A stretch of DNA of 63,059 nt. Origin: Opitutales bacterium. Its GTDB lineage: Bacteria; Verrucomicrobiota; Verrucomicrobiia; Opitutales; Oceanipulchritudinaceae. Within the stretch, counting starts at the first letter, position 1, and each line of letters begins with the position of its first letter. Made by a program: the position numbers and the translations under genes. The stretch covers positions 1-63,059 of the forward strand of contig JAFIGG010000011.1 of NCBI GenBank assembly GCA_020831485.1, given 5' to 3'. Below, piece after piece: positions 1 through 63,059 of the stretch. The notes under the pieces were generated by a model. The model worked only from the letters and a program-made list of their open reading frames with translations, searched no databases and was not told the origin of the DNA.

Positions 1-256
1 TCGGCAAGCGGATGCCCGGCTAATTTTTTGACAGGATTGAGACGGATGACCGGGGAATTCTGTGGGTGGTGAGGCGGTCGGACTGTGGGGCTGTGGACGG
101 TGGGATTTGGTGGGCTGTGTATTCAGCCCGGGCAGTGGTATTAGTGCTTATTAGTGATAATTAGTGGTTTAAAACCTAGAAATACCGGGATCAGCCACCG
201 AGACAGCATCCCCGTAGGCGCGCTCGTCCCGAGGGCGCATGGGCATCGGACTTTCA
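1..256. other. Gene-poor left edge with hairpin repeat DNA
   Basis: No convincing gene is visible. The first 23 bases could be the 3' end of an upstream reading frame (…G-K-R-M-P-G-stop), but too little is present to say. The rest is GT-rich intergenic sequence of the TGTGG/TGGG type that recurs elsewhere in the window, followed by the left arm of an inverted repeat (141-174). A GC-rich motif, CCCCGTAGGCGCGCTCG (about 208-238), has relatives at 3222-3252 and 27602-27629. Confidence 0.5.
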
Positions 257-311
257 AGGTCTGCTTTGGACCCTGTTTTTAAACCACTAATAAACGCGAA
301 TTAACACTAAT
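141..311. repeat. Inverted-repeat element with TTAGTG/CACTAA arms
   Basis: The left arm (141-174) contains TTAGTGATAATTAGTGGTTT. The right arm (276-311) contains AAACCACTAATAAACGCGAA followed by TTAACACTAAT, which is its approximate reverse complement. The roughly 100 bp between the arms hold a GC-rich, partly self-complementary segment. This looks like a small MITE- or REP-like element with no coding capacity. The right arm is repeated at 2196-2231 inside the second copy of the long direct repeat, without a left arm there. The classification is inferred from arm complementarity only. Confidence 0.5.
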
Positions 312-557
312 TTTTGGGAAACGGGGATGTTGAGGTGTAATCAAGATCAAGAGGGAGGATTTCCGGCATCCCTATTCTTGATCTTGGTTCTTAATCTTGA
401 TCTTGATCCCCCGATGTGATTGCTCCCGGGGTGTTGAGGATTGTTAGGCTGTCAGGTTGCAGGGCTGTGGATTGTCCCTTAAAGCGAATCTGTTTTGCTC
501 GCCGACTGTTACCTATGTCCTGAACCTTTTTTTGCTGGGAACATTCGGAAGTGGATG
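257..557. repeat. About 300-bp direct repeat, copy 1, left of the ATPase gene
   Basis: This segment is nearly identical to 2177-2494, and the two copies bracket the DUF4143 ATPase gene at 818-2047. Shared landmarks in the same order are CTTTGGACCCTG, AAACCACTAATAAA, GGGGATGTTGAGGTG, a palindromic block of ATCAAGATCAAGA against TCTTGATCTTGAT, GATTGCTCCCGGG, GTTGAGGATTGTT and TGTTACCTATGTCCTGAACC. Short open frames inside are not conserved between copies as proteins and are not believed. The unit may be a duplicated intergenic repeat, or the ends of a composite insertion carrying the ATPase. Confidence 0.8.
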
Positions 558-570
558 CCAGTGCGGATCA

Positions 571-606
571 AACGAACCACTGTCGTTGGTTCGCTACGGC
601 CTTCAC
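571..606 (+). repeat. Short dispersed hairpin repeat, copy 1 of 3
   Basis: This is a 35-36 bp unit containing AACGAACCAC, TCGTTGGTTCGCTACGGC and a final TTCAC. CGAACCA and TGGTTCG form a 7-bp stem around a 7-nt loop. Near-identical copies lie at 7656-7690 and 27801-27835, all intergenic and in the same orientation. This copy differs by one loop base and one extra T. It is a REP-like element; no function can be read from the sequence. Confidence 0.75.
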
Positions 607-773
607 AATCTAAGATCTCCCCCTTGCTCTCGCCCTCGAAAAAGCCGGACCAAAGCGGTGATCTGCAGGATTTCGTGTTTTTGGGATTTAGCTGTTTTAA
701 TTAAAGTCACCGGTGCGCTGGAATCGATTGGGAGAGCGAGGGCGAGAGGGATCCGTTTCTGTTCTTTCAAAAC

Positions 774-819
774 ATAAAGTTGACTTTATTATTGCAGGGA
801 TAATATAAAGTTCACTTAT
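774..819 (+). promoter_or_regulatory. Twin palindromes and promoter-like elements at the ATPase start
   Basis: ATAAAGTTGACTTTAT (774-789) is a perfect palindrome with a 2-nt centre. A second, slightly imperfect version, ATAAAGTTCACTTAT, covers 805-819 and overlaps the ATG at 818. The two start points are 31 bp apart, about three helical turns. TTGACT (780-785) inside the first palindrome could serve as a -35 box, with TAATAT (801-806) or TATAAA (804-809) as a weak -10. The layout suggests an operator pair controlling the ATPase gene. The regulator is unknown. Confidence 0.5.
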
Positions 820-2047
820 GGAAATAGCTCGTTACCTGGCGGATGGTTTGGCGGAAAAACTGGCTTACCCCTACGTTCATATCCTCTTTGGGGCGAGGCA
901 GACGGGGAAGACCACCTTATTGATGGACTTACTCCATCCTGATTTGAGCTACAATCTGGCAGATCCCGAAGAACGCGGGCGTCTATTGGCCCAGCCAGGA
1001 CTTTTTCGGCGGGAGTGCGAAGCGCTTGATGTAAAGGACCGACCGGCTACCGTCTTTGTGGACGAGGCACAACTGGTGCCGACCATCTTTGATGCCATTC
1101 AAGTGCTTTACGATCGTCAGCCAAAGCGCTTTCGCTTTGTGCTTTGCGGTAGTTCGGCACGCAAACTTAGGGAGTCCGGGGCGAACCTCTTGCCCGGTCG
1201 TAGCCTATTGCACCGCCTGTATCCGCTGATGCTGGCCGAACGTCCCGGGACGGCAGAATTCCGACCCAAAATAGCAATAATTGACACCGCTTCCTTTAGG
1301 TCCTCGCTTGAGGAATGTGACGATCTGCTTGATCGCCTGGCTTACGGGGACTTGCCGGGCGTTTTGCGGGCCCCTGACGCAATACGTGAATCCCTACTGA
1401 GATCCTATGCCACCATTTATCTTGAAGAGGAAATCCGCCGTGAGGGCTACGTCAAAGACTGGGGCGCCTTCCTGAATTTTCTGAAACTCGCCGCCATGGA
1501 GTCGGGGCAGTCGCTCAATTACGCGAAGATAGCACGTGAGACAGGTTTGAGCCAGCCAACGGTCAAATCGCATTATCAGCTGCTGGAGGATATGTTCGTC
1601 GGGTTTCGGATTCCGGCATTCACCCAGAGTCCACGAAAAAACCTCCTGGGGCACGCCCGCTTCTGCTTTTTCGACCTCGGAGTGCGGCATGCGGCGGCGG
1701 GGCTCCGCCCTTGTCAGGACACGGTGCGGGCGGATCCCGGCCGCTGCTTCGAGCAATGGGTCGGACTGGAACTTCATCGACGCCTGGGCTACGCTGACGA
1801 GGGAACCCTCACTTACTACCGAACGCGCGACGGCATGGAGATCGATTACATTGTTGAAACCGGAGGCCGATTCACCCCGATCGAAGTCAAGTGGACCGAG
1901 AACCCAAGCGTTAAAGACGCTCGGCACCTGCAGACTTTTCTCACCGAGCACGCGGATCAAGCATCCGCTGGCTACGTGGTTTGCCGCTGCGCCCGCCCCG
2001 CCAAGCTTACCGATCAGGTCACGGCCATTCCATGGTGGATGCTTTGA
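818..2047 (+). CDS. AAA-type ATPase with DUF4143 C-terminal domain
   Basis: This 409-residue protein belongs to the accessory ATP-binding family that pairs an AAA_14-type P-loop domain with a DUF4143 domain. The Walker A motif GARQTGKT is at residues 25-32 and Walker B TVFVDEAQ at 78-85, with a sensor-like FVLCGSSA at about 107-114. A winged-helix-like stretch follows (around LSQPTVKSHYQLLED). The C-terminal part carries EIDY (341-344) and EVK (356-358), spaced like the D…ExK core of PD-(D/E)XK nucleases. The length is normal for the family. The cellular role is not established; members are common in mobile DNA. Twin palindromes lie directly upstream, and about 300-bp direct repeats flank the gene, consistent with acquisition as a cassette. 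The ATG at 818 overlaps the second palindrome. Confidence 0.85.
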   Translation: MEIARYLADGLAEKLAYPYVHILFGARQTGKTTLLMDLLHPDLSYNLADPEERGRLLAQPGLFRRECEALDVKDRPATVFVDEAQLVPTIFDAIQVLYDRQPKRFRFVLCGSSARKLRESGANLLPGRSLLHRLYPLMLAERPGTAEFRPKIAIIDTASFRSSLEECDDLLDRLAYGDLPGVLRAPDAIRESLLRSYATIYLEEEIRREGYVKDWGAFLNFLKLAAMESGQSLNYAKIARETGLSQPTVKSHYQLLEDMFVGFRIPAFTQSPRKNLLGHARFCFFDLGVRHAAAGLRPCQDTVRADPGRCFEQWVGLELHRRLGYADEGTLTYYRTRDGMEIDYIVETGGRFTPIEVKWTENPSVKDARHLQTFLTEHADQASAGYVVCRCARPAKLTDQVTAIPWWML

Positions 2048-2176
2048 GGCGTTACGAATTTAGAATCACGAATTGATCATTGAAATTGGCCATTGGATAT
2101 TCCCGAATTTTCGGCGATAGCGTGCTAATTGACCGCTACGCAGCTTTTCAGTTTGCCGGAATAAAACAAACCAGAA
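2048..2176. other. Spacer between ATPase gene and repeat copy 2
   Basis: The sequence is AT-rich with no reading frame of note and no obvious T-tailed terminator. It leads directly into the second long direct repeat. From the ATPase stop to the next gene (2609) there are about 560 bases, most of which is repeat. Confidence 0.5.
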
Positions 2177-2494
2177 AGGTCAGCTTTGGACCCTGATTTT
2201 AAACCACTAATAAAGGCGAATTAACACTAATTTTTGGGAACGGGGATGTTGAGGTGTAATCAAGATCAAGACCCAAGAAAAAGATCAAGAGGGAGGATTT
2301 CTGGCATCACCATTCTTGATCTTGGTTCTTAATCTTGATCTTGATCCCCGGTGTGATTGCTCCCGGGATGTTGAGGATTGTTGGGCTGTCAGGCTGCAGG
2401 GCTGTGGGTTGTCCCTTAAGGCGAATCTGTTTTGCTCGGAGACTGTTACCTATGTCCTGAACCTTTTTTGCTGGAGCATTCGGAACCGGATGGA
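2177..2494. repeat. About 300-bp direct repeat, copy 2, right of the ATPase gene
   Basis: This is the second copy of the unit at 257-557, in the same orientation. It differs by scattered substitutions and by an insertion of about 20 bp (around ACCCAAGAAAAAGATCAAG, 2269-2290) that extends the ATCAAGATCAAGA palindromic block. The right arm of the 141-311 inverted repeat is present (2196-2231), but its left arm is not. After 2494 the copies diverge. The remaining 115 bp to the next gene are AT-rich and carry the likely promoter of the toxin-antitoxin pair. Confidence 0.8.
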
Positions 2495-2608
2495 AATTCA
2501 CACTCTCGGGAATACCCCAACTAAGAACTGACCAACCACGACCTTCCTGCTCAACCCGTTTGGCCCTCTTTTCTTTACTTTGCGAAAAAGTATTACATTA
2601 TTACCAGT

Positions 2609-2842
2609 ATGAAAACACTAACTTCCCGCATTACGTCAAAGGGTCAGGCGACGATTCCGGTGGAAATACGACGGAAGCTGAAAGTTGCTGCAGGAGACCG
2701 GATTGCGTTCAGGGTCTTTGAGGATCATGTCGAGATTGCGCCGGCAACATCGATTGACCTGCAGTTTGCCCAGATGCTGGAACCCACGCTGGCCAGTGAG
2801 TGGTTGACGGAAGAGGACGAGGCCGCTTATGGCAACTTATGA
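2609..2842 (+). CDS. AbrB/SpoVT-type antitoxin
   Basis: This 77-residue protein has an N-terminal AbrB/MazE-like swapped-hairpin DNA-binding domain: T-S-R-I-T-S-K-G-Q-A-T-I-P-V-E-I-R (residues 4-20) is the family signature. The short acidic C-terminus (TEEDEAAY) would be the toxin-binding tail. It overlaps the downstream MazF-like gene by 14 bases, the usual antitoxin-first arrangement. Upstream, TTTACT…GTATTACATTATTAC (about 2576-2607) is AT-rich and partly palindromic, so it could hold the promoter and autoregulatory site. The gene is probably intact; only the exact partner specificity is unknown. Confidence 0.85.
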   Translation: MKTLTSRITSKGQATIPVEIRRKLKVAAGDRIAFRVFEDHVEIAPATSIDLQFAQMLEPTLASEWLTEEDEAAYGNL

Positions 2843-3173
2843 TGCTTTTGATGTCGTCGTTGTTCCATTCCCTTTTACGGATAGAACCAGCACCAAACGG
2901 CGACCGGCACTCGTTCTTTCGGTAGAGGACTTTCACCGGAAAACAGGTCACTTGGTTTTGGCGATGATCACCAGCGCAGCGCATTCTTCCTGGGCGAACG
3001 ATGTCGTCCTGCAGGAATGGAAGCGGATAGGCCTGCCACACGCTTCCATTGTGCGTTCGAAGCTGTTTACTTTGGATGAAAGATTGGTTTTGAGGCGGGT
3101 TGGAGCACTGGAGCCAGTGGACCGGGAGCAGGTCATCGATGCTCTTCAAAAATGTTTGTATAGCTTTCGTTAG
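2829..3173 (+). CDS. MazF/PemK-type mRNA interferase toxin
   Basis: This 114-residue protein starts with the PemK/MazF pattern G/A-D-x-V-x-V-P-F-P-F-T-D (here FDVVVVPFPFTDR), followed by K-R-R-P-A-L-V-L. These residues build the SH3-like barrel and active-site loop of this endoribonuclease family. A basic-aromatic surface (HASIVRSKLFTLDE) follows, as in MazF. The length is typical. It is translated from an ATG lying inside the end of the antitoxin gene, so the two are coupled. The expected role is growth inhibition by mRNA cleavage when the antitoxin is degraded. No truncation is visible. Confidence 0.85.
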   Translation: MATYDAFDVVVVPFPFTDRTSTKRRPALVLSVEDFHRKTGHLVLAMITSAAHSSWANDVVLQEWKRIGLPHASIVRSKLFTLDERLVLRRVGALEPVDREQVIDALQKCLYSFR

Positions 3174-3221
3174 CGAAAAGAGAATCGAAGGGGTCAGTGG
3201 ACAGGACTAACAGGATCTACA
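3174..3221. other. Spacer after the MazF-type toxin
   Basis: Short GA-rich sequence without a terminator hairpin. The dispersed GC-rich motif follows at 3222-3252, then about 50 bp leading to the giant secreted protein gene, with no recognisable promoter. Confidence 0.4.
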
Positions 3222-3252
3222 GCATACCCGTAGGCGCGCTCGCCCTGGGGAT
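3222..3252 (+). repeat. Dispersed GC-rich motif CCCGTAGGCGCGCTCG
   Basis: CAGCATACCCGTAGGCGCGC followed by TCGCCCTGGGG closely matches 206-238 and more loosely 27602-27629 (TCCGTAGCCGCGATCGTCCCG). All three lie between genes next to other repeats. Another GC-rich phrase, GGAGCGTGGACGCC(C)TCGTC, occurs at about 35839-35863 and 43500-43521. These look like degenerate members of intergenic repeat families; no coding potential is seen. Confidence 0.55.
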
Positions 3253-3305
3253 GGCAGGTTCATTCATTGCTTGAGCTTGCTGAGGGGGTCTGCTAGCAGT
3301 GTAGA

Positions 3306-6300
3306 ATGCCCAATTTTTACTTAAAAGGCCTCAAGATATGGTCGCTGTTTGTTCTTTTTACCTCTGTTTCTTTTGTTTTTGGGCAAGAGCATTCAGTAAT
3401 CACTCGCATTGATTCCAGCCTGACTCGGTTGGATTTGAACACCATTGCCTATGGAAATGATCGTTTTGTTGCTGCCGGCGCCTCCGGGATAGTGGTTCAT
3501 TCGGCCGATGGTCTGGAGTGGGAGCGCAGTCGAGGCCCGGCGGTCTTGTCCAGCATTGTCTATGCTGAACCCTATTTTCTGGCAGTGGGCGAGGATCGTG
3601 CACTACACCGTTCGAGCGATGGAGTGGAGTGGGAGAAGATCCGGGACTTCACCACAACCAATGTCCAGATTGGTGGGCGCAAGGGTTTGTATCTGATGCG
3701 ATCCAGTGAGGGAGTGGAAATGTCCACGGATCTGGAATCCTGGGAACCAGTTGAGGCGCTGCAAGGGGTCGGTCGCATTGCGGTTCAGGATCAGGCTTTG
3801 TGGGTTAATGGGCGGACGACTGCATTCGGAGATTTCGAGATACTCCGGTCCGAGGATGGGCTGAGTTGGACGGTGATAACATCTATTGGGTCCGGGACCA
3901 GATTGCTTGGTAATTCGGACTCACGCATCGTTGTTGAACGGCAGGGAGAAGTCTTTGCCTCCACAGACAGTGAGGACTGGCAGCGTATTGGTGATCTGAA
4001 TATCGGGAGCAGGTTTCTGAGCTTTGCTCCCCTTGCCGACGACGGTTTCATCCTTTTCGACGAGCACAATCGTTTTGTAAACTATGGAGACGATGACCTT
4101 ATGTACTTCGATTCCCCGGTTGGTGATTTGACCAATTCGTTTTGGGTTCCAAACGATTTTGCATTCGGTTCGGGCAAGATTGTAGCGATTGGCGACGCAG
4201 GGTATATTGCTGCACGGGAGCCGGGTGAAGAATGGCTGGAAGTGAATACCGCTGTACCAAATTCCCTGAATATACTGATCCCGGTTGGGAACAATTGGCT
4301 GCTGACTGGACACGGAGCTCCTGTCGCGCTGCATTCGCCGGACGGTGTGAACTGGTCGGACATAATGCTCCCGGATCTTGGCAATCGCGGTCAATTTGCT
4401 GTTCGCGCAGCAGAGTCGTATGCGGTGCTCTTTGTTGCCTCGGACCACCGGCACGGTTCAGAATTTTTTCATAGTGAAAACGGAGTCGACTGGGAGCCTG
4501 TGCAGGCGGTCGATGTGAATGTTCCCTTGAGTTACTCCATGTGGGGAGATCGTTTCGCAGTTGAGGCAAGGGACGGAACCTTTCATGCCACCGACGACGG
4601 ACGGGTGTGGACGCCCGTCACAGGGCCTGCTGAGAGTCCGAATGGGGAGCTTGTCGTGGGCCCGAGAGGACTTTATTGGCTGGACGCTGGAGCTGGCTAT
4701 TGGCATCTGGAATCTGGAAGTGATTTTGCGGATGCGGAGTGGGTGTCGGTTCCGGGGCTTGAGGCCCTGTATCCCGGAGATGAAGTTGTTTTGGCGCAGT
4801 CTAGTCAGGGTGGATTGCGCATCGATGAGGCGGGCAATTTGCATCCCGCGTCGGTTGAATTAGGCATTGAGGTCGATATTGTGTGGGCGGATGGCTATTT
4901 CTGGCGCCTAGTGAACGGTATACAGCTGAGTCGCTCTACAAATGGCTCCGGTTGGGCCTCTGTCTACAGGGCAGATTCGGAGTTGCCACCTCACCTTGCC
5001 GGCAGTCTGAGTATAAGCGGGACTTCAATGATATACCGCGAGTCGCTGTATACGTCGGGAGACTTCCGTTTCTGGAGTAGCTCCAAGGCTCCAAGCCCCG
5101 CGACCACTGTCGGCTTGAATCAGCCCAGAGATCTGGTTGAGGCGGTTGTCGGTGACGTCGTCGCCGTGGAATTGTCTGTCGATGGTGATGCGTCGACTAT
5201 TGCAAAAGCTGAGCTTTGGCTGGGAGACTCATTGTATGAAGCGACGGATAGCCTGCCGTTGCGCTGGGAACTGAATCTGGAGTCTGCCGGAGGCTATGAG
5301 TTCCGCACCCGAGTTCAATACAGCGATGGGCGGATCCAGGTAATCCGGGACAGGGTACAATTATTTATGCAACTAAGGTCGGGCCGGGAGCTTTCGGATA
5401 AAACCCCGGAGGACGTTGTTGCCGAGGCGGTGTTTCAGAACCGGTTGTATTTTGCGACCGATGAAGATGGCACATACGGAACCTATTGGATGACATTGGA
5501 TGGATACCATTGGCAAAAGCGGACGATCCCTTTCCTCTCCACAATCACGGACTTTGTTGTCACAGAAGATCGCATTATTGCCCAAGGCTCACCCTATCAC
5601 TATGCCGTATCCAAAGATGGCGCCAGATGGGAGCGGTTGGCTGTCCCAGACGGGCGGATGTTTTCCGATGGGAAACTTTTCTGGCTCAGGAGTCGTGCGG
5701 AGTGGTCTATGGACGGACGGCGATGGTTCGCCACTGGTTTGGAAGGACGGATTGAATCCGTCGCTTATGGGCATGGTCGACACTACCTCGAAACCACAAC
5801 TGGCAATTGGAGTTCCGACGACCTCATTAACTGGGAGGTCGAGACGAACTCCGGTCGCTACCAAACAATTGACGATAAGGTTTATTTCTTTGCAGACGGA
5901 CCGAACAGGCTGGTCTACAGGCTGGACGAATTGGGAGCTTGGGAGCAGGTCGCCGAGCAGGTCGATCAAAACAGGGATTACGCGTTTGTCGATGGCAGTT
6001 ATTACCGCTTGGGCAATCAATCTCAAATTGGCTATTCATTCGATACCATGGATGACCTATCCAAAGCAGGCGCCGACCTCGAGGGTAGTCTGCAATCCAT
6101 AGTTGAGTTTAATGGAGTTATCTGGATGCGTTTCGCGGCATGGTCTATGACCCCGATTCCTCTTGGTTCTCCGGGCTCAATTCAACAAATGCCTGAGTTG
6201 GTTACCGGGCATTCGGGCGCAGAGTGGTCTGTGGGGGAAGAAGAATTCATCAATGTTGAGTTGCAGGTGCCGAACGGAAATGATGCCTACATTCGATGGT

Positions 6301-7646
6301 TTAAAAATGGAGAAGAGGTGACGGATTCCGTTGGCACTGATTTGGCGCAGAGTTGGCCGGCAGAGGAATGGGGGGCGTATGAGATCCATGCTGAATGGAG
6401 TGCGGACGGAGAAGACTGGCTGCAAAGTAATGTGCTGACTTTTCATGTGGGTCTTGAGCGTGAAACAGGTGTGCTCGATGGTCCCCGCTTTTATCGGGAT
6501 GATTTTTTCCCTTTGTCAGATCGGGTATTGGTGCATGTCGGGGACGATCACATCTTTACCATGGATGGACTTAACTGGTTCTATCTGGATCCGGACGAAG
6601 TCATCTACGACAGGGAAGTTCAATCAATCTTCTCCAACCGTTACGGCACGATAGCGCGGGTGGAGGATGATCTGATCATTTCACCTGATCACCTGTTTTG
6701 GTATTCCCTGAATCACTGGTTCCAGGGGGATCGATACACAATCGTTCCCACCGAGGGCAGCACATTTCTGATTCACGATTTGAACACGGGGGATCTCAGC
6801 TATTTTGACGTAATCACTCTTGAGTCCGGGGTGTTGGAGATTCCTTGGGAGGGTGCCACCCTGCATTACGGACAGCGTCTGGATGATGGCCGATGGTTTT
6901 TTCAAGCCGATTCTCTTCTGTATGTTCAGGACGAAGAGGGATCCTGGGGTCCTGTGACTACCGGCAGCGTAATGCCTTTGCAGGTTGCAGGTGGACGATT
7001 CTGGGCAACTGACAACTATCGAAATATTATGTGGGTGTCAAAGAACTTGAAGGACTGGGAGCCTTTGATACCGCCTGTTGGAAATCAACGGATACACGGT
7101 TACTATTATTTTGAGGGTATTCATTACCTCCTGACTGGAAGTCCGGTACGGACGAATACCATCTTCAATAGCCGGGATGGAAAGCGCTGGGTGCAAGCTG
7201 GATCTGTCCAATATAGTGATCCTCGGCTTTTTGAAATCAACGGGACGCTCATGCTGTACCAGTATTCTCGATCCGTTCAGTTAACCTGGATCAATTCGCC
7301 ACCGGAGCCTTTGGCCGACGAAGAACTGGATCTGCGGCTGTTTTTCTTCCCCCTGATCAAGGGTGATTCATTTGCTTTGGTCGACCCCTATGGTCAGTTT
7401 GGCCCGTTTATCGGGACGGATGCTGGATGGGTCTGGAGCCCGGTCTTAGGTTGGCTCTGGCCGGGCGATTTCGGTTATCCTTTTTATCTGTTTTGGAGCG
7501 AACGCCATGACGGATGGTTGATCACCGACCACGCAAATTCAGATTACTGGTATTCCTTTAGGCACCAGACATGGGGCTACTTGTATCCGGACGGCACAAA
7601 CGACCCGTGGAGATCGATGCCCAGTCAGCTGTTGCCGTTGGAATGA
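3306..7646 (+). CDS. Giant secreted propeller-like protein with aromatic C-terminal domain
   Basis: This is a 1446-residue protein with an N-terminal signal peptide (hydrophobic LFVLFTSVSFVFG, cleavage near residue 26). The body is built from many irregular repeats of the type S-x-D-G-x-x-W (HSADGLEWER, HRSSDGVEWEK, LRSEDGLSWT, YAVSKDGARWER), which resemble the Asp-box/BNR motifs of sialidase-type beta-propellers. One or two Ig-like stretches appear in the middle (around residues 600-690 and 980-1050). The last 90 residues are very rich in Trp, Tyr and Phe (GWVWSPVLGWLWPGDFGYPF) and resemble a segment of the 37296-40340 protein. It sits alone between repeat-rich spacers. It is probably exported or surface-attached; substrate unknown. 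The start ATG at 3306 gives a good signal peptide. Confidence 0.7.
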   Translation: MPNFYLKGLKIWSLFVLFTSVSFVFGQEHSVITRIDSSLTRLDLNTIAYGNDRFVAAGASGIVVHSADGLEWERSRGPAVLSSIVYAEPYFLAVGEDRALHRSSDGVEWEKIRDFTTTNVQIGGRKGLYLMRSSEGVEMSTDLESWEPVEALQGVGRIAVQDQALWVNGRTTAFGDFEILRSEDGLSWTVITSIGSGTRLLGNSDSRIVVERQGEVFASTDSEDWQRIGDLNIGSRFLSFAPLADDGFILFDEHNRFVNYGDDDLMYFDSPVGDLTNSFWVPNDFAFGSGKIVAIGDAGYIAAREPGEEWLEVNTAVPNSLNILIPVGNNWLLTGHGAPVALHSPDGVNWSDIMLPDLGNRGQFAVRAAESYAVLFVASDHRHGSEFFHSENGVDWEPVQAVDVNVPLSYSMWGDRFAVEARDGTFHATDDGRVWTPVTGPAESPNGELVVGPRGLYWLDAGAGYWHLESGSDFADAEWVSVPGLEALYPGDEVVLAQSSQGGLRIDEAGNLHPASVELGIEVDIVWADGYFWRLVNGIQLSRSTNGSGWASVYRADSELPPHLAGSLSISGTSMIYRESLYTSGDFRFWSSSKAPSPATTVGLNQPRDLVEAVVGDVVAVELSVDGDASTIAKAELWLGDSLYEATDSLPLRWELNLESAGGYEFRTRVQYSDGRIQVIRDRVQLFMQLRSGRELSDKTPEDVVAEAVFQNRLYFATDEDGTYGTYWMTLDGYHWQKRTIPFLSTITDFVVTEDRIIAQGSPYHYAVSKDGARWERLAVPDGRMFSDGKLFWLRSRAEWSMDGRRWFATGLEGRIESVAYGHGRHYLETTTGNWSSDDLINWEVETNSGRYQTIDDKVYFFADGPNRLVYRLDELGAWEQVAEQVDQNRDYAFVDGSYYRLGNQSQIGYSFDTMDDLSKAGADLEGSLQSIVEFNGVIWMRFAAWSMTPIPLGSPGSIQQMPELVTGHSGAEWSVGEEEFINVELQVPNGNDAYIRWFKNGEEVTDSVGTDLAQSWPAEEWGAYEIHAEWSADGEDWLQSNVLTFHVGLERETGVLDGPRFYRDDFFPLSDRVLVHVGDDHIFTMDGLNWFYLDPDEVIYDREVQSIFSNRYGTIARVEDDLIISPDHLFWYSLNHWFQGDRYTIVPTEGSTFLIHDLNTGDLSYFDVITLESGVLEIPWEGATLHYGQRLDDGRWFFQADSLLYVQDEEGSWGPVTTGSVMPLQVAGGRFWATDNYRNIMWVSKNLKDWEPLIPPVGNQRIHGYYYFEGIHYLLTGSPVRTNTIFNSRDGKRWVQAGSVQYSDPRLFEINGTLMLYQYSRSVQLTWINSPPEPLADEELDLRLFFFPLIKGDSFALVDPYGQFGPFIGTDAGWVWSPVLGWLWPGDFGYPFYLFWSERHDGWLITDHANSDYWYSFRHQTWGYLYPDGTNDPWRSMPSQLLPLE

Positions 7647-7655
7647 GATAGCTCA

Positions 7656-7690
7656 AACGAACCACTATCGTTGGTTCGCTACGGCCTCAC
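7656..7690 (+). repeat. Short dispersed hairpin repeat, copy 2 of 3
   Basis: This copy is identical to the 27801-27835 copy over AACGAACCACTATCGTTGGT and the following TCGCTACGGCCTCAC. It starts 10 bp after the stop codon of the giant secreted protein. The 7-bp stem CGAACCA/TGGTTCG lacks a T-run, so it is not a standard intrinsic terminator. It may still act as an mRNA 3'-end hairpin. Confidence 0.75.
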
Positions 7691-7771
7691 ACTCCCTTTA
7701 TACTACCTGGATACCCGGCAATTTGACGGTCATTCTTCTTTTAGGTAGAGTTTGGGGGTTTCCTCTTCAGT

Positions 7772-9547
7772 ATGGTTTCCGTGGCTTCATCTTCCCCTAA
7801 GTATTCTTCTGACGAAAAAATGCCCGAAACGCTGCTGGCCTTCCTGTGGGCCAACCGTAAGCGGTTCCGTGGCGGTATTTTTTTTGCTTTTCTGCGCATC
7901 CTGACGATTGCGCCTCTGCCGCTGATTTTTCAGCGAATCATCGATGACAAAATGCCGGCTGGGAATATCAGCGCCATTTTGTGGCTGAGTTTGCTTACGA
8001 TTGGGCTGATCGTTTCTCACCAGTACCTCAGCGTGGAGGGCGCGACACGGCTGGGTAAGGGGGTTACCAATGCGGTGCTTGGCTTGCGGGCGAGGGTTTT
8101 CGAAAAGATCCAGTTTCTGAGTTTCGGTTACCTCGACCAGCAAAAGGCTGGACGGCTGCTGTCGAAATACGCTTTTGACTCGCAAAAGGTTGAGGGTGTG
8201 ATGATGCCGATCCTCAACGGCTTTCTGCCCAATATCTTTTACAGCGTGGTCACCTTCATCATTCTGGTGTCGCTGAACTGGCAGCTGGCTTTGGTGATCT
8301 TTTTCGCATTGCCGGTGTTTGCCATCATGCGCGGACGTTACTTTGCACGCCTGCGCCAGCGCAATGAAGCGAGCCGCATTGCGTATGAAAAGTTGACCGG
8401 CACGGCGAGTGAGTACCTCGGGGCGCTCCGGCTGGTGCGCGTTTACGGAGAAGAGGAGCAGGCGCAGACACGGCTGAAGGACCGCAATGAAGAGGTGCTG
8501 CATTCCCGCGTTAAGCTCATCACGGTCTCGAGCAGTTTTTCCGCCTTCAGTTTTGGTGCAATCCAGCTCCTCTCTCTGGTTGTGATTGCTGGTGGCGCCA
8601 TTTTGGCGATTTACGGACAGATCAGCACCGGAGTGGTTGTGGCCTTCGTGGCCGGGGTTCCGGCCCTGGTGACCCCGATTCAGATGTTTGCGAACATCGT
8701 AGAGCAGTTTTTCCTCGGCCGGGAGTCTTACCGCAGCATCACTGAGTTGCTGGAGACCACCTATGTCGAGGAGTGGAAGGGAACGCGAACGGTCTCGCCG
8801 CTGGAAGGGAAGATCGAGTTCGAAAAGGTTTCCTTCCGCTACTCGGCGGCGGATAGCGACGCTCTGGAGGACTTTTCTGTGTCGATTCGTGCGGGTGAAA
8901 AGGTCGCGCTGGTCGGCCCATCGGGTGCGGGTAAAAGCACTGTGGCCAATTTGGTAATGGGCCTTTACAAGCCGGATCAGGGAGTCATCCGTATCGACGG
9001 AGTGCCGCAAGCCGAGCTGGATATGCGCTGGCTGCGCCGCAACACGGCGATCGTCATGCAGGAGAATATTCTGTTGTCGGGGACTGTCGCGGAGAACCTT
9101 CGCTTCGCCCGACTGGAGGCCACCGACGAAGAGGTGAGGGAAGCGGCCCGACTGGCACAGGCAGAAGAATTTATCGACCGTTTGCCCCACGGCTTTCAGA
9201 CCTTGATTGGCGAGCGGGGTGCGACTCTTTCAGGAGGCCAGCGCCAGCGCCTGGCCATTGCCCGTGCCATTCTGCGCAACCCAGCCATTCTGATCCTCGA
9301 TGAACCCACCTCGGCCCTCGATTACGAGAGCGAGCACCTGATTCAGAAGGCTCTGGATAATCTTTCCAGGGGACGAACCGTAGTGACGATCGCCCACCGC
9401 CTCAGCACCATCCGCAATGCCGACCGGATTCTGGTCCTCAACCACGGACGTCTCGTGGAACAAGGCAGCTACGACGAGTTGGCCAGTGGCGACGGATACT
9501 TCGGTCAGGTACTGGCGGCACAGAATACGGGCGGCGCCCAGGAATAA
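7772..9547 (+). CDS. ABC exporter, fused membrane and ATPase domains (MsbA/MdlB type)
   Basis: At 591 residues it has the half-transporter architecture: an N-terminal six-helix membrane domain (about residues 30-320) and a C-terminal ATPase domain (about 350-580). Visible motifs are Walker A GPSGAGKST (around 382), the Q-loop region IVMQENILLSG, the signature LSGGQRQR, Walker B ILILDEPTSALD and the switch IAHRLST. It should dimerise in the inner membrane and export a hydrophobic substrate such as a lipid or drug; the substrate cannot be read from sequence. A second methionine (residue 17) is a possible alternative start. It converges with the LysR gene with only 30 bp between stops. Confidence 0.9.
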   Translation: MVSVASSSPKYSSDEKMPETLLAFLWANRKRFRGGIFFAFLRILTIAPLPLIFQRIIDDKMPAGNISAILWLSLLTIGLIVSHQYLSVEGATRLGKGVTNAVLGLRARVFEKIQFLSFGYLDQQKAGRLLSKYAFDSQKVEGVMMPILNGFLPNIFYSVVTFIILVSLNWQLALVIFFALPVFAIMRGRYFARLRQRNEASRIAYEKLTGTASEYLGALRLVRVYGEEEQAQTRLKDRNEEVLHSRVKLITVSSSFSAFSFGAIQLLSLVVIAGGAILAIYGQISTGVVVAFVAGVPALVTPIQMFANIVEQFFLGRESYRSITELLETTYVEEWKGTRTVSPLEGKIEFEKVSFRYSAADSDALEDFSVSIRAGEKVALVGPSGAGKSTVANLVMGLYKPDQGVIRIDGVPQAELDMRWLRRNTAIVMQENILLSGTVAENLRFARLEATDEEVREAARLAQAEEFIDRLPHGFQTLIGERGATLSGGQRQRLAIARAILRNPAILILDEPTSALDYESEHLIQKALDNLSRGRTVVTIAHRLSTIRNADRILVLNHGRLVEQGSYDELASGDGYFGQVLAAQNTGGAQE

Positions 9548-9577
9548 AGAGCCTCCAGGCAATTTCACAGCATCCGA

Positions 9578-10513
9578 TCAGGAGGCCGCTGTCGTTTCTT
9601 CTGCTTCTTCTTCGCTGGTTTCTTCCGGTCCGTAGGGCTTGCCGGTGAGGTTCGCGATGAATTTTTTCATGGCCGGGGTCAGGACACGGCCCTTGCGGTG
9701 AATGATGGCCAGTGGACGGGTAATCGGGTTGCCTTTGAGCGGGACAGCCTTGAGGAAACCTTGGGCGGTTTCCTGTTTGACGGTTGCCTGTGGCACGATG
9801 GCGAAACCGGCATTAATTTCGACCGCGCGTTTCACGGTTTCGATGTTGTCGAACTCCATGGTTGGCTCGACATCCACTTTCCAGTCCTTGAAGAGCTGGT
9901 CGGTTGCTTTGCGGGTCGGGATGTCCTGATCGAAGGCGATAAATTTCTCACCCTTGAGGTCCTTTGCCTCGATATGCTTACGCTGGGCCAACGGCGACTC
10001 CGGGTTGCAGACCAGGACCATGCGGTCCTCCAGGAAGGGAATAATTTCCACCTGGCGCATTTTGACTGGGTAGGCGACCAGGCCCAGATCGACGGAGTTC
10101 TGCACGATGTCCTCATAGACCAGATTGGAACGCCGGTATTCAACCCGCACGTTAACCGAGGGGTAAGCCTTGAGGAAGCGGGTGATGTAGGGCGGCAGCT
10201 CGTGGAGTCCGATTGAGTAAATCGTCGAAATATGAATCGTGCCGCTGATGATTTTTTTCATCTCCTGCAGTTCACTGACCAGTTTCTCGTAGCGGTGCAG
10301 GATTTCCTTGGCGCTGTCGTAGAGCTTGCCGCCTTCGCGGGTGAGGCGGAACTGCTTCTGGCTGCGGTCGACGATCAGCACATTGAAATGCTTCTCCATG
10401 GCCCGAAGTTGTTGACTGACCGCAGACTGGGTGATGCCATTCAACTTGGCTGCACGGGAGAAACTTTGACTCTCTACGAGGTCGGAAAAGATTTTAAAAT
10501 TTTCAATATGCAT
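9578..10513 (-). CDS. LysR-family transcriptional regulator
   Basis: This 311-residue LysR regulator has an N-terminal winged helix-turn-helix (residues 1-60; SFSRAAKLNGITQSAVSQQL is the recognition region) and a periplasmic-binding-protein-like effector domain (about 90-295). An unusual acidic tail follows (PEETSEEEAEETTAAS). The overall pattern resembles CysB/CbbR-like members, but the effector is not predictable. It is divergent from yggS, with 78 bp of AT-rich intergenic DNA (10514-10591) that probably holds both promoters, so it may autoregulate or control yggS. No inverted repeat in that spacer was clear enough to call an operator. Confidence 0.9.
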   Translation of the reverse strand: MHIENFKIFSDLVESQSFSRAAKLNGITQSAVSQQLRAMEKHFNVLIVDRSQKQFRLTREGGKLYDSAKEILHRYEKLVSELQEMKKIISGTIHISTIYSIGLHELPPYITRFLKAYPSVNVRVEYRRSNLVYEDIVQNSVDLGLVAYPVKMRQVEIIPFLEDRMVLVCNPESPLAQRKHIEAKDLKGEKFIAFDQDIPTRKATDQLFKDWKVDVEPTMEFDNIETVKRAVEINAGFAIVPQATVKQETAQGFLKAVPLKGNPITRPLAIIHRKGRVLTPAMKKFIANLTGKPYGPEETSEEEAEETTAAS

Positions 10514-10591
10514 AACGTAAACTGATATTCAGGGGCGGTTAGGAGTGTATATTAAATTTCCTTATTAGCAGGCAATTCTAAAATTGCAAGT

Positions 10592-11287
10592 ATGACTTTT
10601 AATCCACAAATCATTCAAAACAACTTGGATAAAACCCTGCAGCGTATAAAAAACGCTTGTGAAAAAACGGGAAGGGATCCGGCTGAAGTGAACCTAATGG
10701 CAGTGACTAAAACGCATCCTGCGGAAGCTGTGGAGGGGATTCGTCGGCTTGGGGTTGATTTGCTCGGGGAGAACCGGGTGCAGGAAGCTGCTGAAAAGCG
10801 CGTGCAGTTGGCGGAGGATCCAGGTTGGGAACTGATCGGGCATTTGCAGCGCAACAAGGCGCGCCAGGCCATTGAATTGTTCCGTCGGATTCAGTCGGTG
10901 GACCGGTTGTCTTTGCTTAATCGTCTGAACAATCTGGCGGAGGAGCTGCAGCGGAGCCCGTATCCGATACTGTTGCAGGTCAACGCCGGTGCGGATCCGA
11001 ATAAGTTCGGAGCCGAATTGGATGAGGCGGAGGCTTTGCTGGAAGCGGCCCTGGCTTCGTCCCATTTGCAGGTCGATGGATTCATGACCATTGCGCCTTT
11101 ATCAGACGACCCCGATGTGGCCCGCCGCTGCTTCGCCAACCTGCGCGAATTCCGTGACCGGGTGGCCGACCGTTACCAGCGTGACTTTACGGTCTTGTCG
11201 ATGGGCATGAGTGGGGACCTTGAAGCGGCGATCGCCGAGGGCAGCACTTTGGTGCGCATTGGATCGGCGTTGTTTGGCGACCGTTGA
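10592..11287 (+). CDS. yggS: YggS/PLPBP family pyridoxal-phosphate homeostasis protein
   Basis: This 231-residue protein has the alanine-racemase-like TIM-barrel fold of the YggS/PROSC family. The cofactor lysine is K40 in LMAVTKTHP. Family signatures also include LLGENRVQEA, WELIGHLQRNKA, LLQVNAG and, near the end, LSMGMSGDLEAAI followed by GSTLVRIGSALFG. These proteins bind PLP without known catalysis and buffer vitamin B6 and amino-acid metabolism in the cytosol. The length is normal. It is divergent from the LysR gene and separated by 150 bp from the next hairpin downstream. Confidence 0.93.
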   Translation: MTFNPQIIQNNLDKTLQRIKNACEKTGRDPAEVNLMAVTKTHPAEAVEGIRRLGVDLLGENRVQEAAEKRVQLAEDPGWELIGHLQRNKARQAIELFRRIQSVDRLSLLNRLNNLAEELQRSPYPILLQVNAGADPNKFGAELDEAEALLEAALASSHLQVDGFMTIAPLSDDPDVARRCFANLREFRDRVADRYQRDFTVLSMGMSGDLEAAIAEGSTLVRIGSALFGDR

Positions 11288-11437
11288 CAGGACCGCTTAT
11301 CAGCGATTCGAACCGTCTGCATAAGAATTTCTTAAATTTTGTAAGCCTGCGGTTGACAGGTCTTTGCATTCATTAAGATTGCAGGAGTGCGGGGCTGTTT
11401 TCAGCTCTGCGCATTTTGGGGTATTCGTATAAGAGTC

Positions 11438-11466
11438 AAGGTCCGCGGCAATAGTCGCGGGCCTTG
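11438..11466. terminator. Strong hairpin between yggS and the aroC operon end
   Basis: AAGGTCCGCG and CGCGGGCCTT pair around GCAATAGT with one mismatch pair. On the plus strand the stem is followed by GCTTTTG, a short T-run; on the minus strand no T-run follows. It lies 14 bp beyond the stop of the minus-strand gene at 11481 and 150 bp after yggS. It may terminate one or both converging transcripts, weakly on sequence grounds. Confidence 0.4.
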
Positions 11467-11480
11467 CTTTTGTGCCTGGC

Positions 11481-12188
11481 TCAATCGACGATCCAGGCTT
11501 GGATGTCGGGCAGGCGCTGCCGGCGGTGGCCGGATTCATGGCGGGCCAGCCAGTAGTCTTCGACTTCGGTGTCGCTATCGGCATCATCGAGGTCAAAGGA
11601 GGCATCGATTTCGATCAGGTCCAGCGGGCTGATGGGGCCGTCATCGTCCTTTGTCGGCTCAGCCGGGTCGAAGGCCTTGCTCAGGCGCCGTGCTTCGGGG
11701 AAAAACAGCAGGCGCGGGTCGTCGACTCTGCCGCCTTTTTTCAGCAGGTGGTAGGAGCAGGGGAAGCACAGCTTATCAAATTGTTTCTGGAAGGCCCGCA
11801 GCCACTTTTGCGAAACTGTTTCGCGGTTGGCCCAGACCAGGGCGTCGCTGAAGTGGGCGCAGGCCTCCACCCAGCGGGCGTAGGCAGCGGATTTTTCGGC
11901 CGCCGCGGAATCCACTACGCCAATGACCCGGTCGATGGCATTGCCGGACTGTCGACTCCATTCCTGCACGGTTTCGATCTCATCCGCCAGATCCTTGGCT
12001 GGATCGAGGTAGCAAAAGAGGGTGGCGGCGGGTTCCGGCGGGGTGCCGTCGGCCGGCCACAGCTGGTCGGCTCCGTGGACTTCCTGCCAGGGTTCGGGCA
12101 GGAGGTCGTCGAGGTCATAATTTCCGGCCTGAGCGATCAGTTCACGACAGGCAGTCCGGTGGGTTCCGATGATAATGTAGACCGGCAT
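11481..12188 (-). CDS. Unknown protein translationally coupled to aroC
   Basis: This 235-residue protein of no family that I recognise begins [18 protein letters not shown]. An upstream in-frame start would add 16 residues, but the ATG at 12188 overlaps the aroC stop as ATGA and is preferred. The first beta-strand-like segment (VYIIIGTHR) and the alternating pattern resemble the core of a P-loop NTPase such as CobW, yet no GxxxxGKS/T is present. The C-terminal third is acidic (IEIDASFDLDDADSDTEVED). The likely location is cytoplasmic. Coupling with aroC suggests co-expression, not necessarily a shikimate-pathway role. Confidence 0.65.
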   Translation of the reverse strand: MPVYIIIGTHRTACRELIAQAGNYDLDDLLPEPWQEVHGADQLWPADGTPPEPAATLFCYLDPAKDLADEIETVQEWSRQSGNAIDRVIGVVDSAAAEKSAAYARWVEACAHFSDALVWANRETVSQKWLRAFQKQFDKLCFPCSYHLLKKGGRVDDPRLLFFPEARRLSKAFDPAEPTKDDDGPISPLDLIEIDASFDLDDADSDTEVEDYWLARHESGHRRQRLPDIQAWIVD

Positions 12189-13285
12189 CAGGTGGAAAAG
12201 CTGCAGCTTTGGTTTTGTGCTTTTTGCCGCAACCAATGATCGACAAGGACCAGCGCGGCCATGGATTCAACAATGGGGACGGCCCGCGGCAGCACACATG
12301 GATCGTGCCGGCCCCGGCCCATCAGCTCGGTTGGTTCGCCCTTCTGGGTGACTGTCTGCTGTTTCTGGATCAGGGTTGCGGTGGGTTTGAAGGCAACCGT
12401 GAAGTAGATTTCCTCACCGTTGGAGATGCCGCCCTGAACACCACCTGAGCGGTTGCTCGCGGTGCGGATCCGGCCGTCGCGGTTTTCAAAAAGATCGTTG
12501 TGCTCGGAGCCCTTGAGGTAGGTGCCTTCGTAGCCGCTGCCGACTGAAAAACCTTTGGTCGCGGGCAGAGACAGCATGGCTTTGCCCAGGTCGGCCTCCA
12601 GGCGGTCAAATACAGGTTCTCCCAGGCCGGCCGGCACGCCGTTGATGTGGCAGCGGATTACGCCTCCGACCGAATCGCCTGCCGACCGCACTTCATGAAT
12701 CCGCGCGATCATTTTTTCGGCGGTGTCTGGATGCGGGCAGCGAACCGGGCTGGCTTCGACCGCTTCGCGGCTTGGCGCAGTTTCGTGAGCTGGCATAGAG
12801 ATGTCGTGAATACGCTCAATATAGGCCACTATCTCGATCCCGAGTTCCTGCTTGAGGATTTTGCGGGCGATTGCTCCCGCCGCGACCCGGCCAATCGTTT
12901 CGCGGGCCGACGAGCGCCCGCCTCCCTCGGCCATGCGCCTGCCGTATTTCTGATCGTATGTGAAGTCCGCGTGTGAGGGGCGATAGGTTTCGCGCATCTC
13001 TTTGTAGGCTTCAGGGCGGGCATCTTTGTTTCGCACATTGAGCGCGATTGGAGTGCCAAGGGTATGACCGCGGTCGATCCCGGAGAGGATTTCAACCTGA
13101 TCGGCTTCTTTGCGCGGGGTGGTAATCGAACTCTGCCCAGGCCGACGCCGATCGAGTTCGAGTTGAATCTCTTCCGCAGTGATCGGCAGACCCGGAGGGC
13201 AGCCATCAATCACCACGCCAACCGCGCCACCATGACTTTCGCCCCAGGTGGAGATGCGGAATAATTTGCCAAAGGAACTTCCCAT
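12188..13285 (-). CDS. aroC: Chorismate synthase
   Basis: This 365-residue protein converts 5-enolpyruvylshikimate-3-phosphate to chorismate, the last common step of aromatic biosynthesis, with reduced FMN as cofactor. The start is placed at [20 protein letters not shown], because the family begins just before that FMN-binding signature. The frame stays open for 56 further codons upstream (to 13453), but that stretch is not family-like. A second signature is [20 protein letters not shown], and the C-terminal part has [13 protein letters not shown] and [16 protein letters not shown]. The length matches bacterial enzymes. It is the first gene of a two-gene unit with an ATGA overlap to the next. 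Upstream lies a hairpin-rich spacer shared with the divergent nfeD operon. Confidence 0.95.
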
Positions 13286-13370
13286 AAAAACTGCCATCAA
13301 AAGCTTCCTTGAGAGAGCTTTCAAACTAAATTCCATTTTCTGAAACGTAGCGCTCCATCTGCGAATCCCG

Positions 13371-13497
13371 AGGTAGGGTCCGGTTCGCCGAACCGGCCGT
13401 GCGCCGTGACTTGCAATGCCGATCCGAACCCGTCGAATCAAATTGGCAGGCATCGGTTGTTCCGATGGGGCGGCGCTTTCGGCGAAAGCGCCCTACC
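13371..13497. repeat. Triple-hairpin element bounded by GGTAGGG/CCCTACC
   Basis: The 328-bp spacer between aroC and nfeD holds no gene. It carries an element whose ends GGTAGGG (13372-13378) and CCCTACC (13491-13497) are inverted repeats. Inside are CCGGTTCGCCGAACCGG (13380-13396, 8-bp stem), CATCGG…CCGATG (13451-13467, 6-bp stem) and GGCGCTTTCG/CGAAAGCGCC (13472-13492, 10-bp stem around one G). No T-run follows any stem. It looks like a REP- or MITE-like intergenic element; a regulatory role for the flanking divergent genes is possible but unsupported. Confidence 0.6.
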
Positions 13498-13613
13498 TGC
13501 GAGTGCGGCGGCGGCTTTAGCCCCGGGACCGTTTGTTTCTCGCATTCACGGCTTGATTTGTTGGATAGATGAGGTGATTGTATGGAAACCCCAACGTTTT
13601 ACTGTAAAAGGCT

Positions 13614-15200
13614 ATGATTAATGTGAAAATACGTCTGCTGATCTGGGTTTGTTTCGTGATGCTAGGGTCGGCAGGTCTTTGGCTGTCGGCGCAAAGTCCG
13701 GTGGACTGGCTGCGCGATGGCGAGGAAGATGCTGATGAGCAGCCTGTACCACAAGTGGAGGAGGTAGTGGACGAAGCGGTTCAATCCGACCCGGGCGCCG
13801 GTCAGGAAGCAGATGCGGTTGCAACCGAAGTGGAGGCGCGGGATGTCAGGGTCTACGTCGTGCCGATCCAAGGTGCGATTTCTCCACCCAACGCATTTAT
13901 TCTGCGCCGCAGTATCAAGCAGGCGATGGATCAGAACATCGACGTCATTGTCCTGGATATGGACACCCCCGGGGGGCGTTTGGATGTCACTTTTGATATT
14001 ATGGAAATGCTTGCCCGTTTCGGCGGTGAGACGATCACTTATGTGAACAAGGATGCCATTTCCGCGGGTGCTTACATTTCCATGGTTACAGATGCCATTT
14101 ACTTTGCGCCCGACGGTGTTATGGGTGCGGCTGCGGTTGTCGCTGGCGGGGGTCAGGAGATTGATGAAAGCATGAAGGCGAAAATCAACAGCTACCTGCT
14201 GGCCCGCATGCGCAGCTATACAGAACGGCATCCTTATAGAGGCGAAATTATCAGGGCGATGGCGGACATGGACTATGAGCTGGAGATCGATGGCGTTGTT
14301 TTGAGCCCCAAAGGGGAGTTACTTTCGTTGACGGCAGTGGAAGCCGTTCGTAGTTTTGGGACACCACCGCGGCCACTGCTGGCGGATGGCATCGCTGGCA
14401 GCATTGAAGAGCTGTTGGAGCAGCGCTACGGTGGTGGATCTGTTGAGATCGTAAAGTTCGAGCTCACCTGGTCCGAGCACGTAGCACGATACCTCGATTC
14501 GATATCACCGCTACTCCTAGGCATCGGCTTACTAGCCCTGTTTATCGAGTTTAAAACGCCGGGATTTGGCATCCCCGGGATGGTTGGCATTGCCCTTATT
14601 CTGACAGTTTTCGCGAGCAATTATATAGCGGGCCTGGCCGGATTGGAGGCGGTGCTCTTTTTTGTGCTCGGTCTGATATTCATAGCGGTTGAGATTTTTC
14701 TCTTACCGGGAACCCTTATTTTCCTAGGGATCGGTATCCTGCTCGTGATAGGTTCGCTGATCTGGTCGCTGATGGATATCTGGCCGGCTTTGCCGGTGCC
14801 CGGCGAGAACGGCGGTGGTTTTGAAATCGATCCGGCTTCTTTCTGGTCAGCGATGTACGAAGTAACGGGGGCGCTGGCGATCGCGCTTGTTGGCTTGATC
14901 CTGGTCTGGAGATTCCTGCCCAGTAGTACACTCTTCTCGCGCATCGTTCACCAGTCCCAGAGCGCTTCTCCCGACCCGGTGCTGGCCGGTGGCGGCAGTG
15001 TGGTGGCGGGTTCGGATTCGCTGCCGGATATCGGTGCTCTGGGAGTGGTTTCAAAGCCCATGCATCCCGTCGGGCAAGTAATGGTCGATGGCAAACCCTA
15101 TCAGGCAACCGTTGCGGTCGGAGGGCTCGACAAGGGCGAGCGCATTCGGGTAGTCGGGTACCGTAATTTTGCATTGCTCGTCGAGCTGGAGGACAACTGA
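13614..15200 (+). CDS. Long NfeD-type membrane protease (ClpP-like domain plus NfeD)
   Basis: At 528 residues it has a signal peptide or first helix (VCFVMLGSAGLWLSA), an acidic linker, a ClpP/enoyl-hydratase-like serine protease domain (about 75-290), four to five membrane helices (about 300-440) and a C-terminal NfeD OB-fold (about 455-528). Protease landmarks are LDMDTPGGRLD, the nucleophile region DAISAGAYIS and a lysine in ESMKAKINSYL, matching the Ser/Lys dyad of the 1510-N family. Such proteins act with flotillin/stomatin-like proteins in membrane quality control. It overlaps the next gene by one base (TGATG) and starts a three-gene operon with a short NfeD and FloA. Catalytic residues are assigned by family analogy. 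Confidence 0.88.
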   Translation: MINVKIRLLIWVCFVMLGSAGLWLSAQSPVDWLRDGEEDADEQPVPQVEEVVDEAVQSDPGAGQEADAVATEVEARDVRVYVVPIQGAISPPNAFILRRSIKQAMDQNIDVIVLDMDTPGGRLDVTFDIMEMLARFGGETITYVNKDAISAGAYISMVTDAIYFAPDGVMGAAAVVAGGGQEIDESMKAKINSYLLARMRSYTERHPYRGEIIRAMADMDYELEIDGVVLSPKGELLSLTAVEAVRSFGTPPRPLLADGIAGSIEELLEQRYGGGSVEIVKFELTWSEHVARYLDSISPLLLGIGLLALFIEFKTPGFGIPGMVGIALILTVFASNYIAGLAGLEAVLFFVLGLIFIAVEIFLLPGTLIFLGIGILLVIGSLIWSLMDIWPALPVPGENGGGFEIDPASFWSAMYEVTGALAIALVGLILVWRFLPSSTLFSRIVHQSQSASPDPVLAGGGSVVAGSDSLPDIGALGVVSKPMHPVGQVMVDGKPYQATVAVGGLDKGERIRVVGYRNFALLVELEDN

Positions 15201-15661
15201 TGGAACTCATTATCGGACTGATCCTGATCGCCTTCGTCTTGTTTTTCCTCGAAATCTTCATGCCCGGCGGCCTGCTGGCCATTGTCGGCGGCCTGTTGTT
15301 GCTGGCGGCTTCCTGGCTGACCTTTGACGCCTATGGCATTTTGCCGGCGGCCGTTATGTTGTTTGCGACCGCTGTGCTGGGGGTTGTGATGTTTTTTGTC
15401 GAGGTGCGGCTGTTGACCCGCTCCCCTCTGGGCAAGCAGTTTCGGCTCGATAATCAGATAACCGCCAGCGTGAATCCGCGGGAGGATGACAGCCTCGTGG
15501 GAATGTCGGGCGTTACCTTGACAACACTGGCACCCAGCGGCAAAGTCCAAATTCAACAAAAAGTCTATCCAGCTTCCGCTCAGGAGGGATACCTGGAGAA
15601 AGGGACACCTATTTCGGTGGTCCGCTCAGAAACCTTTAAACTGATTGTAGCAAAAAAATGA
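15200..15661 (+). CDS. Short NfeD-family membrane protein
   Basis: This 153-residue protein has about three hydrophobic helices (residues 3-25, 28-46 and 50-72) followed by a C-terminal beta-barrel typical of Nfe[21 protein letters not shown] and [13 protein letters not shown]. It lacks a protease domain. Its start overlaps the long NfeD gene and its stop overlaps floA as ATGA, so all three are translationally coupled. It probably partners FloA in the membrane, as short NfeD proteins do in other bacteria. Confidence 0.88.
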
Positions 15662-16698
15662 ACCCAGTTCTCGCTAATATGGTGCCCCAGCTAGGGGTTG
15701 TCTTCCTCGCAATTGTTCTGCTGATCGTCATTTTTGTCGTCGGCTCTTTCCTCAGCGTGTGGCTGAAGGCGTATTCTTCGGGTGCGCCGGTGAGTATGTG
15801 GAACCTGATTGCGATGCGCTACCTGCGCCGGTTGCCCTATTCGGTCATTGTCGATGCCCGCATTATGGCGGTTAAGGCTGGTCTGACCATCAGCATCAAC
15901 GAGTTTGAAACCCACTACATGGCGGGTGGCGATATTCTGGAAACGGTCTCTGGTCTGATCAATTCGCGCAAAGCCGGTATTTCCCTCAGCTTTGATCAAG
16001 CCTGTGCCATCGACCTTGCGACCAAGGGCACGGAGAAGTCTATCATCGAAGCGGTGCGGACCTCCATTAATCCCAAAGTGATTGATTGCCCGGATCCCAA
16101 ATCCGGCAAGACGACCATTGATGGCGTTGCCAAGGATGGTATTCAGGTGAAAGCCCGGGCCAGGGTGACGGTTCGCTCGAACCTCGAGAGCTACGTGGGC
16201 AGCGCCCAGGAAGAAACGATTATCGCGCGTGTGGGTGAAGGCATTGTGACCACCATCGGTTCCGCCGAAAGCTACAAGTGGGTCTTGGAGAATCCGGATT
16301 CCATTTCACGAACTGTTTTGAATCGTGGTCTGGACACCGGCACAGCTTTTGAAATTCTTTCCATCGATATCGCCGACCTCGACGTGGGTGAAAACATTGG
16401 TGCCCAGCTGCAGGAAGCTCAGGCCGAAGCGAATAAGAATATGGCCCAGGCCCAGGCGGAAATCCGCCGTGCGGCGGCCGTTGCGCTTGAGCAGGAAATG
16501 AAGGCCCGTGTGCAGGAGATGCAGGCGAAGGTCGTCGAAGCCCAGGCTCAGGTGCCGTTGGCCATGGCCGAAGCCTTCCGCAAGGGTAACCTTGGTGTTA
16601 TGGATTACATGCGCATCAAGAATGTCGAGTCCGACACCGATATGCGCAGAGCCATCGCCGACCCGGACAAAAAGGGCAAAGACCCGATGAAGGGCTGA
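15658..16698 (+). CDS. floA: Flotillin-like protein FloA
   Basis: This 346-residue membrane-microdomain scaffold is of the YqfA/FloA type. It has a hydrophobic N-terminal hairpin (residues 10-33), an SPFH/PHB-like core (about 60-230, including [18 protein letters not shown] and [13 protein letters not shown]) and an Ala/Glu-rich coiled coil (about 235-300, [20 protein letters not shown]). The C-terminus has the family pattern [18 protein letters not shown]. It is predicted to oligomerise on the inner membrane and organise protein complexes. It is the third gene of the nfeD operon with an ATGA junction, which is the common genomic pairing. Confidence 0.93.
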
Positions 16699-16729
16699 TA
16701 GCCTCGGCTCCGTCCCGAATTTTAATTGC

Positions 16730-17359
16730 ATGAAGCCGTTCCTCGCCGTCAACTTTGACTGGGAAGCCCTGCTTCCGTTGCTGCTCTTTCTCCTCTATGG
16801 GTTGAGCCAGTTTATTGGTAGCCGGAAGAAGAGCGGAGAAGCGGAACAGGAGCTGTTCGAAGAGCCGGACCCCGATCTTGCCGAGCAGGAAGAGCGTGCG
16901 CGTCAAATCCGTGAGGAAATCCGTCGCCGGGTCGCCGGGCGTCAGGAGGGCGAGCAGGCCAAGACTTTTGTGCCCGAGCGTGAACAGCCCGTGGCGCCAG
17001 CTCCGGTTCAGCGGTCGAGGACTTCCGTTGCTCCCCGGTCCGCGCACTCCGGTGGTGGAGCGGATGGCGGCATGATTGCACGCTTGACCGAGCAAAAACG
17101 ACGCCTGGAGCACGCTCGGCGCGAGAAGGTCAAAGCTGAGCGCGAATCGCGGTCCATTCATGACAAGGCGCAGCGCAGTGGCAGCCGCTACAAGCGGCGG
17201 GTCGTGGACCCGACTGCCGAGCTGACCGACGCAGTCAGTGTCCGGGAGGATGTGCTCGATATCCTTGCGGATCCGGCGAATGCGCGCCGCGGTATCCTTT
17301 TGTCTGAAATCCTTGGTCCTCCGGTGGGCAGCAAGCCACACCAGACCGATCGGTTTTGA
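16730..17359 (+). CDS. Small single-helix membrane protein after floA
   Basis: I recognise no family for this 209-residue protein. One hydrophobic helix (LLPLLLFLLYGLSQFIG, residues 13-30) is followed by a long charged, probably helical region rich in Glu and Arg (EEERARQIREEIRRRVAGR) and a basic middle. The C-terminus (AVSVREDVLDILADPANARRGILLSEILGPPVG) looks like a short conserved interaction motif. It lies 31 bp after floA in the same direction and is probably co-transcribed, so a supporting role in the NfeD/FloA microdomain is plausible but unproven. Confidence 0.7.
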   Translation: MKPFLAVNFDWEALLPLLLFLLYGLSQFIGSRKKSGEAEQELFEEPDPDLAEQEERARQIREEIRRRVAGRQEGEQAKTFVPEREQPVAPAPVQRSRTSVAPRSAHSGGGADGGMIARLTEQKRRLEHARREKVKAERESRSIHDKAQRSGSRYKRRVVDPTAELTDAVSVREDVLDILADPANARRGILLSEILGPPVGSKPHQTDRF

Positions 17360-17464
17360 CGATTTCAAACGATGAAAAGAACCAGGGGATTCCGAAACGT
17401 GCATGCAAAATGCTATCAGTATCCGGCATCCTCTGCTTCATTCTAATCTTAATACATTTTATTT

Positions 17465-19987
17465 ATGGCAACATCCGCTAAACGCAAAACGGCTCCAAAG
17501 GCCAAAAAGTCGTCCTCATCCGGCGTCAAAAATTCAGATTTCAAAGTATCCGCGACCGCAGAAGAACTGAAGGCGTCGATCCTCGACCACTTGAAGATAA
17601 CCCTTGCCCGCGATCCTGACTCGGCAACGCGCCGCGACTGGTGGATTTCTGTTTGCCATGCCGTGCACGATCGTATCAAGGCGCGGTTTATTGACACCAT
17701 GGGGGCGCACAACAAGGCGCAGGCCCGCCGTGTTTACTACCTGAGTCTCGAATACCTGATGGGGCGGATGTTGAACAACAACATTCTCAATTCCGGTCTT
17801 ATGGAGCCGGTGAAGGAAGCCATTGAGTCGCTGGACCTGGACCTCGATCTACTGGAAGAGCAGGAAGAGGATATGGGGCTCGGCAATGGCGGCCTGGGTC
17901 GTCTGGCAGCATGTTTTCTGGATTCATTGGCAACCTTGGATTACCCGGCGGTCGGCTACGGAATCTATTATGAATTTGGGATTTTTCAGCAGAAATTCGT
18001 GAATGGTCGCCAGATCGAATTGCCGGATGCCTGGCGGAAGTCTGGTTGCCCCTGGGAGATTGTTCGCCCTGAGTTTGCGAAATCAGTGCGGATATATGGC
18101 CATGTGGAGATGCGTTTTGATGAGCGCGGAAACCCAAAACCTTCCTGGGTGAATACCCGCGAATTGATCGGCTTGCCGTATGACATTCCGATCTGCGGTT
18201 ACGGTGCAAAGACGGTAAACTTCCTTCGCTTGTGGGAATCGCGAGCTTCGCAGGACTTTGATTTCGATATTTTCAACCGCGGCAGTTACGTTGATGCAGT
18301 GCGGGAAAAAGCCGAGGCGGAAACCTTTTCCAAGGTGCTGTATCCGAACGATTCGTCCGAATCCGGCAAGGAACTGCGGCTGGTGCAGCAGTACTTTTTT
18401 GTTTGCTGCTCGCTGCACGACATCATCCGGCGCTGGCGCAAATATGAATCGGACTGGAGCAAATTTGCCGATACCAACACCGTTCAGCTCAACGACACCC
18501 ACCCTGCAATTTCGGTGGCCGAATTGATGCGTATTCTGGTCGACGAGGAAGATCTCGAGTGGGATCAGGCCTGGGAAATCACGCGCAAAGTCTGCAATTA
18601 CACCAACCATACCCTGTTGCCGGAAGCCCTGGAAAAGTGGAGTGTGCCTTTGTTTGAGAAGGTTTTGCCGCGTCACCTGCAGATCATTTATGAGCTGAAC
18701 CACCGTTTTCTGAACGAAGAAGTCGAGAGCTGTTGGCCGGGGGACGATGATAAAAGGGCTGAGTTATCGCTGATTGAGGAGGGCTCTCCCAAGGCGATCC
18801 GTATGGCCTATTTGAGTGTCATTGGAAGCCATGCGGTAAACGGGGTGGCTGCGATGCATACCAATCTGTTGCGCAAGAACCTGTTTGCCAATTTTGAAAA
18901 GCTTTATCCGGGCAAGATTCAGAACAAGACTAATGGAATCACTCCGCGGCGCTGGTTAGCCGGATGTAATCCGCGACTGTCGAAATTGATTACGGACACA
19001 ATTGGCGACGGCTGGCAGGCCGATCTGGACCGGCTGCGTCAGTTGGATGACCATGCAGAGAATGAGGATTTTCAAAAAGCCTTTATGGACATCAAGCGGG
19101 CCAACAAAGTGGATCTGGCCCAATTGATTGAGCGCGACTGCGGAATCCGGGTGGATCCCGACGCCTTGTTCGATGTCCAGATCAAGCGTCTGCATGAATA
19201 CAAACGTCAGCACCTAAATCTGCTGCACATTCTGCACCTGTACCGCAAGATCCTGCAGAATCCGGATGTCGAAATGGTGCCCCGTGTGTTCGTATTTGGT
19301 GCTAAGGCTGCACCTGGATACCATTTGGCGAAAACTATCATTCATGCCATCAACGCGGTGGGTGAGCGGATCAACAATGATCCGAAGGTCAAAGGCCGTC
19401 TGAAGGTGGCGTTCATGCCAAATTACCGAGTCAGCCTGGCCGAGCGCATGATTCCCGCCGCAGATCTATCCGAGCAGATTTCAACTGCCGGCAAGGAGGC
19501 CAGCGGTACCGGCAATATGAAATTCGCCCTCAACGGCGCGTTGACCATTGGCACGCTCGATGGCGCGAATGTTGAAATCCGCGAGGAAGTGGGCGACGAA
19601 AACATCTTCATCTTTGGCCTGAACGTCGACGAGGTCGATGAGCGCAAGGCAGCCGGCTACAATCCTTACGACGAGTATTTTGCCAACGAGGACCTGCGCG
19701 CACTGGTCGACTGGCTGGGCTCCAATTTCTTCACACCCAACGAACCCTATGCCTTGCAGGACCTGAAACACAGCTTACTGGAGGGCGGGGATCCGTACAT
19801 GGTGCTGGCGGATTTCGATGCCTATTGTCAGGCGCAAAGAGAAGTTGACAAGGCCTTCGTGGATAAGAAACGCTGGGCGCGCATGGCAATTTATAATACC
19901 GCCCGTGTCGGCAAGTTCTCGAGCGACCGCACGATCCGGCAATATGCCGAGGAGATCTGGAATCTGAAACCCGTTGAAGTGCAATGA
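17465..19987 (+). CDS. glgP: Glycogen/starch phosphorylase
   Basis: This 840-residue GT35 enzyme releases glucose-1-phosphate from alpha-1,4-glucans. Landmarks are [60 protein letters not shown], the PLP-binding region [20 protein letters not shown] (Lys in NMKF) and [11 protein letters not shown] lysine- and alanine-rich N-terminal extension of about 25 residues ([13 protein letters not shown]) precedes the enzyme and is probably disordered. The length is close to bacterial orthologues. It overlaps the next gene as ATGA, an unexpected coupling to a DUF3108 envelope protein. Its promoter is probably in the AT-rich 17430-17464 stretch. Confidence 0.96.
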
Positions 19988-20880
19988 GATGGTGCTTGTC
20001 ATTGGTTCTGGTCCTGGCCTTGAATCTGCCGCTTTGGGCTGAAGACGAGCGTGAATCTGTGGTGCGGGGAATCGACGATTTCCCGGCCGAGGAGGTGGCT
20101 CGGATTATTCAGCCGGATCCCGATCGGCGCATGCCCTGGGTGGATGGCGAAGTGCTCACTTATGCTTTGGGCTGGAGCTGGTTTGATGTCGGAACCACCG
20201 AAATGACGATCACCGCGACGGAATGGGAAGGGCAGCCAGCTTGGAAGTTTACCCTCAAGACTCAGACCAACCGTTTTGCCGACAATTTCTATCGGGTGCG
20301 CAACGAGGTTCAGACCTATGCGAACCGGGCGATGACCCGCACGCTATACTTTGAGAACGATCAACGCGAAGGAAACCGTTCGCGGCATTATGAAGTCCGT
20401 TTTGACCGTGAGGAATCTACCGCCGAATACATCAACCTCGCGGATCCTGATGAAAAGCACGATCCGGTTTGGATCTTCCCGGGCAGCTTTGATCCTTTTG
20501 GCATCACTCTGTTCGTACGCAGTCTGCCACTCGTTGAAGGTGGTTCCTATGTGATTCCAACCACGAATGGCCGCGAGCCTTTTCTCACGTCCATTGAGGT
20601 CACCGGTGTCGATGAACGCCGCTTCCGCATCGGCCGTCAGGAGGCTTGGGTGGTTGAGCCTGAGATTGAGGACTTGGGTGGAGTTTTTCGTCGTTCGCGG
20701 GATGGCAGCATCAAAATCTGGTTCAGTCGCGACCGCTACCGCTACCCACTGCGGATGGAGAGTAGCGTTGCTGTGGGTCGTTTCTGGGCCGAGCTGATTC
20801 AGGTCGAGCGGCCGAATACCGGAGTTATTGGAGAAGAAGAGCAGCCGCGTTTGGAGCGCAGCGGGCCGCGTCGTCGCTGA
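19984..20880 (+). CDS. Secreted DUF3108-family protein
   Basis: This 298-residue protein has a signal peptide ([15 protein letters not shown], cleavage near residue 20) and the DUF3108 beta-rich fold: [21 protein letters not shown] and later [25 protein letters not shown] are typical. Family members are periplasmic or outer-membrane associated proteins of unknown function, with a lipocalin-like barrel suspected. The ATG overlaps the glgP stop codon. mutL starts 8 bp after its stop, so the three genes may share a transcript. The C-terminal tail is basic and proline-rich. Confidence 0.82.
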
Positions 20881-20887
20881 GTCGGGC

Positions 20888-22669
20888 ATGGGCCGGATCG
20901 TCAAGTTAAGCGAAAAGGTTATCAATCAGATTGCCGCTGGTGAAGTGGTTGAAAGGCCCGTTGCGGTTGTCAAGGAATTGGTTGAAAACGCTCTCGACGC
21001 CGAGGCGGGTCGCATCGAAATCGAATTTCGGCAGGGCGGTAAATCATTGATTCGGGTGACCGACGATGGCTACGGCATGACGGCGGAAGATGCCCGTCAG
21101 GCTCTGGAGCGACACGCCACGAGCAAAATCAACCGAACCGAAGACATCCTGCGCATTTCCAGTTTCGGTTTCAGAGGGGAGGCATTGCCCTCCATCGCCA
21201 GTGTTTCCCGCTTTACCTTGCGCAGCCGGAGTCTGGAGGAAATGGATGGCACCGAAATCCAGGTCGTAAACGGCAATGTACGCGAACCGAGCGTCTGCGG
21301 AATGCCTCAGGGCACATCGGTGGAAGTCGCCCAATTGTTCAGTACGGTTCCGGCGCGGCGCAAGTTTCTGAAGACGGACCGGACAGAGGCGTCCCACATT
21401 ATCCAGATTTGCCGCTTCCTTGCCCTGGCCCATCCGGAGGTCGCCTTCACTTTGATTGAAGATGGCCGCGTATTGTTCCAGAGCCCGCCCGCTCCTTCGC
21501 TGTTGCACCGGGTACGCGAAATCTTCGGCAAACAAATGGCGAGCCAGCTCATGCCGATTGATCACAGCGAGGGGCCTTACCGCCTGCGCGGACTGATCGG
21601 CAAACCCGGCATGGCCCGATCCACCCGCGCCGATCTGGTCTGTTATGTCAACCTGCGGCCGGTGGACAGCCGGACCCTGCAGTATGCCCTCATCGAGAGT
21701 TACCACACCTACATTCCCAAGGGGCGTTACCCTATCGCATTTCTGTTTCTGAGCATGCCGCCCGATGGCGTCGACGTGAACGTCCACCCCGCCAAGCGCG
21801 AAGTGCGCTTCCGCGAAGAGGGCAGCATCCGCCGCTTCACCATGGAAGCGGTGATTCAGGCTCTGCGGAAAGCTTCCGAAGCCCGGCTGGGGCGTATGGA
21901 GTCGGTTCCCTCCCTGCCGCCGGAGAGCACTGCGTCCTCGATTCCAAAGCCACAGATTCCTCAGCCGCAAACCCCTGCTCAGCCCAGCAGCGGAAGCACT
22001 CTGCCTTTTTCGACCGCACCGGTTCAGCGAGCAGAACGCGTCGACCTGTCCCCGCCAACTGCTCCTCCGGAACCTATGGAATCGACCGACAAAAAAGTCG
22101 ACCCGGGCTGGCGCTACATCGGCCTGGCGCAAAATCGCTATTGGCTGTTTGACCGGGCCGGCGGGCTCATCCTTCTGCACCCTCGGGCCGCCCGTGAACG
22201 CATCCAGTATGAAAAGATTCTCAAACGCCTCGCCGCCGGTGAGGTGAAGCGTCAGCGAATGCTCCTGCCAGTGATGATGGAGCTGGATCCGCTGAGCGTC
22301 CGCGCTCTCGAAGATAACCGCAAACGCTTCGCCAATTGGGGCTTTGAAGTGGAACCATTCGGCCGCAATGTCTTCCGCCTAACAGAAGTCCCTCAATGGT
22401 TTGAACCCGACGAGGGCGAAGCCTTCCTGCGGGACTTTCTCCACCTCCTTGAGGAGCGTGGCTGGAAGCGCGAAGACGAAAAAGCCGTCGAGCAGACCGT
22501 CGCCCGCCTCGCCGCCCGCCGCCTCGCCCGCAGTTCCCGCAGCACCGACAATCCCCAATTGCTGGTACAGCAGCTACTCAGTTGCGCAGAGCCCCTTTCC
22601 GATACCGACGGTCGACCCACCTTCATCGAACTGCGCGAGAGCGAACTCGCGCGCAAGTTCAGTCTTTGA
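20888..22669 (+). CDS. mutL: DNA mismatch repair protein MutL without endonuclease motif
   Basis: This 593-residue mismatch-repair factor starts at MGRIVKLSEKVINQIAAGEV; the frame extends 20 codons upstream, but that part is not family-like. The GHKL ATPase motifs are intact: ENALDA, DDGYGM and FGFRGEALPSI, followed by GTSVEVAQLFSTVPARRKFL and the transducer region with VDVNVHPAKREVRF. A Pro/Ser-rich linker (about 335-410) leads to the dimerisation domain. Where endonuclease-type MutL carries DQHAxxER, this protein has LILLHPRAARERI: the aspartate and catalytic His-Ala are gone. It is therefore predicted to lack nicking activity, like enterobacterial MutL. It follows the DUF3108 gene by 7 bases. 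Confidence 0.93.
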   Translation: MGRIVKLSEKVINQIAAGEVVERPVAVVKELVENALDAEAGRIEIEFRQGGKSLIRVTDDGYGMTAEDARQALERHATSKINRTEDILRISSFGFRGEALPSIASVSRFTLRSRSLEEMDGTEIQVVNGNVREPSVCGMPQGTSVEVAQLFSTVPARRKFLKTDRTEASHIIQICRFLALAHPEVAFTLIEDGRVLFQSPPAPSLLHRVREIFGKQMASQLMPIDHSEGPYRLRGLIGKPGMARSTRADLVCYVNLRPVDSRTLQYALIESYHTYIPKGRYPIAFLFLSMPPDGVDVNVHPAKREVRFREEGSIRRFTMEAVIQALRKASEARLGRMESVPSLPPESTASSIPKPQIPQPQTPAQPSSGSTLPFSTAPVQRAERVDLSPPTAPPEPMESTDKKVDPGWRYIGLAQNRYWLFDRAGGLILLHPRAARERIQYEKILKRLAAGEVKRQRMLLPVMMELDPLSVRALEDNRKRFANWGFEVEPFGRNVFRLTEVPQWFEPDEGEAFLRDFLHLLEERGWKREDEKAVEQTVARLAARRLARSSRSTDNPQLLVQQLLSCAEPLSDTDGRPTFIELRESELARKFSL

Positions 22670-22789
22670 GTCCGGCCTCCATGGCCGCAACTTGAGTCGC
22701 GGTCCCTTCGCTGAAGCGAATGGCTACGGGCTGATGGATGCGGGCGGGCCTTGCCGGATTTGTCTCGATCCACGGGCATGCGCGGAACT

Positions 22790-23151
22790 TCAGATTTTGA
22801 ATTCCCAAGGATTTACGCTTGGAATTTCGTCCGGGAAGTCGGCAAGGTTGCGGGTTGCAATGGTCAGTTGGAAGTGGGTCGCAGTGGCAGCCAGAAGGCT
22901 GTCGATGACCGGGTAGCTTTGCTTTGCGTTGAAGCGACCCCAATGATCGGCCACTTCCTCGGAGACGGGGAGGATGAAGTCCTCGTAATCCGTCATCAGT
23001 TGTTCGAGCCAGTTTTCGAATGCAGGGACCTGGGCGGGGGACTTGCGGCGCAGGACTTCTATGCCTCCGAAGACACACCCCGTTCCCGCGCCCGCCGCTT
23101 GAGCTTGCGGACCAAGGCATCCTCGACGTTCCTGACAAGTAATTGAGCCAT
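22790..23151 (-). pseudogene. Deletion scar of a FitAB/VapBC-type toxin-antitoxin pair
   Basis: From ATG 23151 the strand encodes 30 residues beginning MAQLLVRNVEDALVRKLKRR, then stops at 23059. This is the start of a FitA-like ribbon-helix-helix antitoxin. Immediately afterwards another frame runs IEVLRRKSPAQVPAFENWLE…MTDYEDF…VIDSLLAATATHFQLTIATR and ends at 22790. This is the C-terminal two thirds of a PIN-domain toxin. The antitoxin's C-terminus and the toxin's N-terminal aspartate strand are missing, so one internal deletion fused the two out of frame. The remnant toxin should be inactive. It is convergent with mutL. Confidence 0.8.
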
Positions 23152-23412
23152 GTGGTTGGAGTGATATCAGTGATAGCGAATGTCAAGTGAGTGGTGGTGG
23201 GAGGGTGGAGTGTTGGATGAGTGGATTGGTGGATGTGTGGAGCGTTGGAAGGATATTGAATGGGGGCGTGGCTGTCTCGTAGCCCTGCGCCTTCAGGCCA
23301 GGGGATGCGTGGAAAAAAGAATTGTTGGAATAATGGATTCGTGATCCACGTAGTGAGGAACTTGGACTAGATCAGAAGGGGGCGTCCGCGAATGGCTCAC
23401 TGATTAGGCTGA
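23152..23412. other. Spacer with TGGA-rich degenerate repeat
   Basis: This is 261 bp without a gene. It contains the TGGATGAGTGGATTGGTGGA type of sequence (23213-23250) that recurs at 27315-27380, 28665-28710 and 43455-43500. No promoter or terminator stands out. The Rhs reading frame begins right after an in-frame stop (23410-23412), as expected if its upstream part has been lost. Confidence 0.45.
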
Positions 23413-25293
23413 GTGGCGGTTCCTCAATATGGCAGTCACTCCAACGAAGAATTTTTCGCATACGACGACCTCCACCGTCTGATCGGGTCCAATATAGGTT
23501 ATCTAGGAGAAGGGGTTCCCCCGCCGGTGCACACCTATTACGACAATTTTGGCAACCTGCTGGAAAAGGAGGGTGTCGAGAACGAGTACGACAGCACTTA
23601 TTTCATGCGTCTGGACAACTCGACGGTGACCGGCATCGGGGGAATCGCCTACAGTTACAATTTCCGTGGACAGGTCACGCTCAAGAATCACGTCTCCGGC
23701 CCGGGTTGGCAGGCCATTGATTGGTTGCCATTTGGGCAGCCGGAGAGCATCAGCACAAACACCGGAGCCAGTTACACCTATACCTATGACACTCGGCAGC
23801 AGCGGATTCGTGAGGTTCGTTCCAACGGAGAGGACCGCCGGTTTGCCAGTGGCGGTCAATATGAACGGATTCATTACCCCAACTCAAGCATCCGCCACCG
23901 CCATATCATACCCTTGCCCGGCGGAGCTACCGGAATGGTGGAATTCATGGACGGGCAGCCGCAGAGCACGGGCGACGAATACTACCTGCTGAGCGACCTG
24001 CTGGGCTCTTCGACTATGGTCCTGAGTCGCCTGGGAACCAGCGGTGGGGTTGCGGATACCTATGCTTACGACGCCTGGGGGAACCCACGGGACCCGGACA
24101 CCTGGAATACCTATGGATTCCAGACCGCCTGGCCCGCGCACATTGGCAACCGCGGCTACGGCGGACATGAAATGCTGGAGGATGTCTCCATGGTGCACAT
24201 GGGAGGGCGGATTTATGACCCCGTCAGCAGTCGTTTTCTCAGTCCGGACCCTTATGTGCAGTCGCCCAATAATCTGCAAAATTACAACCGTTACAGCTAT
24301 GTGCTGAACAACCCGATGAGCTTTACGGACCCCAGCGGGTTCCTGTTTGACAAGATAGCCGGCTGGATCGGGGACGTGTTCAGCGGCATTGGCAATGCGT
24401 TGGGGTCGATGTGGAAGACCATTCGACCGTATGTGGGCACGGTGGTGACGGTAGCACTTGCCGCATTTCCGGCGACGGCACCCTTTGCCGGTATCATCGG
24501 CGGAGCCGTTGGCGCAATAGCGAACGGGGGATCCGTCGGCGATTTTCTCATGGGCATGGGGATAGGCATGTTCGCCGGTGCCATAGCTCAGGACTGGGCG
24601 ACGTCGATAGGCGGCTATTTTAGCCTTGCTTCCGACCACCTGGGGCAGGCTATGATATCCGGAGCGGTGATTGGAGCCGTGAGTGGAGCGATGAGCGCAG
24701 CGGTCTATGGACAAAATGTATGGAAAGGCGTGCGCAGCGGCGCCGCCTGGGGCAGCGCCACTGCTGCTATGGTGCATTTGGTAAGGCCAGCGCCGAAGGT
24801 TGGAGGGAGGGAGGAAAGACAGACTGAGAGAGTTTCTGAAGGCCCTTGGATTGAAGAACCTCTATTTGAGCAATCATCATTTGGCGATAGTCTGGGGCTT
24901 TTCGCGTATGAGTATGAAGTTGTTCATCAGGTGGAAAGATTATCGAACTGGTATTATGCAAGCAGAAATGATCTCCCAGCATTGACTGGTATTCCTCTTG
25001 TGGACAACGTCCTTTCACTTTTTCAAGCGACTACAGTTCAGTACGATGCTAGTTTTAGGGAAACGATCTTTGTCTACAGAAAATCATTTTCGATTGATGT
25101 ATCAATGGGAGGTGGCTTTAGTTCGCTTATGGGGCTAGGAGTCCCTCGCGTTGGGGTGAGGGAGAATTCGACACTGGTCCGTAAATACACTAGGAGAGTT
25201 GTTAAAACTCAACTTATTCCACGTTCATCTCTTCCGCTGGAAATCCCAAAGGTAATCTTGGAGTTTTCAACAGAGAGGCAGCCAGACATTTAA
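23413..25293 (+). CDS. N-terminally truncated Rhs/YD-repeat protein with variable tail
   Basis: This 626-residue C-terminal piece of an Rhs protein opens with GTG directly after an in-frame stop. It lacks a signal peptide and the long run of YD repeats expected of a full protein (usually well over 1000 residues). Visible parts are YD-type repeats (AYDDLHRLIG, YYDNFGNLLEKEG), the core motif YDPVSSRFLSPDPYVQSPNN and NRYSYVLNNPMSFTDPSGF at about 275-312, and a Gly/Ala-rich hydrophobic region (about 330-455). A unique C-terminus (about 456-626) is much more AT-rich than the core. In polymorphic toxins that tail is the effector; no toxin family is recognisable here. Four small AT-rich genes follow at once. 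It may be a pseudogene or a silent tail cassette. Confidence 0.75.
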   Translation: MAVPQYGSHSNEEFFAYDDLHRLIGSNIGYLGEGVPPPVHTYYDNFGNLLEKEGVENEYDSTYFMRLDNSTVTGIGGIAYSYNFRGQVTLKNHVSGPGWQAIDWLPFGQPESISTNTGASYTYTYDTRQQRIREVRSNGEDRRFASGGQYERIHYPNSSIRHRHIIPLPGGATGMVEFMDGQPQSTGDEYYLLSDLLGSSTMVLSRLGTSGGVADTYAYDAWGNPRDPDTWNTYGFQTAWPAHIGNRGYGGHEMLEDVSMVHMGGRIYDPVSSRFLSPDPYVQSPNNLQNYNRYSYVLNNPMSFTDPSGFLFDKIAGWIGDVFSGIGNALGSMWKTIRPYVGTVVTVALAAFPATAPFAGIIGGAVGAIANGGSVGDFLMGMGIGMFAGAIAQDWATSIGGYFSLASDHLGQAMISGAVIGAVSGAMSAAVYGQNVWKGVRSGAAWGSATAAMVHLVRPAPKVGGREERQTERVSEGPWIEEPLFEQSSFGDSLGLFAYEYEVVHQVERLSNWYYASRNDLPALTGIPLVDNVLSLFQATTVQYDASFRETIFVYRKSFSIDVSMGGGFSSLMGLGVPRVGVRENSTLVRKYTRRVVKTQLIPRSSLPLEIPKVILEFSTERQPDI

Positions 25294-25306
25294 ATTTAGG
25301 AAACTG

Positions 25307-25837
25307 ATGAGGAAATTAATAGTCGTATTTTTGATCCTTGGGTCGGTAGCGATTCTTACATTGGTTGTGGTGATCAATACTACGGGTAGGATTGGTCCGG
25401 TCGTTTTCGATCTTGAACGAGCTGGTTTGCAACTGATAGGAGATCCGGAGGATTTTCTGGAACCTAATTGGTCTCTAAATAACCGTGCATTGGTGCTCCC
25501 CTATGAGGGGTATTTGGTTGGCAGAAGGGGTTCTGATTACGTGGTTCTCCGTCTCGAGAAAGAAAATGCTGAGGATTCGGTCAGTTATCATTATTGGATA
25601 CTTAACGCCGCCAATCCCGCTGTGCCAGAAGCTCAGGGTTCTGAGCTCTTGCATGTCAGAATGGGTGACCTTAATAACCTCACTTCCATTCGGTTGCCTC
25701 GTTCTTTCGAGTTCAAATTTTATCTGCCAAATATGTTGGGTCTGCAGGATGGGGTTGAGTATGTTTATTTAGAAACTTTTGATGTCTTAGACTGGTCTGG
25801 TATTGTCGAGCGGAATGGTTGGAGGGCAATTGATTGA
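25307..25837 (+). CDS. Unknown membrane-anchored protein after the Rhs tail
   Basis: This 176-residue protein has one N-terminal hydrophobic helix (LIVVFLILGSVAILTLVVVI, residues 4-23) and a polar beta-rich remainder presumably outside the cytoplasm. No family is recognised. It starts 13 bp after the Rhs stop, and its base composition matches the AT-rich Rhs tail rather than the surrounding core. Position and composition are what one expects of an immunity gene for the tail, but nothing in the protein itself proves that. Confidence 0.6.
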   Translation: MRKLIVVFLILGSVAILTLVVVINTTGRIGPVVFDLERAGLQLIGDPEDFLEPNWSLNNRALVLPYEGYLVGRRGSDYVVLRLEKENAEDSVSYHYWILNAANPAVPEAQGSELLHVRMGDLNNLTSIRLPRSFEFKFYLPNMLGLQDGVEYVYLETFDVLDWSGIVERNGWRAID

Positions 25838-25879
25838 TGTGATTTAGTGTGAAACTCTGTTCTGTGCTTGGTAAGAATC

Positions 25880-26329
25880 ATGAAAAGTGAATTTGTCATA
25901 TCTGTTTTATTGTTCTTGTCGGGATGTGCTTTGCTCTCGGAGCAGCCTTCAGATCAGTATCCTGGCCTCGGGGGGCCCGTAGCGCTTAGCGATTACGATA
26001 AATCTGGATATGTAGAAATGAAGGACCTTGATCATACCCCGGCAGTCGTCTGGCATGGACGGGTTGGACGATCTCCTCCGCTTGTTCCCGATGATTATCC
26101 ATCATTTCGTTCCAAGGTTAAGCTGCTGGTTTTTGTTAACGTTTCGGGAGAGGTTGAAGACGTGTTGATTCTTGAAGCGGATCATAAATTAGTCGCTTTA
26201 AGAGTTGTATCCAGGATTCAGTCCGCAAAATTTGAACCTGGGAAGCTCAATGGTGTAGTGGTCCCTTTTGTTTTTTCCTTTGAAACAATTCACACGCATC
26301 CTTCGGAACCTGTGGACTGGTCTTTTTGA
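25880..26329 (+). CDS. TonB-C-like lipoprotein, tandem paralogue 1
   Basis: This 149-residue protein has a lipoprotein signal (VISVLLFLSGC, cysteine 16). The mature part has a GYVEMKDLDHTPAVV segment and ends in VKLLVFVNVSGEVEDVLILE…KFEPGKLNGVVVPF. That resembles the TonB C-terminal domain pattern (hydrophobic strand, D/S-G-x-V, …F-x-P-G…N-G). ATG 25880 is preferred over a TTG four codons upstream because it opens the signal peptide directly. The next paralogue starts 4 bp after its stop. No membrane helix or proline-rich TonB spacer is present, so it is not an energy transducer itself. The domain assignment is by eye. Confidence 0.65.
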   Translation: MKSEFVISVLLFLSGCALLSEQPSDQYPGLGGPVALSDYDKSGYVEMKDLDHTPAVVWHGRVGRSPPLVPDDYPSFRSKVKLLVFVNVSGEVEDVLILEADHKLVALRVVSRIQSAKFEPGKLNGVVVPFVFSFETIHTHPSEPVDWSF

Positions 26330-26333
26330 TCCA

Positions 26334-26792
26334 ATGGATAAATCCGTCAAGTTGGTGTTTTCAATGACACTATTGCTGTTTGGTTGTTTCCACCCGGGTG
26401 AGCGGTCTTTTGGTCCCGAAGTAGATCTTCTGGATGAGGATAAGGTGGAAGGAGTTGTTTCTGGATATGTGGCCTTTGAGAAATTGGAGAATTCACCGGC
26501 TGTTGTTCGCCAGCCATCCGGTTCCCCGCACATTTCTGCGCAGGTTTCGACGGAGCGAGCGGTGGAAAATCGTTTTCTGATTTTGTTTGATGAGAATGGG
26601 CAGGTCACTGAGATACATGTACTGAATGCGGAAGATCCGCACATTGCAGCCGAGCTGAGAGAGCGGCTCTATCAACTCGTTTTGGAACCGGGTTATCTAG
26701 AAGGTCAACCAGTCGCCTTTTATCTGATCACTCGAATCTCCTCTACCTTTGTTCGGGATGTGGCTCGTCCTGGTTCACGCCCCCAATTGTAA
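26334..26792 (+). CDS. TonB-C-like lipoprotein, tandem paralogue 2
   Basis: This 152-residue protein has a lipobox at MTLLLFGC (cysteine 18). It aligns by eye with its neighbours: GYVAFEKLENSPAVV corresponds to GYVEMKDLDHTPAVV in paralogue 1, and ENRFLILFDENGQVTEIHVL…LVLEPGYLEGQPVAFYL corresponds to the C-terminal TonB-like part. Sequence identity is low, so the duplication is old or the copies diverge quickly. The TTG 22 codons upstream is rejected because it lies inside the previous gene and breaks the signal peptide. Confidence 0.62.
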   Translation: MDKSVKLVFSMTLLLFGCFHPGERSFGPEVDLLDEDKVEGVVSGYVAFEKLENSPAVVRQPSGSPHISAQVSTERAVENRFLILFDENGQVTEIHVLNAEDPHIAAELRERLYQLVLEPGYLEGQPVAFYLITRISSTFVRDVARPGSRPQL

Positions 26793-26793
26793 A

Positions 26794-27294
26794 GTGAAAA
26801 CAGTTTTAATACTTCTGATCTGCCTGTGCGTATCTGGACTCGGATGCGGTCATGTCCGTACTTCTGGTGATCCTGATCAGGATGTTGACCTGGGGCCTCC
26901 TGTTCTTGCTGTGGATTGCGACATTGATGGGTACTTTTCAGTTGATGACTTGGATTATGACCCCAGGCCTATTTATGGGTCGGGATCTGTTCGAGCTTCA
27001 GGGCCAATAAGGGATACTTTCGAATATGGAATCAGAGATCAGGCGGGTAACTTCCATGCGCTGCCACGACCCTCTGCGGCACGCCCTTATTTTAAGTCTG
27101 TTACTGAGATTCTGGTCTATGTGGATGCTGCGGGAGTCATCCACCGAATTGAAACCATCCGTGCGGATCACGAGAAAATTGCTGATTTCATGAAGCGGGA
27201 ATATCAGGAGGCCTACGCTCCAGATGTTGGTATGTTTGATGGAGAATCGGTTCGGTATTATTACACGGAGACCCTGACATTCAGGGCTGAGTAG
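26794..27294 (+). CDS. TonB-C-like lipoprotein, tandem paralogue 3
   Basis: At 166 residues from the GTG at 26794, one base after the previous stop, it gives a clean signal MKTVLILLICLCVSGLGC (lipobox SGLGC). An ATG at 26758 inside the previous gene would add 12 residues and spoil the signal. The conserved elements are GYFSVDDLDYDPRPIYGSG and VTEILVYVDAAGVIHRIETI followed by …MFDGESVRYYYTETL. The D-x-D-x-x-G-Y motif is clearest here (DCDIDGYF). It is the last gene of the AT-rich cluster; repeats and relic DNA follow. Confidence 0.62.
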   Translation: MKTVLILLICLCVSGLGCGHVRTSGDPDQDVDLGPPVLAVDCDIDGYFSVDDLDYDPRPIYGSGSVRASGPIRDTFEYGIRDQAGNFHALPRPSAARPYFKSVTEILVYVDAAGVIHRIETIRADHEKIADFMKREYQEAYAPDVGMFDGESVRYYYTETLTFRAE

Positions 27295-27436
27295 GGACGA
27301 GGAAACAGCAGGTGTGGGGGTGCTGAGATATGGATTGTTGGACGGGAGGATGGATAATGGATAGATATGGATTTTGGGGTGAGAATGCAGCGAGCTTAGC
27401 TTCTCGCGATTTCGATTTCGATTTCGATTTTGAGTG

Positions 27437-27802
27437 TACAGGTATTGGCTTGAGGTATTCGGAATGGGTTACTGATTCGGGTCCAATGAAGTTAAAGACC
27501 TCCCTGTTCGTTTCGCGTGAAGTTTTGGAATAGTGAAGGGCGATGAACGATTCCCAACTCATTCGAGTTGTTGGTTGGTGGTTTCTTGGTTCGCCAGTTT
27601 TCCGTAGCCGCGATCGTCCCGAGCGCGGAATCCAAAACCAGCGCACGATATGGCTGGGCTTTAGGCTGGTTACGCCGGCTTGGAGTCGCGTCTTAGACCT
27701 CACGCAGAAACGCTGAAACGCGGGGGCAGCGGGTTGTTACGCGGTTTGGGTATACAGGTATTGGCTTGAGGTATTCGGAATGGGTTACTGATTCGGGTCC
27801 AA
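27437..27802 (+). repeat. Pair of 50-bp direct repeats
   Basis: TACAGGTATTGGCTTGAGGT…ACTGATTCGGGTCCAA occurs at 27437-27486 and again at 27753-27802 with no visible difference over 50 bp. The second copy runs straight into the short hairpin repeat. The 266 bp between the copies hold relic-like sequence. The identity suggests a recent duplication or the ends of a small insertion. Confidence 0.85.
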
Positions 27803-27835
27803 CGAACCACTATCGTTGGTTCGCTACGGCCTCAC
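27801..27835 (+). repeat. Short dispersed hairpin repeat, copy 3 of 3
   Basis: This copy is the same as that at 7656-7690 (stem CGAACCA/TGGTTCG). It lies 34 bp beyond the stop of the minus-strand PIN toxin gene, outside it. See the copies at 571-606 and 7656-7690. Confidence 0.75.
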
Positions 27836-27869
27836 GGCCTGATAATTTCACAGCTTTAAAAACCAAGCG

Positions 27870-28298
27870 CTACTGCATTGGGTTTTTCCAGCGCAGGCCG
27901 GGGAAGCGTTGGAAATCCATGTCTGTGGTGTGGACTTCTGCATCGAGTCGCAGGGCTACCGATGCTATTTGGGCATCGGTGGTCAAGTTGCCTGCGGTTC
28001 CGGCGATTTTTAGCAGATCAAGCGCTTTTTGGATATCTCCGGGATCGGTTTCCACCAATCGCACTTGGGGGCGTGCTAGCCACTCCGCGACGATGGGGCG
28101 GATTTCGTCAATGCTGAACGGTGCTTCGAAAACACGTGGATTCGTTGTGATCCGAACAAAGCCGAAAAGAACGACGGGCAAAAGGATGAAGGGTTGCGTA
28201 TCCTCCATGCAGGTTGTCAGCCAGGCTTCCGCTTTGGCATTCCACTGCGATTGTTTGTTGTAGGCATGAACCAGGCAATTTAAGTCGGGAACAATCAC
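27870..28298 (-). CDS. vapC: PIN-domain toxin (VapC type)
   Basis: This 142-residue PIN-domain ribonuclease starts MIVPDLNCLVHAYN, with the first active-site aspartate D5 and the N7 typical of the fold. The central LPVVLFGFVRITTNPRVF is the pattern of one large VapC subgroup, in which the usual second acidic residue is not obvious. The distal aspartates are in TTDAQIASVA and TTDMDFQRF. It overlaps the upstream antitoxin by four bases (ATGA) and so is co-translated. It is expected to cleave tRNA or rRNA when free of antitoxin. Confidence 0.85.
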   Translation of the reverse strand: MIVPDLNCLVHAYNKQSQWNAKAEAWLTTCMEDTQPFILLPVVLFGFVRITTNPRVFEAPFSIDEIRPIVAEWLARPQVRLVETDPGDIQKALDLLKIAGTAGNLTTDAQIASVALRLDAEVHTTDMDFQRFPGLRWKNPMQ

Positions 28299-28567
28299 TG
28301 CTTGGGAACTCTGCTGTTTTGGTCGAGAAAAGCCTCGGCTTCGAGATCATCCGCCACTTGTTGCAGGCGGGAGGGGTCGATGCCGGTTTTCAGTCCGAGT
28401 GACTTTGACTTAACTGTAAACGGAGGTTGGCGTCGTGTTGAAGCCTCGGCAGCTAATGATTGCCGCAACAGATCGTTGACAACCTTGGTGAATGGTCGCC
28501 GGGTTTTGACCGCCCGTTCCCGCACCTGTTTTTCGATGTCAGGCTCGATATTAAGGGTCGTTCTCAT
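28295..28567 (-). CDS. vapB: Ribbon-helix-helix antitoxin (VapB type)
   Basis: About 90 residues starting MRTTLNIEPDIEKQVRERAV, a typical ribbon-helix-helix DNA-binding start. Two further in-frame ATGs at 28576 and 28579 would add three or four residues. The basic stretch KTRRPFTKVVNDLLRQSL is the second helix, and the acidic C-terminal part (DLEAEAFLD) would bind the toxin. A perfect palindrome overlaps or precedes the start and is the likely autoregulatory operator. It overlaps vapC by ATGA. Confidence 0.82.
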   Translation of the reverse strand: MRTTLNIEPDIEKQVRERAVKTRRPFTKVVNDLLRQSLAAEASTRRQPPFTVKSKSLGLKTGIDPSRLQQVADDLEAEAFLDQNSRVPKQ

Positions 28568-28571
28568 TTTT

Positions 28572-28585
28572 AGCATCATGATGCT
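28572..28585 (-). promoter_or_regulatory. Palindromic operator candidate of the vapBC pair
   Basis: AGCATCATGATGCT is a perfect 14-bp palindrome just upstream of the preferred antitoxin start (28567) and overlapping its alternative starts. It is flanked by A/T-rich sequence that could hold the promoter. Ribbon-helix-helix antitoxins usually bind such sites, so this is the natural operator candidate. Confidence 0.55.
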
Positions 28586-28770
28586 GAAAAAAATGATGTC
28601 AATTTGATATAAGGATCCCCTGAGACCTCTCTGTTTGTTCGTATTTAGTCTGGGGCCGGGAGGCGGTGGATTGTGGAAGAGAGGATTGTTGGATGGATAT
28701 GGATTGTGGAACTTCCCTGGATCTGCAGGATCAAAGCGCGGGTCAAGGGATTTACTCAGGCAACAATTTT

Positions 28771-29400
28771 ATGAACGGACCAAATCCAGACGACAAAGCA
28801 CCCATGAAGGGTTTTCCGCGAGTGGGGTATCTGAAGAATTATATCTCCTCGGAGAATATTTCGGTAGGTGACTACACGTATTACGATGATCCGGATGGGC
28901 CGGAGCGGTTTGAGGGCAATGTGCTTTATCATTACCCGTTTATTGGAGACAAGCTTGTTATTGGAAAGTTCTGTGCGATTGCGCAGGGGGCGAAATTTAT
29001 TATGAATGGCGCTAACCATAAGGTTTCGGGCTTTTCCACTTATCCGTTTCAGATATTTGGCAACGGCTGGGAAAAGGTGATGCCGAAAGAAGGGGAGCTG
29101 CCCTACAAGGGCGATACGGTTATCGGGAATGATGTCTGGATTGGCTATGAAGCTACCATCATGCCTGGAGTCAAAATCGGGGATGGAGCGATCATTGCGT
29201 CGAAATCGGTGGTTACCAGCGATGTTCCGGCCTATAGCATTACAGGGGGCAATCCGGCCCGAACCATTCGCTACCGATTCGATGAAGATACGATCCGCAC
29301 GTTGCTTGAAGTCGCATGGTGGGATTGGAGCGCCGAAAAGATTACCCAGCATCTGGAAGTGATCGTTAATTGCGATCTGGAGGCGCTGTTGCGGGCGTAG
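28771..29400 (+). CDS. Xenobiotic acetyltransferase, Vat/CatB hexapeptide-repeat family
   Basis: At 209 residues from the ATG at 28771 (the frame stays open 35 codons further upstream, but that stretch lacks similarity), it has a left-handed beta-helix acyltransferase fold. It shares the hallmark order [38 protein letters not shown] with catalytic His83, [32 protein letters not shown] and the C-terminal WWDW. This is the Vat/CatB group that acetylates streptogramin A or chloramphenicol, although many environmental members have unknown substrates. It lies among repeats and toxin-antitoxin genes, so it may be acquired. Confidence 0.88.
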
Positions 29401-29445
29401 GAAAGCGACGTTGACCCTTTTGTCTGCAGCTTCCTTTGTTAAAGA

Positions 29446-30108
29446 ATGAAAAAGGCCCTCATATTTCACGGTGGCTGGGAAGGCCACGAGCCCGACGCCG
29501 TTTCCCAATTCTTCGCCGATGCCCTGCGGAAGCGTGGAGCAGCCGTTACCCGCTGCGGTAGTCTGGACTGCCTGGACGACGCCGAGGCCTTGTTGGACTT
29601 CGACCTGATCATGCCCTGTTGGACCATGGGAGATCTCTCCGAGGCGCGTTTTAAGAATCTGGATGCGGCTGTTTCCTCAGGAATTGGCCTGGGAGGCTTT
29701 CATGGCGGCATGGGCGATGCGTTTCGCGGCAATCTATGGTATCAATGGCTCGTTGGCGGACAGTTTGTGGAGCATCCCGAGCCGCGGGACTACAGCGTAC
29801 GCCTCACGCCTGTCGCCCACCCAGTGACCGAAGGGATGCCGCAGCGCTTCGACTATCATTCCGAAATTTATTACATGTTGGTCGATCCGGCCAACATCGT
29901 CCTCGCCGAAACCGACTACCATTCCAATGGACGCGACTTCGCCGTCCCTGTCGTCTGGGTCAAGCCCTGGGGCAAAGGAAAAGTTTTTTACTCCGCTCTC
30001 GGCCACCAGTTGCAGGAGTTCATCGACTACCCCGTCGTTACCGAGATGACGCTGCGCGGCTTGCAATGGGCTGCGTCCCAAAAACCGCTTTTCCCCGGCA
30101 GTTCTTGA
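29446..30108 (+). CDS. ThuA-like domain protein 1
   Basis: This 220-residue protein has the class-I glutamine amidotransferase-like fold of the ThuA family: [16 protein letters not shown] at the N-terminus, [14 protein letters not shown] in the middle and [20 protein letters not shown] near the end. Family members are linked to sugar, especially trehalose, metabolism or act as putative hydrolases; the substrate here is unknown. There is no signal peptide, so it is cytoplasmic. A thioredoxin-fold gene follows 31 bp later. A second ThuA-like protein is encoded at 32417-33058. Confidence 0.85.
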
Positions 30109-30139
30109 ATTCCTCGCTGGATTGCGGTTTAATGAGAAA

Positions 30140-30742
30140 ATGACCCAATCCAAACACGCTTCTCAATTTACGCTTCCGCTGGCTGCGGAGGCTCTTCCTT
30201 TTTCCTTGCCGGCGACAGACGGCAAGACCTACAGCCTCGCCGATTTTTCGGAAGCAAAGGTGCTGGTGGTCTTTTTCACCTGCAACCACTGTCCTTTTGT
30301 CGTCAATTCGGATGAGCTGACCCGTGCGACTGCGGAACGATTCGCTGATAAGGGGGTTCGTTTTGTTGGGATCAACAGCAACAGCCCCAACACCAATGCC
30401 GATGATGATTTTCCGCACATGGTGTCCCGCATGCAGGAGCACAACTTTCCCTGGGTCTATCTGCACGATGCCTCACAAGAGGTAGCCCGCGCTTACGGAG
30501 CCCTGCGGACCCCACATTTTTTCGTCTTTGATGCGGAGCGTAAGATGATCTACACAGGTCGCCCAAACGACAATCCACGTGAGCCGGAAAAGGTCACGAC
30601 GCACGACCTCGATACCGCGCTGACCGAGCACCTGGCTGGCAAAGCCGTCAGCACCCCCGCCACCAATCCCATCGGCTGCAACGTCAAATGGGACGGCAAA
30701 GACCCCCACTGGATGCCGGCCGAGGCCTGTGATTTGGTCTGA
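30140..30742 (+). CDS. Thioredoxin-fold peroxiredoxin-like protein
   Basis: At 200 residues from ATG 30140 it belongs to the AhpC/TSA-Redoxin superfamily: [14 protein letters not shown], then [15 protein letters not shown] with a CxxC (C-N-H-C), [13 protein letters not shown], and [22 protein letters not shown]. This is the conserved single-domain thioredoxin-family group often encoded near metabolic genes. No signal peptide is visible. It probably reduces or relays thiols in the cytoplasm. The upstream TTG at 30122 is a less likely start. Confidence 0.88.
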
Positions 30743-30807
30743 ACAAATGGTGCCCGGTCGGTCCGTCGAACCGTACCCCACCGGATGCCGGAGGTGCGCA
30801 TTCATTT

Positions 30808-31211
30808 TCATCGGTGGCTTAGGAAGATTACGAATCCGCCATTGGCTTGCAGGCTAACTTCGACAGTGTCCCCTGGGCTCAGGGCCAGGTTTCGTCCACT
30901 ATGAACAATGCGGGGTAGGACCAGCCGACCCCGATCGGCGAAGGCGTTCCGACATAGACCGGAGCCACATAGTGCTCCTCGTAAGACGGATTGGTCTCCG
31001 CCCAGCCGGTATTCACTTCCGCCATGGGCGTCGCGCCCTTGCGGGTTTTGGATGGGAATTTGAAAGTGGTTAATTCACGCTCGATCGTCACCGTTTCCGC
31101 TGCGGATTCGGGCAGGTGATAGCGGAATCCTATACCATCATCCGAAACGCATTTTGTCCAGAAGATCAACGGCTTGGGCGTCAAGGATAACCCCTTGACC
31201 CAAGTCAGCGT
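30808..31211 (-). pseudogene. Deleted and frameshifted glycosidase remnant, probably GH97-like
   Basis: Reading from about 31211 downward, one frame encodes about 110 residues without a proper start: KPLIFWTKCVSDDGIGFRYH, then VTIERELTTFKFP, then PIGVGWSYPALFIVDE, where a stop follows. A different frame then continues NLALSPGDTVEVSLQANGGF…VIFLSHR and stops at 30808. The first part resembles the N-terminal domain of GH97 glycosidases, and the last resembles the C-terminal strand of that family. The whole catalytic barrel is missing, so this looks like an internal deletion plus frameshift near 30885-30895. The family call is by eye. Confidence 0.5.
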
Positions 31212-31302
31212 TTACCCTATCAATGCGATTCCCATGCCAGGAATCCTTGAAACTTCGTCCAGTAAAGCAGCTCTCAAAACCCGTTGGCCCGAGGGCTCGC
31301 GC

Positions 31303-31713
31303 ATGCACGCGCTTCTATTTGTCAACCGGATCGCACTCGGATGGTACATGCTCTTTGCGGGATGGAACAAGGTCCTCAATGAGTGGAACGAAGGTTTCGG
31401 CACCTTTCTCAATGGTAGTTTTCAAAACCGAGTGCCCGGCTGGCTCCCCGATTTTATTGCGACTCCTTACGGTTACGCACTTCCATGGTTGGAACTGATC
31501 TTCGGTGCCCTGCTTTTCATTGGCTTCCTGGGCCGTGGCGCAGCCATCGTGACCACGCTGGTTCTGTTGAGCATTGCGATCGCCCTTATCGGCACGGGTG
31601 AATTCTTCCCCCGTCACCACGTCATGGTCTTTCTTCCCATAGCCCTTCTGCTGGCCTCAACGGGCCCCGGCAATTACAGCCTGGATGGCATGCTGAAGAG
31701 GCGGATTGCATAG
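31303..31713 (+). CDS. DoxX-family membrane protein
   Basis: About 136 residues from ATG 31303; the frame is open to 31174, but that part overlaps the glycosidase remnant and lacks family features. It has four hydrophobic helices and the DoxX pattern: RIALGWYMLFAGWNKVLNEW, then LPWLELIFGALLFIGFLGRG, then ALIGTGEFFPRHHVMVFLP. DoxX-like proteins are small inner-membrane proteins, some linked to redox complexes. The exact role is unknown. It stands alone. Confidence 0.78.
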   Translation: MHALLFVNRIALGWYMLFAGWNKVLNEWNEGFGTFLNGSFQNRVPGWLPDFIATPYGYALPWLELIFGALLFIGFLGRGAAIVTTLVLLSIAIALIGTGEFFPRHHVMVFLPIALLLASTGPGNYSLDGMLKRRIA

Positions 31714-31824
31714 GTAGTTGGAGCGCGGCCTTCTGCCCTCGCTATGAGTCAACCCGATTTTATCACAAGAATTGACTATTATTTTCCTTTGAAGACTGGG
31801 GTATTGATGGCCGAGCTTTGAGGT

Positions 31825-32397
31825 ATGACTTCAGAACGTAGTAGTTTTATCCGATCGGCTCGCGGCGTTGTTGTTTGTGGGCTCTTGTTGGCCCTTATTA
31901 TTGGTGGTGTTTGCTGGATTCTATTTCCTGGCAAATCAGAAAAGAGTCCCGATGGCGAATCGGGTGCCTCGGTGGTTCCTTCGGTCGTGGATCGGGAGCC
32001 TTCAAGCAATGTTCAGCGGAGTTATTCGGCTGTGGATCGTCCCACGGATCCCGCGCGTTGGGGAGAGATTTGGCATGAGGGCGAAAGCATCTCCGTCGCG
32101 GCGAATGTGCGCTTCGAGTTTCCGCGTTTCTACCTGAGTCCTGGTGCCAGGGTCGAAGGCAGTGCGACTTTCCCTCAATTGGAACCAGGGGCGCGCGTTG
32201 CCTTGGATGCGGTTGATAGCGGTTATCTGGCTGCCAATTACAGCATGCTGGATGAGGACCGGCGTGCTCACTTTGAACTCGAGCTTCCGATTCACGAAGG
32301 TGCTCACCGAGTTATTCTCAGGCATGGTTCGGAGACACGCAGCTTCGAGTTTTGGGTTGGAGAAGAGCCTCCTGTTGTCGTTCGCCGGGAAGACTGA
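31825..32397 (+). CDS. Single-pass membrane protein of unknown function
   Basis: This 190-residue protein has a short basic N-terminus, one helix (VVVCGLLLALIIGGVCWILF, residues 15-34), a Ser/Pro-rich linker and a C-terminal beta-sandwich-like domain (about 85-180: ARVEGSATFPQLEPGARVAL, HRVILRHGSETRSFEFWV). No family is recognised. The periplasmic part could be a binding or accessory domain. It converges with the ThuA-like gene, with 19 bp between stops. Confidence 0.6.
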   Translation: MTSERSSFIRSARGVVVCGLLLALIIGGVCWILFPGKSEKSPDGESGASVVPSVVDREPSSNVQRSYSAVDRPTDPARWGEIWHEGESISVAANVRFEFPRFYLSPGARVEGSATFPQLEPGARVALDAVDSGYLAANYSMLDEDRRAHFELELPIHEGAHRVILRHGSETRSFEFWVGEEPPVVVRRED

Positions 32398-32416
32398 GGC
32401 TGGTCTGGACCTCTCT

Positions 32417-33058
32417 TTAAGCCAAACACCAGCTCAGGGACTGCTTCAGGAGCTTCTGGTATTCGGGGTGCAGCCACACCGGCAGGTTGTGACCGGGCGT
32501 GAGGACGCAGACTTTGCCCTTGCCGTGCTTGCGGGTCCAGCCGCCGGTTTCGCTGCCGTGTTCGGATTTGGCTTCCAGAAAGTGCAGCGCTTCGGGGTCA
32601 TCCTTCTCCATGAAGTAGTGTTCATCCTTTTCGGTGAAGGCTTGAAAGCCTTCGGTGATCGGATGGTTGCCTTTGGGCAGGATGGTGACCGGGCACTGTT
32701 CAGGGTGCTGGACAAAGACGCCGCCAATCAGTTTGCGCAGGATTGGCTCATCCTGATAGCTGGCGGTGCCGGAATGGAGCACCAGCAGGCGGCCGCCTTC
32801 GCTGACGTAATCATCAAAGGCCTGCTGCACCGCCTCTGTGGCCCATGGGCTGAGGTCTTCCTGAGTAGTGTTGTTTGATTTACTCAGGATGACCGCAGGG
32901 TATTGGCGCAGAGTCTCCAGATCGATGCGGTCGATCTTTTTGCTGAATTTGAAGGTGTAGCCGGCGGTCTCGAGCGGACGGAGTCCATCAATAACGACTT
33001 GGCCAGGGTGCCAACGGTCATCGCAGAGCACCCAAACGGGGGTATTTTCAGTAGACAT
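32417..33058 (-). CDS. ThuA-like domain protein 2
   Basis: At 213 residues from ATG 33058 (a GTG at 33073 directly after the upstream stop is an alternative), it has the ThuA/glutamine-amidotransferase-like fold: VWVLCDDRWHPGQVVIDGL, LLVLHSGTASYQ, HPITEGFQAFTEKDEHYFM and GWTRKHGKGKVCVLTPGHN. A catalytic nucleophile elbow cannot be assigned with certainty. It lies immediately downstream of the RodZ-like gene and is probably co-transcribed. It is related in fold, not closely in sequence, to the 29446 gene. Confidence 0.82.
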   Translation of the reverse strand: MSTENTPVWVLCDDRWHPGQVVIDGLRPLETAGYTFKFSKKIDRIDLETLRQYPAVILSKSNNTTQEDLSPWATEAVQQAFDDYVSEGGRLLVLHSGTASYQDEPILRKLIGGVFVQHPEQCPVTILPKGNHPITEGFQAFTEKDEHYFMEKDDPEALHFLEAKSEHGSETGGWTRKHGKGKVCVLTPGHNLPVWLHPEYQKLLKQSLSWCLA

Positions 33059-33073
33059 ATTTTCGAAAGGCAC

Positions 33074-33916
33074 TCAGTCGATCACAGTCCGGCCGACACC
33101 GCTCTGGTTCGGGCGGAATTGTTCGTCGCCGCGTTCGATAGTCAGAGCTGAGCCATTGGTGAAGCGAATAGAGACCGGTCCCTGGCGTTCGAGTGAGAGC
33201 GGCTGGCCTGCTTCAAGGGTACCGCTGTAAAGGCGTTCGCGGTCGATGGTTTGTTCCACGATCACGGTGACGGTGTCGGTGGCTCTCAGCACAATAGGTT
33301 CGTAGCGTGCGGGTGCTTCGGTGCGGGTTTCACGGGCGGTGTCTGCTGCGGTCTCGTCGGCTGCAGAGTCACCTCCAATAATCACCCGAATCAGCAGCAC
33401 CAGAATAACAATAAGAGAAACGGTTCCCCCGACCAGCAAGCCCGCCTTGATATAAAGGTCTTTGTTTGCGCTGATGCGCTCGAGTTGTTTGCGTGAGGTT
33501 GCTTTGTTGATGAGCCCACGCGGTGGTTTTTTGCTTTCGTCGAACGGGGAGTGTTTGGCTTTGAAGGAGCTTTCGGGTTCCTCAGACTCTGCTTCTTCGG
33601 GCTCCCCTTCAAATTCTTCTTCCTCGTCCAGAACCGGAGGAACTTCCATGCGGCCAAGGGTGTCCCGCTCGGCGCTGAAATTGGATCGACCCAGTTGACG
33701 GGCGTCGAAATCAGTCAGGATCTTATTTTCATCCAGGTTCAGAAAACGGGCATAGTTCTTTAGAAAACCGCGGATGTAGATCGTCGGCAGGTTAATGTCC
33801 ATGCTGTTGTTCTCCATGGCCATAAGGTATTCACCGCGAATCTTCGTTGCATCCGCTGCCTCGCGGATTGAGATTCCCTTGCGTTTTCGTGCTTCTTCGA
33901 GTTTTTCGCCTATCAT
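33074..33916 (-). CDS. RodZ-like membrane protein with HTH
   Basis: This 280-residue protein has an N-terminal HTH_25-type helix-turn-helix (residues 3-65: RKGISIREAADATKIRGEYL, YIRGFLKNYARFL), an acidic linker (95-120), one transmembrane helix (157-180) and a C-terminal periplasmic DUF4115-type beta domain (ATDTVTVIVEQTIDRERLYS, QPLSLERQGPVSIRFTNGSA). This is the RodZ architecture, linked to MreB and rod shape in other bacteria. The length is somewhat shorter than E. coli RodZ. It is divergent from tatD. Confidence 0.85.
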   Translation of the reverse strand: MIGEKLEEARKRKGISIREAADATKIRGEYLMAMENNSMDINLPTIYIRGFLKNYARFLNLDENKILTDFDARQLGRSNFSAERDTLGRMEVPPVLDEEEEFEGEPEEAESEEPESSFKAKHSPFDESKKPPRGLINKATSRKQLERISANKDLYIKAGLLVGGTVSLIVILVLLIRVIIGGDSAADETAADTARETRTEAPARYEPIVLRATDTVTVIVEQTIDRERLYSGTLEAGQPLSLERQGPVSIRFTNGSALTIERGDEQFRPNQSGVGRTVID

Positions 33917-33991
33917 GAGCCCTGCTTGTTTGTGATCACTTCAGTTTCCACCATTGTATAATGGACCGAAAAGGTCCAACAAAATTCATTT

Positions 33992-34789
33992 ATGCTGATT
34001 GATAGTCATTGTCATCTAGAAAAATTCCTCAAGCGGGGCGAATTGGATGCCGTATTGGAACGGGCCGAAGCCGCCGGAGTGCATCGAATGATCACTGTGG
34101 GAACCAGTTTGAAAGACTGGCAGCCCTACTTCGACCTGGCGGCACAGTTTCCGGGAAGGATTGATTGGACCGTGGGCATTCACCCCTGTTCGGTCGATGA
34201 AACCTGGGAGGATATGGTCAAGGTGATCCCCTCCTATTTCGCGACCGATCCCATGCCGGTCGCGTTGGGAGAGATTGGCTTGGACCATTTCCACTTGCCG
34301 AAATATCCCGATGAAGCCGCAGAGCTGAAAGCGATGCAGGCGTTGGCGTTTCGCGTTCAGTTGTCCATAGCGTATCAGCTGGGCTGCCCCGTCATTATTC
34401 ATTCGCGCAATGCCTTTAATGAATGTGTGCAACTGATCGATGAAAGTGGGGTCGATTGGAACAAGGTGATTTTCCATTGTTTCAGTGAAGGGCCCGAGTC
34501 GATGCGGGTGTTGATTGACCGCGGCGGTTGGGCTTCGTTTACCGGGATTGTGACTTACAAAAGCGCTGAGTCGGTGCGTGCTGCGATGCAATTGCAGGGC
34601 CTGGACCGTTTGATTTTGGAAACGGACGCCCCGTATCTGACCCCCGAGCCCCACCGCGGCAAGGGCAATGAGCCTGCATTTGTGCGCTACACTGCCCGGC
34701 GCTGTGCGGAGGTGTTTGGACTTGATTTTGAACTCCTTGCGGCCCGGACGACTCAAAATGCTGAGCGCTTTTTTCAATTGAACCCATGA
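33992..34789 (+). CDS. tatD: TatD-family metal-dependent hydrolase
   Basis: This 265-residue TIM-barrel nuclease/hydrolase has the metal ligands IDSHCHLEK (HxH) at the N-terminus, ALGEIGLDHFHL, CPVIIHSRNA, VIFHCFSEG and the terminal LETDAPYLTPEP. TatD proteins are Mg-dependent 3'-5' DNases with a role in DNA repair or turnover. The start MLIDSHCH is unambiguous. The stop overlaps the next ATG as ATGA. Confidence 0.93.
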   Translation: MLIDSHCHLEKFLKRGELDAVLERAEAAGVHRMITVGTSLKDWQPYFDLAAQFPGRIDWTVGIHPCSVDETWEDMVKVIPSYFATDPMPVALGEIGLDHFHLPKYPDEAAELKAMQALAFRVQLSIAYQLGCPVIIHSRNAFNECVQLIDESGVDWNKVIFHCFSEGPESMRVLIDRGGWASFTGIVTYKSAESVRAAMQLQGLDRLILETDAPYLTPEPHRGKGNEPAFVRYTARRCAEVFGLDFELLAARTTQNAERFFQLNP

Positions 34790-35802
34790 ACCGAATCTAC
34801 TGGCCCAGCCTCAAGGTCCTGTTGCTGCTCGCGCTGATCAGCATCGCGTATTTTGTGCTGATTGCTTTTTATCCCGCCGTCGACTGGGCGCGGGATAGGG
34901 TGATCGCGGCGAAGTGGTGGGCCGTGTCGATTGCTGCGGGCTGGCTGTTGACCCAGATGTTCTGGTACTTTTCCGGCCGCAGCCGGAGCCTGTTCCACTG
35001 GGTTTTTGTCGGCCTGCTCTGTTCGGGTTGGGTGATTGTCCTCGGGCTGGCACGCGAGGGGCAGTATGAATTTGAAAAAGCCTATGTGGAGCGCATCAAT
35101 GAAACCCGCCAGCAGATGCGGGCCCGTGCTGCCCGCGAGGCAGCGGAAGCGCTGCGCGAGTTGAGGGAGCGGGAGCGCCAACTCGAAACGGACCGTTTTG
35201 CCCAATATGAGGGCCGAGTGGACCGCGAGGGACTGTTGCAAGTTCGTGAGCTGGACGCACGGATGCAGGAAAAGCTGCGGCAGCAGATGGATGCCTATCG
35301 ACGTGTCGTCGCGGAGTATCCCCTGCGTGGACCGGATACCTGGCTGCGCTTTCAGACTGTCGACCGTCTGGAGGAGGAGCGAACAGCCTACCAGCGTCAC
35401 TCGGAGCGCAACCGGAGTCTTGTGGAGTTTCTGCAGAACTTTCGTGCAGACTACGAGGCTGAGATAGATGCCCTGGAATTGCCTTCCTCTCTGCGTCGAG
35501 TGGCGCTGGCGGAATTGCAGCGCATCCTCATCTACTGGGAGGTGACGCATACCCGCGAGGTGCGTGAACTCGACCAAGCCCTGTTCACCCAGGCCTTACA
35601 GGCCATTGACATCCTTCGCAATCACTGGGGCGAGTGGCGCTGGAACCCCCGCGAGAGTCAAATCCTCTTCGACAGTGAGCGCGTCGAACGAGCCTTTTGG
35701 GAACGCGTTTCCAGCATGCAGATGATCCTCCGCGAACTCGACGAACTCACCGGGGACTCCGAGCGCGAAAGCGAGGAGCCCGATTGGGTTCTGCCGGATT
35801 GA
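34786..35802 (+). CDS. Membrane protein with long coiled coil, coupled to tatD
   Basis: This 338-residue protein has three N-terminal hydrophobic helices (about 8-27, 41-61 and 69-87) followed by an Arg/Glu-rich, strongly helical cytoplasmic region (about 90-330). The clearest coiled coil is around RARAAREAAEALRELRERER. No family is recognised. The ATGA overlap with tatD indicates coupled translation. A scaffolding or sensor role is imaginable, but there is no direct evidence. Confidence 0.65.
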   Translation: MNRIYWPSLKVLLLLALISIAYFVLIAFYPAVDWARDRVIAAKWWAVSIAAGWLLTQMFWYFSGRSRSLFHWVFVGLLCSGWVIVLGLAREGQYEFEKAYVERINETRQQMRARAAREAAEALRELRERERQLETDRFAQYEGRVDREGLLQVRELDARMQEKLRQQMDAYRRVVAEYPLRGPDTWLRFQTVDRLEEERTAYQRHSERNRSLVEFLQNFRADYEAEIDALELPSSLRRVALAELQRILIYWEVTHTREVRELDQALFTQALQAIDILRNHWGEWRWNPRESQILFDSERVERAFWERVSSMQMILRELDELTGDSERESEEPDWVLPD

Positions 35803-35871
35803 GGCGCTTATTTGGGATGGGTGGAGTTTTGGAATATTGGAGCGTGGACGCCCTCGTCCGCGTGTAAGGCT

Positions 35872-36654
35872 TCAGCCAGGCTGGTCCTTACTCTGTGGTG
35901 GGATGGACTCGGTTACAAGCGAGACGAGTTGTTTGGAATTTTCCACTGCGAGCTTTTCGCGTAGGGAGGCACCTGTGTCGCGGGGAATGGAGCCTCCGCG
36001 AACAAGGGAACCAAGGGCTCGAATCTCGCCGATGGTGAGGTTGGCTACGCTGAGACGATCGGATCCGGAGAGTGGGGTCAGGTTGTCCAGTCGCGCCTGG
36101 AGGATTTCCCGATGGTGAAGTTCGCCTGCGACGTGGTCGAGGCGGCGGTTCATCAGGTGCAGCATTTGCCGCTCCCGTCGGGTGAAATCCGACAAACGAC
36201 GGTTATAGGTCAGGGTCAGATTGAAGTTCCCGTAGGTGCCGACCGACTCCGCTGCCTGGTAGTCCGCCTCAAGGTGTCGATAGACGTAGCGATACAGTGG
36301 GGCCTGACGGAAAGCGCCGACCGTTTGAAAGTCGGATATGGTTGCGAGCCGCTTTTCCACCCCATCCCAACCGACATTTAGGAGTATTGGGTGCCAATCG
36401 ACCAAGTAGTTGTTGACCTCATCCACAAGCTCGACGGCCCGGCCTTTGAGTTGGTCGTTCGCTCCGACGTAAATAAGCTCTGTGTGTCCACGGTTGAAAA
36501 TATTCCATCCGAGGTAGTCCATTGGCACGCATTTTAAGGCGCCATCCACCACCGTCCGCTCCAAGTCCGCAAGGTTCTTGCAGCGGACCATTCGGCGGGT
36601 GAGTCCGTTAATCCTCCGGATATCGGTGCTGCGCAATTCTCTAAACACCGTCAT
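35872..36654 (-). CDS. GAF-like sensor protein partnered with a LuxR regulator
   Basis: This 260-residue protein resembles the N-terminal sensor part of Opitutia-type LuxR regulators: an N-terminal helix pair, a GAF-like centre (about 35-180), and LSDFTRRERQMLHLMNRRL before a coiled segment. The last 55 residues (LTIGEIRALGSLVRGGSIPR, VENSKQLVSLV) look like a decayed LuxR helix-turn-helix that has lost the recognition pattern. Its ATG lies inside the end of the upstream LuxR gene (14-base overlap), so the two are co-translated and may act as a split regulator. Confidence 0.6.
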   Translation of the reverse strand: MTVFRELRSTDIRRINGLTRRMVRCKNLADLERTVVDGALKCVPMDYLGWNIFNRGHTELIYVGANDQLKGRAVELVDEVNNYLVDWHPILLNVGWDGVEKRLATISDFQTVGAFRQAPLYRYVYRHLEADYQAAESVGTYGNFNLTLTYNRRLSDFTRRERQMLHLMNRRLDHVAGELHHREILQARLDNLTPLSGSDRLSVANLTIGEIRALGSLVRGGSIPRDTGASLREKLAVENSKQLVSLVTESIPPQSKDQPG

Positions 36655-37111
36655 GGCTAAGCTTCTTTATCAATTCGATCTGCGTGTGAACTCCGCACTT
36701 GGAAAAAATATGTTGCGTATGCTTTTCAGCGGTTCGCGGGCTGATGCCCAGAAGACTGCCAATGTCGGCTGCAGATTTTCCCTTGCGCAGCCACTGGGCG
36801 ACTTCCTGCTCGCGTCTGGATAGGGAATCAAGCGCCGCGATGCAGGGTTCCTCCTGCGGTGGCTTCCAAACACAAAGCCCGGATTCGGTCAGCGTTGGAG
36901 TGATACCCGCGTCGCCCAGAACACCGGCCACGTCTGCAGGGCTGAGCGATTGGCACTCTATTTGTTTGAGATGATTCCGCGCGCGGGCATTGGCGCTGAG
37001 GTCTTCCCCATCGACATCGCTCACGGCCGCCAAACCGGCTGCATCCAATAGATCCAGCCAAGCGTCCAATTTCCCTTCCAGCTGTTGATTCTTTCGAAGC
37101 AACGGAGCCAT
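36641..37111 (-). CDS. LuxR-type transcriptional regulator with short N-terminus
   Basis: About 156 residues from ATG 37111 (a TTG at 37132 would add seven). The C-terminal GerE/LuxR helix-turn-helix is clear (about 95-150): LSRREQEVAQWLRKGKSAAD, IGSLLGISPRTAEKHTQHIF. The N-terminal 90 residues form helices without a recognisable receiver or ligand domain. The partner at 35872-36654 could supply sensing. It is transcribed away from the LRR-FecR gene, and the intervening spacer holds a TACGTA-centred palindrome, a reasonable operator. Confidence 0.82.
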   Translation of the reverse strand: MAPLLRKNQQLEGKLDAWLDLLDAAGLAAVSDVDGEDLSANARARNHLKQIECQSLSPADVAGVLGDAGITPTLTESGLCVWKPPQEEPCIAALDSLSRREQEVAQWLRKGKSAADIGSLLGISPRTAEKHTQHIFSKCGVHTQIELIKKLSHDGV

Positions 37112-37193
37112 CAATGTTTCATCTTCAACCAAAGCGTATCAAGGGTTTCAACCTTTGTTGTGGATGGATAACACGGCGTCCTCCTTGGCTCAA

Positions 37194-37215
37194 CCCCGAA
37201 ATACGTAATTCCGGG
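37194..37215. promoter_or_regulatory. TACGTA-centred palindrome between luxR-type gene and LRR-FecR gene
   Basis: CCCCG and CGGGG flank a TACGTA core (37202-37207); 9 of 11 base pairs match across the centre at 37204/37205. TACGTA cores are typical of sites for NarL/FixJ/LuxR-type helix-turn-helix proteins, and the divergent neighbour encodes one. It lies about 82 bp before the LRR-FecR start and 83 bp before the regulator start. Confidence 0.45.
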
Positions 37216-37295
37216 GGTCGTCGTAAAAATCGAAATGGGTTATAAATCCGCTTTTCTGCACGAAATTCTTTCAATTTGAAGCAAAAGCTGGACTC

Positions 37296-40200
37296 ATGAA
37301 ACATTCAATCGATTCCCTTCACGCGACTCCCAACAGGATTGCTTGCTGGCTCTTCCTCCTGACAATTCCGCTTTTCCTGACGCAGGTGGCGTCGGCTGAA
37401 GAACCCGAGGGGCCGCCGCTCAGTGAGCTGATCCCGGACAGCGAGTACAGAGCGCTCGTCAGTTTCTACAATGCCATGGGCGGAAGCTCCTGGCCCGGAG
37501 ACCACAATTGGTTGAGCGACGATTTGCCTTGGACTGGCGTTTCGATCGAAGGGGCCGAGGTTGAATTTGCAGACGGAGGATACACCGTTATCGAACAGGG
37601 CAATGTCACACGGCTTAGTGTGACTTTCAGGCTACCGGACAACACAGGCAGCATCCCCGCCAGCCTGGGAAATTTGAAGGAGCTAAGGTACCTGGGCCTT
37701 GCTAATCATCAACTGACTGGACGGATCCCCGCGAGTCTGGGCAGCCTTAGCAAGCTCGAGTTTTTAGGCCTCAGCTATAATCAGCTTTCTGGCGAGATTC
37801 CAGCGAGCCTCGGGAGTCTCGGCCGGCTTGAGCACCTGGGTCTTGCCCACAATGAACTGACCGGCGAAATTCCTCCGAGCTTGGGCAGCCTTGGCCGACT
37901 CGAGCGCCTGAACCTTGGCTTCAATCAGCTGACCGGCGAAATCCCCGACACCCTTGGTTATTTGACTGGACTCGATGTGCTTGGGCTCAATCACAATCAA
38001 CTCACGGGCAGAATCCCAGCCGATTTTGCCAATCTGACGGGGCTCGAATCACTGCGAATCGACCACAATGTTCTGGCGCAAGCGGTCTCATCGACGCGGT
38101 GGATTGGAATCCGCACCCAATTGGAAGCGGCAGGGGTCGATGTCACTGACGATCAACAGTTTGGTTGGTCGGGGGAAGTCTCCATTGAGGGTGGGGGCGC
38201 TACGGTGATCCGGGATGGAACCCCGATTGCCCTTTCAACAGATGACCACGTGTTCGAAGGCGATGTCATTGAGACCGTCCCGGATGGGGTCGTCCGCATT
38301 CGCTACGCCGATAGTTCGTCGACGACTGTGGGTGCTGATTCCAGCGTTGATATTGCTGAATTCCGTCACAATTCGGAGGACGGTTCTGACCGCTCAATTA
38401 TCGGTTTGCTCAGAGGTTGGCTGCGCTCCAGGACCGGTGACATTGAGGATGTCGAGGTGCGAACGCGCAATGCCTCCATCGGCGTGCGTGGAACCGAATT
38501 TACGGTTGAATACAGGGAATCCAACGGGAATGGCTCGACCCTGGTTTCCGTCGATTCCGGTTCCGTTGAGGTGACAGATTTGTCGAGCGGAGGAACCGTT
38601 TCTGTCGGCGCCTCGGAAAGTTGGGATGTGGAGACGGCACTGGCCGACCTCGACGACCCTGAATGGAAATGGTCAACCTGGTTCGGGCCGCACTATTCCA
38701 TGGGCCACTGGATTTACCACATAGAACATGGCTGGCTGAGTTTGGCTGCCGATGTCCGTCCCGCAGGTTTTCACTTTTTTGATCAGGCTCTCGGTATGTG
38801 GGGATGGACCTCAGAGGAAGTCTATCCTTGGTTTTACTGGTATGGTGGTCTCAACGACTGGGTCTTTTATGACCTGGGTGGCAGTCCCGGTGAACGCCTG
38901 TTCCATACGGATGCCGATGGCTGGCAGACCGAATCGGAACTCATTTCTGCCGAAGGCATTGAATATCACCTATTGACAAGCATCTGGGGATATGAGGCCG
39001 AGCAGGATGTATCCATTTTTACAATGGGCTTCGAACAGCCATTTGCTTTCTTCATCGACGCTGAATCAGAACAGGTGAACCAGCGACCGTCAGCCAATGT
39101 GTTTGCACGTATTGGAGTTGCCGGAGATCAGAGCGTGCTGACCAGTGAATACAAAGCATATAGTGAAAGATTCACGCGCACGGCGGCCTTCGCGGATGCT
39201 GGGCTGACCATTTCCCATCCGGAGGAAACGGACGGCAGTGCCACTTATGATGCTTGGGAACTTGCATTGCAACCCTTGGGCAGTGTGGCAGTGGAATCTG
39301 TAGTGGCGGATGTCCTTACGGGCACAGCACTGCGTTATTCAAGCTTCGGCGGCGGCAAGGAGCGTTTTGAATACATTCAAACCTTCGCGGCGAAGAAGAG
39401 TGAGAATGCCAGCATTGACGACCTTGTCGGTGAGTGGGGGATCGTTCGGCTCGAAATCGAATCCCTGCCAGAAATTACTGACGACGGGATTTTCGATCCC
39501 GCTGAGATTCTGTACTCAACGTTGAGTGTGCCTGCCACTATCACTGCGGACAACGGCGGCACCTTCTCGATCGACGGAGTGGAAATGGAATCTGAAATCG
39601 TTCAGTTCCACTTCAATGGATTGCCTTCAGAGCGCCGCCGCTTCGAACCCGCGACGATCCAAGCCGATTTCCCGCTTCATGTGAGTCCCAGCGGCGAAAC
39701 TTTTCTCGAGGTTCAGGAAGGCCGGGAAGGCGAACCCCATCAACACATGAGCGGATTCATGTCGCCAGACGGAGATTTCATGGCCTTTGCCGAAGGATGG
39801 CCCTCAATTCATCAGGCACGGACGAATTCAGTTCCTGACGGCGCGGGTGAGTCGTTCGCTGCCCACCAGCTATTCCTGGGAGTGCGGCTCGACCCGAATC
39901 CCGACCTTGCTGGCCGCGAATATCATCTGACAGGTCAAAGCTTCTGGGTGTCGCGGTATGATTACGAAATGAGTCCAGCCGGTCCGGACCAAACCGGAAC
40001 CCTCAGCTTCGACGCAAGCGGAGAGACAGCGAGCCTATCTTTCGGTGGGAGGACGGTTCACATGCCGGCGAGAAATCCGACGGGCGACGGCTTTTCGGTC
40101 GCCACCGAGACTCCGCACGAATTACCACCCGTCGACTACGCAGTCGATCCGGATGGACGATTGAATTTCGACCTGAGCGCTTTGACCACTGACGATGGAA

Positions 40201-40340
40201 CCGACGCCTTCTTCTCCGGCTTTGCCCAAGAGGGCGGAGAGGTCCTGGTGCTTTCCTTCGGCTACGTTGAGGACGTCGGAGCCGATGGCGACGAAGGCCA
40301 GATCAGTCTTTGGGTTGCGACTTGCGTGAACTGCGATTGA
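37296..40340 (+). CDS. Secreted leucine-rich-repeat and FecR-domain protein
   Basis: This 1014-residue protein has a signal peptide (LFLLTIPLFLTQVASA, cleavage near 34). Residues about 50-250 are a plant-type LRR array of six to seven 24-residue units (ITG/LTGxIPxxLGxLxxLxxLxL, for example LTGEIPPSLGSLGRLERLNL). Residues about 290-445 are a FecR-like beta domain (VIRDGTPIALSTDDHVFEGD, RNASIGVRGTEFTVEY). An aromatic-rich module follows (WFGPHYSMGHWIYHIEHGWL, MWGWTSEEVYPWFYWYGG), similar to the C-terminus of the 3306-7646 protein. The last 400 residues are beta-rich, of unknown fold. FecR in a fully exported protein is not the classical anti-sigma arrangement. It is possibly surface exposed and controlled by the divergent LuxR protein. 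Confidence 0.72.
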   Translation: MKHSIDSLHATPNRIACWLFLLTIPLFLTQVASAEEPEGPPLSELIPDSEYRALVSFYNAMGGSSWPGDHNWLSDDLPWTGVSIEGAEVEFADGGYTVIEQGNVTRLSVTFRLPDNTGSIPASLGNLKELRYLGLANHQLTGRIPASLGSLSKLEFLGLSYNQLSGEIPASLGSLGRLEHLGLAHNELTGEIPPSLGSLGRLERLNLGFNQLTGEIPDTLGYLTGLDVLGLNHNQLTGRIPADFANLTGLESLRIDHNVLAQAVSSTRWIGIRTQLEAAGVDVTDDQQFGWSGEVSIEGGGATVIRDGTPIALSTDDHVFEGDVIETVPDGVVRIRYADSSSTTVGADSSVDIAEFRHNSEDGSDRSIIGLLRGWLRSRTGDIEDVEVRTRNASIGVRGTEFTVEYRESNGNGSTLVSVDSGSVEVTDLSSGGTVSVGASESWDVETALADLDDPEWKWSTWFGPHYSMGHWIYHIEHGWLSLAADVRPAGFHFFDQALGMWGWTSEEVYPWFYWYGGLNDWVFYDLGGSPGERLFHTDADGWQTESELISAEGIEYHLLTSIWGYEAEQDVSIFTMGFEQPFAFFIDAESEQVNQRPSANVFARIGVAGDQSVLTSEYKAYSERFTRTAAFADAGLTISHPEETDGSATYDAWELALQPLGSVAVESVVADVLTGTALRYSSFGGGKERFEYIQTFAAKKSENASIDDLVGEWGIVRLEIESLPEITDDGIFDPAEILYSTLSVPATITADNGGTFSIDGVEMESEIVQFHFNGLPSERRRFEPATIQADFPLHVSPSGETFLEVQEGREGEPHQHMSGFMSPDGDFMAFAEGWPSIHQARTNSVPDGAGESFAAHQLFLGVRLDPNPDLAGREYHLTGQSFWVSRYDYEMSPAGPDQTGTLSFDASGETASLSFGGRTVHMPARNPTGDGFSVATETPHELPPVDYAVDPDGRLNFDLSALTTDDGTDAFFSGFAQEGGEVLVLSFGYVEDVGADGDEGQISLWVATCVNCD

Positions 40341-40443
40341 GCCGTTCAACTCCACGATAGACCACACCCTGCTCCGGCGGTTCCTAACTTGAACTGTTTT
40401 TTACTTTCCCCACTAGCCATTGTTCCTTTGACTCGCCGATGAC

Positions 40444-43383
40444 ATGAGCAGCGAGGACGAAACGATCTTAGGGGACGGGGAATCGGGCTGGAATCAGCTG
40501 GAGGCGGGGACCAAACTGGATAACTACCGCATTGAGCGCCTGCTGGGGCAGGGTGGCATGGGTGCGGTCTATTTGGCTGAGCACCAACGGCTGGGGCAGA
40601 AATACGCCCTGAAAGTTTTGCCCCGTGAACTGAGTGGAGATGCGAACTTCCAGCAGCGCTTCGTCGAAGAAGGCCGCCGCATGGCGGCATTGGAGCACCC
40701 CCACATTGTCCCGATCCACTACGCCGGCGAAGCCGAAGGCCTGCACTACTTCGCCATGCAACACCTCCCCGGCGGGGATCTAGAGCAAGCCTTGCGTTCA
40801 GGCACCCCTCCGCCCACTGAAATCCGCCCACCGTCCGGCGCCCACCGATTACCGCCCTCCGCTGTCCGCCGTTACCTCCAACAACTCCTGCAGGCCCTGA
40901 CCTACGCCCACGGCCAGGGCGTCGTCCATCGCGACCTGAAGCCTGCCAACTTGCTGTTGACCGACGGTGGTCAGCTGAAGGTCACTGACTTTGGTCTCGC
41001 GCAGGTGGTCGGCAAAGACTACCTGCGCTCGCTGGTGGAGAAAACGGTGCGGGAATCCCTGCTGAGCGACGCGGCAACGGTGGCCAGCGGGGGTTCGGCG
41101 ACGGGGGATGCGTCCTACGCCGGAACCATCGATTTCATGGCGCCGGAGGTTCGCAACGGCCAGGACTTCGATGCCCGTAGCGACCTCTACGCCGTCGGTG
41201 TGATTGGCTACTACTTGCTGACCGGTAAAAAACCCTTTGGCCGCTACAAAGATGCAAGCCAATTGGTGGAAGGCCTGGATCCCGCTTGGGATGCGTTTCT
41301 GGACGACTTGATGGCCGGGGACCCCGAGGACCGGATTCAAACCGCCGAGGCGGCCTTGGCGGTGTTGCCGGGAGAGCAAAGCGCCGTCGTTGAAGCACCT
41401 CCGGCAGTCGAGGCTCCACCTAAGGTCGCGGCTCAAGTGCCTGACAAGAAACCCGTCTCCCTGCCACCGGCGGCAGCCGCGTCGCGCCCGCGCAGAGGCA
41501 AGGGTCTGTGGTTTGCCCTTGCAGTCGTTTTGCTGCTTGCCGGTGGCGCTGGCGGTTGGGTTTTTGGAATTTACCTACCGCAGGAGCGTGCGTTTGAAGA
41601 GATGCGTGAGCGGATTGCAGCTTTGCCCATAACGGCAGAGTCGAGGGCGGTGGAGAGCCTGGATGAAGCCGTGCAGACCTTTGTGGCCGATGCTCCTGAC
41701 CGTCACGTCGAGCCGATAGAAGGGGCCTGGGCCATGCGCCGGGATGAAATTGAAATGCGCCGCGATGCCTTTGATAGCCTTAGGGAGGAGATTGGTTCCC
41801 TGCCGACGGACGCGCCAATGGCTGAGCTGGAGGCCCTGGATGATGTTGTGGGTGCCTATATGCGCCAGGCACCAGAGGCCCACCGCGACCGCATTGCATC
41901 GGAATGGGAGCAGCAGCGTGCGGACATCGAGTCCTATTGGGAAAACGCCCGTGGCGGATTGATTCTGGATACTGAACCCAGCGGAGCAGAAGTGCGGATT
42001 GACGGACTTTCGATCGAGGAGAGCCCCGTTCGGCTGTTGAACCTGCTGCTTGGGAGCTATACGATCGACATCGTCCATCCCGATTACGAACGTTGGACCG
42101 GAGTGGCCGAAGTCGAGGACGGGCGCTTCACGGATTTGGGAACCATCGAACTGCAACGCAGCACTGGTGGGTTGCGGGTGTCGGCGGACAGCGAGGCGAT
42201 TCAATGGACACTGGAAAAAGACGACGCAGAGATTGACTCACGGGAGGGTGCAGGTTCGGCATTATTGGAAAACCTTCCAACTGGGGATTACACCCTGAAG
42301 GCCCAACGCGACGACTGGCCGGAGCAGGTGCACGAAGTGGAGATTGACCGCAGCGAGGTCGCTGAGTTGGTATTGAAGTTTCCCTTCGGCAGCCTGCGGT
42401 TGACTTCTGAACCCAGTGGAGCTGAGATCTGGGTCGGTGGCGAGCGCATCGGAGTGACGCCATACCAAATCGGAGAGTTGCCGCCCGGCAAACTGAAAGA
42501 CTTTGAGTTTCGCAAGGAAGGGTACTTCGTGCAGATCGCCAGCGGCCGCATCGAAGCCGGAGAGGAGCGGATTTTGCTTGTTGAGTTGGTTGAGGGGCCC
42601 CCGGAAGGTGAAAACTACACTGTGGACTTGGGTGGCTTCAAAGAGCTGGATCTGGTCTGGATCGAGCCGGGGCAGTTTGTGATGGGAAGCCCGTTGGAGG
42701 AGAGTGGCCGGAGAGAAGACGAAGGCCCGCAGACCACGGTACGTTTGACCCGTGGGTATTGGCTGGGAAAGACGCCGGTGACACAAGGGCAATGGCAGAC
42801 CATTATGGGCACGAATATCCGGCAGCAGCGCGATCTTGCCAACCGGGAGTGGTCCCTGTGGGGTGAGGGTTCGGAATTTCCGATTTACTACGTTTCATGG
42901 AACGAAGCGATGGAATTTTGCCGCAGACTGACCGAGCGTGAGCGATCAGCGGGTCGGCTACCAGCGGGGTATTCCTATACCTTACCGAGTGAAGCGCAGT
43001 GGGAGTATGCTACGCGTGCCGGGACGAGTAGCCGTTGGTCCTTCGGCGACCGTCAAAGTTCGTTTTTGGATTACGCCTGGTATACCGCTAGCGGCGCAAG
43101 CGGTGGTTACGCAATACGGGTGGCCAGCAAGCGAGCGAATCCCTGGGGCCTCTATGATGTGCACGGAAACGTGTTGGAGTGGACCCGCAGTTGGTCTGGA
43201 ACGTATCCAGGTGGCATTGTCGTCGATTACGAGGGTCCAGCTTCGGGCACGTTCCGTGTCTTCCGTGGCGGCTCCTGGGACGCCACAGAATCCAGCACGC
43301 GCTCGGCCCGCCGCTTCTGGGACTCCTCTGGCTACCGCAGCCGCTCCCTCGGCTTCCGCCTCGCCCTTGCGCCTACGCCGTAA
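40444..43383 (+). CDS. Transmembrane Ser/Thr kinase with PEGA repeats and FGE-like domain
   Basis: At 979 residues its domains in order are: Hanks-type kinase (about 25-300; YRIERLLGQGGMGAVYLAEH, YALKVL, VVHRDLKPANLLL, VTDFGLAQV, TIDFMAPEV); a Pro-rich linker; one membrane helix (about 355-378); a helical region; three PEGA-type beta repeats (about 503-720; LILDTEPSGAEVRIDG, LRLTSEPSGAEIWVGG); and a C-terminal SUMF1/formylglycine-enzyme-like domain (about 732-979; FVMGSPLEESGRRED, PVTQGQWQTIMG, GLYDVHGNVLEWTRSW, FRVFRGGSWD). All core kinase residues look intact. The kinase faces the cytoplasm and the FGE-like part the periplasm; the latter may be a binding module rather than an enzyme. Confidence 0.88.
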   Translation: MSSEDETILGDGESGWNQLEAGTKLDNYRIERLLGQGGMGAVYLAEHQRLGQKYALKVLPRELSGDANFQQRFVEEGRRMAALEHPHIVPIHYAGEAEGLHYFAMQHLPGGDLEQALRSGTPPPTEIRPPSGAHRLPPSAVRRYLQQLLQALTYAHGQGVVHRDLKPANLLLTDGGQLKVTDFGLAQVVGKDYLRSLVEKTVRESLLSDAATVASGGSATGDASYAGTIDFMAPEVRNGQDFDARSDLYAVGVIGYYLLTGKKPFGRYKDASQLVEGLDPAWDAFLDDLMAGDPEDRIQTAEAALAVLPGEQSAVVEAPPAVEAPPKVAAQVPDKKPVSLPPAAAASRPRRGKGLWFALAVVLLLAGGAGGWVFGIYLPQERAFEEMRERIAALPITAESRAVESLDEAVQTFVADAPDRHVEPIEGAWAMRRDEIEMRRDAFDSLREEIGSLPTDAPMAELEALDDVVGAYMRQAPEAHRDRIASEWEQQRADIESYWENARGGLILDTEPSGAEVRIDGLSIEESPVRLLNLLLGSYTIDIVHPDYERWTGVAEVEDGRFTDLGTIELQRSTGGLRVSADSEAIQWTLEKDDAEIDSREGAGSALLENLPTGDYTLKAQRDDWPEQVHEVEIDRSEVAELVLKFPFGSLRLTSEPSGAEIWVGGERIGVTPYQIGELPPGKLKDFEFRKEGYFVQIASGRIEAGEERILLVELVEGPPEGENYTVDLGGFKELDLVWIEPGQFVMGSPLEESGRREDEGPQTTVRLTRGYWLGKTPVTQGQWQTIMGTNIRQQRDLANREWSLWGEGSEFPIYYVSWNEAMEFCRRLTERERSAGRLPAGYSYTLPSEAQWEYATRAGTSSRWSFGDRQSSFLDYAWYTASGASGGYAIRVASKRANPWGLYDVHGNVLEWTRSWSGTYPGGIVVDYEGPASGTFRVFRGGSWDATESSTRSARRFWDSSGYRSRSLGFRLALAPTP

Positions 43384-43568
43384 GGGCTGCGGCGGCACGC
43401 GCAGTTCAGTCCAATGAAGCAGAGCTGATAAGAAAGTGTTTGCGGAGCAAGATCGGCTGGATTGGTGGAGAACTGGATTCTTGGAAGAAAGGATTGATGG
43501 AGCGTGGACGCCTCGTCCGCGTGTGGGGTTGCATACCCTAGCGATGTGACTAATAAGGGTTTGTTGCA

Positions 43569-43596
43569 CAAAAAAAGCGCCCCTTGCGGGGGCGCT
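43569..43596 (-). terminator. Intrinsic terminator of the PEP-CTERM remnant
   Basis: On the minus strand AGCGCCCC…GGGGCGCT forms an 8-bp stem with a 5-nt loop, followed by seven T (complement of A 43570-43576). It lies about 50 bp past the stop of the PEP-CTERM frame at 43645. A strong, standard rho-independent terminator. Confidence 0.8.
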
Positions 43597-43644
43597 AAAA
43601 AATGATCCGAACTCGTAGCGTAAGCGCTTCGCGTATCAGCTGCT

Positions 43645-43978
43645 TTACTCTGCGGATTGCCGTTGCTTGCGCCGACGCAGGAAAAGCACTCCAGCAAACA
43701 TCCCCGCACCCATCAATAAGGCGTATGTTGAAGGCTCTGGGATGGCAGTGGCATTAGGTAGGTTTAGCGCTGGTGCGTTGCCGCTGGCGTTTTCTTTGGA
43801 GTCGAAATAGAACTCCCGATTGGCCGTGTCATCTACAATGAATAAAAAGCTGACCAAGCCGTTTGTATTCGAAGTAAGAAAGGCATCCAAATTAAGCGCA
43901 GCAGTGTTGCTGTTGATTTCAATGTTGGAACCCGCCGGTTACCTCAAGGGTGCCGAGCCCATCCGCCTCCCACTGTCA
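43645..43978 (-). pseudogene. Frameshifted, truncated PEP-CTERM protein gene
   Basis: Downstream part: N-I-E-I-N-S-N-T-A-A-L-N-L-D-A-F followed by the sorting tail IPEPSTYALLMGAGMFAGVL and RRRKQ, ending at 43645. The preceding strand D-G-L-G-T-L-E-V-T-G-G is in a different frame and joins near 43925-43940, so a single-base shift separates them. Further upstream (past about 43978) the frame is closed and no signal peptide exists. The PEP-CTERM motif (PEP, hydrophobic helix, Arg cluster) would target the protein to an exosortase system; the gene is probably dead. An intact terminator follows. Confidence 0.7.
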
Positions 43979-44022
43979 CGGTACGCTGGCAAATAACTCG
44001 TTGCAAAAGGTGTTGTTGCCTT

Positions 44023-44238
44023 TCAGGCATGCAAGATGCGCCCACGCGGTTCGGGAACTGAAATGCCATCGGCTCGGGCCGTTTGAATCCAGAGAGCGAT
44101 TGCCGCTTCGGCATGCTGGATTGCTTTTGTCTTTGTTTGGCCATGTGCCATGCATCCGGGAAGTTCGGGGACATCAGCGACAAAAATACGGTCTGCCTTG
44201 TCCCAGTAGACGACGACTTCATATTTGTATTCATTCAT
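44023..44238 (-). CDS. hicB: HicB-type antitoxin
   Basis: This 71-residue protein has the partially degraded RNase-H fold of HicB: YEVVVYWDKADRIFVADVPE followed by LPGCMAHGQT, then KTKAIQHAEAAIALWIQTAR and IPEPRGRI-like ending VPEPRGRILHA. It is short and lacks a C-terminal DNA-binding extension, as in the smaller HicB group. It overlaps the upstream hicA by eight bases. It should neutralise HicA. Confidence 0.87.
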   Translation of the reverse strand: MNEYKYEVVVYWDKADRIFVADVPELPGCMAHGQTKTKAIQHAEAAIALWIQTARADGISVPEPRGRILHA

Positions 44239-44485
44239 TGCTGATCAACTGGTTGGTTATTAGTGTCTTCCGAACTTGCCTCACTTGGTAGGCCTTGGCA
44301 TGGGTTCCATCCTCCTGAAGATTAATCCGGTCGCGAATTCCTGACTTTGTCAGAATATGATGGCTGCCAGACTGGCGATGGTCAAATCCCAATGATTTTA
44401 ATAGGCTTAACAAATTGGCAAAGGGAATATTGCTGTCTGCACGTCCGGACAAAACTTTTTGCATGATCCGCGTTTTCTTTGCCAT
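44231..44485 (-). CDS. hicA: HicA-type mRNA interferase toxin
   Basis: This 84-residue protein has the dsRBD-like HicA fold: NLLSLLKSLGFDHRQSGSHH with the catalytic histidine in GSHHIL, then HAKAYQVRQVRKTL. An N-terminal extension of about 20 residues (start at MAKKTRIMQ or seven codons later) precedes the core. Toxin precedes antitoxin, the standard hicAB order. It is expected to cleave mRNA when HicB is lost. It is divergent from the S55-like gene. Confidence 0.85.
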   Translation of the reverse strand: MAKKTRIMQKVLSGRADSNIPFANLLSLLKSLGFDHRQSGSHHILTKSGIRDRINLQEDGTHAKAYQVRQVRKTLITNQLISNE

Positions 44486-44591
44486 AAACGGCAGGATCGA
44501 AATTGTTTGAAGAGGTTGTCAATAGTAACGCTTGAAGAATTAGCGTCTATCGATTCTGTTTGCTCCCCGCCTTCAAGCTTCGGCTTGTATT

Positions 44592-46421
44592 GTGGCAAAA
44601 ATAGTTTTCATTCATCGGGACAGCGTGATTACGGCGAAGCACAGTTTACTCCTCTCAGCGATTTTTCTCTTCACTTCACTGAGCCTTTTGGCGCGGATGG
44701 AAACCCGGTCGATGGACCAGGTGGAGCCGGGCATGCGGGGCATTTGGAAAACAGTGGTGGAGGGCACTGACATTGAGTCCTTTGAATTGGAGATCCTCGG
44801 TACGGCGCCGAATTTCATCGGGCCTCAGGAGCCGATTATTCTGGCGAAGGTGCTGGATCCGGAAAATGTACTCAGTGGTCCGGTGGCGGGCATGAGCGGG
44901 AGTCCGGTCTATATTGAGGGTCAATTGGTCGGTGCTTACGCCTATGGCTACACTTGGGCGAAGGAGCAGGGAATTATTGGTATTACTCCGATTGAGAGCA
45001 TGCTGCCGCTGCTCAGTGAGGAGCTGTCCCCGGGCTTGGCCGGATCCTCTCCTGCCGCGACCCGGTCGAACCGGGCTTTGCGAGAATCCGGTGCTGTGGA
45101 ACAGGGCGAAGGCCTGGAACCATTGCCAACGCCTTTGTCGCTCAGCGGCATTTCGCCGGCGACCTTTGCGGTGTTTAAACCCAGGCTGGAACGCTGGGGT
45201 CTGGAGCCCATGCGGGCGCCTTCCGGGGGGGTGGACTTACCTGAAGATTTTACCTTCGAGCCCGGCTCGGCGATGGCGGCGGTCTTGATGACCGGTGATT
45301 TCAGCGCGGCGGCCACGGGCACCGTGACCTGGAGTGACGGCGAGCAGTTGATCGGATTTGGTCACCCCTTCATGCGATTGGGCGGGGAAGTTGGACTGCC
45401 TTTTGCCGGTGCGCACGTATTTACGGTGGTGCGCAATGTGCAGCGTTCGTTCAAGTTGTCGACGCCTGGCCCGGTGGTCGGTACCATCTTTACCGACCGT
45501 TTGCCCGGGGTGGCAGGTCGGGTGGGACCGATTCCTGAGATGGCGCGTATGCAGGTGGATATGCGCACGGGCATGGAGACCGAACGCCGCTTTTCAACAG
45601 AAATTTTCCCCTATGCCGACCTGTTGCCCGTGCTCTCGGCCATGGCGATCCTCGAATCCCTGACCCAGGTGCTTGAGGCCCATCCGGAGCAGACCATTCG
45701 CATGACGACAACGGTCCGCAGCCGCCAAGTGGATCCGGTTAAGGTGCGGAGCACCATTTCAGGTTGGAATGCACCCACGGTGACGGCCCTGGAGTTTCTG
45801 GAATCCTTCGACCGCTTTTTGAACAACTCGATTGGCTCGGTCGACGTGGAATCCATCGACGTGGACCTGGAGGTCGTTGACCGCTGGAAATGGCGTCAGA
45901 TCGAAGAGATGCAACTCGATCGCCGCAAGCTGCGCCCTGGTGATACCGTCGAGCTGAATCTGGTTTTACGGGGCTATCGCGAAGCGGAAGAGCGCATTCG
46001 GGTTCCCCTGCAGATTCCGGAATCGCTGCGCGGTCGCGGTGAGCTGTCGGTGGTTGTGACCGATGCCGAAGGCGCGGATCAGCTGACTATGCGGCGTGGA
46101 ACGGCGCGTACCCTGGAAGGTCTGGCTGACAGGTGGAGGTCCCGTCGGGATGCTGGTCAGCTGTATGTGTTTCTGGTCGCGGATCGTTCGGGATTGCATG
46201 TTGGGGATCAGACCTTGGCGGATCCACCGCCTTCCGTTCGCAATCGGCTCGACGGCGATCCGGCTCCACAACAGCGGGTCTGGACCGAGCATCAGGTGCT
46301 CGAAGAGATAGCGGTTCCCGTCGACGGAATTTTCTGGGGCGAAAAACGGCTTCGCCTGGAATTGGAGACCCGCCCGCAGCACGGGGGCAGCCCTGCTTCT
46401 GCGCCCTTTAACACATTTTGA
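44592..46421 (+). CDS. Exported SpoIVB/S55-like protein
   Basis: At 609 residues from a GTG start it has an N-terminal hydrophobic segment (SLLLSAIFLFTSLSLLA, about 18-34). The part SGPVAGMSGSPVYIEGQLVG (Ser104 in SGSP) and QGIIGITPIESML match the S55 peptidase group. A second block LIGFGHPFMRLGGEVGLPFA (His258) follows much later. In SpoIVB the histidine block precedes the serine block, so the order here is permuted. The C-terminal half is beta-rich. It is probably periplasmic. It is 6 bp upstream of the secreted propeller protein, hence the same operon. The catalytic assignment is an analogy. Confidence 0.7.
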   Translation: MAKIVFIHRDSVITAKHSLLLSAIFLFTSLSLLARMETRSMDQVEPGMRGIWKTVVEGTDIESFELEILGTAPNFIGPQEPIILAKVLDPENVLSGPVAGMSGSPVYIEGQLVGAYAYGYTWAKEQGIIGITPIESMLPLLSEELSPGLAGSSPAATRSNRALRESGAVEQGEGLEPLPTPLSLSGISPATFAVFKPRLERWGLEPMRAPSGGVDLPEDFTFEPGSAMAAVLMTGDFSAAATGTVTWSDGEQLIGFGHPFMRLGGEVGLPFAGAHVFTVVRNVQRSFKLSTPGPVVGTIFTDRLPGVAGRVGPIPEMARMQVDMRTGMETERRFSTEIFPYADLLPVLSAMAILESLTQVLEAHPEQTIRMTTTVRSRQVDPVKVRSTISGWNAPTVTALEFLESFDRFLNNSIGSVDVESIDVDLEVVDRWKWRQIEEMQLDRRKLRPGDTVELNLVLRGYREAEERIRVPLQIPESLRGRGELSVVVTDAEGADQLTMRRGTARTLEGLADRWRSRRDAGQLYVFLVADRSGLHVGDQTLADPPPSVRNRLDGDPAPQQRVWTEHQVLEEIAVPVDGIFWGEKRLRLELETRPQHGGSPASAPFNTF

Positions 46422-46427
46422 TTTTTA

Positions 46428-48623
46428 ATGAACACTTCCCCTCTTAAATTCCTTCTTTTAGGGTGCCTGGCACCCGTTTCCCTGCTCGCAATCCAAACGC
46501 ATGTGATGACCGAAAGCGGCCTGTCTGATTTCAGTGAAGGCCAATTGGAAAACCTTTCGCTCAACCAGGATGGCCGCCTGGAGCCAGCGCCGGCGCTCAA
46601 GCCCATCGCGCAGCTGAGTGATCCCGTTGTATGGGCAGCAGTAGCGGATTCTGAGAATAATGTGTACATCGGCACGGGCAATCGGGGTCGGGTGCTGCGC
46701 ATGGATCCGGAAGGCGAGTTGACGACGGTTTTTGAGCCCGATGGCATCATTGTGCGCGCTCTGGCGGTCGACGAAGACGGCTTTGTTTACGTTGGCACTT
46801 CTCCGCAGGGTGCCATTTACCGCCTTCATCCCGATCAGGATTATCCGGAAGTCTTTTACGATCCGGATGCCGCCTATATCTGGGATTTTGTCATCCACGA
46901 CGGAGCTCTCTGGGTCATCACCGGCTACAATGCCGAACTTTGGCGGGTGCCCTTGGAACGCTCGAACGAGGATCAGCCGGAGCGCTGGTTTACGACTCCC
47001 GAGAACCACTTCACCGCTCTTCACATCAGTGAGGAAAAAGGCATTTTGATCGGCAGTGCGCCAAACGGCACGGTGTATCAGGTCAAGGGCAAGGACGACG
47101 CCTACGCGCTCAGTCGCGGAGAAGAAGAGGAAGTCAGCACAATCTGGGTCGATGGCGACCGCATCTGGTTTTCAACCATCAGCGCGAGGGAGGAACGCTC
47201 AAGCCGTGGCGGCAACCGTCAGGGTGGCTCCGGCAGCGATGTCAGCGGCTCGTCGGGCAGCGGCGGCAACAGCACGCCTCGGGGCGTGCGCCCGCAGCGT
47301 GCCCGCAGCGGTCTCTACATGCGGGGCAGCAACGGATTTGTCGAACCTGTCTGGCAATCCGGCCAGGAAAGTATCAGCAGCCTGCTGCGCTCGGAGCGCG
47401 GATTCTGGCTGCTGGGGCTCGATACCGACGGCAAGATCATTGCCCTGCAGTCACGGGACGAGTGGAGCTGGATCCAGCGCGTTCCCAATGGAGGCGAGGT
47501 GACCTTTTTGATGCCGGCACCCGATTCGCGCCGCGATGTCCTCGTCTTTACCAGCAATCCAGCGGCGGTTTATCGTTTGGGTGGGCGAGGGCAAGAGGCG
47601 GCCAGCTACACTTCGCCGGTGCGCGACGCGACCCAGACGGTGCGTTGGGGCAACTTGGAGATCGGCCATGAAGGGTCCCTGGACCTGAAAGTCGAAACCC
47701 GTTCCGGAAACACCCCCGAACCCGATAACGTCTGGAGCGAGTGGGCAGGAGTGGAATCGGTCAGTTCCCAAGCGGGGATCTGGCGCGGTCGCGTCGACAG
47801 TCCCGCTTCGCGCTACCTGCAGTATCGGATTCGCCTGGGCGAGGAGCAGCTGCGCGGCGCCATTCACCAGGTGCGCACTTTTGTGCAATTGGCTAATGTG
47901 GCCCCATTTCTGTTGGATCTGCGGGTTTTACCATTTGGAGTGGATGCGGTGACAGGCAGCACCGGCGCCCGCCAGTTTGACCTCGAAAGCATGCTGCAGA
48001 CCGATGACCCGGATCGCCTTGGACAGGCCAGTGGCCCCCGCACGCAGTTTTCGCGTTTGCCAGATCTGGACCTCCGCACCGTGGCCTGGCGGGCCTTTGA
48101 CCCCAACAATGACCGCCTGCGCTTTGATGTTTACTTACAGCGCGTGGACAGCGAGGACTGGGTGCGCATTCGCAGTGACCTGGAAGAAAGCTTTACCTTG
48201 TTGAACCTGAATGGTCTTGAAGAGGGCTACTACCGGGTAAGGGTGAATGCGCGGGACGATCTGGACAACCCCCCGGAAGAAGCGGGCTCGACGCAGCGGA
48301 TCAGCACGCCATTTCTCGTCGACCATCAACCTCCGGTTATTGAAGTCGACGAGAAGTCCATCGACGGCAACCGCCTGCGTCTGTATTTCAGCGTCAGGGA
48401 CGAGTGGAGCGTGATTCGCGACGTGCGTGTGCGCATTGACGGCGAAGAAGGCATCAGTGTGCGTCCGGTCGATGGCATTTTCGATTCCAATGCGGAACGT
48501 TTTGAGTGGGAGAAAAGCCTGCGGTCCAGCGATCGCGGTAGCGTGAGTGTGGTCATAGAGGCCGTTGACGAATCAGGCCGGCGCGCCAGTCACGCTTTTT
48601 CGTTGCCCCGCACGCGTAATTGA
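46428..48623 (+). CDS. Secreted beta-propeller protein
   Basis: This 731-residue protein has a signal peptide (FLLLGCLAPVSLLA, cleavage near 22). The N-terminal half has propeller-type blades (AAVADSENNVYIGTGNRGRV, LAVDEDGFVYVGTSPQGAIY, ILIGSAPNGTVYQVKG). A Gly/Ser-rich insertion (about 255-285; GGNRQGGSGSDVSGSSGSGG) looks disordered. The C-terminal half contains Ig/fibronectin-like strands (YYRVRVNARDDLDN, GSVSVVIEAVDESGRRA). It follows the S55-like gene directly and precedes aspS by 37 bp. Envelope location; ligand unknown. Confidence 0.7.
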   Translation: MNTSPLKFLLLGCLAPVSLLAIQTHVMTESGLSDFSEGQLENLSLNQDGRLEPAPALKPIAQLSDPVVWAAVADSENNVYIGTGNRGRVLRMDPEGELTTVFEPDGIIVRALAVDEDGFVYVGTSPQGAIYRLHPDQDYPEVFYDPDAAYIWDFVIHDGALWVITGYNAELWRVPLERSNEDQPERWFTTPENHFTALHISEEKGILIGSAPNGTVYQVKGKDDAYALSRGEEEEVSTIWVDGDRIWFSTISAREERSSRGGNRQGGSGSDVSGSSGSGGNSTPRGVRPQRARSGLYMRGSNGFVEPVWQSGQESISSLLRSERGFWLLGLDTDGKIIALQSRDEWSWIQRVPNGGEVTFLMPAPDSRRDVLVFTSNPAAVYRLGGRGQEAASYTSPVRDATQTVRWGNLEIGHEGSLDLKVETRSGNTPEPDNVWSEWAGVESVSSQAGIWRGRVDSPASRYLQYRIRLGEEQLRGAIHQVRTFVQLANVAPFLLDLRVLPFGVDAVTGSTGARQFDLESMLQTDDPDRLGQASGPRTQFSRLPDLDLRTVAWRAFDPNNDRLRFDVYLQRVDSEDWVRIRSDLEESFTLLNLNGLEEGYYRVRVNARDDLDNPPEEAGSTQRISTPFLVDHQPPVIEVDEKSIDGNRLRLYFSVRDEWSVIRDVRVRIDGEEGISVRPVDGIFDSNAERFEWEKSLRSSDRGSVSVVIEAVDESGRRASHAFSLPRTRN

Positions 48624-48660
48624 GCATTTCTGGGCGGTTTCACTTGATTACCAGACTGCT

Positions 48661-50466
48661 ATGAAACGTACGCATACATGTAACGCGCTGACCCGCGCCG
48701 AGGTTGGACAGGCTGTCACGCTCGTCGGCTGGGTGGACACCCTGCGCGACCACGGAGGCATTATTTTTGTGGATCTTCGCGACCGTGAAGGTCGCACCCA
48801 GATCGTTTTCGACCCCAATAATGCGGATTTTCAGGAGTCGATCTATCAGGTTAAACCCGAGTCGGTGATCGAGGTCGTCGGCAGTGTGCGGGCGCGCGAG
48901 GCGAATGAAGTCAACTCCCGCCTTCCCACCGGTGAAATCGAAGTGATTGCCGAGAAGCTGGTGATTCACAACATTTCCGACACCCCACCTTTTCCGATGG
49001 AGGACGAAAAGGCCCAGCGCGTGAACGAGGACCTGCGCCTCCAATACCGCTATCTGGACCTGCGCCGTCCGTCGATGTACCGCAACCTCCACGTGCGCAG
49101 CAAAACCGCCAAGGCCACCCGCGATTACCTTGACGAGCAGGATTTCCTCGAAATCGAGACGCCAATGCTGTTCAAGAGCACGCCGGAAGGCGCGCGCGAG
49201 TTTCTGGTTCCGAGCCGTCTGCACCCCGGAAAGTTTTACGCCCTGGCCCAGAGCCCACAGCAGTACAAACAGATGCTGATGGTCGCCGGAGTTGAGCGCT
49301 ACTACCAGTTGGCCCGCTGTTTCCGCGATGAAGACTTGCGTGCCGACCGCCAGCCCGAGTTCACCCAGATCGACCTCGAAATGTCCTTTATCGACCGTGA
49401 AGACATGTATGCGCTGGTCGAAGGCATGCTCAAGCGGATCTGGAAGGATGTGCTCAATATCGACATCCCGACGCCCTTCCCGCGCATGCCCTACGAGGAA
49501 GCGATGAATCGCTATGGCGTCGACAAGCCGGACACCCGTTTTGGCTTGGAGCTGGTGGATCTCGGTGATCTGTTTAAGGATACCGAATTCAAGGTCTTCC
49601 GCGGCGTCATGGACAATGGCGGCGTGATCAAGGCCTTCAACGCCAAGGGCCTCGCCGATGCGACTCAGGGTGAGATGCGCGACCTAGAAAACACCGCAAA
49701 ATCCCTCGGTGCCAAGGGTCTTGCGTTTATTCGTGTGAGCGCCGAGGGCGAGTGGAAATCGCCGATTCTCAAGTTCTTTACCGAAGCCGAACAAGCCGCC
49801 TTGAAGGACAAGCTAGCGATGGAGCCCGGCGACCTGATCTTCTTTGCCGCCGCCGAATGGGACCGAGCCTGCGCGATTTTGGGGCGGATTCGTCTGGAAG
49901 CTGGCAAGCTCCTGACCGCTCGTAAGCGCCTGGAGGTTTCTGACCAGCCGTACCACTTCCTGTGGGTCATCGAGTTTCCGCTAATGATTTTTGACGAGGA
50001 TGAAGGCCGCTACGTTTCGGCTCACCACCCCTTCACTTCTCCGGTTCCGGAGGATGCGCACCTGCTCGACAGCGATCCGAAGGCAGTGCGCGGGCAACAC
50101 TATGACTGCGTGCTGAACGGCATGGAGATTGCCGGTGGCTCGATTCGTATTCACCAACCCGAGCTGCAGCGCAAAGTTTTTCAGGATGTGCTGCAGATTC
50201 CGGAAGATGTGGTTAAAGAGCGCTTTGGCTACATGCTCGAAGCCTTCCGTTTTGGCGCACCACCGCACGGTGGCATTGCTATTGGCTTCGATCGTATGGT
50301 CAGTGTGCTGTGCGACCGACCTTACATCCGTGACGTTATAGCTTTCCCGAAAACCCAACGGGGCCAAGACCTTATGAACGATGCGCCGGCGGTTGCGACC
50401 CCCCGGCAGCTGAAGGACCTTCATATAGAGACTGTGGAAGAGGCCGATATTCCCGGTATTGAGTAA
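48661..50466 (+). CDS. aspS: Aspartyl-tRNA synthetase
   Basis: This 601-residue class II synthetase of the bacterial type starts MKRTHTCNALTRAEVGQ; a 32-codon extension upstream overlaps the previous gene and is rejected. It has an N-terminal OB-fold anticodon domain (GWVDTLRDHGGIIFVDLRDR), class II motif 1 (ETPMLFKSTPEGARE), motif 2 (YYQLARCFRDEDLRADRQPE with FTQIDLE), the bacterial GAD insertion (about 290-420), and motif 3 (GIAIGFDRMVSVL). The length is as usual. It ends in a clear terminator. Confidence 0.97.
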   Translation: MKRTHTCNALTRAEVGQAVTLVGWVDTLRDHGGIIFVDLRDREGRTQIVFDPNNADFQESIYQVKPESVIEVVGSVRAREANEVNSRLPTGEIEVIAEKLVIHNISDTPPFPMEDEKAQRVNEDLRLQYRYLDLRRPSMYRNLHVRSKTAKATRDYLDEQDFLEIETPMLFKSTPEGAREFLVPSRLHPGKFYALAQSPQQYKQMLMVAGVERYYQLARCFRDEDLRADRQPEFTQIDLEMSFIDREDMYALVEGMLKRIWKDVLNIDIPTPFPRMPYEEAMNRYGVDKPDTRFGLELVDLGDLFKDTEFKVFRGVMDNGGVIKAFNAKGLADATQGEMRDLENTAKSLGAKGLAFIRVSAEGEWKSPILKFFTEAEQAALKDKLAMEPGDLIFFAAAEWDRACAILGRIRLEAGKLLTARKRLEVSDQPYHFLWVIEFPLMIFDEDEGRYVSAHHPFTSPVPEDAHLLDSDPKAVRGQHYDCVLNGMEIAGGSIRIHQPELQRKVFQDVLQIPEDVVKERFGYMLEAFRFGAPPHGGIAIGFDRMVSVLCDRPYIRDVIAFPKTQRGQDLMNDAPAVATPRQLKDLHIETVEEADIPGIE

Positions 50467-50497
50467 AAATAGGCATTTTAACCGTTTTTTGATTCAG

Positions 50498-50529
50498 AAG
50501 AGAGTTCCGCGAGGAGCTCTCTTTTTTTT
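50498..50529 (+). terminator. Rho-independent terminator after aspS
   Basis: AAGAGAG (50498-50504) pairs with CTCTCTT around TTCCGCGAGGAG, and a run of nine T follows (50522-50530). It lies 32 bp after the aspS stop and separates aspS from the amt promoter. Confidence 0.85.
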
Positions 50530-50567
50530 TGTGGGGTTTTTCCCGTTTTTTTTGGTGTTTTAGAAAA

Positions 50568-50584
50568 TTGGCATGCCAGTTGCA
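50568..50584 (+). promoter_or_regulatory. Sigma-54 promoter of the amt-glnB operon
   Basis: TTGGCATGCCAGTTGCA matches the sigma-54 consensus TTGGCACG-N4-TTGCA at all but one base. The GG (50570-50571) and GC (50582-50583) are 12 bp apart, as required for -24/-12. Transcription would start near 50595, giving an untranslated leader of about 50 bases before amt. Nitrogen control by an NtrC-type activator is the obvious expectation. A half-site-like TGGTG lies upstream (50553-50557), but no full NtrC palindrome was found. Confidence 0.8.
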
Positions 50585-50646
50585 TTGAAGGGTTCCGCAA
50601 GTTCGTCTTTAGACCAACTCTTGGTAACCACAAATCCCATACAAGT

Positions 50647-52065
50647 ATGATCCATAACTTCAAAAAACTACGCGTTGTGGGGATGTTTCTGACCTGTCTG
50701 TTCAGTCTCGGCATCCTCGGTACGACGGCATCCGCTCAGATCGACTTGGCCGCATTGGCCGAAGTCGACCCCGACTATGCCGACATGATCGCTGCTCACG
50801 TAGAGCAAGGTGTCGACTATGCATTCGACTTCTTCACCGTCAGCATGCTCTGGACCGTGATTGCGGCTGCTATGGTGTTTCTTATGCACCTCGGCTTCGC
50901 CACGCTCGAGACCGGCCTGACTCAGCAGAAGAATGCAGTCAACGTCCTGTTCAAGAACGTGTTCATCATCAGCATCGGTATCGTCTCCTACGCTGTAATA
51001 GGCTTTAACACTCACTATCCGGGCGGTCCTGATGACTGGAACGGTTGGATAGGGTTCGGTGGCTGGATCGGCGATCTGAATGCAGATCCCGAGAACGTGA
51101 CCTATGCCTACGGCGGCCTCGAGTTGGCGATGACGGCCTACGGTGACTTTATCTTCCAGGCCATGTTCGCCGCAACTGGTGCCACCATTGTTTCCGGTGC
51201 GGTTGCAGAACGCATCAAGCTCCCTAGCTTCATGATCTTCGCGACGGTCTTTGTTGCCCTCGCTTACCCGATCATCGGTTCCTGGCACTGGGGCGAAGGC
51301 TGGTTGAACCGCCTCGAAGTTCCCTTCTACGATTTCGCCGGTTCCTCGGTGGTTCACGCTTTTGGCGGCTTCGGTGCGCTGGCCTGCGTGATGATCCTCG
51401 GACCCCGCGCTGGCAAGTATCTTGCCGGTGGCAAAATCCGCCCGATTCCGGCGCACAGCTTCCCGCTCGCCACTATCGGTGTCTTCCTGCTGGCCTTCGG
51501 CTGGTTCGGATTCAACGGCGGTTCAGTGCTCTCCGCTGAGCCTGCAGCCCTCGGCCTGGTGTTCACCACCACGGCTCTCGCTGCTTCCTCCGGTGCCCTG
51601 TCCTCGATCTTTTTCTCCTGGGCGGTCATCAAGAAGCCTGACCTTTCCATGGCCCTGAACGGTGTTCTCGCTGGTCTCGTGGGTATCACCGCAGGTGCTG
51701 ACGCTGTCGGCCCGGGTGCTGCCATCCTGATCGGTTTCATCGCCGGTGCGATTGTTGTCTTCTCGATCCTGTTCTTCGACAAGATCAAGATTGATGACCC
51801 GGTTGGCGCGATCTCCGTTCACGGTGTCTGCGGCATCTGGGGCACGGTTGCAGTCGGTATCTTCAATTCTGAAGTCAGCCTGTTCAGCCAGATCATCGGC
51901 ACCATCTCAGTCAGCATTGCTGCCTTTGCCGCTGCCTTTGTGATCTTCTACATCATCAAGTTGACCATCGGTGTCCGCGTTTCGGCAGATGAAGAGGCTG
52001 AAGGCCTTGATCTGAGCGAGCACGGAGAAGAAGCCTACGCCGATTTTCAGATGAAGACTCGTTAA
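50647..52065 (+). CDS. amt: Ammonium transporter Amt
   Basis: At 472 residues it has a signal peptide (ending TTASAQ), a short linker, then eleven membrane helices. Signatures: FATLETGLTQQKNAVNVLFKN, GFGGWIGDLNADPENVTYAY region, GSSVVHAFGG with conserved pore His237, and ISVHGVCGIWGT with His392. It conducts ammonium across the inner membrane and is gated by PII. glnB lies 46 bp downstream in the same operon behind a sigma-54 promoter. Confidence 0.96.
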   Translation: MIHNFKKLRVVGMFLTCLFSLGILGTTASAQIDLAALAEVDPDYADMIAAHVEQGVDYAFDFFTVSMLWTVIAAAMVFLMHLGFATLETGLTQQKNAVNVLFKNVFIISIGIVSYAVIGFNTHYPGGPDDWNGWIGFGGWIGDLNADPENVTYAYGGLELAMTAYGDFIFQAMFAATGATIVSGAVAERIKLPSFMIFATVFVALAYPIIGSWHWGEGWLNRLEVPFYDFAGSSVVHAFGGFGALACVMILGPRAGKYLAGGKIRPIPAHSFPLATIGVFLLAFGWFGFNGGSVLSAEPAALGLVFTTTALAASSGALSSIFFSWAVIKKPDLSMALNGVLAGLVGITAGADAVGPGAAILIGFIAGAIVVFSILFFDKIKIDDPVGAISVHGVCGIWGTVAVGIFNSEVSLFSQIIGTISVSIAAFAAAFVIFYIIKLTIGVRVSADEEAEGLDLSEHGEEAYADFQMKTR

Positions 52066-52096
52066 TGGCTTGAAATTACTCAACTGAAAATTATAA

Positions 52097-52450
<354 letters not shown>

Positions 52451-52483
52451 GACCAGCGCCCACTCAGGTTTTTAATCGGAATC

Positions 52484-52512
52484 AAAGCCCTCCCCTTGCG
52501 GGAGGGCTTTTC
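52484..52512 (+). terminator. Rho-independent terminator of amt-glnB
   Basis: AAAGCCCTCCC/GGGAGGGCTTTT forms a GC-rich stem with a short CTTGC loop, followed by TTTTCTTTTT. It lies 34 bp after the glnB stop and before valS. Confidence 0.88.
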
Positions 52513-52569
52513 TTTTTGACTATCGTCCCGGTTGTGCAAGCTTCGAGGGTTTCCAAATTGGCGAGAAAC

Positions 52570-55332
52570 ATGAGCGAAATGCACAAATCCTACGAACCGG
52601 CCGAAGTTGAGTCCCGCTGGTATCCCACCTGGTTAAAGCAGAATGCGTTTGCCGCTAAGGCCGAGCCCGGCAAGGAAGCGCACGCCATCATGATTCCTCC
52701 GCCGAATGTGACGGGTGTGTTGCACATGGGGCACATTCTGAACAATACGCTGCAGGACATCTTTACCCGCCGGGCCCGTCTGGAGGGCAAATCGGCGCTC
52801 TGGTTCCCCGGCACCGACCACGCGGGCATTGCCACCCAGACCCGCGTCGAGCGCAAGTTGCGCGAGCAGGGCCAGCACCGTCGCGACCTCGGCCGCGAGA
52901 AGTTTCTCGACGAAGTCTGGAAGTGGCGCGACGAGCACGGCGGCATTATTCTCAATCAGCTGCAAAAGCTGGGTGCCTCCTGCGACTGGGACCGGACCGC
53001 TTTTACCCTCGACGCATCGTATTCGCGTGCGGTGCTGACCTCTTTTGTCCAGCTCTGGAAGCGTGGCTATATTTACCGCGGCCAGCGCATGAGCAACTGG
53101 TGTCCGGTTTCTCAGACGGCGCTGAGCAATGAAGAGGTCATTATGAAGCCCCAGCGGGGGCTGCTCTACAAAATGCGCTATGAAATCGTCGAGCGTCCGG
53201 TTGAATACGTGGAAATTTCGACCACCCGCCCGGAAACCATTATGGGCGATACCGCTGTGGCGGTGCATCCTGAGGATGAGCGCTACAAGGATTTGATCGG
53301 CTGCCATGTCTGGCGACCATTCCCGCGGGCGAAAATCCCGATCATTGGCGACACTGTGGTCGACCGTGAATTTGGCACCGGTTGCCTGAAAGTCACCCCG
53401 GCTCACGATGTCACCGATTTTGAGATCGGTAAGCGCCATAATCTGGAAATTCTGGATGTCTTCAATTCGGACGGCAGCCTGAATGCTCTGGCGGGTCCCG
53501 ATTTCGAAGGCATGGACCGGGCGGACGCCCGTAAGAAGGCGGCGGACAAGCTCAAAGAACTGGGCAATCTGGTCGATACTGAGCCTTATGAGAACAATGT
53601 CGGCTTCTCCGAACGGGCCGATGTGCCGGTGGAGCCACGCCTTACCGAGCAATTCTGGCTGCGCTACCCGAAGGTTGACGAAGCCCGTCGGGCAGTGACC
53701 GAAGGAGTCTTGAAATTCCATCCCAAGCGCTGGGAGAAGACTTACCTGCATTGGCTCGACACCATGGAGCGGGACAACATCGACTGGTGCATCAGCCGCC
53801 AGCTTTGGTGGGGGCACCGGATTCCGGTTTGGTATCGCAAAGGCATGGATCGCTCCGAGATCGATTTTGAGAATCCGGAACATGTGCACGTTTCGGTCGA
53901 CGGTCCCGAAGATCCGGAAAACTGGGAACAGGAGGAAGACGTACTCGACACCTGGGCTTCTTCCTGGCTCTGGCCGTTTGCGAACTTTGGTTGGCCCGAT
54001 GCCGACGGCAAGGCCAAACAGGAGCTCGAGTTTTTCTATCCCACGTCAGTCCTGGTGACTGGCTTTGACATTATTTTCCTCTGGGTCGCACGCATGGTGA
54101 TGGCCGGCCTGGAGTTCATGGGTGATGAAAAGAAAACCCTCAGCAAAGAGGAGATCCGCCAGCGCATTCCTTTCCGCGATGTCTACATGACCGGTCTGAT
54201 CCGGGACGAGAAGGGGCGTAAAATGTCGAAAAGCCTTGGCAATTCACCAGACCCGCTCGAATTGATTGGGCGCTACGGTGCGGACGGCCTGCGCTTTGGC
54301 ATCGTCAATATTGCACCCAGTGGACAGGACATTCTTTTCTCCGAAGAGCGCATAGAGATCGGTCGCAACTTCTGTAACAAGCTGTGGAACGCCTGCCGTT
54401 TTCGTCAGATGAATGCGGCCACCGATGCCAACGCATCCCTGGAGTCCATCCTTGAGCGCATTCAGGTGAATCAACTGGATTCGGCGGACCATTGGATTTT
54501 GAGCCGCCTACTGGAGATCACAGAGCAGATTCAGAGCGCCTTCGATAAGTACGAAATGCATGCTTATCCGCACCTTTTGTACAGTTTCTTCTGGACCGAT
54601 TACTGCGACTGGTATGTCGAAGCATCGAAGTCGAAGCTGAAGAATCCTGAACTGCAGGGCACCGTCATTGCCATTCAGGACTTCATCCTGCGCCAGCTGC
54701 TGCTGCAACTGGAACCCTTAACCCCGTTCATCACCGAGGAACTCTGGCATGCACTTGGCTTTGCGAAGAGCGCCGAAGAATTGATTCAAAACACACGTTT
54801 GCCCGCTGCCAATGAGCTTAGGGACGCTCTGTCCGGTGCAGGGATTGAAGTCGATGCCAAGGCGGTTGAACAAGTTGAAGGCCTAAAGGAATTCATCACC
54901 CGCATTCGCGCACTCAAGTCGGAATACAATGTCGCAAACCGTAAGGATGTAGCGATTTTCTGGATGACGGAAGCAAATGATTCCAAACGTGTACTGGAGC
55001 AAAACGAGAAGCTCATCAAAGCCCTCGCTTCAGTCGACAACCTGGAATACGTGACCGCTGCTCCTGAAGGCATGCCTGCCGGCGTCGGCGGCCTGGGCAC
55101 CGTCTACATTGACCTTGCCAGCTCCGTCGACGTCGAAGCCGAACTCGAACGCCTTGGCCGCGAGCATGAGCGTCTCCTTAAAGGCATTCGCTCAGGTGAA
55201 GCCAAGCTCAACAACGAGAAGTTCGTCGCCAACGCCCCAGACGCAGTTGTCGCAGGCGCCCGCAAGCAGCTTGATGAGACCAAGGCGCGCTTTGAAGAAA
55301 TCGAGCGCCTGATCAAAGCTTTTAAAAAGTAG
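52570..55332 (+). CDS. valS: Valyl-tRNA synthetase
   Basis: This 920-residue class I synthetase starts at MSEMHKSYEPAEVESRWYP; an ATG nine bases later is also possible. Landmarks: PPPNVTGVLHMGHILNNTLQ (HIGH-type HMGH), the editing domain with TTRPETIMGDTAVAVHPEDE and GTGCLKVTPAHDVTDFEIG, WCISRQLWWGHRIPVWY, the KMSKS loop GRKMSKSLGNSPDPLE, and the C-terminal coiled coil (LERLGREHERLLKGIRSGEA). Length and domain order are normal. It is convergent with the DUF192 gene. Confidence 0.97.
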   Translation: MSEMHKSYEPAEVESRWYPTWLKQNAFAAKAEPGKEAHAIMIPPPNVTGVLHMGHILNNTLQDIFTRRARLEGKSALWFPGTDHAGIATQTRVERKLREQGQHRRDLGREKFLDEVWKWRDEHGGIILNQLQKLGASCDWDRTAFTLDASYSRAVLTSFVQLWKRGYIYRGQRMSNWCPVSQTALSNEEVIMKPQRGLLYKMRYEIVERPVEYVEISTTRPETIMGDTAVAVHPEDERYKDLIGCHVWRPFPRAKIPIIGDTVVDREFGTGCLKVTPAHDVTDFEIGKRHNLEILDVFNSDGSLNALAGPDFEGMDRADARKKAADKLKELGNLVDTEPYENNVGFSERADVPVEPRLTEQFWLRYPKVDEARRAVTEGVLKFHPKRWEKTYLHWLDTMERDNIDWCISRQLWWGHRIPVWYRKGMDRSEIDFENPEHVHVSVDGPEDPENWEQEEDVLDTWASSWLWPFANFGWPDADGKAKQELEFFYPTSVLVTGFDIIFLWVARMVMAGLEFMGDEKKTLSKEEIRQRIPFRDVYMTGLIRDEKGRKMSKSLGNSPDPLELIGRYGADGLRFGIVNIAPSGQDILFSEERIEIGRNFCNKLWNACRFRQMNAATDANASLESILERIQVNQLDSADHWILSRLLEITEQIQSAFDKYEMHAYPHLLYSFFWTDYCDWYVEASKSKLKNPELQGTVIAIQDFILRQLLLQLEPLTPFITEELWHALGFAKSAEELIQNTRLPAANELRDALSGAGIEVDAKAVEQVEGLKEFITRIRALKSEYNVANRKDVAIFWMTEANDSKRVLEQNEKLIKALASVDNLEYVTAAPEGMPAGVGGLGTVYIDLASSVDVEAELERLGREHERLLKGIRSGEAKLNNEKFVANAPDAVVAGARKQLDETKARFEEIERLIKAFKK

Positions 55333-55344
55333 CCCTCGGCTACT
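55324..55344 (-). terminator. Shared hairpin between valS and the DUF192 gene
   Basis: AGTAGCC-CTC-GGCTACT is a perfect 7-bp stem that includes the valS stop codon. On the minus strand the stem is followed by TTTT, so it can terminate the DUF192 transcript. On the plus strand only GCTTTC follows, so it is weaker for valS. Confidence 0.5.
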
Positions 55345-55348
55345 GCTT

Positions 55349-55855
55349 TCACAAACCGTAGCGCCTCGGATCCGCTCCGCGGCCAGCGAGGGCGCGGCGG
55401 AGGTCATCGAGGTTCATTTGGGTGCCGGGGCGTATGCCTTTGTCGCGGAACCAGCCTTGATCCATTTCCAGGGCGAACTGGAGGTCGTCGCGGCGGGAGA
55501 CGGTGGTCTGGGTGTCGCCAGCGACCATCTGGTGGATTTCGCGGAGTACGCCCTCGCTATCGAAAAAGCCGATATCCAAGTGGATCATTGTGTTGGCCAT
55601 CCAGAAGCGCATCTGGCGCGGCTGCTGGTAGGGGAAGAGCATACCGTGGTCGGTGCGTAGGCGTTCGCGGTACATGAGGCCGCGGCGCTGCTCCCGCTCA
55701 CTGACGGCGATTTCGGCATAGGCGGTGTGGTCACCGATTCGCAGGGAGAAGGGATGCTCAAGGGGTTTGGGTTCAGTGGCTACGGATACCGTATTGTTAT
55801 CGGTATTGCAGGCGGTCAGGAAGAGCAGGAATAGAAGAGGAAGCAACCGTTGCAT
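55349..55855 (-). CDS. DUF192-family lipoprotein
   Basis: This 168-residue protein has a lipoprotein signal ending LFLLFLTAC (cysteine 16). The mature part is the DUF192 domain: EIAVSEREQRRGLMYRERL, HGMLFPYQQPRQMRFWMANT and HLDIGFFDSEGVLREIH, ending LQFALEMDQGWFRDKGIRPG. Family function is not firmly known; members are small exported beta proteins. It is divergent from the M24 peptidase gene with a 44-bp spacer. Confidence 0.88.
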   Translation of the reverse strand: MQRLLPLLFLLFLTACNTDNNTVSVATEPKPLEHPFSLRIGDHTAYAEIAVSEREQRRGLMYRERLRTDHGMLFPYQQPRQMRFWMANTMIHLDIGFFDSEGVLREIHQMVAGDTQTTVSRRDDLQFALEMDQGWFRDKGIRPGTQMNLDDLRRALAGRGADPRRYGL

Positions 55856-55899
55856 GGGGTGAATTGTGTAGACATAGACGGCAGGATCACAATTTTAAA

Positions 55900-57060
55900 A
55901 TGGTGGTACGCAAAGCCAAAGCCCCGAATTCTCCTGAATTACTCTTATTCGCTGCGTCGGAAACGGATGCCGATGCCTATTATTTTGGACAGGTCTTCGT
56001 GCCGGATTCTTTCATTGCCTTTTCGCAGGAGGGGAAACGCGTAGCAGTCGTCAACCAGCTGGAGTATTCCAGAGTGCGCAAGGACAGTGCTTATGACGAA
56101 GTGCTGGCGCTTGAAGACTGGCTTCCGGTGGCGCGCAGCAAGGGTGCGAAGGGCGCAGCTGTATTCCCTGCTGGCGTGATCGCTGCTGTGGCAAGCGCGC
56201 GGGGCATTGATCGTTTCTGTATACCGGAAAACTTTCCTGCCGGCGTGGCTTTTCAGTTGCTTGAGCTGGGCCTCTATCTGGAGCCGGTCAGTGGCGCTCT
56301 GTTTCCTGAGCGGGAGCGCAAGGATGACAACGAAGCCAAAGCAATCCGCCAGGGCAATGCGGCCAGCGCCGCGGGTTTTCGGGCGTTCGAAAAAATGCTG
56401 CGGGCAGCGAAAATCGACGGCAATCGGCTGGTCTTTGAAGGGCGTCCGCTGACTTCGGAGCGCGTCAGACAGCAAATAGAGATTGCCTGTGTCGAGCGCG
56501 GTGCGCAGGCCTTGAATCCGATTGTTGCCGGGGGCGATCAGGCTTGTGATCCGCATTGCCGGGGCTCCGGATTGCTGCGTCCGCATGAGTTGATCATTGT
56601 CGACATCTTCCCCCGTGTAACCGCAACGGGTTACCATGGTGACATGACCCGAACCTATCTGAAGGGACGGCCCTCCGAAGCGCAGAAAGGCCTTGTTCAG
56701 ACGGTCCTTGATGCCGAGCAATGGGCCCTCGGAGAGCACCGGGCCGGGAAATCCGGCCGCAAAATTTACGAAGGGGTGCAGCAGCGCTTCGTCGATGCGG
56801 GCTATGAAACGCATCGGGATACAGCAGGAAATCCAGTTGGTTTTTTTCACGGCCTCGGCCATGGCCTCGGTCTGGAAGTACACGAAGCTCCCAGGGTGAA
56901 TCGTCAGGGGGAGCGCTTGCGCAAAGGTCAGGTGATCACTGTTGAGCCCGGGCTCTATTACCCTGGTCTGGGCGGTTGCCGTTTTGAAGATGTTGTTCGT
57001 GTCACCAATGGAGATCCTGAAATGCTTTCCAAGCATCCGTATCGCTGGCATATTCGATAG
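55900..57060 (+). CDS. M24-family metallopeptidase (Xaa-Pro peptidase type)
   Basis: At 386 residues from ATG 55900 it has an N-terminal creatinase-like domain (about 1-150), then the pita-bread peptidase fold. Metal-ligand motifs: IIVDIFPRVTATGYHGDMTR (two Asp), GFFHGLGHGLGLEVHEAPRV (His and Glu neighbourhood), ITVEPGLYYPGLGGCRFEDV (two Glu). All five ligands look present. It should cleave peptides N-terminal to proline or hydrolyse related amides. It lies just upstream of a glycosyltransferase-like gene. Confidence 0.88.
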   Translation: MVVRKAKAPNSPELLLFAASETDADAYYFGQVFVPDSFIAFSQEGKRVAVVNQLEYSRVRKDSAYDEVLALEDWLPVARSKGAKGAAVFPAGVIAAVASARGIDRFCIPENFPAGVAFQLLELGLYLEPVSGALFPERERKDDNEAKAIRQGNAASAAGFRAFEKMLRAAKIDGNRLVFEGRPLTSERVRQQIEIACVERGAQALNPIVAGGDQACDPHCRGSGLLRPHELIIVDIFPRVTATGYHGDMTRTYLKGRPSEAQKGLVQTVLDAEQWALGEHRAGKSGRKIYEGVQQRFVDAGYETHRDTAGNPVGFFHGLGHGLGLEVHEAPRVNRQGERLRKGQVITVEPGLYYPGLGGCRFEDVVRVTNGDPEMLSKHPYRWHIR

Positions 57061-57112
57061 AGAAACTGAAACCAACCGAGAAGCGCCATCCGTTTCAATA
57101 CCACCTGCAACT

Positions 57113-57850
57113 ATGTCCGAATCCAAAGTGAATGTTATCTGCATGAAATGGGGAACCAAATTTGGTCCTCACTATGTCAACCGACTGTATGCCATGGTGC
57201 AGCGCCACTTGAGCTTGCCTCATCGATTTGTCTGCTTCACGGATGACTCCGAAGGCGTTGTCGAGGGCGTCGAGTGTCTGCCCTTGCCGGACATGGATTT
57301 ACCTCCCGGGAAGGAACGTGGTTGGCGGAAACTGTCGACCTTTCAGGACCCCTTGTTCGACCTGCAGGGGCCGACTCTATTTCTCGACCTCGACGTGGTT
57401 GTAGTGGGTTCTCTAAACGACTTTTTCAAGATTTCGGGTGATTTTCGAGTCATCCATGACTGGCTGCGTCCCCGGAGAATCGAGGGCAATACATCGGTTT
57501 ACCGTTTCGAGGCGAACGCGCATCCGGATGCCTTCGCTTATTTCATGGAGCACATAGATGAGGTGAAGGCGAACTTTCGCCACGAGCAGGCTTTTCTTTC
57601 CGACTACATGCACAAAAAAGGTGTTCTGGAATACTGGCCGCCGGAATGGTGCGTCAGTTTCAAGCGCAGCTGCCTGCCGCCGTTTCCGGCGAACCTATGG
57701 AAGGTGCCGGAAATCCCAGAAGGCGCACGTGTCGTGGTTTTTCATGGCAATCCCAATCCGGAAGATGCCATTGCCGGGAGGATCAAAGGCTTCCTGCGTT
57801 TTTTGAAACCTACGCCGTGGGTTGAGGAGCACTGGTGCCTGGATCGTTGA
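57113..57850 (+). CDS. GT-A-fold glycosyltransferase-like protein
   Basis: At 245 residues from ATG 57113 it opens VNVICMKWGTKFGPHYVNRL, then GPTLFLDLDVVVVGSLNDFF, which contains the DxD motif (D-L-D) of GT-A enzymes. The C-terminal HEQAFLSDYM, ARVVVFHGNPNPED and WVEEHW resemble bacterial GT8/DUF-type sugar transferases. The donor and acceptor are unknown. It is convergent with the kinase gene and its end overlaps that gene's end by about 40 bp. Confidence 0.75.
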   Translation: MSESKVNVICMKWGTKFGPHYVNRLYAMVQRHLSLPHRFVCFTDDSEGVVEGVECLPLPDMDLPPGKERGWRKLSTFQDPLFDLQGPTLFLDLDVVVVGSLNDFFKISGDFRVIHDWLRPRRIEGNTSVYRFEANAHPDAFAYFMEHIDEVKANFRHEQAFLSDYMHKKGVLEYWPPEWCVSFKRSCLPPFPANLWKVPEIPEGARVVVFHGNPNPEDAIAGRIKGFLRFLKPTPWVEEHWCLDR

Positions 57851-58964
57851 CGACTCTCAGCGGGTGCATCAGGCGGACGGTGGTTCCTTTGCCGATCTCG
57901 GACTGAAGGTCGATATCGCCTCCCATGTTGCGCAGACTGTGGCGCGCTATGGTTAAGCCCATGCCACGGCCAACCGTGGATTCGGTCGAGACGAAGGGAT
58001 CGAATACGTTTTCCTTGATGTTGTCCGGAATTCCTGAACCCTGGTCACTGACCGAGATGCAGAGCATGTCCAGATGATCAATTTCGCTGATTGTCAGGCC
58101 AATTCGAATGGGGCGTTTGGGAGGTGTTTCCGTTTGGCGTGCATAGCTTTCAAACGCGTTCTGCCCCACGCGTTCGATGGCGCTGGCCAGTAATTCCGGA
58201 TTGGTTTCGATCTCAACCGGCCCTTCAAGCTGGTTGTCGACCTGAATATCAGCGCTTTCGCCAACGCTATCCCGGAGTTGGGTGACTGCTGTTTCGAGAA
58301 TCGATTCGACTGAATGAACACCGGTCTGAACCGAGTCAAACTGGCCGATATTGGTTAGCTCATGCACGATCTTGGCGATGCGCTTGAGGGCCATATCGAG
58401 CTTTTCACAACTGCTTTTCAAGTTCTCCGGCTTGTTGATGTGGGCTTTCACCAAGTCCAGATAGCCTGTCGCCACACCCAGCATATTATTCAGATTGTGG
58501 GCGATTCCTTCGGTCAGGTGAACCATTGCCGCCTGCCGACGTGCCTCCTCCAGGCGTTTCGTCAAAATCAGGTTTTCTTTGTGGCTCTCCTGAATTCTAA
58601 TCTGGGTACGCACCCGGGCAAGGGTTTCGTCCAGGTCGATGGGCTTGGTCAGGTAGTCCGCCGCCCCGTAATTAAGGCCTTCAATCTTGCCCTCTTTGGA
58701 GCTTCGGGCGGTGATGAAAACCACCGGGATTTCGGCCGTATCGGGGTTTTCCTTCAAACGGCGGCAGACTTCCAGGCCATCCATTTCGGGCATCATGATA
58801 TCCAGCAGGATCACATGGGGCTTGGATTCCTGAGCGATGCGCAGCCCTTCAGCGCCACTCATGGCGCTGAATACCCGAATACCGTTTTGCTCCAGCTTGC
58901 GCTCCAGCACACGGATATTCAGTTTCTGGTCATCGACGACCAGGACTTTGTGTTTGGCTTTCAC
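57810..58964 (-). CDS. Response-regulator/histidine-kinase fusion protein
   Basis: At 384 residues the receiver domain comes first (about 5-120; phospho-acceptor Asp55 in VILLDIMMPEMDG, Lys in DYLTKPID). A dimerisation helix pair with His156 in TEGIAHNLNNMLG follows, and then an HATPase domain (VSDQGSGIPDNI, STVGRGMGLTIARHSL). No membrane helix or input domain is present, so it is a cytosolic kinase that receives its signal through the N-terminal receiver. Its ATG overlaps the folD stop by four bases, an odd operon partner. Confidence 0.88.
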   Translation of the reverse strand: MKAKHKVLVVDDQKLNIRVLERKLEQNGIRVFSAMSGAEGLRIAQESKPHVILLDIMMPEMDGLEVCRRLKENPDTAEIPVVFITARSSKEGKIEGLNYGAADYLTKPIDLDETLARVRTQIRIQESHKENLILTKRLEEARRQAAMVHLTEGIAHNLNNMLGVATGYLDLVKAHINKPENLKSSCEKLDMALKRIAKIVHELTNIGQFDSVQTGVHSVESILETAVTQLRDSVGESADIQVDNQLEGPVEIETNPELLASAIERVGQNAFESYARQTETPPKRPIRIGLTISEIDHLDMLCISVSDQGSGIPDNIKENVFDPFVSTESTVGRGMGLTIARHSLRNMGGDIDLQSEIGKGTTVRLMHPLRVVNDPGTSAPQPTA

Positions 58965-59833
58965 CGATTGGAAGCTTCCCAGGCTTTGACCGTATTGCTC
59001 ATCAACATGGCGACCGTCATCAAGCCGACACCGCCCGGAACGGGTGTAATGGCCTTACACTGGGGTGCCACCTCATCGAATTGCACGTCTCCGGCAATCT
59101 TGTAGCCCTTGGCAGATTGCGGGTCGTCGACGCGGTTGATACCAACATCGATGACCACGGCACCGGGTTTGACCATGTCCTTGGTCACGTAACCTGCGCG
59201 GCCAATCGCAGCTATCAGGATGTCCGCCTGACGGGTAATTTCCGCCAGATTCTGTGTGCGGGAGTGACAGACCGTTACCGTCGAATTGGCAAATTCAGCC
59301 TTGCGCATGAACAGCAGCGCCGCCGGTTTGCCGACAATCAGGCTGCGGCCGATGACGACCACGTGCTTGCCCGCAGTTTCGATCCTGTGACGTTTGATCA
59401 TTTCCACGACACCAGCGGGGGTGCAGGCCACAAAGGCAGAAGGGTCTTCCTGAACGAGGCGACCCAGATTTACCTGGTTAAACCCGTCGACATCCTTGTC
59501 CGGACTGACGCGGTTGAAGGTGGCGCGTTCGTCGAGGTGATCCGGCAGCGGCGCCTGAACCAGAATTCCATGTACTTTGGGATCGGCGTTGAGCGCATCG
59601 ATCTCGGCGAACAGAGCTTGTTGGGAAATAGTATCCGGCAAAACATTCAGACGGCTTTCGATACCGATTTTTTCGGCTGTCTTTTGCTTCGAGCGCACAT
59701 AGTAGACGGATGCGGGATCTTCGCCGACGCGAATGAATGCCACGCAGGGGCGCGATGCTGGGTTCTTGCCAACGCGTTCGGCGAGTTCATTGAGGATTGC
59801 CTGGGCAACTGGTTTACCTTCGATGAGTTCCAT
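58961..59833 (-). CDS. folD: Bifunctional methylenetetrahydrofolate dehydrogenase/cyclohydrolase
   Basis: This 290-residue FolD interconverts 5,10-methylene-, methenyl- and 10-formyl-tetrahydrofolate using NADP. Motifs: VYYVRSKQKTAEKIG (Tyr45, Lys49), GILVQAPLPDHL, VSPDKDVDGFNQVN, KHVVVIGRSLIVGKPAALLF, VTVCHSRTQN and ITPVPGGVGLMTVAMLMSNT. The length is normal. It overlaps the receiver-kinase gene by ATGA, so both are co-translated; the functional link is unclear. Confidence 0.96.
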   Translation of the reverse strand: MELIEGKPVAQAILNELAERVGKNPASRPCVAFIRVGEDPASVYYVRSKQKTAEKIGIESRLNVLPDTISQQALFAEIDALNADPKVHGILVQAPLPDHLDERATFNRVSPDKDVDGFNQVNLGRLVQEDPSAFVACTPAGVVEMIKRHRIETAGKHVVVIGRSLIVGKPAALLFMRKAEFANSTVTVCHSRTQNLAEITRQADILIAAIGRAGYVTKDMVKPGAVVIDVGINRVDDPQSAKGYKIAGDVQFDEVAPQCKAITPVPGGVGLMTVAMLMSNTVKAWEASNR

Positions 59834-59880
59834 GGGTGTTTTTATGATGCTTCGGTTCTGTATTTTCGGAGATGCGGATT

Positions 59881-60291
59881 CTAGCGCCTCCCCAAGTTGC
59901 TCGCTTTTAGAGCGACTTGGCGCGAGTTTTTTCCCGTGCTTTCGACTTTACCGTAAATGGTTACCCGGCCGTTGAGGAATTGGGAAAGCGGTGGAGTATA
60001 AACAGCACCAGAAAGGTCTACGTAGATAATGTGGCGTCCGGACTCATCGACCAATTGGTAGGGATAGGGAGGCCGAAAGAAAATCAGGCGGTTGGGCGAT
60101 TTGCGCAGGATACCTTCGTGGGACTGCGCGATCGGAAATCCGAGGAGCAGGGGGTCGCGCTGAGCTGACTTTTTGACGTCCGCGAGTGCAACAGGCTCAT
60201 CGTTGTCCTCCTCCGCGTGCAAGGCAGGGTGGAAAACGAATGCAAATGCAACAATTAAGGTTCTGATCAGGAGTAGCTTACTGTTTTGCAT
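59881..60291 (-). CDS. Small exported protein of unknown function
   Basis: This 136-residue protein has a signal peptide (LIVAFAFVFHPALHA, cleavage near residue 26) and a short mature part: DESGRHIIYVDLSGAVYTPP and FLNGRVTIYGKVES suggest a small beta fold. No family is recognised. The location is presumably periplasmic. It lies between rluB and folD on the same strand; the gap to folD is 47 bp, so it may belong to that transcript. Confidence 0.65.
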   Translation of the reverse strand: MQNSKLLLIRTLIVAFAFVFHPALHAEEDNDEPVALADVKKSAQRDPLLLGFPIAQSHEGILRKSPNRLIFFRPPYPYQLVDESGRHIIYVDLSGAVYTPPLSQFLNGRVTIYGKVESTGKNSRQVALKASNLGRR

Positions 60292-60398
60292 AGAAGCCTT
60301 TCGTCACGGGTGAATAAGGTGCTTTGAAGCATGCGAGATTTCCAAGCTATGCAGCTTTGACGAAAAAAGCCAACAGATTTACACTGGAAGCACTTCCT

Positions 60399-61124
60399 CT
60401 ATTTGAGCGTGGCGATTTCGGCTGGGCTGAGCACCCGCACGGTGCCTATCGGCAGACCTTTGAGGGTGAAGTTGCCGATTTGGGTGCGGCGCAGGCGGCG
60501 GACTCGGTAGCCGAAGGCGTAGAAGAGGTTACGGATCTCGTGCTTGCGGCCGTGGTGAAGGTGAACTTCCGCCAGACCCCGTTCTTCACTCTTGGCATTT
60601 TTCAGAGGAATGACTTTGTCGGCCTGCAGGCGTTCGCCCTTCCACTCGATACCCTTGAGCAGTTTTGCGATGTGGACTGCGTCTAACGGACGGTTGATTT
60701 CAACCCGGTAGCGCTTGGTCATGCCGTAGGAAGGGTGGGAGATTTCATGGGCGAAATCACCGTCATTGGTCATCAGTACCAAGCCTTCGCTCTCTTTGTC
60801 GAGGCGGCCGATCATGATCCACTTCATTGCCTTCAGTTCATCGGGGAGGAGGTCGAAGATGGTTTCGCTGTGGTGTGGATCCGAATGGCTGCAGAGCAGT
60901 CCACGCGGCTTGTTGATTGCCAGCACCATGCGCTCGATGTGCTGCTTGCGGATGACACGGCCATCGACGCTGACCTGGTTTACTCCAGGCACGATTTTAT
61001 CCCCCAGCTGAGCAGTGTTCCCATCGATCTCGATACGGCCTTCCTCAATCATGCGCTCAATTTCCCGGCGGGAGGCGATACCTTGATTGGCTAAAAATTT
61101 TTGCAGGCGAACGGCGGTTTCCAT
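60399..61124 (-). CDS. rluB: 23S rRNA pseudouridine synthase, RluB/RsuA family
   Basis: At 241 residues the N-terminal S4 RNA-binding domain (METAVRLQKFLANQGIASRR) is followed by the RsuA-family catalytic domain with Asp in MIGRLDKESEGLVLMTND, then HPSYGMTKRYRVEI and HHGRKHEIRNLFYAFGYRV. RluB modifies U2605 of 23S rRNA in E. coli; RluE, RluF and RsuA are close relatives, so the exact target is not certain. Confidence 0.9.
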   Translation of the reverse strand: METAVRLQKFLANQGIASRREIERMIEEGRIEIDGNTAQLGDKIVPGVNQVSVDGRVIRKQHIERMVLAINKPRGLLCSHSDPHHSETIFDLLPDELKAMKWIMIGRLDKESEGLVLMTNDGDFAHEISHPSYGMTKRYRVEINRPLDAVHIAKLLKGIEWKGERLQADKVIPLKNAKSEERGLAEVHLHHGRKHEIRNLFYAFGYRVRRLRRTQIGNFTLKGLPIGTVRVLSPAEIATLK

Positions 61125-61182
61125 AATGCGGCCCAGTAGAAGTGGAATTTACGCTGAAGACAATGGGGAAATCTGACAGAGT

Positions 61183-61225
61183 CCGCCAGGTCGGACAGGT
61201 CAGACAAGTCAGACATGTCTGGCGG
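61183..61225. repeat. Tandem 9-mer array inside a hairpin after polX
   Basis: On the minus strand TGTCTGACT, TGTCTGACC and TGTCCGACC follow each other, bounded by CCGCCAG and its complement CTGGCGG (61183-61189 and 61219-61225). The array begins four bases past the polX stop. No T-run follows, so it is not a normal intrinsic terminator. It looks like an intergenic repeat that has settled behind the gene. Confidence 0.6.
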
Positions 61226-61228
61226 GTG

Positions 61229-63001
61229 TTAGCGCTGAGGGAGATTCCATTCTTTTCTGATCTCGGCCAAGCTTTGGGTGTTGAAGACATTATCGGGGCT
61301 CAACCAGCCTTTGCGGGCGCTGAGTATTCCGGCGCGCATGTAGGCGAAGCCTTCGGCGCTGTGGGCGTCGGGGTTGATTACGCAGCGCACGCCGGCTTCG
61401 GCGGCGGCTCGCCAGTGGCGCCAGTCCATATCGAGGCGGTAAGGGTTGGCGTTCAGCTCGATCAGGACCTTCTGTTGGGCGGCTTCCTCGACGACACGAC
61501 GGGTGTCGAGCGCATAGCCTTCGCGGCGCAGGAGCAGGCGACCACTGAGGTGCCCGAGCATACGGGGGATCTTGACCGGAGCTTCGAACGCCTTGATAAA
61601 ACGTTCGGTCATGGCGGCTTCGCTGTTGCCGGTCATGGAGCTGTGGATCGATAAAACACAGTAATCGAGCTGATTGATGACGTCGATATCGAGGTCGAGG
61701 CTGCCGTCTTTCAGGATATCGATTTCGCAACCGGCAAACACGTGGACCTTGAATTGGCCGGAGGCATTGAGGTTGCGGATTTTCTCAATCTGGCTGAGCA
61801 GGCGTTTTTCATCGAGGCCGTTGGCTTGAAAGCTGGCCTTGGAGTGGTCGGCGATTCCGAGGTATTCCCAGCCGAGATTATCGGCGGCAGCGGCCATCTC
61901 CTCCAGAGTTGCTTTGCCATCCGAGGCAGTGGTGTGGTTGTGGAAGCTGCCGCGGATGTGTCTTTCCTCAATCAATTCCGGGAGGCGACTCTTTTCTGCC
62001 AGCTCAAGCTCATCCAGGCCCTCCCGCAGTTCCGGCACGATCGATTCAAGTTCGAGGGCCTTGAACAGATCCGCCTCTGTCTGGATGCCCTCAACCGCCA
62101 GTTCGCGTTCCCACTGCGGGGCGGAGGCATCGCGTTCAGCGGTCTTGTCGAATAGGCCCCATTCGGATAGGGAAAAACCACGGGCGAGGGCCCGTTGGCG
62201 CATTTTCACGTTGTGATCCTTGGAGCCCGTGAAATGGTGCAGGGCAAAGACGAAGCGGCTGTCCGGGACGACGCGCAGGTCGGCCTGAAGTCCGCCCTGC
62301 ATGCGAATGCTGGATTTGGTTTCACCCTTGGCGCTGACTTCTTCAATGCCGTCCTGGCTGCAAAACCAGTCCATGATCGGGGCGGGCTCATCCGAGGCGA
62401 CAATGAAGTCGAGATCGCCCACGGTCTCTCGTCCACGGCGCAGGCTGCCGGCGGCTTCCGCCCGGATGACTTGGGGCAGGGCGCGGATCTGTTTCAACAT
62501 GGGCCAGGCGACTTTCGCGGCGTCCCACCATAGGTGGCGACGGCTGTAGGCTTCGCGGTTGGCGATACCGCGCAAGAGGTTTTCGACGGACTTCTTGCCG
62601 AAGCCGGGCAGGGCCTCTATGCGGCCGTCCTTACAGGCCTCGGTCAGCTGATCCAGAGTTTCAACGCCCAGTTCATCGTGGATTTTGCGGATTTTTTTCG
62701 GACCAAATCCGGGGATGTCGAGCATGTCGAGCAGACCCGGAGCAATGGATGCCTTCAGCTTGTCATAAAACTCCAGTTTGCCGGTTTGGCGCAGGGTCAC
62801 GATCTTTTCCGCCAAGGCTTTGCCAATGCCCGGGACTTTGACCAGTTCATCGGCTTCGATCAATGCATCCAGGTTTTCCTCCAGGCTTTCAATCGCCCGG
62901 GCACCGGATTGGTAGGCACGGATTTTGAAGGCATTTTCGCCCTTCAACTCCAGCAGCACAGCGATTTCTTCCAGGATGTCGACAATCTGAGCACGTTCCA
63001 T
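61229..63001 (-). CDS. polX: PolX-type DNA polymerase with PHP exonuclease domain
   Basis: At 590 residues the N-terminal helix-hairpin-helix region (VKVPGIGKALAEKIVTL, LDIPGFGPKKIRKIHDELG) and family-X nucleotidyltransferase core (AEAAGSLRRGRETVGDLDFI with catalytic Asp in DLDF) occupy about 1-320. The PHP domain (about 345-570) has HNHTTASDGKATLEEM, LGIADHSKAS, VFAGCEIDIL, DYCVLSIHSS and INPDAHSAEG, the metal-binding set for 3'-5' exonuclease. Both domains look intact. It acts in base-excision and gap repair. Confidence 0.95.
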   Translation of the reverse strand: MERAQIVDILEEIAVLLELKGENAFKIRAYQSGARAIESLEENLDALIEADELVKVPGIGKALAEKIVTLRQTGKLEFYDKLKASIAPGLLDMLDIPGFGPKKIRKIHDELGVETLDQLTEACKDGRIEALPGFGKKSVENLLRGIANREAYSRRHLWWDAAKVAWPMLKQIRALPQVIRAEAAGSLRRGRETVGDLDFIVASDEPAPIMDWFCSQDGIEEVSAKGETKSSIRMQGGLQADLRVVPDSRFVFALHHFTGSKDHNVKMRQRALARGFSLSEWGLFDKTAERDASAPQWERELAVEGIQTEADLFKALELESIVPELREGLDELELAEKSRLPELIEERHIRGSFHNHTTASDGKATLEEMAAAADNLGWEYLGIADHSKASFQANGLDEKRLLSQIEKIRNLNASGQFKVHVFAGCEIDILKDGSLDLDIDVINQLDYCVLSIHSSMTGNSEAAMTERFIKAFEAPVKIPRMLGHLSGRLLLRREGYALDTRRVVEEAAQQKVLIELNANPYRLDMDWRHWRAAAEAGVRCVINPDAHSAEGFAYMRAGILSARKGWLSPDNVFNTQSLAEIRKEWNLPQR

Positions 63002-63059
63002 ACAGGGACTACTATTGTCGGCGGAAATCCCGCTGTCGAGTTTGTTGAAGGGCTTGGGG

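Follow-up and report, generated by a model that had tools for sequence, protein, structure and literature searches.

The window analysed here, that is, the whole stretch of 63,059 nucleotides, belongs to contig C46 of an Opitutales bacterium. The genes considered lie on its forward strand and begin with a short Rhs frame of 626 amino acids in total, of which the part at 23413-24813 carries the Rhs core (TIGR03696, E 4.5e-15; GC3 0.68) and the part at 24814-25293, delimited by a breakpoint in GC3, is a variable, AT-rich C-terminal tail and a candidate toxin tail. The first follower of the tail is P0004 (25307-25837, 176 amino acids), which sits between the tail and LP1 and was missing from the earlier note; by reading, its product has an N-terminal hydrophobic anchor and an exported domain. 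Then come three adjoining genes described in that note, LP1 (25880-26329, 149 amino acids; recognised by sequence reading, Pfam, structural model and profiles), LP2 (26334-26792, 152 amino acids; sequence reading and profiles) and LP3 (26794-27294, 166 amino acids, GTG start; reading, model and profiles). All three are indeed intact plus-strand frames, together covering 25880-27294, and the short gaps claimed for them were measured as 4 bp between LP1 and LP2 and 1 bp between LP2 and LP3. The gaps along the whole series from the tail through P0004 to LP3 (13, 42, 4 and 1 bp) suggest one operon.

The N-terminus of each LP product is a hydrophobic export signal followed by a Cys. A clear lipobox had been claimed for every one of them; this stands for LP1 (LSGC) and LP2 (LFGC), which pass the strict pattern, and does not stand for LP3, whose weaker GLGC fails it and fits only a looser lipobox pattern, so that the lipidation of LP3 is less sure. 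From these signals the three products are probably lipid-anchored. Pairwise identity within the trio was 24-30% in alignments, and the alignment scores of the mature parts were far above those of shuffled sequences (z 15.6 for LP1-LP2, 15.1 for LP1-LP3 and 6.1 for LP2-LP3; 0 of 1000 shuffles reached the observed score for each pair), which clearly points to homology among the three. When 25 TonB_C proteins were placed on a tree, a branch supported at 92/99, not starred, set the trio apart from all the others; the branches of LP2 and LP3 are long, and for joins of this kind the tree program cautions that they may be spurious. Local amplification of the trio is likely on this evidence. Kinship of the trio to the Rhs tail or to P0004 was also considered, and rejected at shuffle z values of -0.5 to 1.4.

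The three proteins had been said to end in a pattern like that of the TonB C-terminal domain (TonB_C). A search against Pfam named this domain for LP1 alone (E 0.021; 15.7 bits against a cut-off of 24.6). The curated cut-off of PF03544 was reached by none of the trio, and LP2 and LP3 were without a TonB_C match, their Pfam matches being to unrelated families and all below cut-off; the best one of LP3 (DUF5717, E 0.026) was as strong as the TonB_C match of LP1. NCBIfam gave two TonB-type matches for LP1 (0.049 and 0.1), chance-level matches for LP2 and none for LP3. The comparison with PF03544 proposed in the earlier note therefore named one protein of the three, and that one below cut-off. The domain was clear for all three by hhalign against 19 TonB_C proteins, taken from the same genome and related ones: LP1 scored 97.2% at 2.9e-11, LP2 95.2% at 2.7e-8, LP3 95.8% at 6.5e-9 and the pooled trio 99.0% at 7e-18, and the controls P0004 and Rhs tail scored 0.5% and 0.3% against the same set. 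A profile of these 19 proteins, run over the open reading frames of 83 stretches, recovered LP1 at 1.4e-11, LP2 at 1.6e-7 and LP3 at 4.7e-4.

Structural models pointed the same way for LP1 and LP3, each built from a three-row alignment. The AlphaFold2 model of LP1 has a mean pLDDT of 66 and reaches 73 to 91, block by block, over residues 81-140; its top 16 Foldseek matches are TonB C-terminal domains, including the TonB homologue FusB; the best E-value was 2.1e-3, none being 0.001 or better. The model of LP3 is poor (pLDDT 51), and TonB or FusB domains fill its top 13 places, the best at E 0.046. Both models thus resemble TonB domains and not unrelated folds, that of LP3 at low confidence, and both show a long last strand within the fold. 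The matches of a PDB sequence search were weak: TonB2 was at the top (0.023), and further TonB matches had E-values close to those of antibody chains and other proteins. Judged by the profile comparisons, LP1, LP2 and LP3 are all carriers of a TonB_C domain.

The motif G-Y-x5-L-[DE]-x2-P, claimed to be common to the trio, was found exactly in all three by direct reading on the plus strand: GYVEMKDLDHTP in LP1 (26006-26041), GYVAFEKLENSP in LP2 (26463-26498) and GYFSVDDLDYDP in LP3 (26929-26964). As the signature of a new family it was rejected, the P of L-D-x-x-P being present in 18 of the 19 TonB_C proteins, true TonBs included. The true TonBs of this genome and its relatives carry D-L-[DT]-x-x-P directly ahead of the domain, and the shared motif appears to be largely the inherited L-D-x-x-P of TonB. 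A Trp ahead of the E-P-G turn is kept in 18/19 of the compared proteins; the trio has Ala, Leu and a gap at this position, and the same Trp is absent from the lipoproteins of the related genomes G010 and G003, which have Tyr, Phe and Leu there. In the P-x-Y-P stretch, the Tyr is unaligned in LP1, LP2 and LP3. The motif, the domain glycines and the proline are retained in each of them.

The TonBs of the same genome possess a membrane anchor and a proline- or acid-rich spacer; against these, direct reading bore out the claim that the trio is without both. Outside the window, the genome has 15 TonB_C stretches, 12 of them over cut-off, and ExbB, ExbD and TonB_C matches occur together on contigs C60, C62, C135 and C137; none of the genome's nine ExbD and ten MotA_ExbB matches falls on the window's contig. 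The trio might be taken for decaying fragments of a duplicated tonB, the reading frames of which were kept by chance. Its high divergence, the long branches of LP2 and LP3 and the apparently cut state of the adjoining Rhs frame would fit such relics; the intact state of all three frames, the export signal on each and the retention of motif, glycines and proline throughout argue against them, and we regard this explanation as very improbable.

A second motor-less TonB_C layout was observed, in which a secreted-looking protein contains the TonB_C stretch twice. Such proteins are encoded by two tandem genes on one contig of the same genome (C98; L046, 856-2598) and by one gene on another (C4; L078, 5435-6163). 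At a locus of the related genome G043 (contig C55; L050, 5369-8182) there are three tandem genes in which the domain seems, by eye, to be repeated; in the one tested, Pfam found one stretch.

Directly upstream of its GTG the Rhs frame is closed by an in-frame stop, and no signal peptide is visible; the frame is also short compared with the two full Rhs proteins of the genome (1298 and 1333 amino acids), which have signal-peptide-like starts. It is therefore probably an orphan Rhs tail gene that has lost its 5' part. Compared with those two proteins it is of a different type, with 28-30% identity around the core only. The best GC3 breakpoint in the frame is at 24814, where GC3 falls from 0.68 to 0.37 (log-likelihood gain 23.2). 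The genes behind it have similar values (P0004 0.44, LP1 0.40, LP2 0.46 and LP3 0.43), and GC3 is 0.62-0.69 for the gene at 19984, glgP and mutL, with 0.69 for mutL upstream and 0.69 for a ThuA-like gene downstream; the intervening PIN and hexapeptide-repeat genes have 0.59 and 0.56. These values bear out the claim that the trio is AT-rich like the Rhs tail and unlike the flanking core genes, and they define a single AT-rich block which begins inside the Rhs frame and runs to the end of LP3 (27294). The trio thus lies downstream of a variable tail, on the same strand and with matching composition, with P0004 between.

For the tail (query 24796-25290) no relative was found in 383 other genomes, and for P0004 none in 88 other genomes. 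No toxin family or activity was recognised in the tail, P0004 matched nothing in either collection, no Pfam, NCBIfam or PADLOC model of an immunity family was matched, and none of five proteins matched the PADLOC defence models at E 0.1. As its first follower, P0004 is the ordinary immunity candidate for the tail.

To place this arrangement we compared it with Rhs loci elsewhere. The Rhs core was searched in 89 genomes, this one included, and was present in at least 48 among the matches listed. The sample comprised 80 regions from 36 relatives, the window and the two other Rhs contigs of the same genome; the core was recognised by profile in 77 of the 80 relatives' regions, and the Rhs regions total 502,725 bases, many ending early at contig ends. 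Whether a product looks exported was decided by a simple script; the genes of the relatives were called by a greedy ORF caller. Among 111 distinct Rhs-core frames, own-genome frames counted in, 96 had core and tail long enough for comparison, and the tail was lower in GC3 than the core in 92 of these (medians 0.38 for tails and 0.70 for cores). A same-strand follower within 250 bp was present for 79/111 frames and absent for 32/111. In all 72 cases with a measurable core, the first follower was the more AT-rich of the two; as a control, followers of long ORFs at loci without Rhs were AT-richer in 28 of 48. Followers looked exported in 50 of 79 cases (48 of the 75 not longer than 280 amino acids). 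A first background, short ORFs at any position, gave 78/276 and was too lenient; in the matched control, 20 of 48 first followers of long ORFs looked exported, which makes the argument from exported followers weaker. The composition pattern is strong and the excess of exported followers modest, an excess that would fit toxins acting in, or passing through, the periplasm. P0004 fits the pattern of an Rhs follower, and the trio are extra followers. The AT-rich tails and followers found across the order (L158-L237) could yield many uncatalogued toxin and immunity families.

AT-rich tails are likewise present at the two other Rhs loci of the same genome, and so are small followers that are AT-rich; several of these followers look exported. 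At one of these loci, on contig C85 (L072, 6222-13290), the full-length Rhs gene begins with a signal-peptide-like stretch, and next comes an orphan frame made of core and tail. Several small AT-rich genes lie behind this frame; the products of some look exported, and two of the genes were tested and had no Pfam match. Directly upstream of the full-length Rhs gene on this contig lies a gene (13332-13919) with a counterpart in the window, at 31825-32397, 4.5 kb downstream of the trio; the two products are 43% identical (208 columns, E 2e-42). The window product has a hydrophobic N-terminus and no Pfam match at 0.1, and its gene, which has no Rhs gene behind it, is perhaps the leftover of a lost Rhs locus.

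Other features were observed around the block. A 62-bp direct repeat (27429-27490 and 27745-27806, 95% identical) lies directly after it and has only these two copies in the genome at E 0.001. Further downstream, on the minus strand, are a PIN-domain protein (E 7e-7) and a small partner without Pfam match (27870-28298 and 28295-28579). A PIN remnant, the C-terminal part of such a protein at E 0.0015 and below cut-off, is located between mutL and the Rhs frame (22790-22996, minus strand).

No other genome carrying the trio was found among 89 genomes, this one included, nor among 384 genomes, again including this one, with at most nine candidates scored per genome, a search that can miss weak copies. 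A pattern search of genome contigs for related loci matched 121 stretches, of which none was confirmed as a relative, and LP1, the only query used here, had no match at E 1e-3 among 72,556 plasmid and 50,697 phage records, which gives no support to an origin as cargo of a plasmid or phage. The survey for the trio beside Rhs tails, suggested by the earlier note, found no TonB_C lipoprotein in the 80 relatives' Rhs regions, either with a profile of the trio plus three relatives or with the 19-protein profile. The sole TonB_C match near a relative's Rhs was a secreted protein 3.4 kb downstream (L194, genome G029), which scored 0.0006 and 1e-16 by the two profiles and 1.9e-11 for Pfam TonB_C. Conversely, no Rhs core was found at any of 28 TonB_C loci (476,925 bases; three of the loci from the same genome). 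Lipobox-type TonB_C proteins were present at 9 of these 28 loci, all without an Rhs core. Among the relatives, short TonB_C lipoproteins are single in G003, G216, G310, G162, G166 and G246 and form tandem pairs in G010, G045 and G150. Six of nine relatives' proteins tested were over the Pfam cut-off and none of the trio was. A grouping of the trio with the G010 and G003 lipoproteins had a p-AU of 0.48. TonB_C lipoproteins are thus common in the order, and their placement beside Rhs is unique to the window in this sample. The earlier note had taken wide occurrence of the trio without any Rhs or toxin context as speaking against its idea; wide occurrence away from Rhs is seen for the TonB_C lipoprotein family and not for the trio itself. 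Its picture of an amplified, lipid-anchored TonB_C family at a toxin fragment was supported as regards a likely amplified, probably lipid-anchored family and the shared composition block with the tail, and was not supported as regards a recurrent pairing with Rhs.

These results allow a plain explanation: the trio would be ordinary exported TonB_C-only proteins from the pool of the order, duplicated in place, with an incidental position beside Rhs and a role unrelated to toxins, perhaps as a scaffold or in receptor modulation in the envelope. The nine related genomes with Rhs-free TonB_C lipoproteins support it, and the pairs in G010, G045 and G150 show that proteins of this sort commonly duplicate in tandem; the PIN protein, the PIN remnant and the 62-bp repeat nearby make the region seem one that collects insertions. 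It does not readily account for a composition block which begins inside the Rhs frame and takes in the trio, for gene gaps suggestive of one operon, or for the difference from the relatives' proteins at the Pfam cut-off. We consider this explanation a serious possibility, appreciably short of an even chance.

The reading we tentatively prefer, and to which we give somewhat less than an even chance, is that the tail, the membrane-anchored P0004 and the three TonB_C lipoproteins are an imported polyimmunity-like cassette with a protective role in the envelope. The trio would consist of motor-less TonB C-terminal domains in which a lipid-anchor signal has replaced the inner-membrane anchor and spacer, would have been born by local amplification, and would have reached this genome, or been put together, as part of a single cassette that also held P0004 and the AT-rich Rhs tail. 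The residue after the Cys is not Asp in any of the three, and the Lol rule of E. coli would therefore place the proteins in the outer membrane, on its periplasmic side. P0004 would serve as the immunity protein against the adjacent tail. The lipoproteins may give protection from related toxins, or from toxins since lost, that act in the periplasm or pass through it; they would bind either the toxin itself or a TonB-dependent port used by it. An immunity role for the trio is possible. For the cassette speak the TonB_C domain and the joint tree group of the three, the low GC3 and short gaps that link them to the tail and P0004, the AT-rich tails and followers usual at Rhs loci, the share of exported-looking followers and the tandem immunity paralogues described elsewhere. 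Against the cassette stand the lack of TonB_C lipoproteins in the 80 relatives' Rhs regions and of Rhs at the 28 TonB_C loci, the missing N-terminus of the Rhs frame, which may be a remnant, the lack of a recognised toxin activity in the tail and of any match to an immunity family, the modest excess of exported followers and the 32 of 111 Rhs frames without a follower within 250 bp.

Protection could also take the form of a decoy, in which lipid-anchored TonB C-terminal domains, on the periplasmic face, bind the TonB boxes of outer-membrane receptors and so close the TonB-dependent route to toxins. The long last strand in the modelled fold and the outer-membrane placement predicted by the Lol rule are consistent with this idea. 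In E. coli, transport is reportedly inhibited by a soluble fragment of TonB in the periplasm (Howard et al. 2001); our searches of the open-licence PMC literature, and the accessible text of PMC11658791, yielded no account of such an effect. The Ton and Tol routes serve colicins, and Ton-related ones apparently serve SitA toxins (PMC8546572). Strong divergence, with the Trp lost and the P-x-Y-P Tyr unaligned in all three proteins, argues against a decoy, as do the cost that a block of nutrient uptake would carry and the fact that no receptor or TonB-box partner was identified. We hold the decoy, which would act by exclusion at the receptor and not by neutralising the toxin, to be improbable. 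It is likewise improbable that a polymorphic-toxin cassette recruited an outer-membrane-tied, triplicated receptor-contacting domain of TonB for this use; if it did, the decoy would occupy TonB boxes or toxin tails and shut TonB-dependent entry to rival toxins. Under the preferred cassette reading, the locus matters as a lead: motor-less TonB_C domains with a lipid-anchor signal recur in the order, and the trio in a putative toxin-tail cassette points to a possible function in immunity or entry blocking.

The trio resembles the energy-transducing TonB (PF03544/TIGR01352) in the fold and sequence of the C-terminal domain, in L-[DE]-x-x-P ahead of it and in having an export signal. It differs in its lipobox-like signal, in being without the TonB-type anchor and spacer and the conserved Trp, in the lack of an ExbB or ExbD match on its contig, and in Pfam scores below or outside the cut-off. 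The evolution of TonB and TolA is treated in PMC12204202, the accessible text of which does not mention TonB_C-only lipoproteins. In the open-licence PMC literature we found no description of such lipoproteins as immunity proteins and no study of motor-less TonB_C domains with a lipid-anchor signal. The TonB_C-only lipoproteins of the order are like the trio in having a lipobox-like signal, in being short, in containing TonB_C alone and in often being tandem. The G150 and G045 pairs, G216 and G310 (Pfam TonB_C 1.4e-12 to 1.5e-20) are unlike it in that the Trp is kept, the cut-off is passed and their stretches have no Rhs core; the G010 pair (0.00021 and 0.035) and G003 (no match) lack the Trp, as the trio does.

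The genes tli5b1-3 encode lipoproteins. Both polyimmunity loci and immunity genes in tandem paralogous copies have been described (PMC3482391, Zhang et al. 2012), tandem paralogues also in PMC9484751, and the Rhs tail-immunity cassettes and polyimmunity loci of the former are like the present locus in having a variable tail, then small genes, with tandem followers. The collection of PMC3482391 is unlike it in that Imm65 is the only lipoprotein-looking immunity protein there, and the word TonB is absent from the accessible text. Among further systems, pldB-tli5b123 has tandem immunity genes of the effector PldB (PMC6684961), and Tli3 is an outer-membrane lipoprotein immunity protein (PMC9860674). 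These PldB and Tli systems differ from the present locus in that their effectors are phospholipases of the T6SS. The likeness is in gene layout and in the kind of protein: tli5b1-3 are, like the trio, three tandem followers of one effector, and Tli3 and the tli5b products are examples of immunity conferred by lipoproteins.
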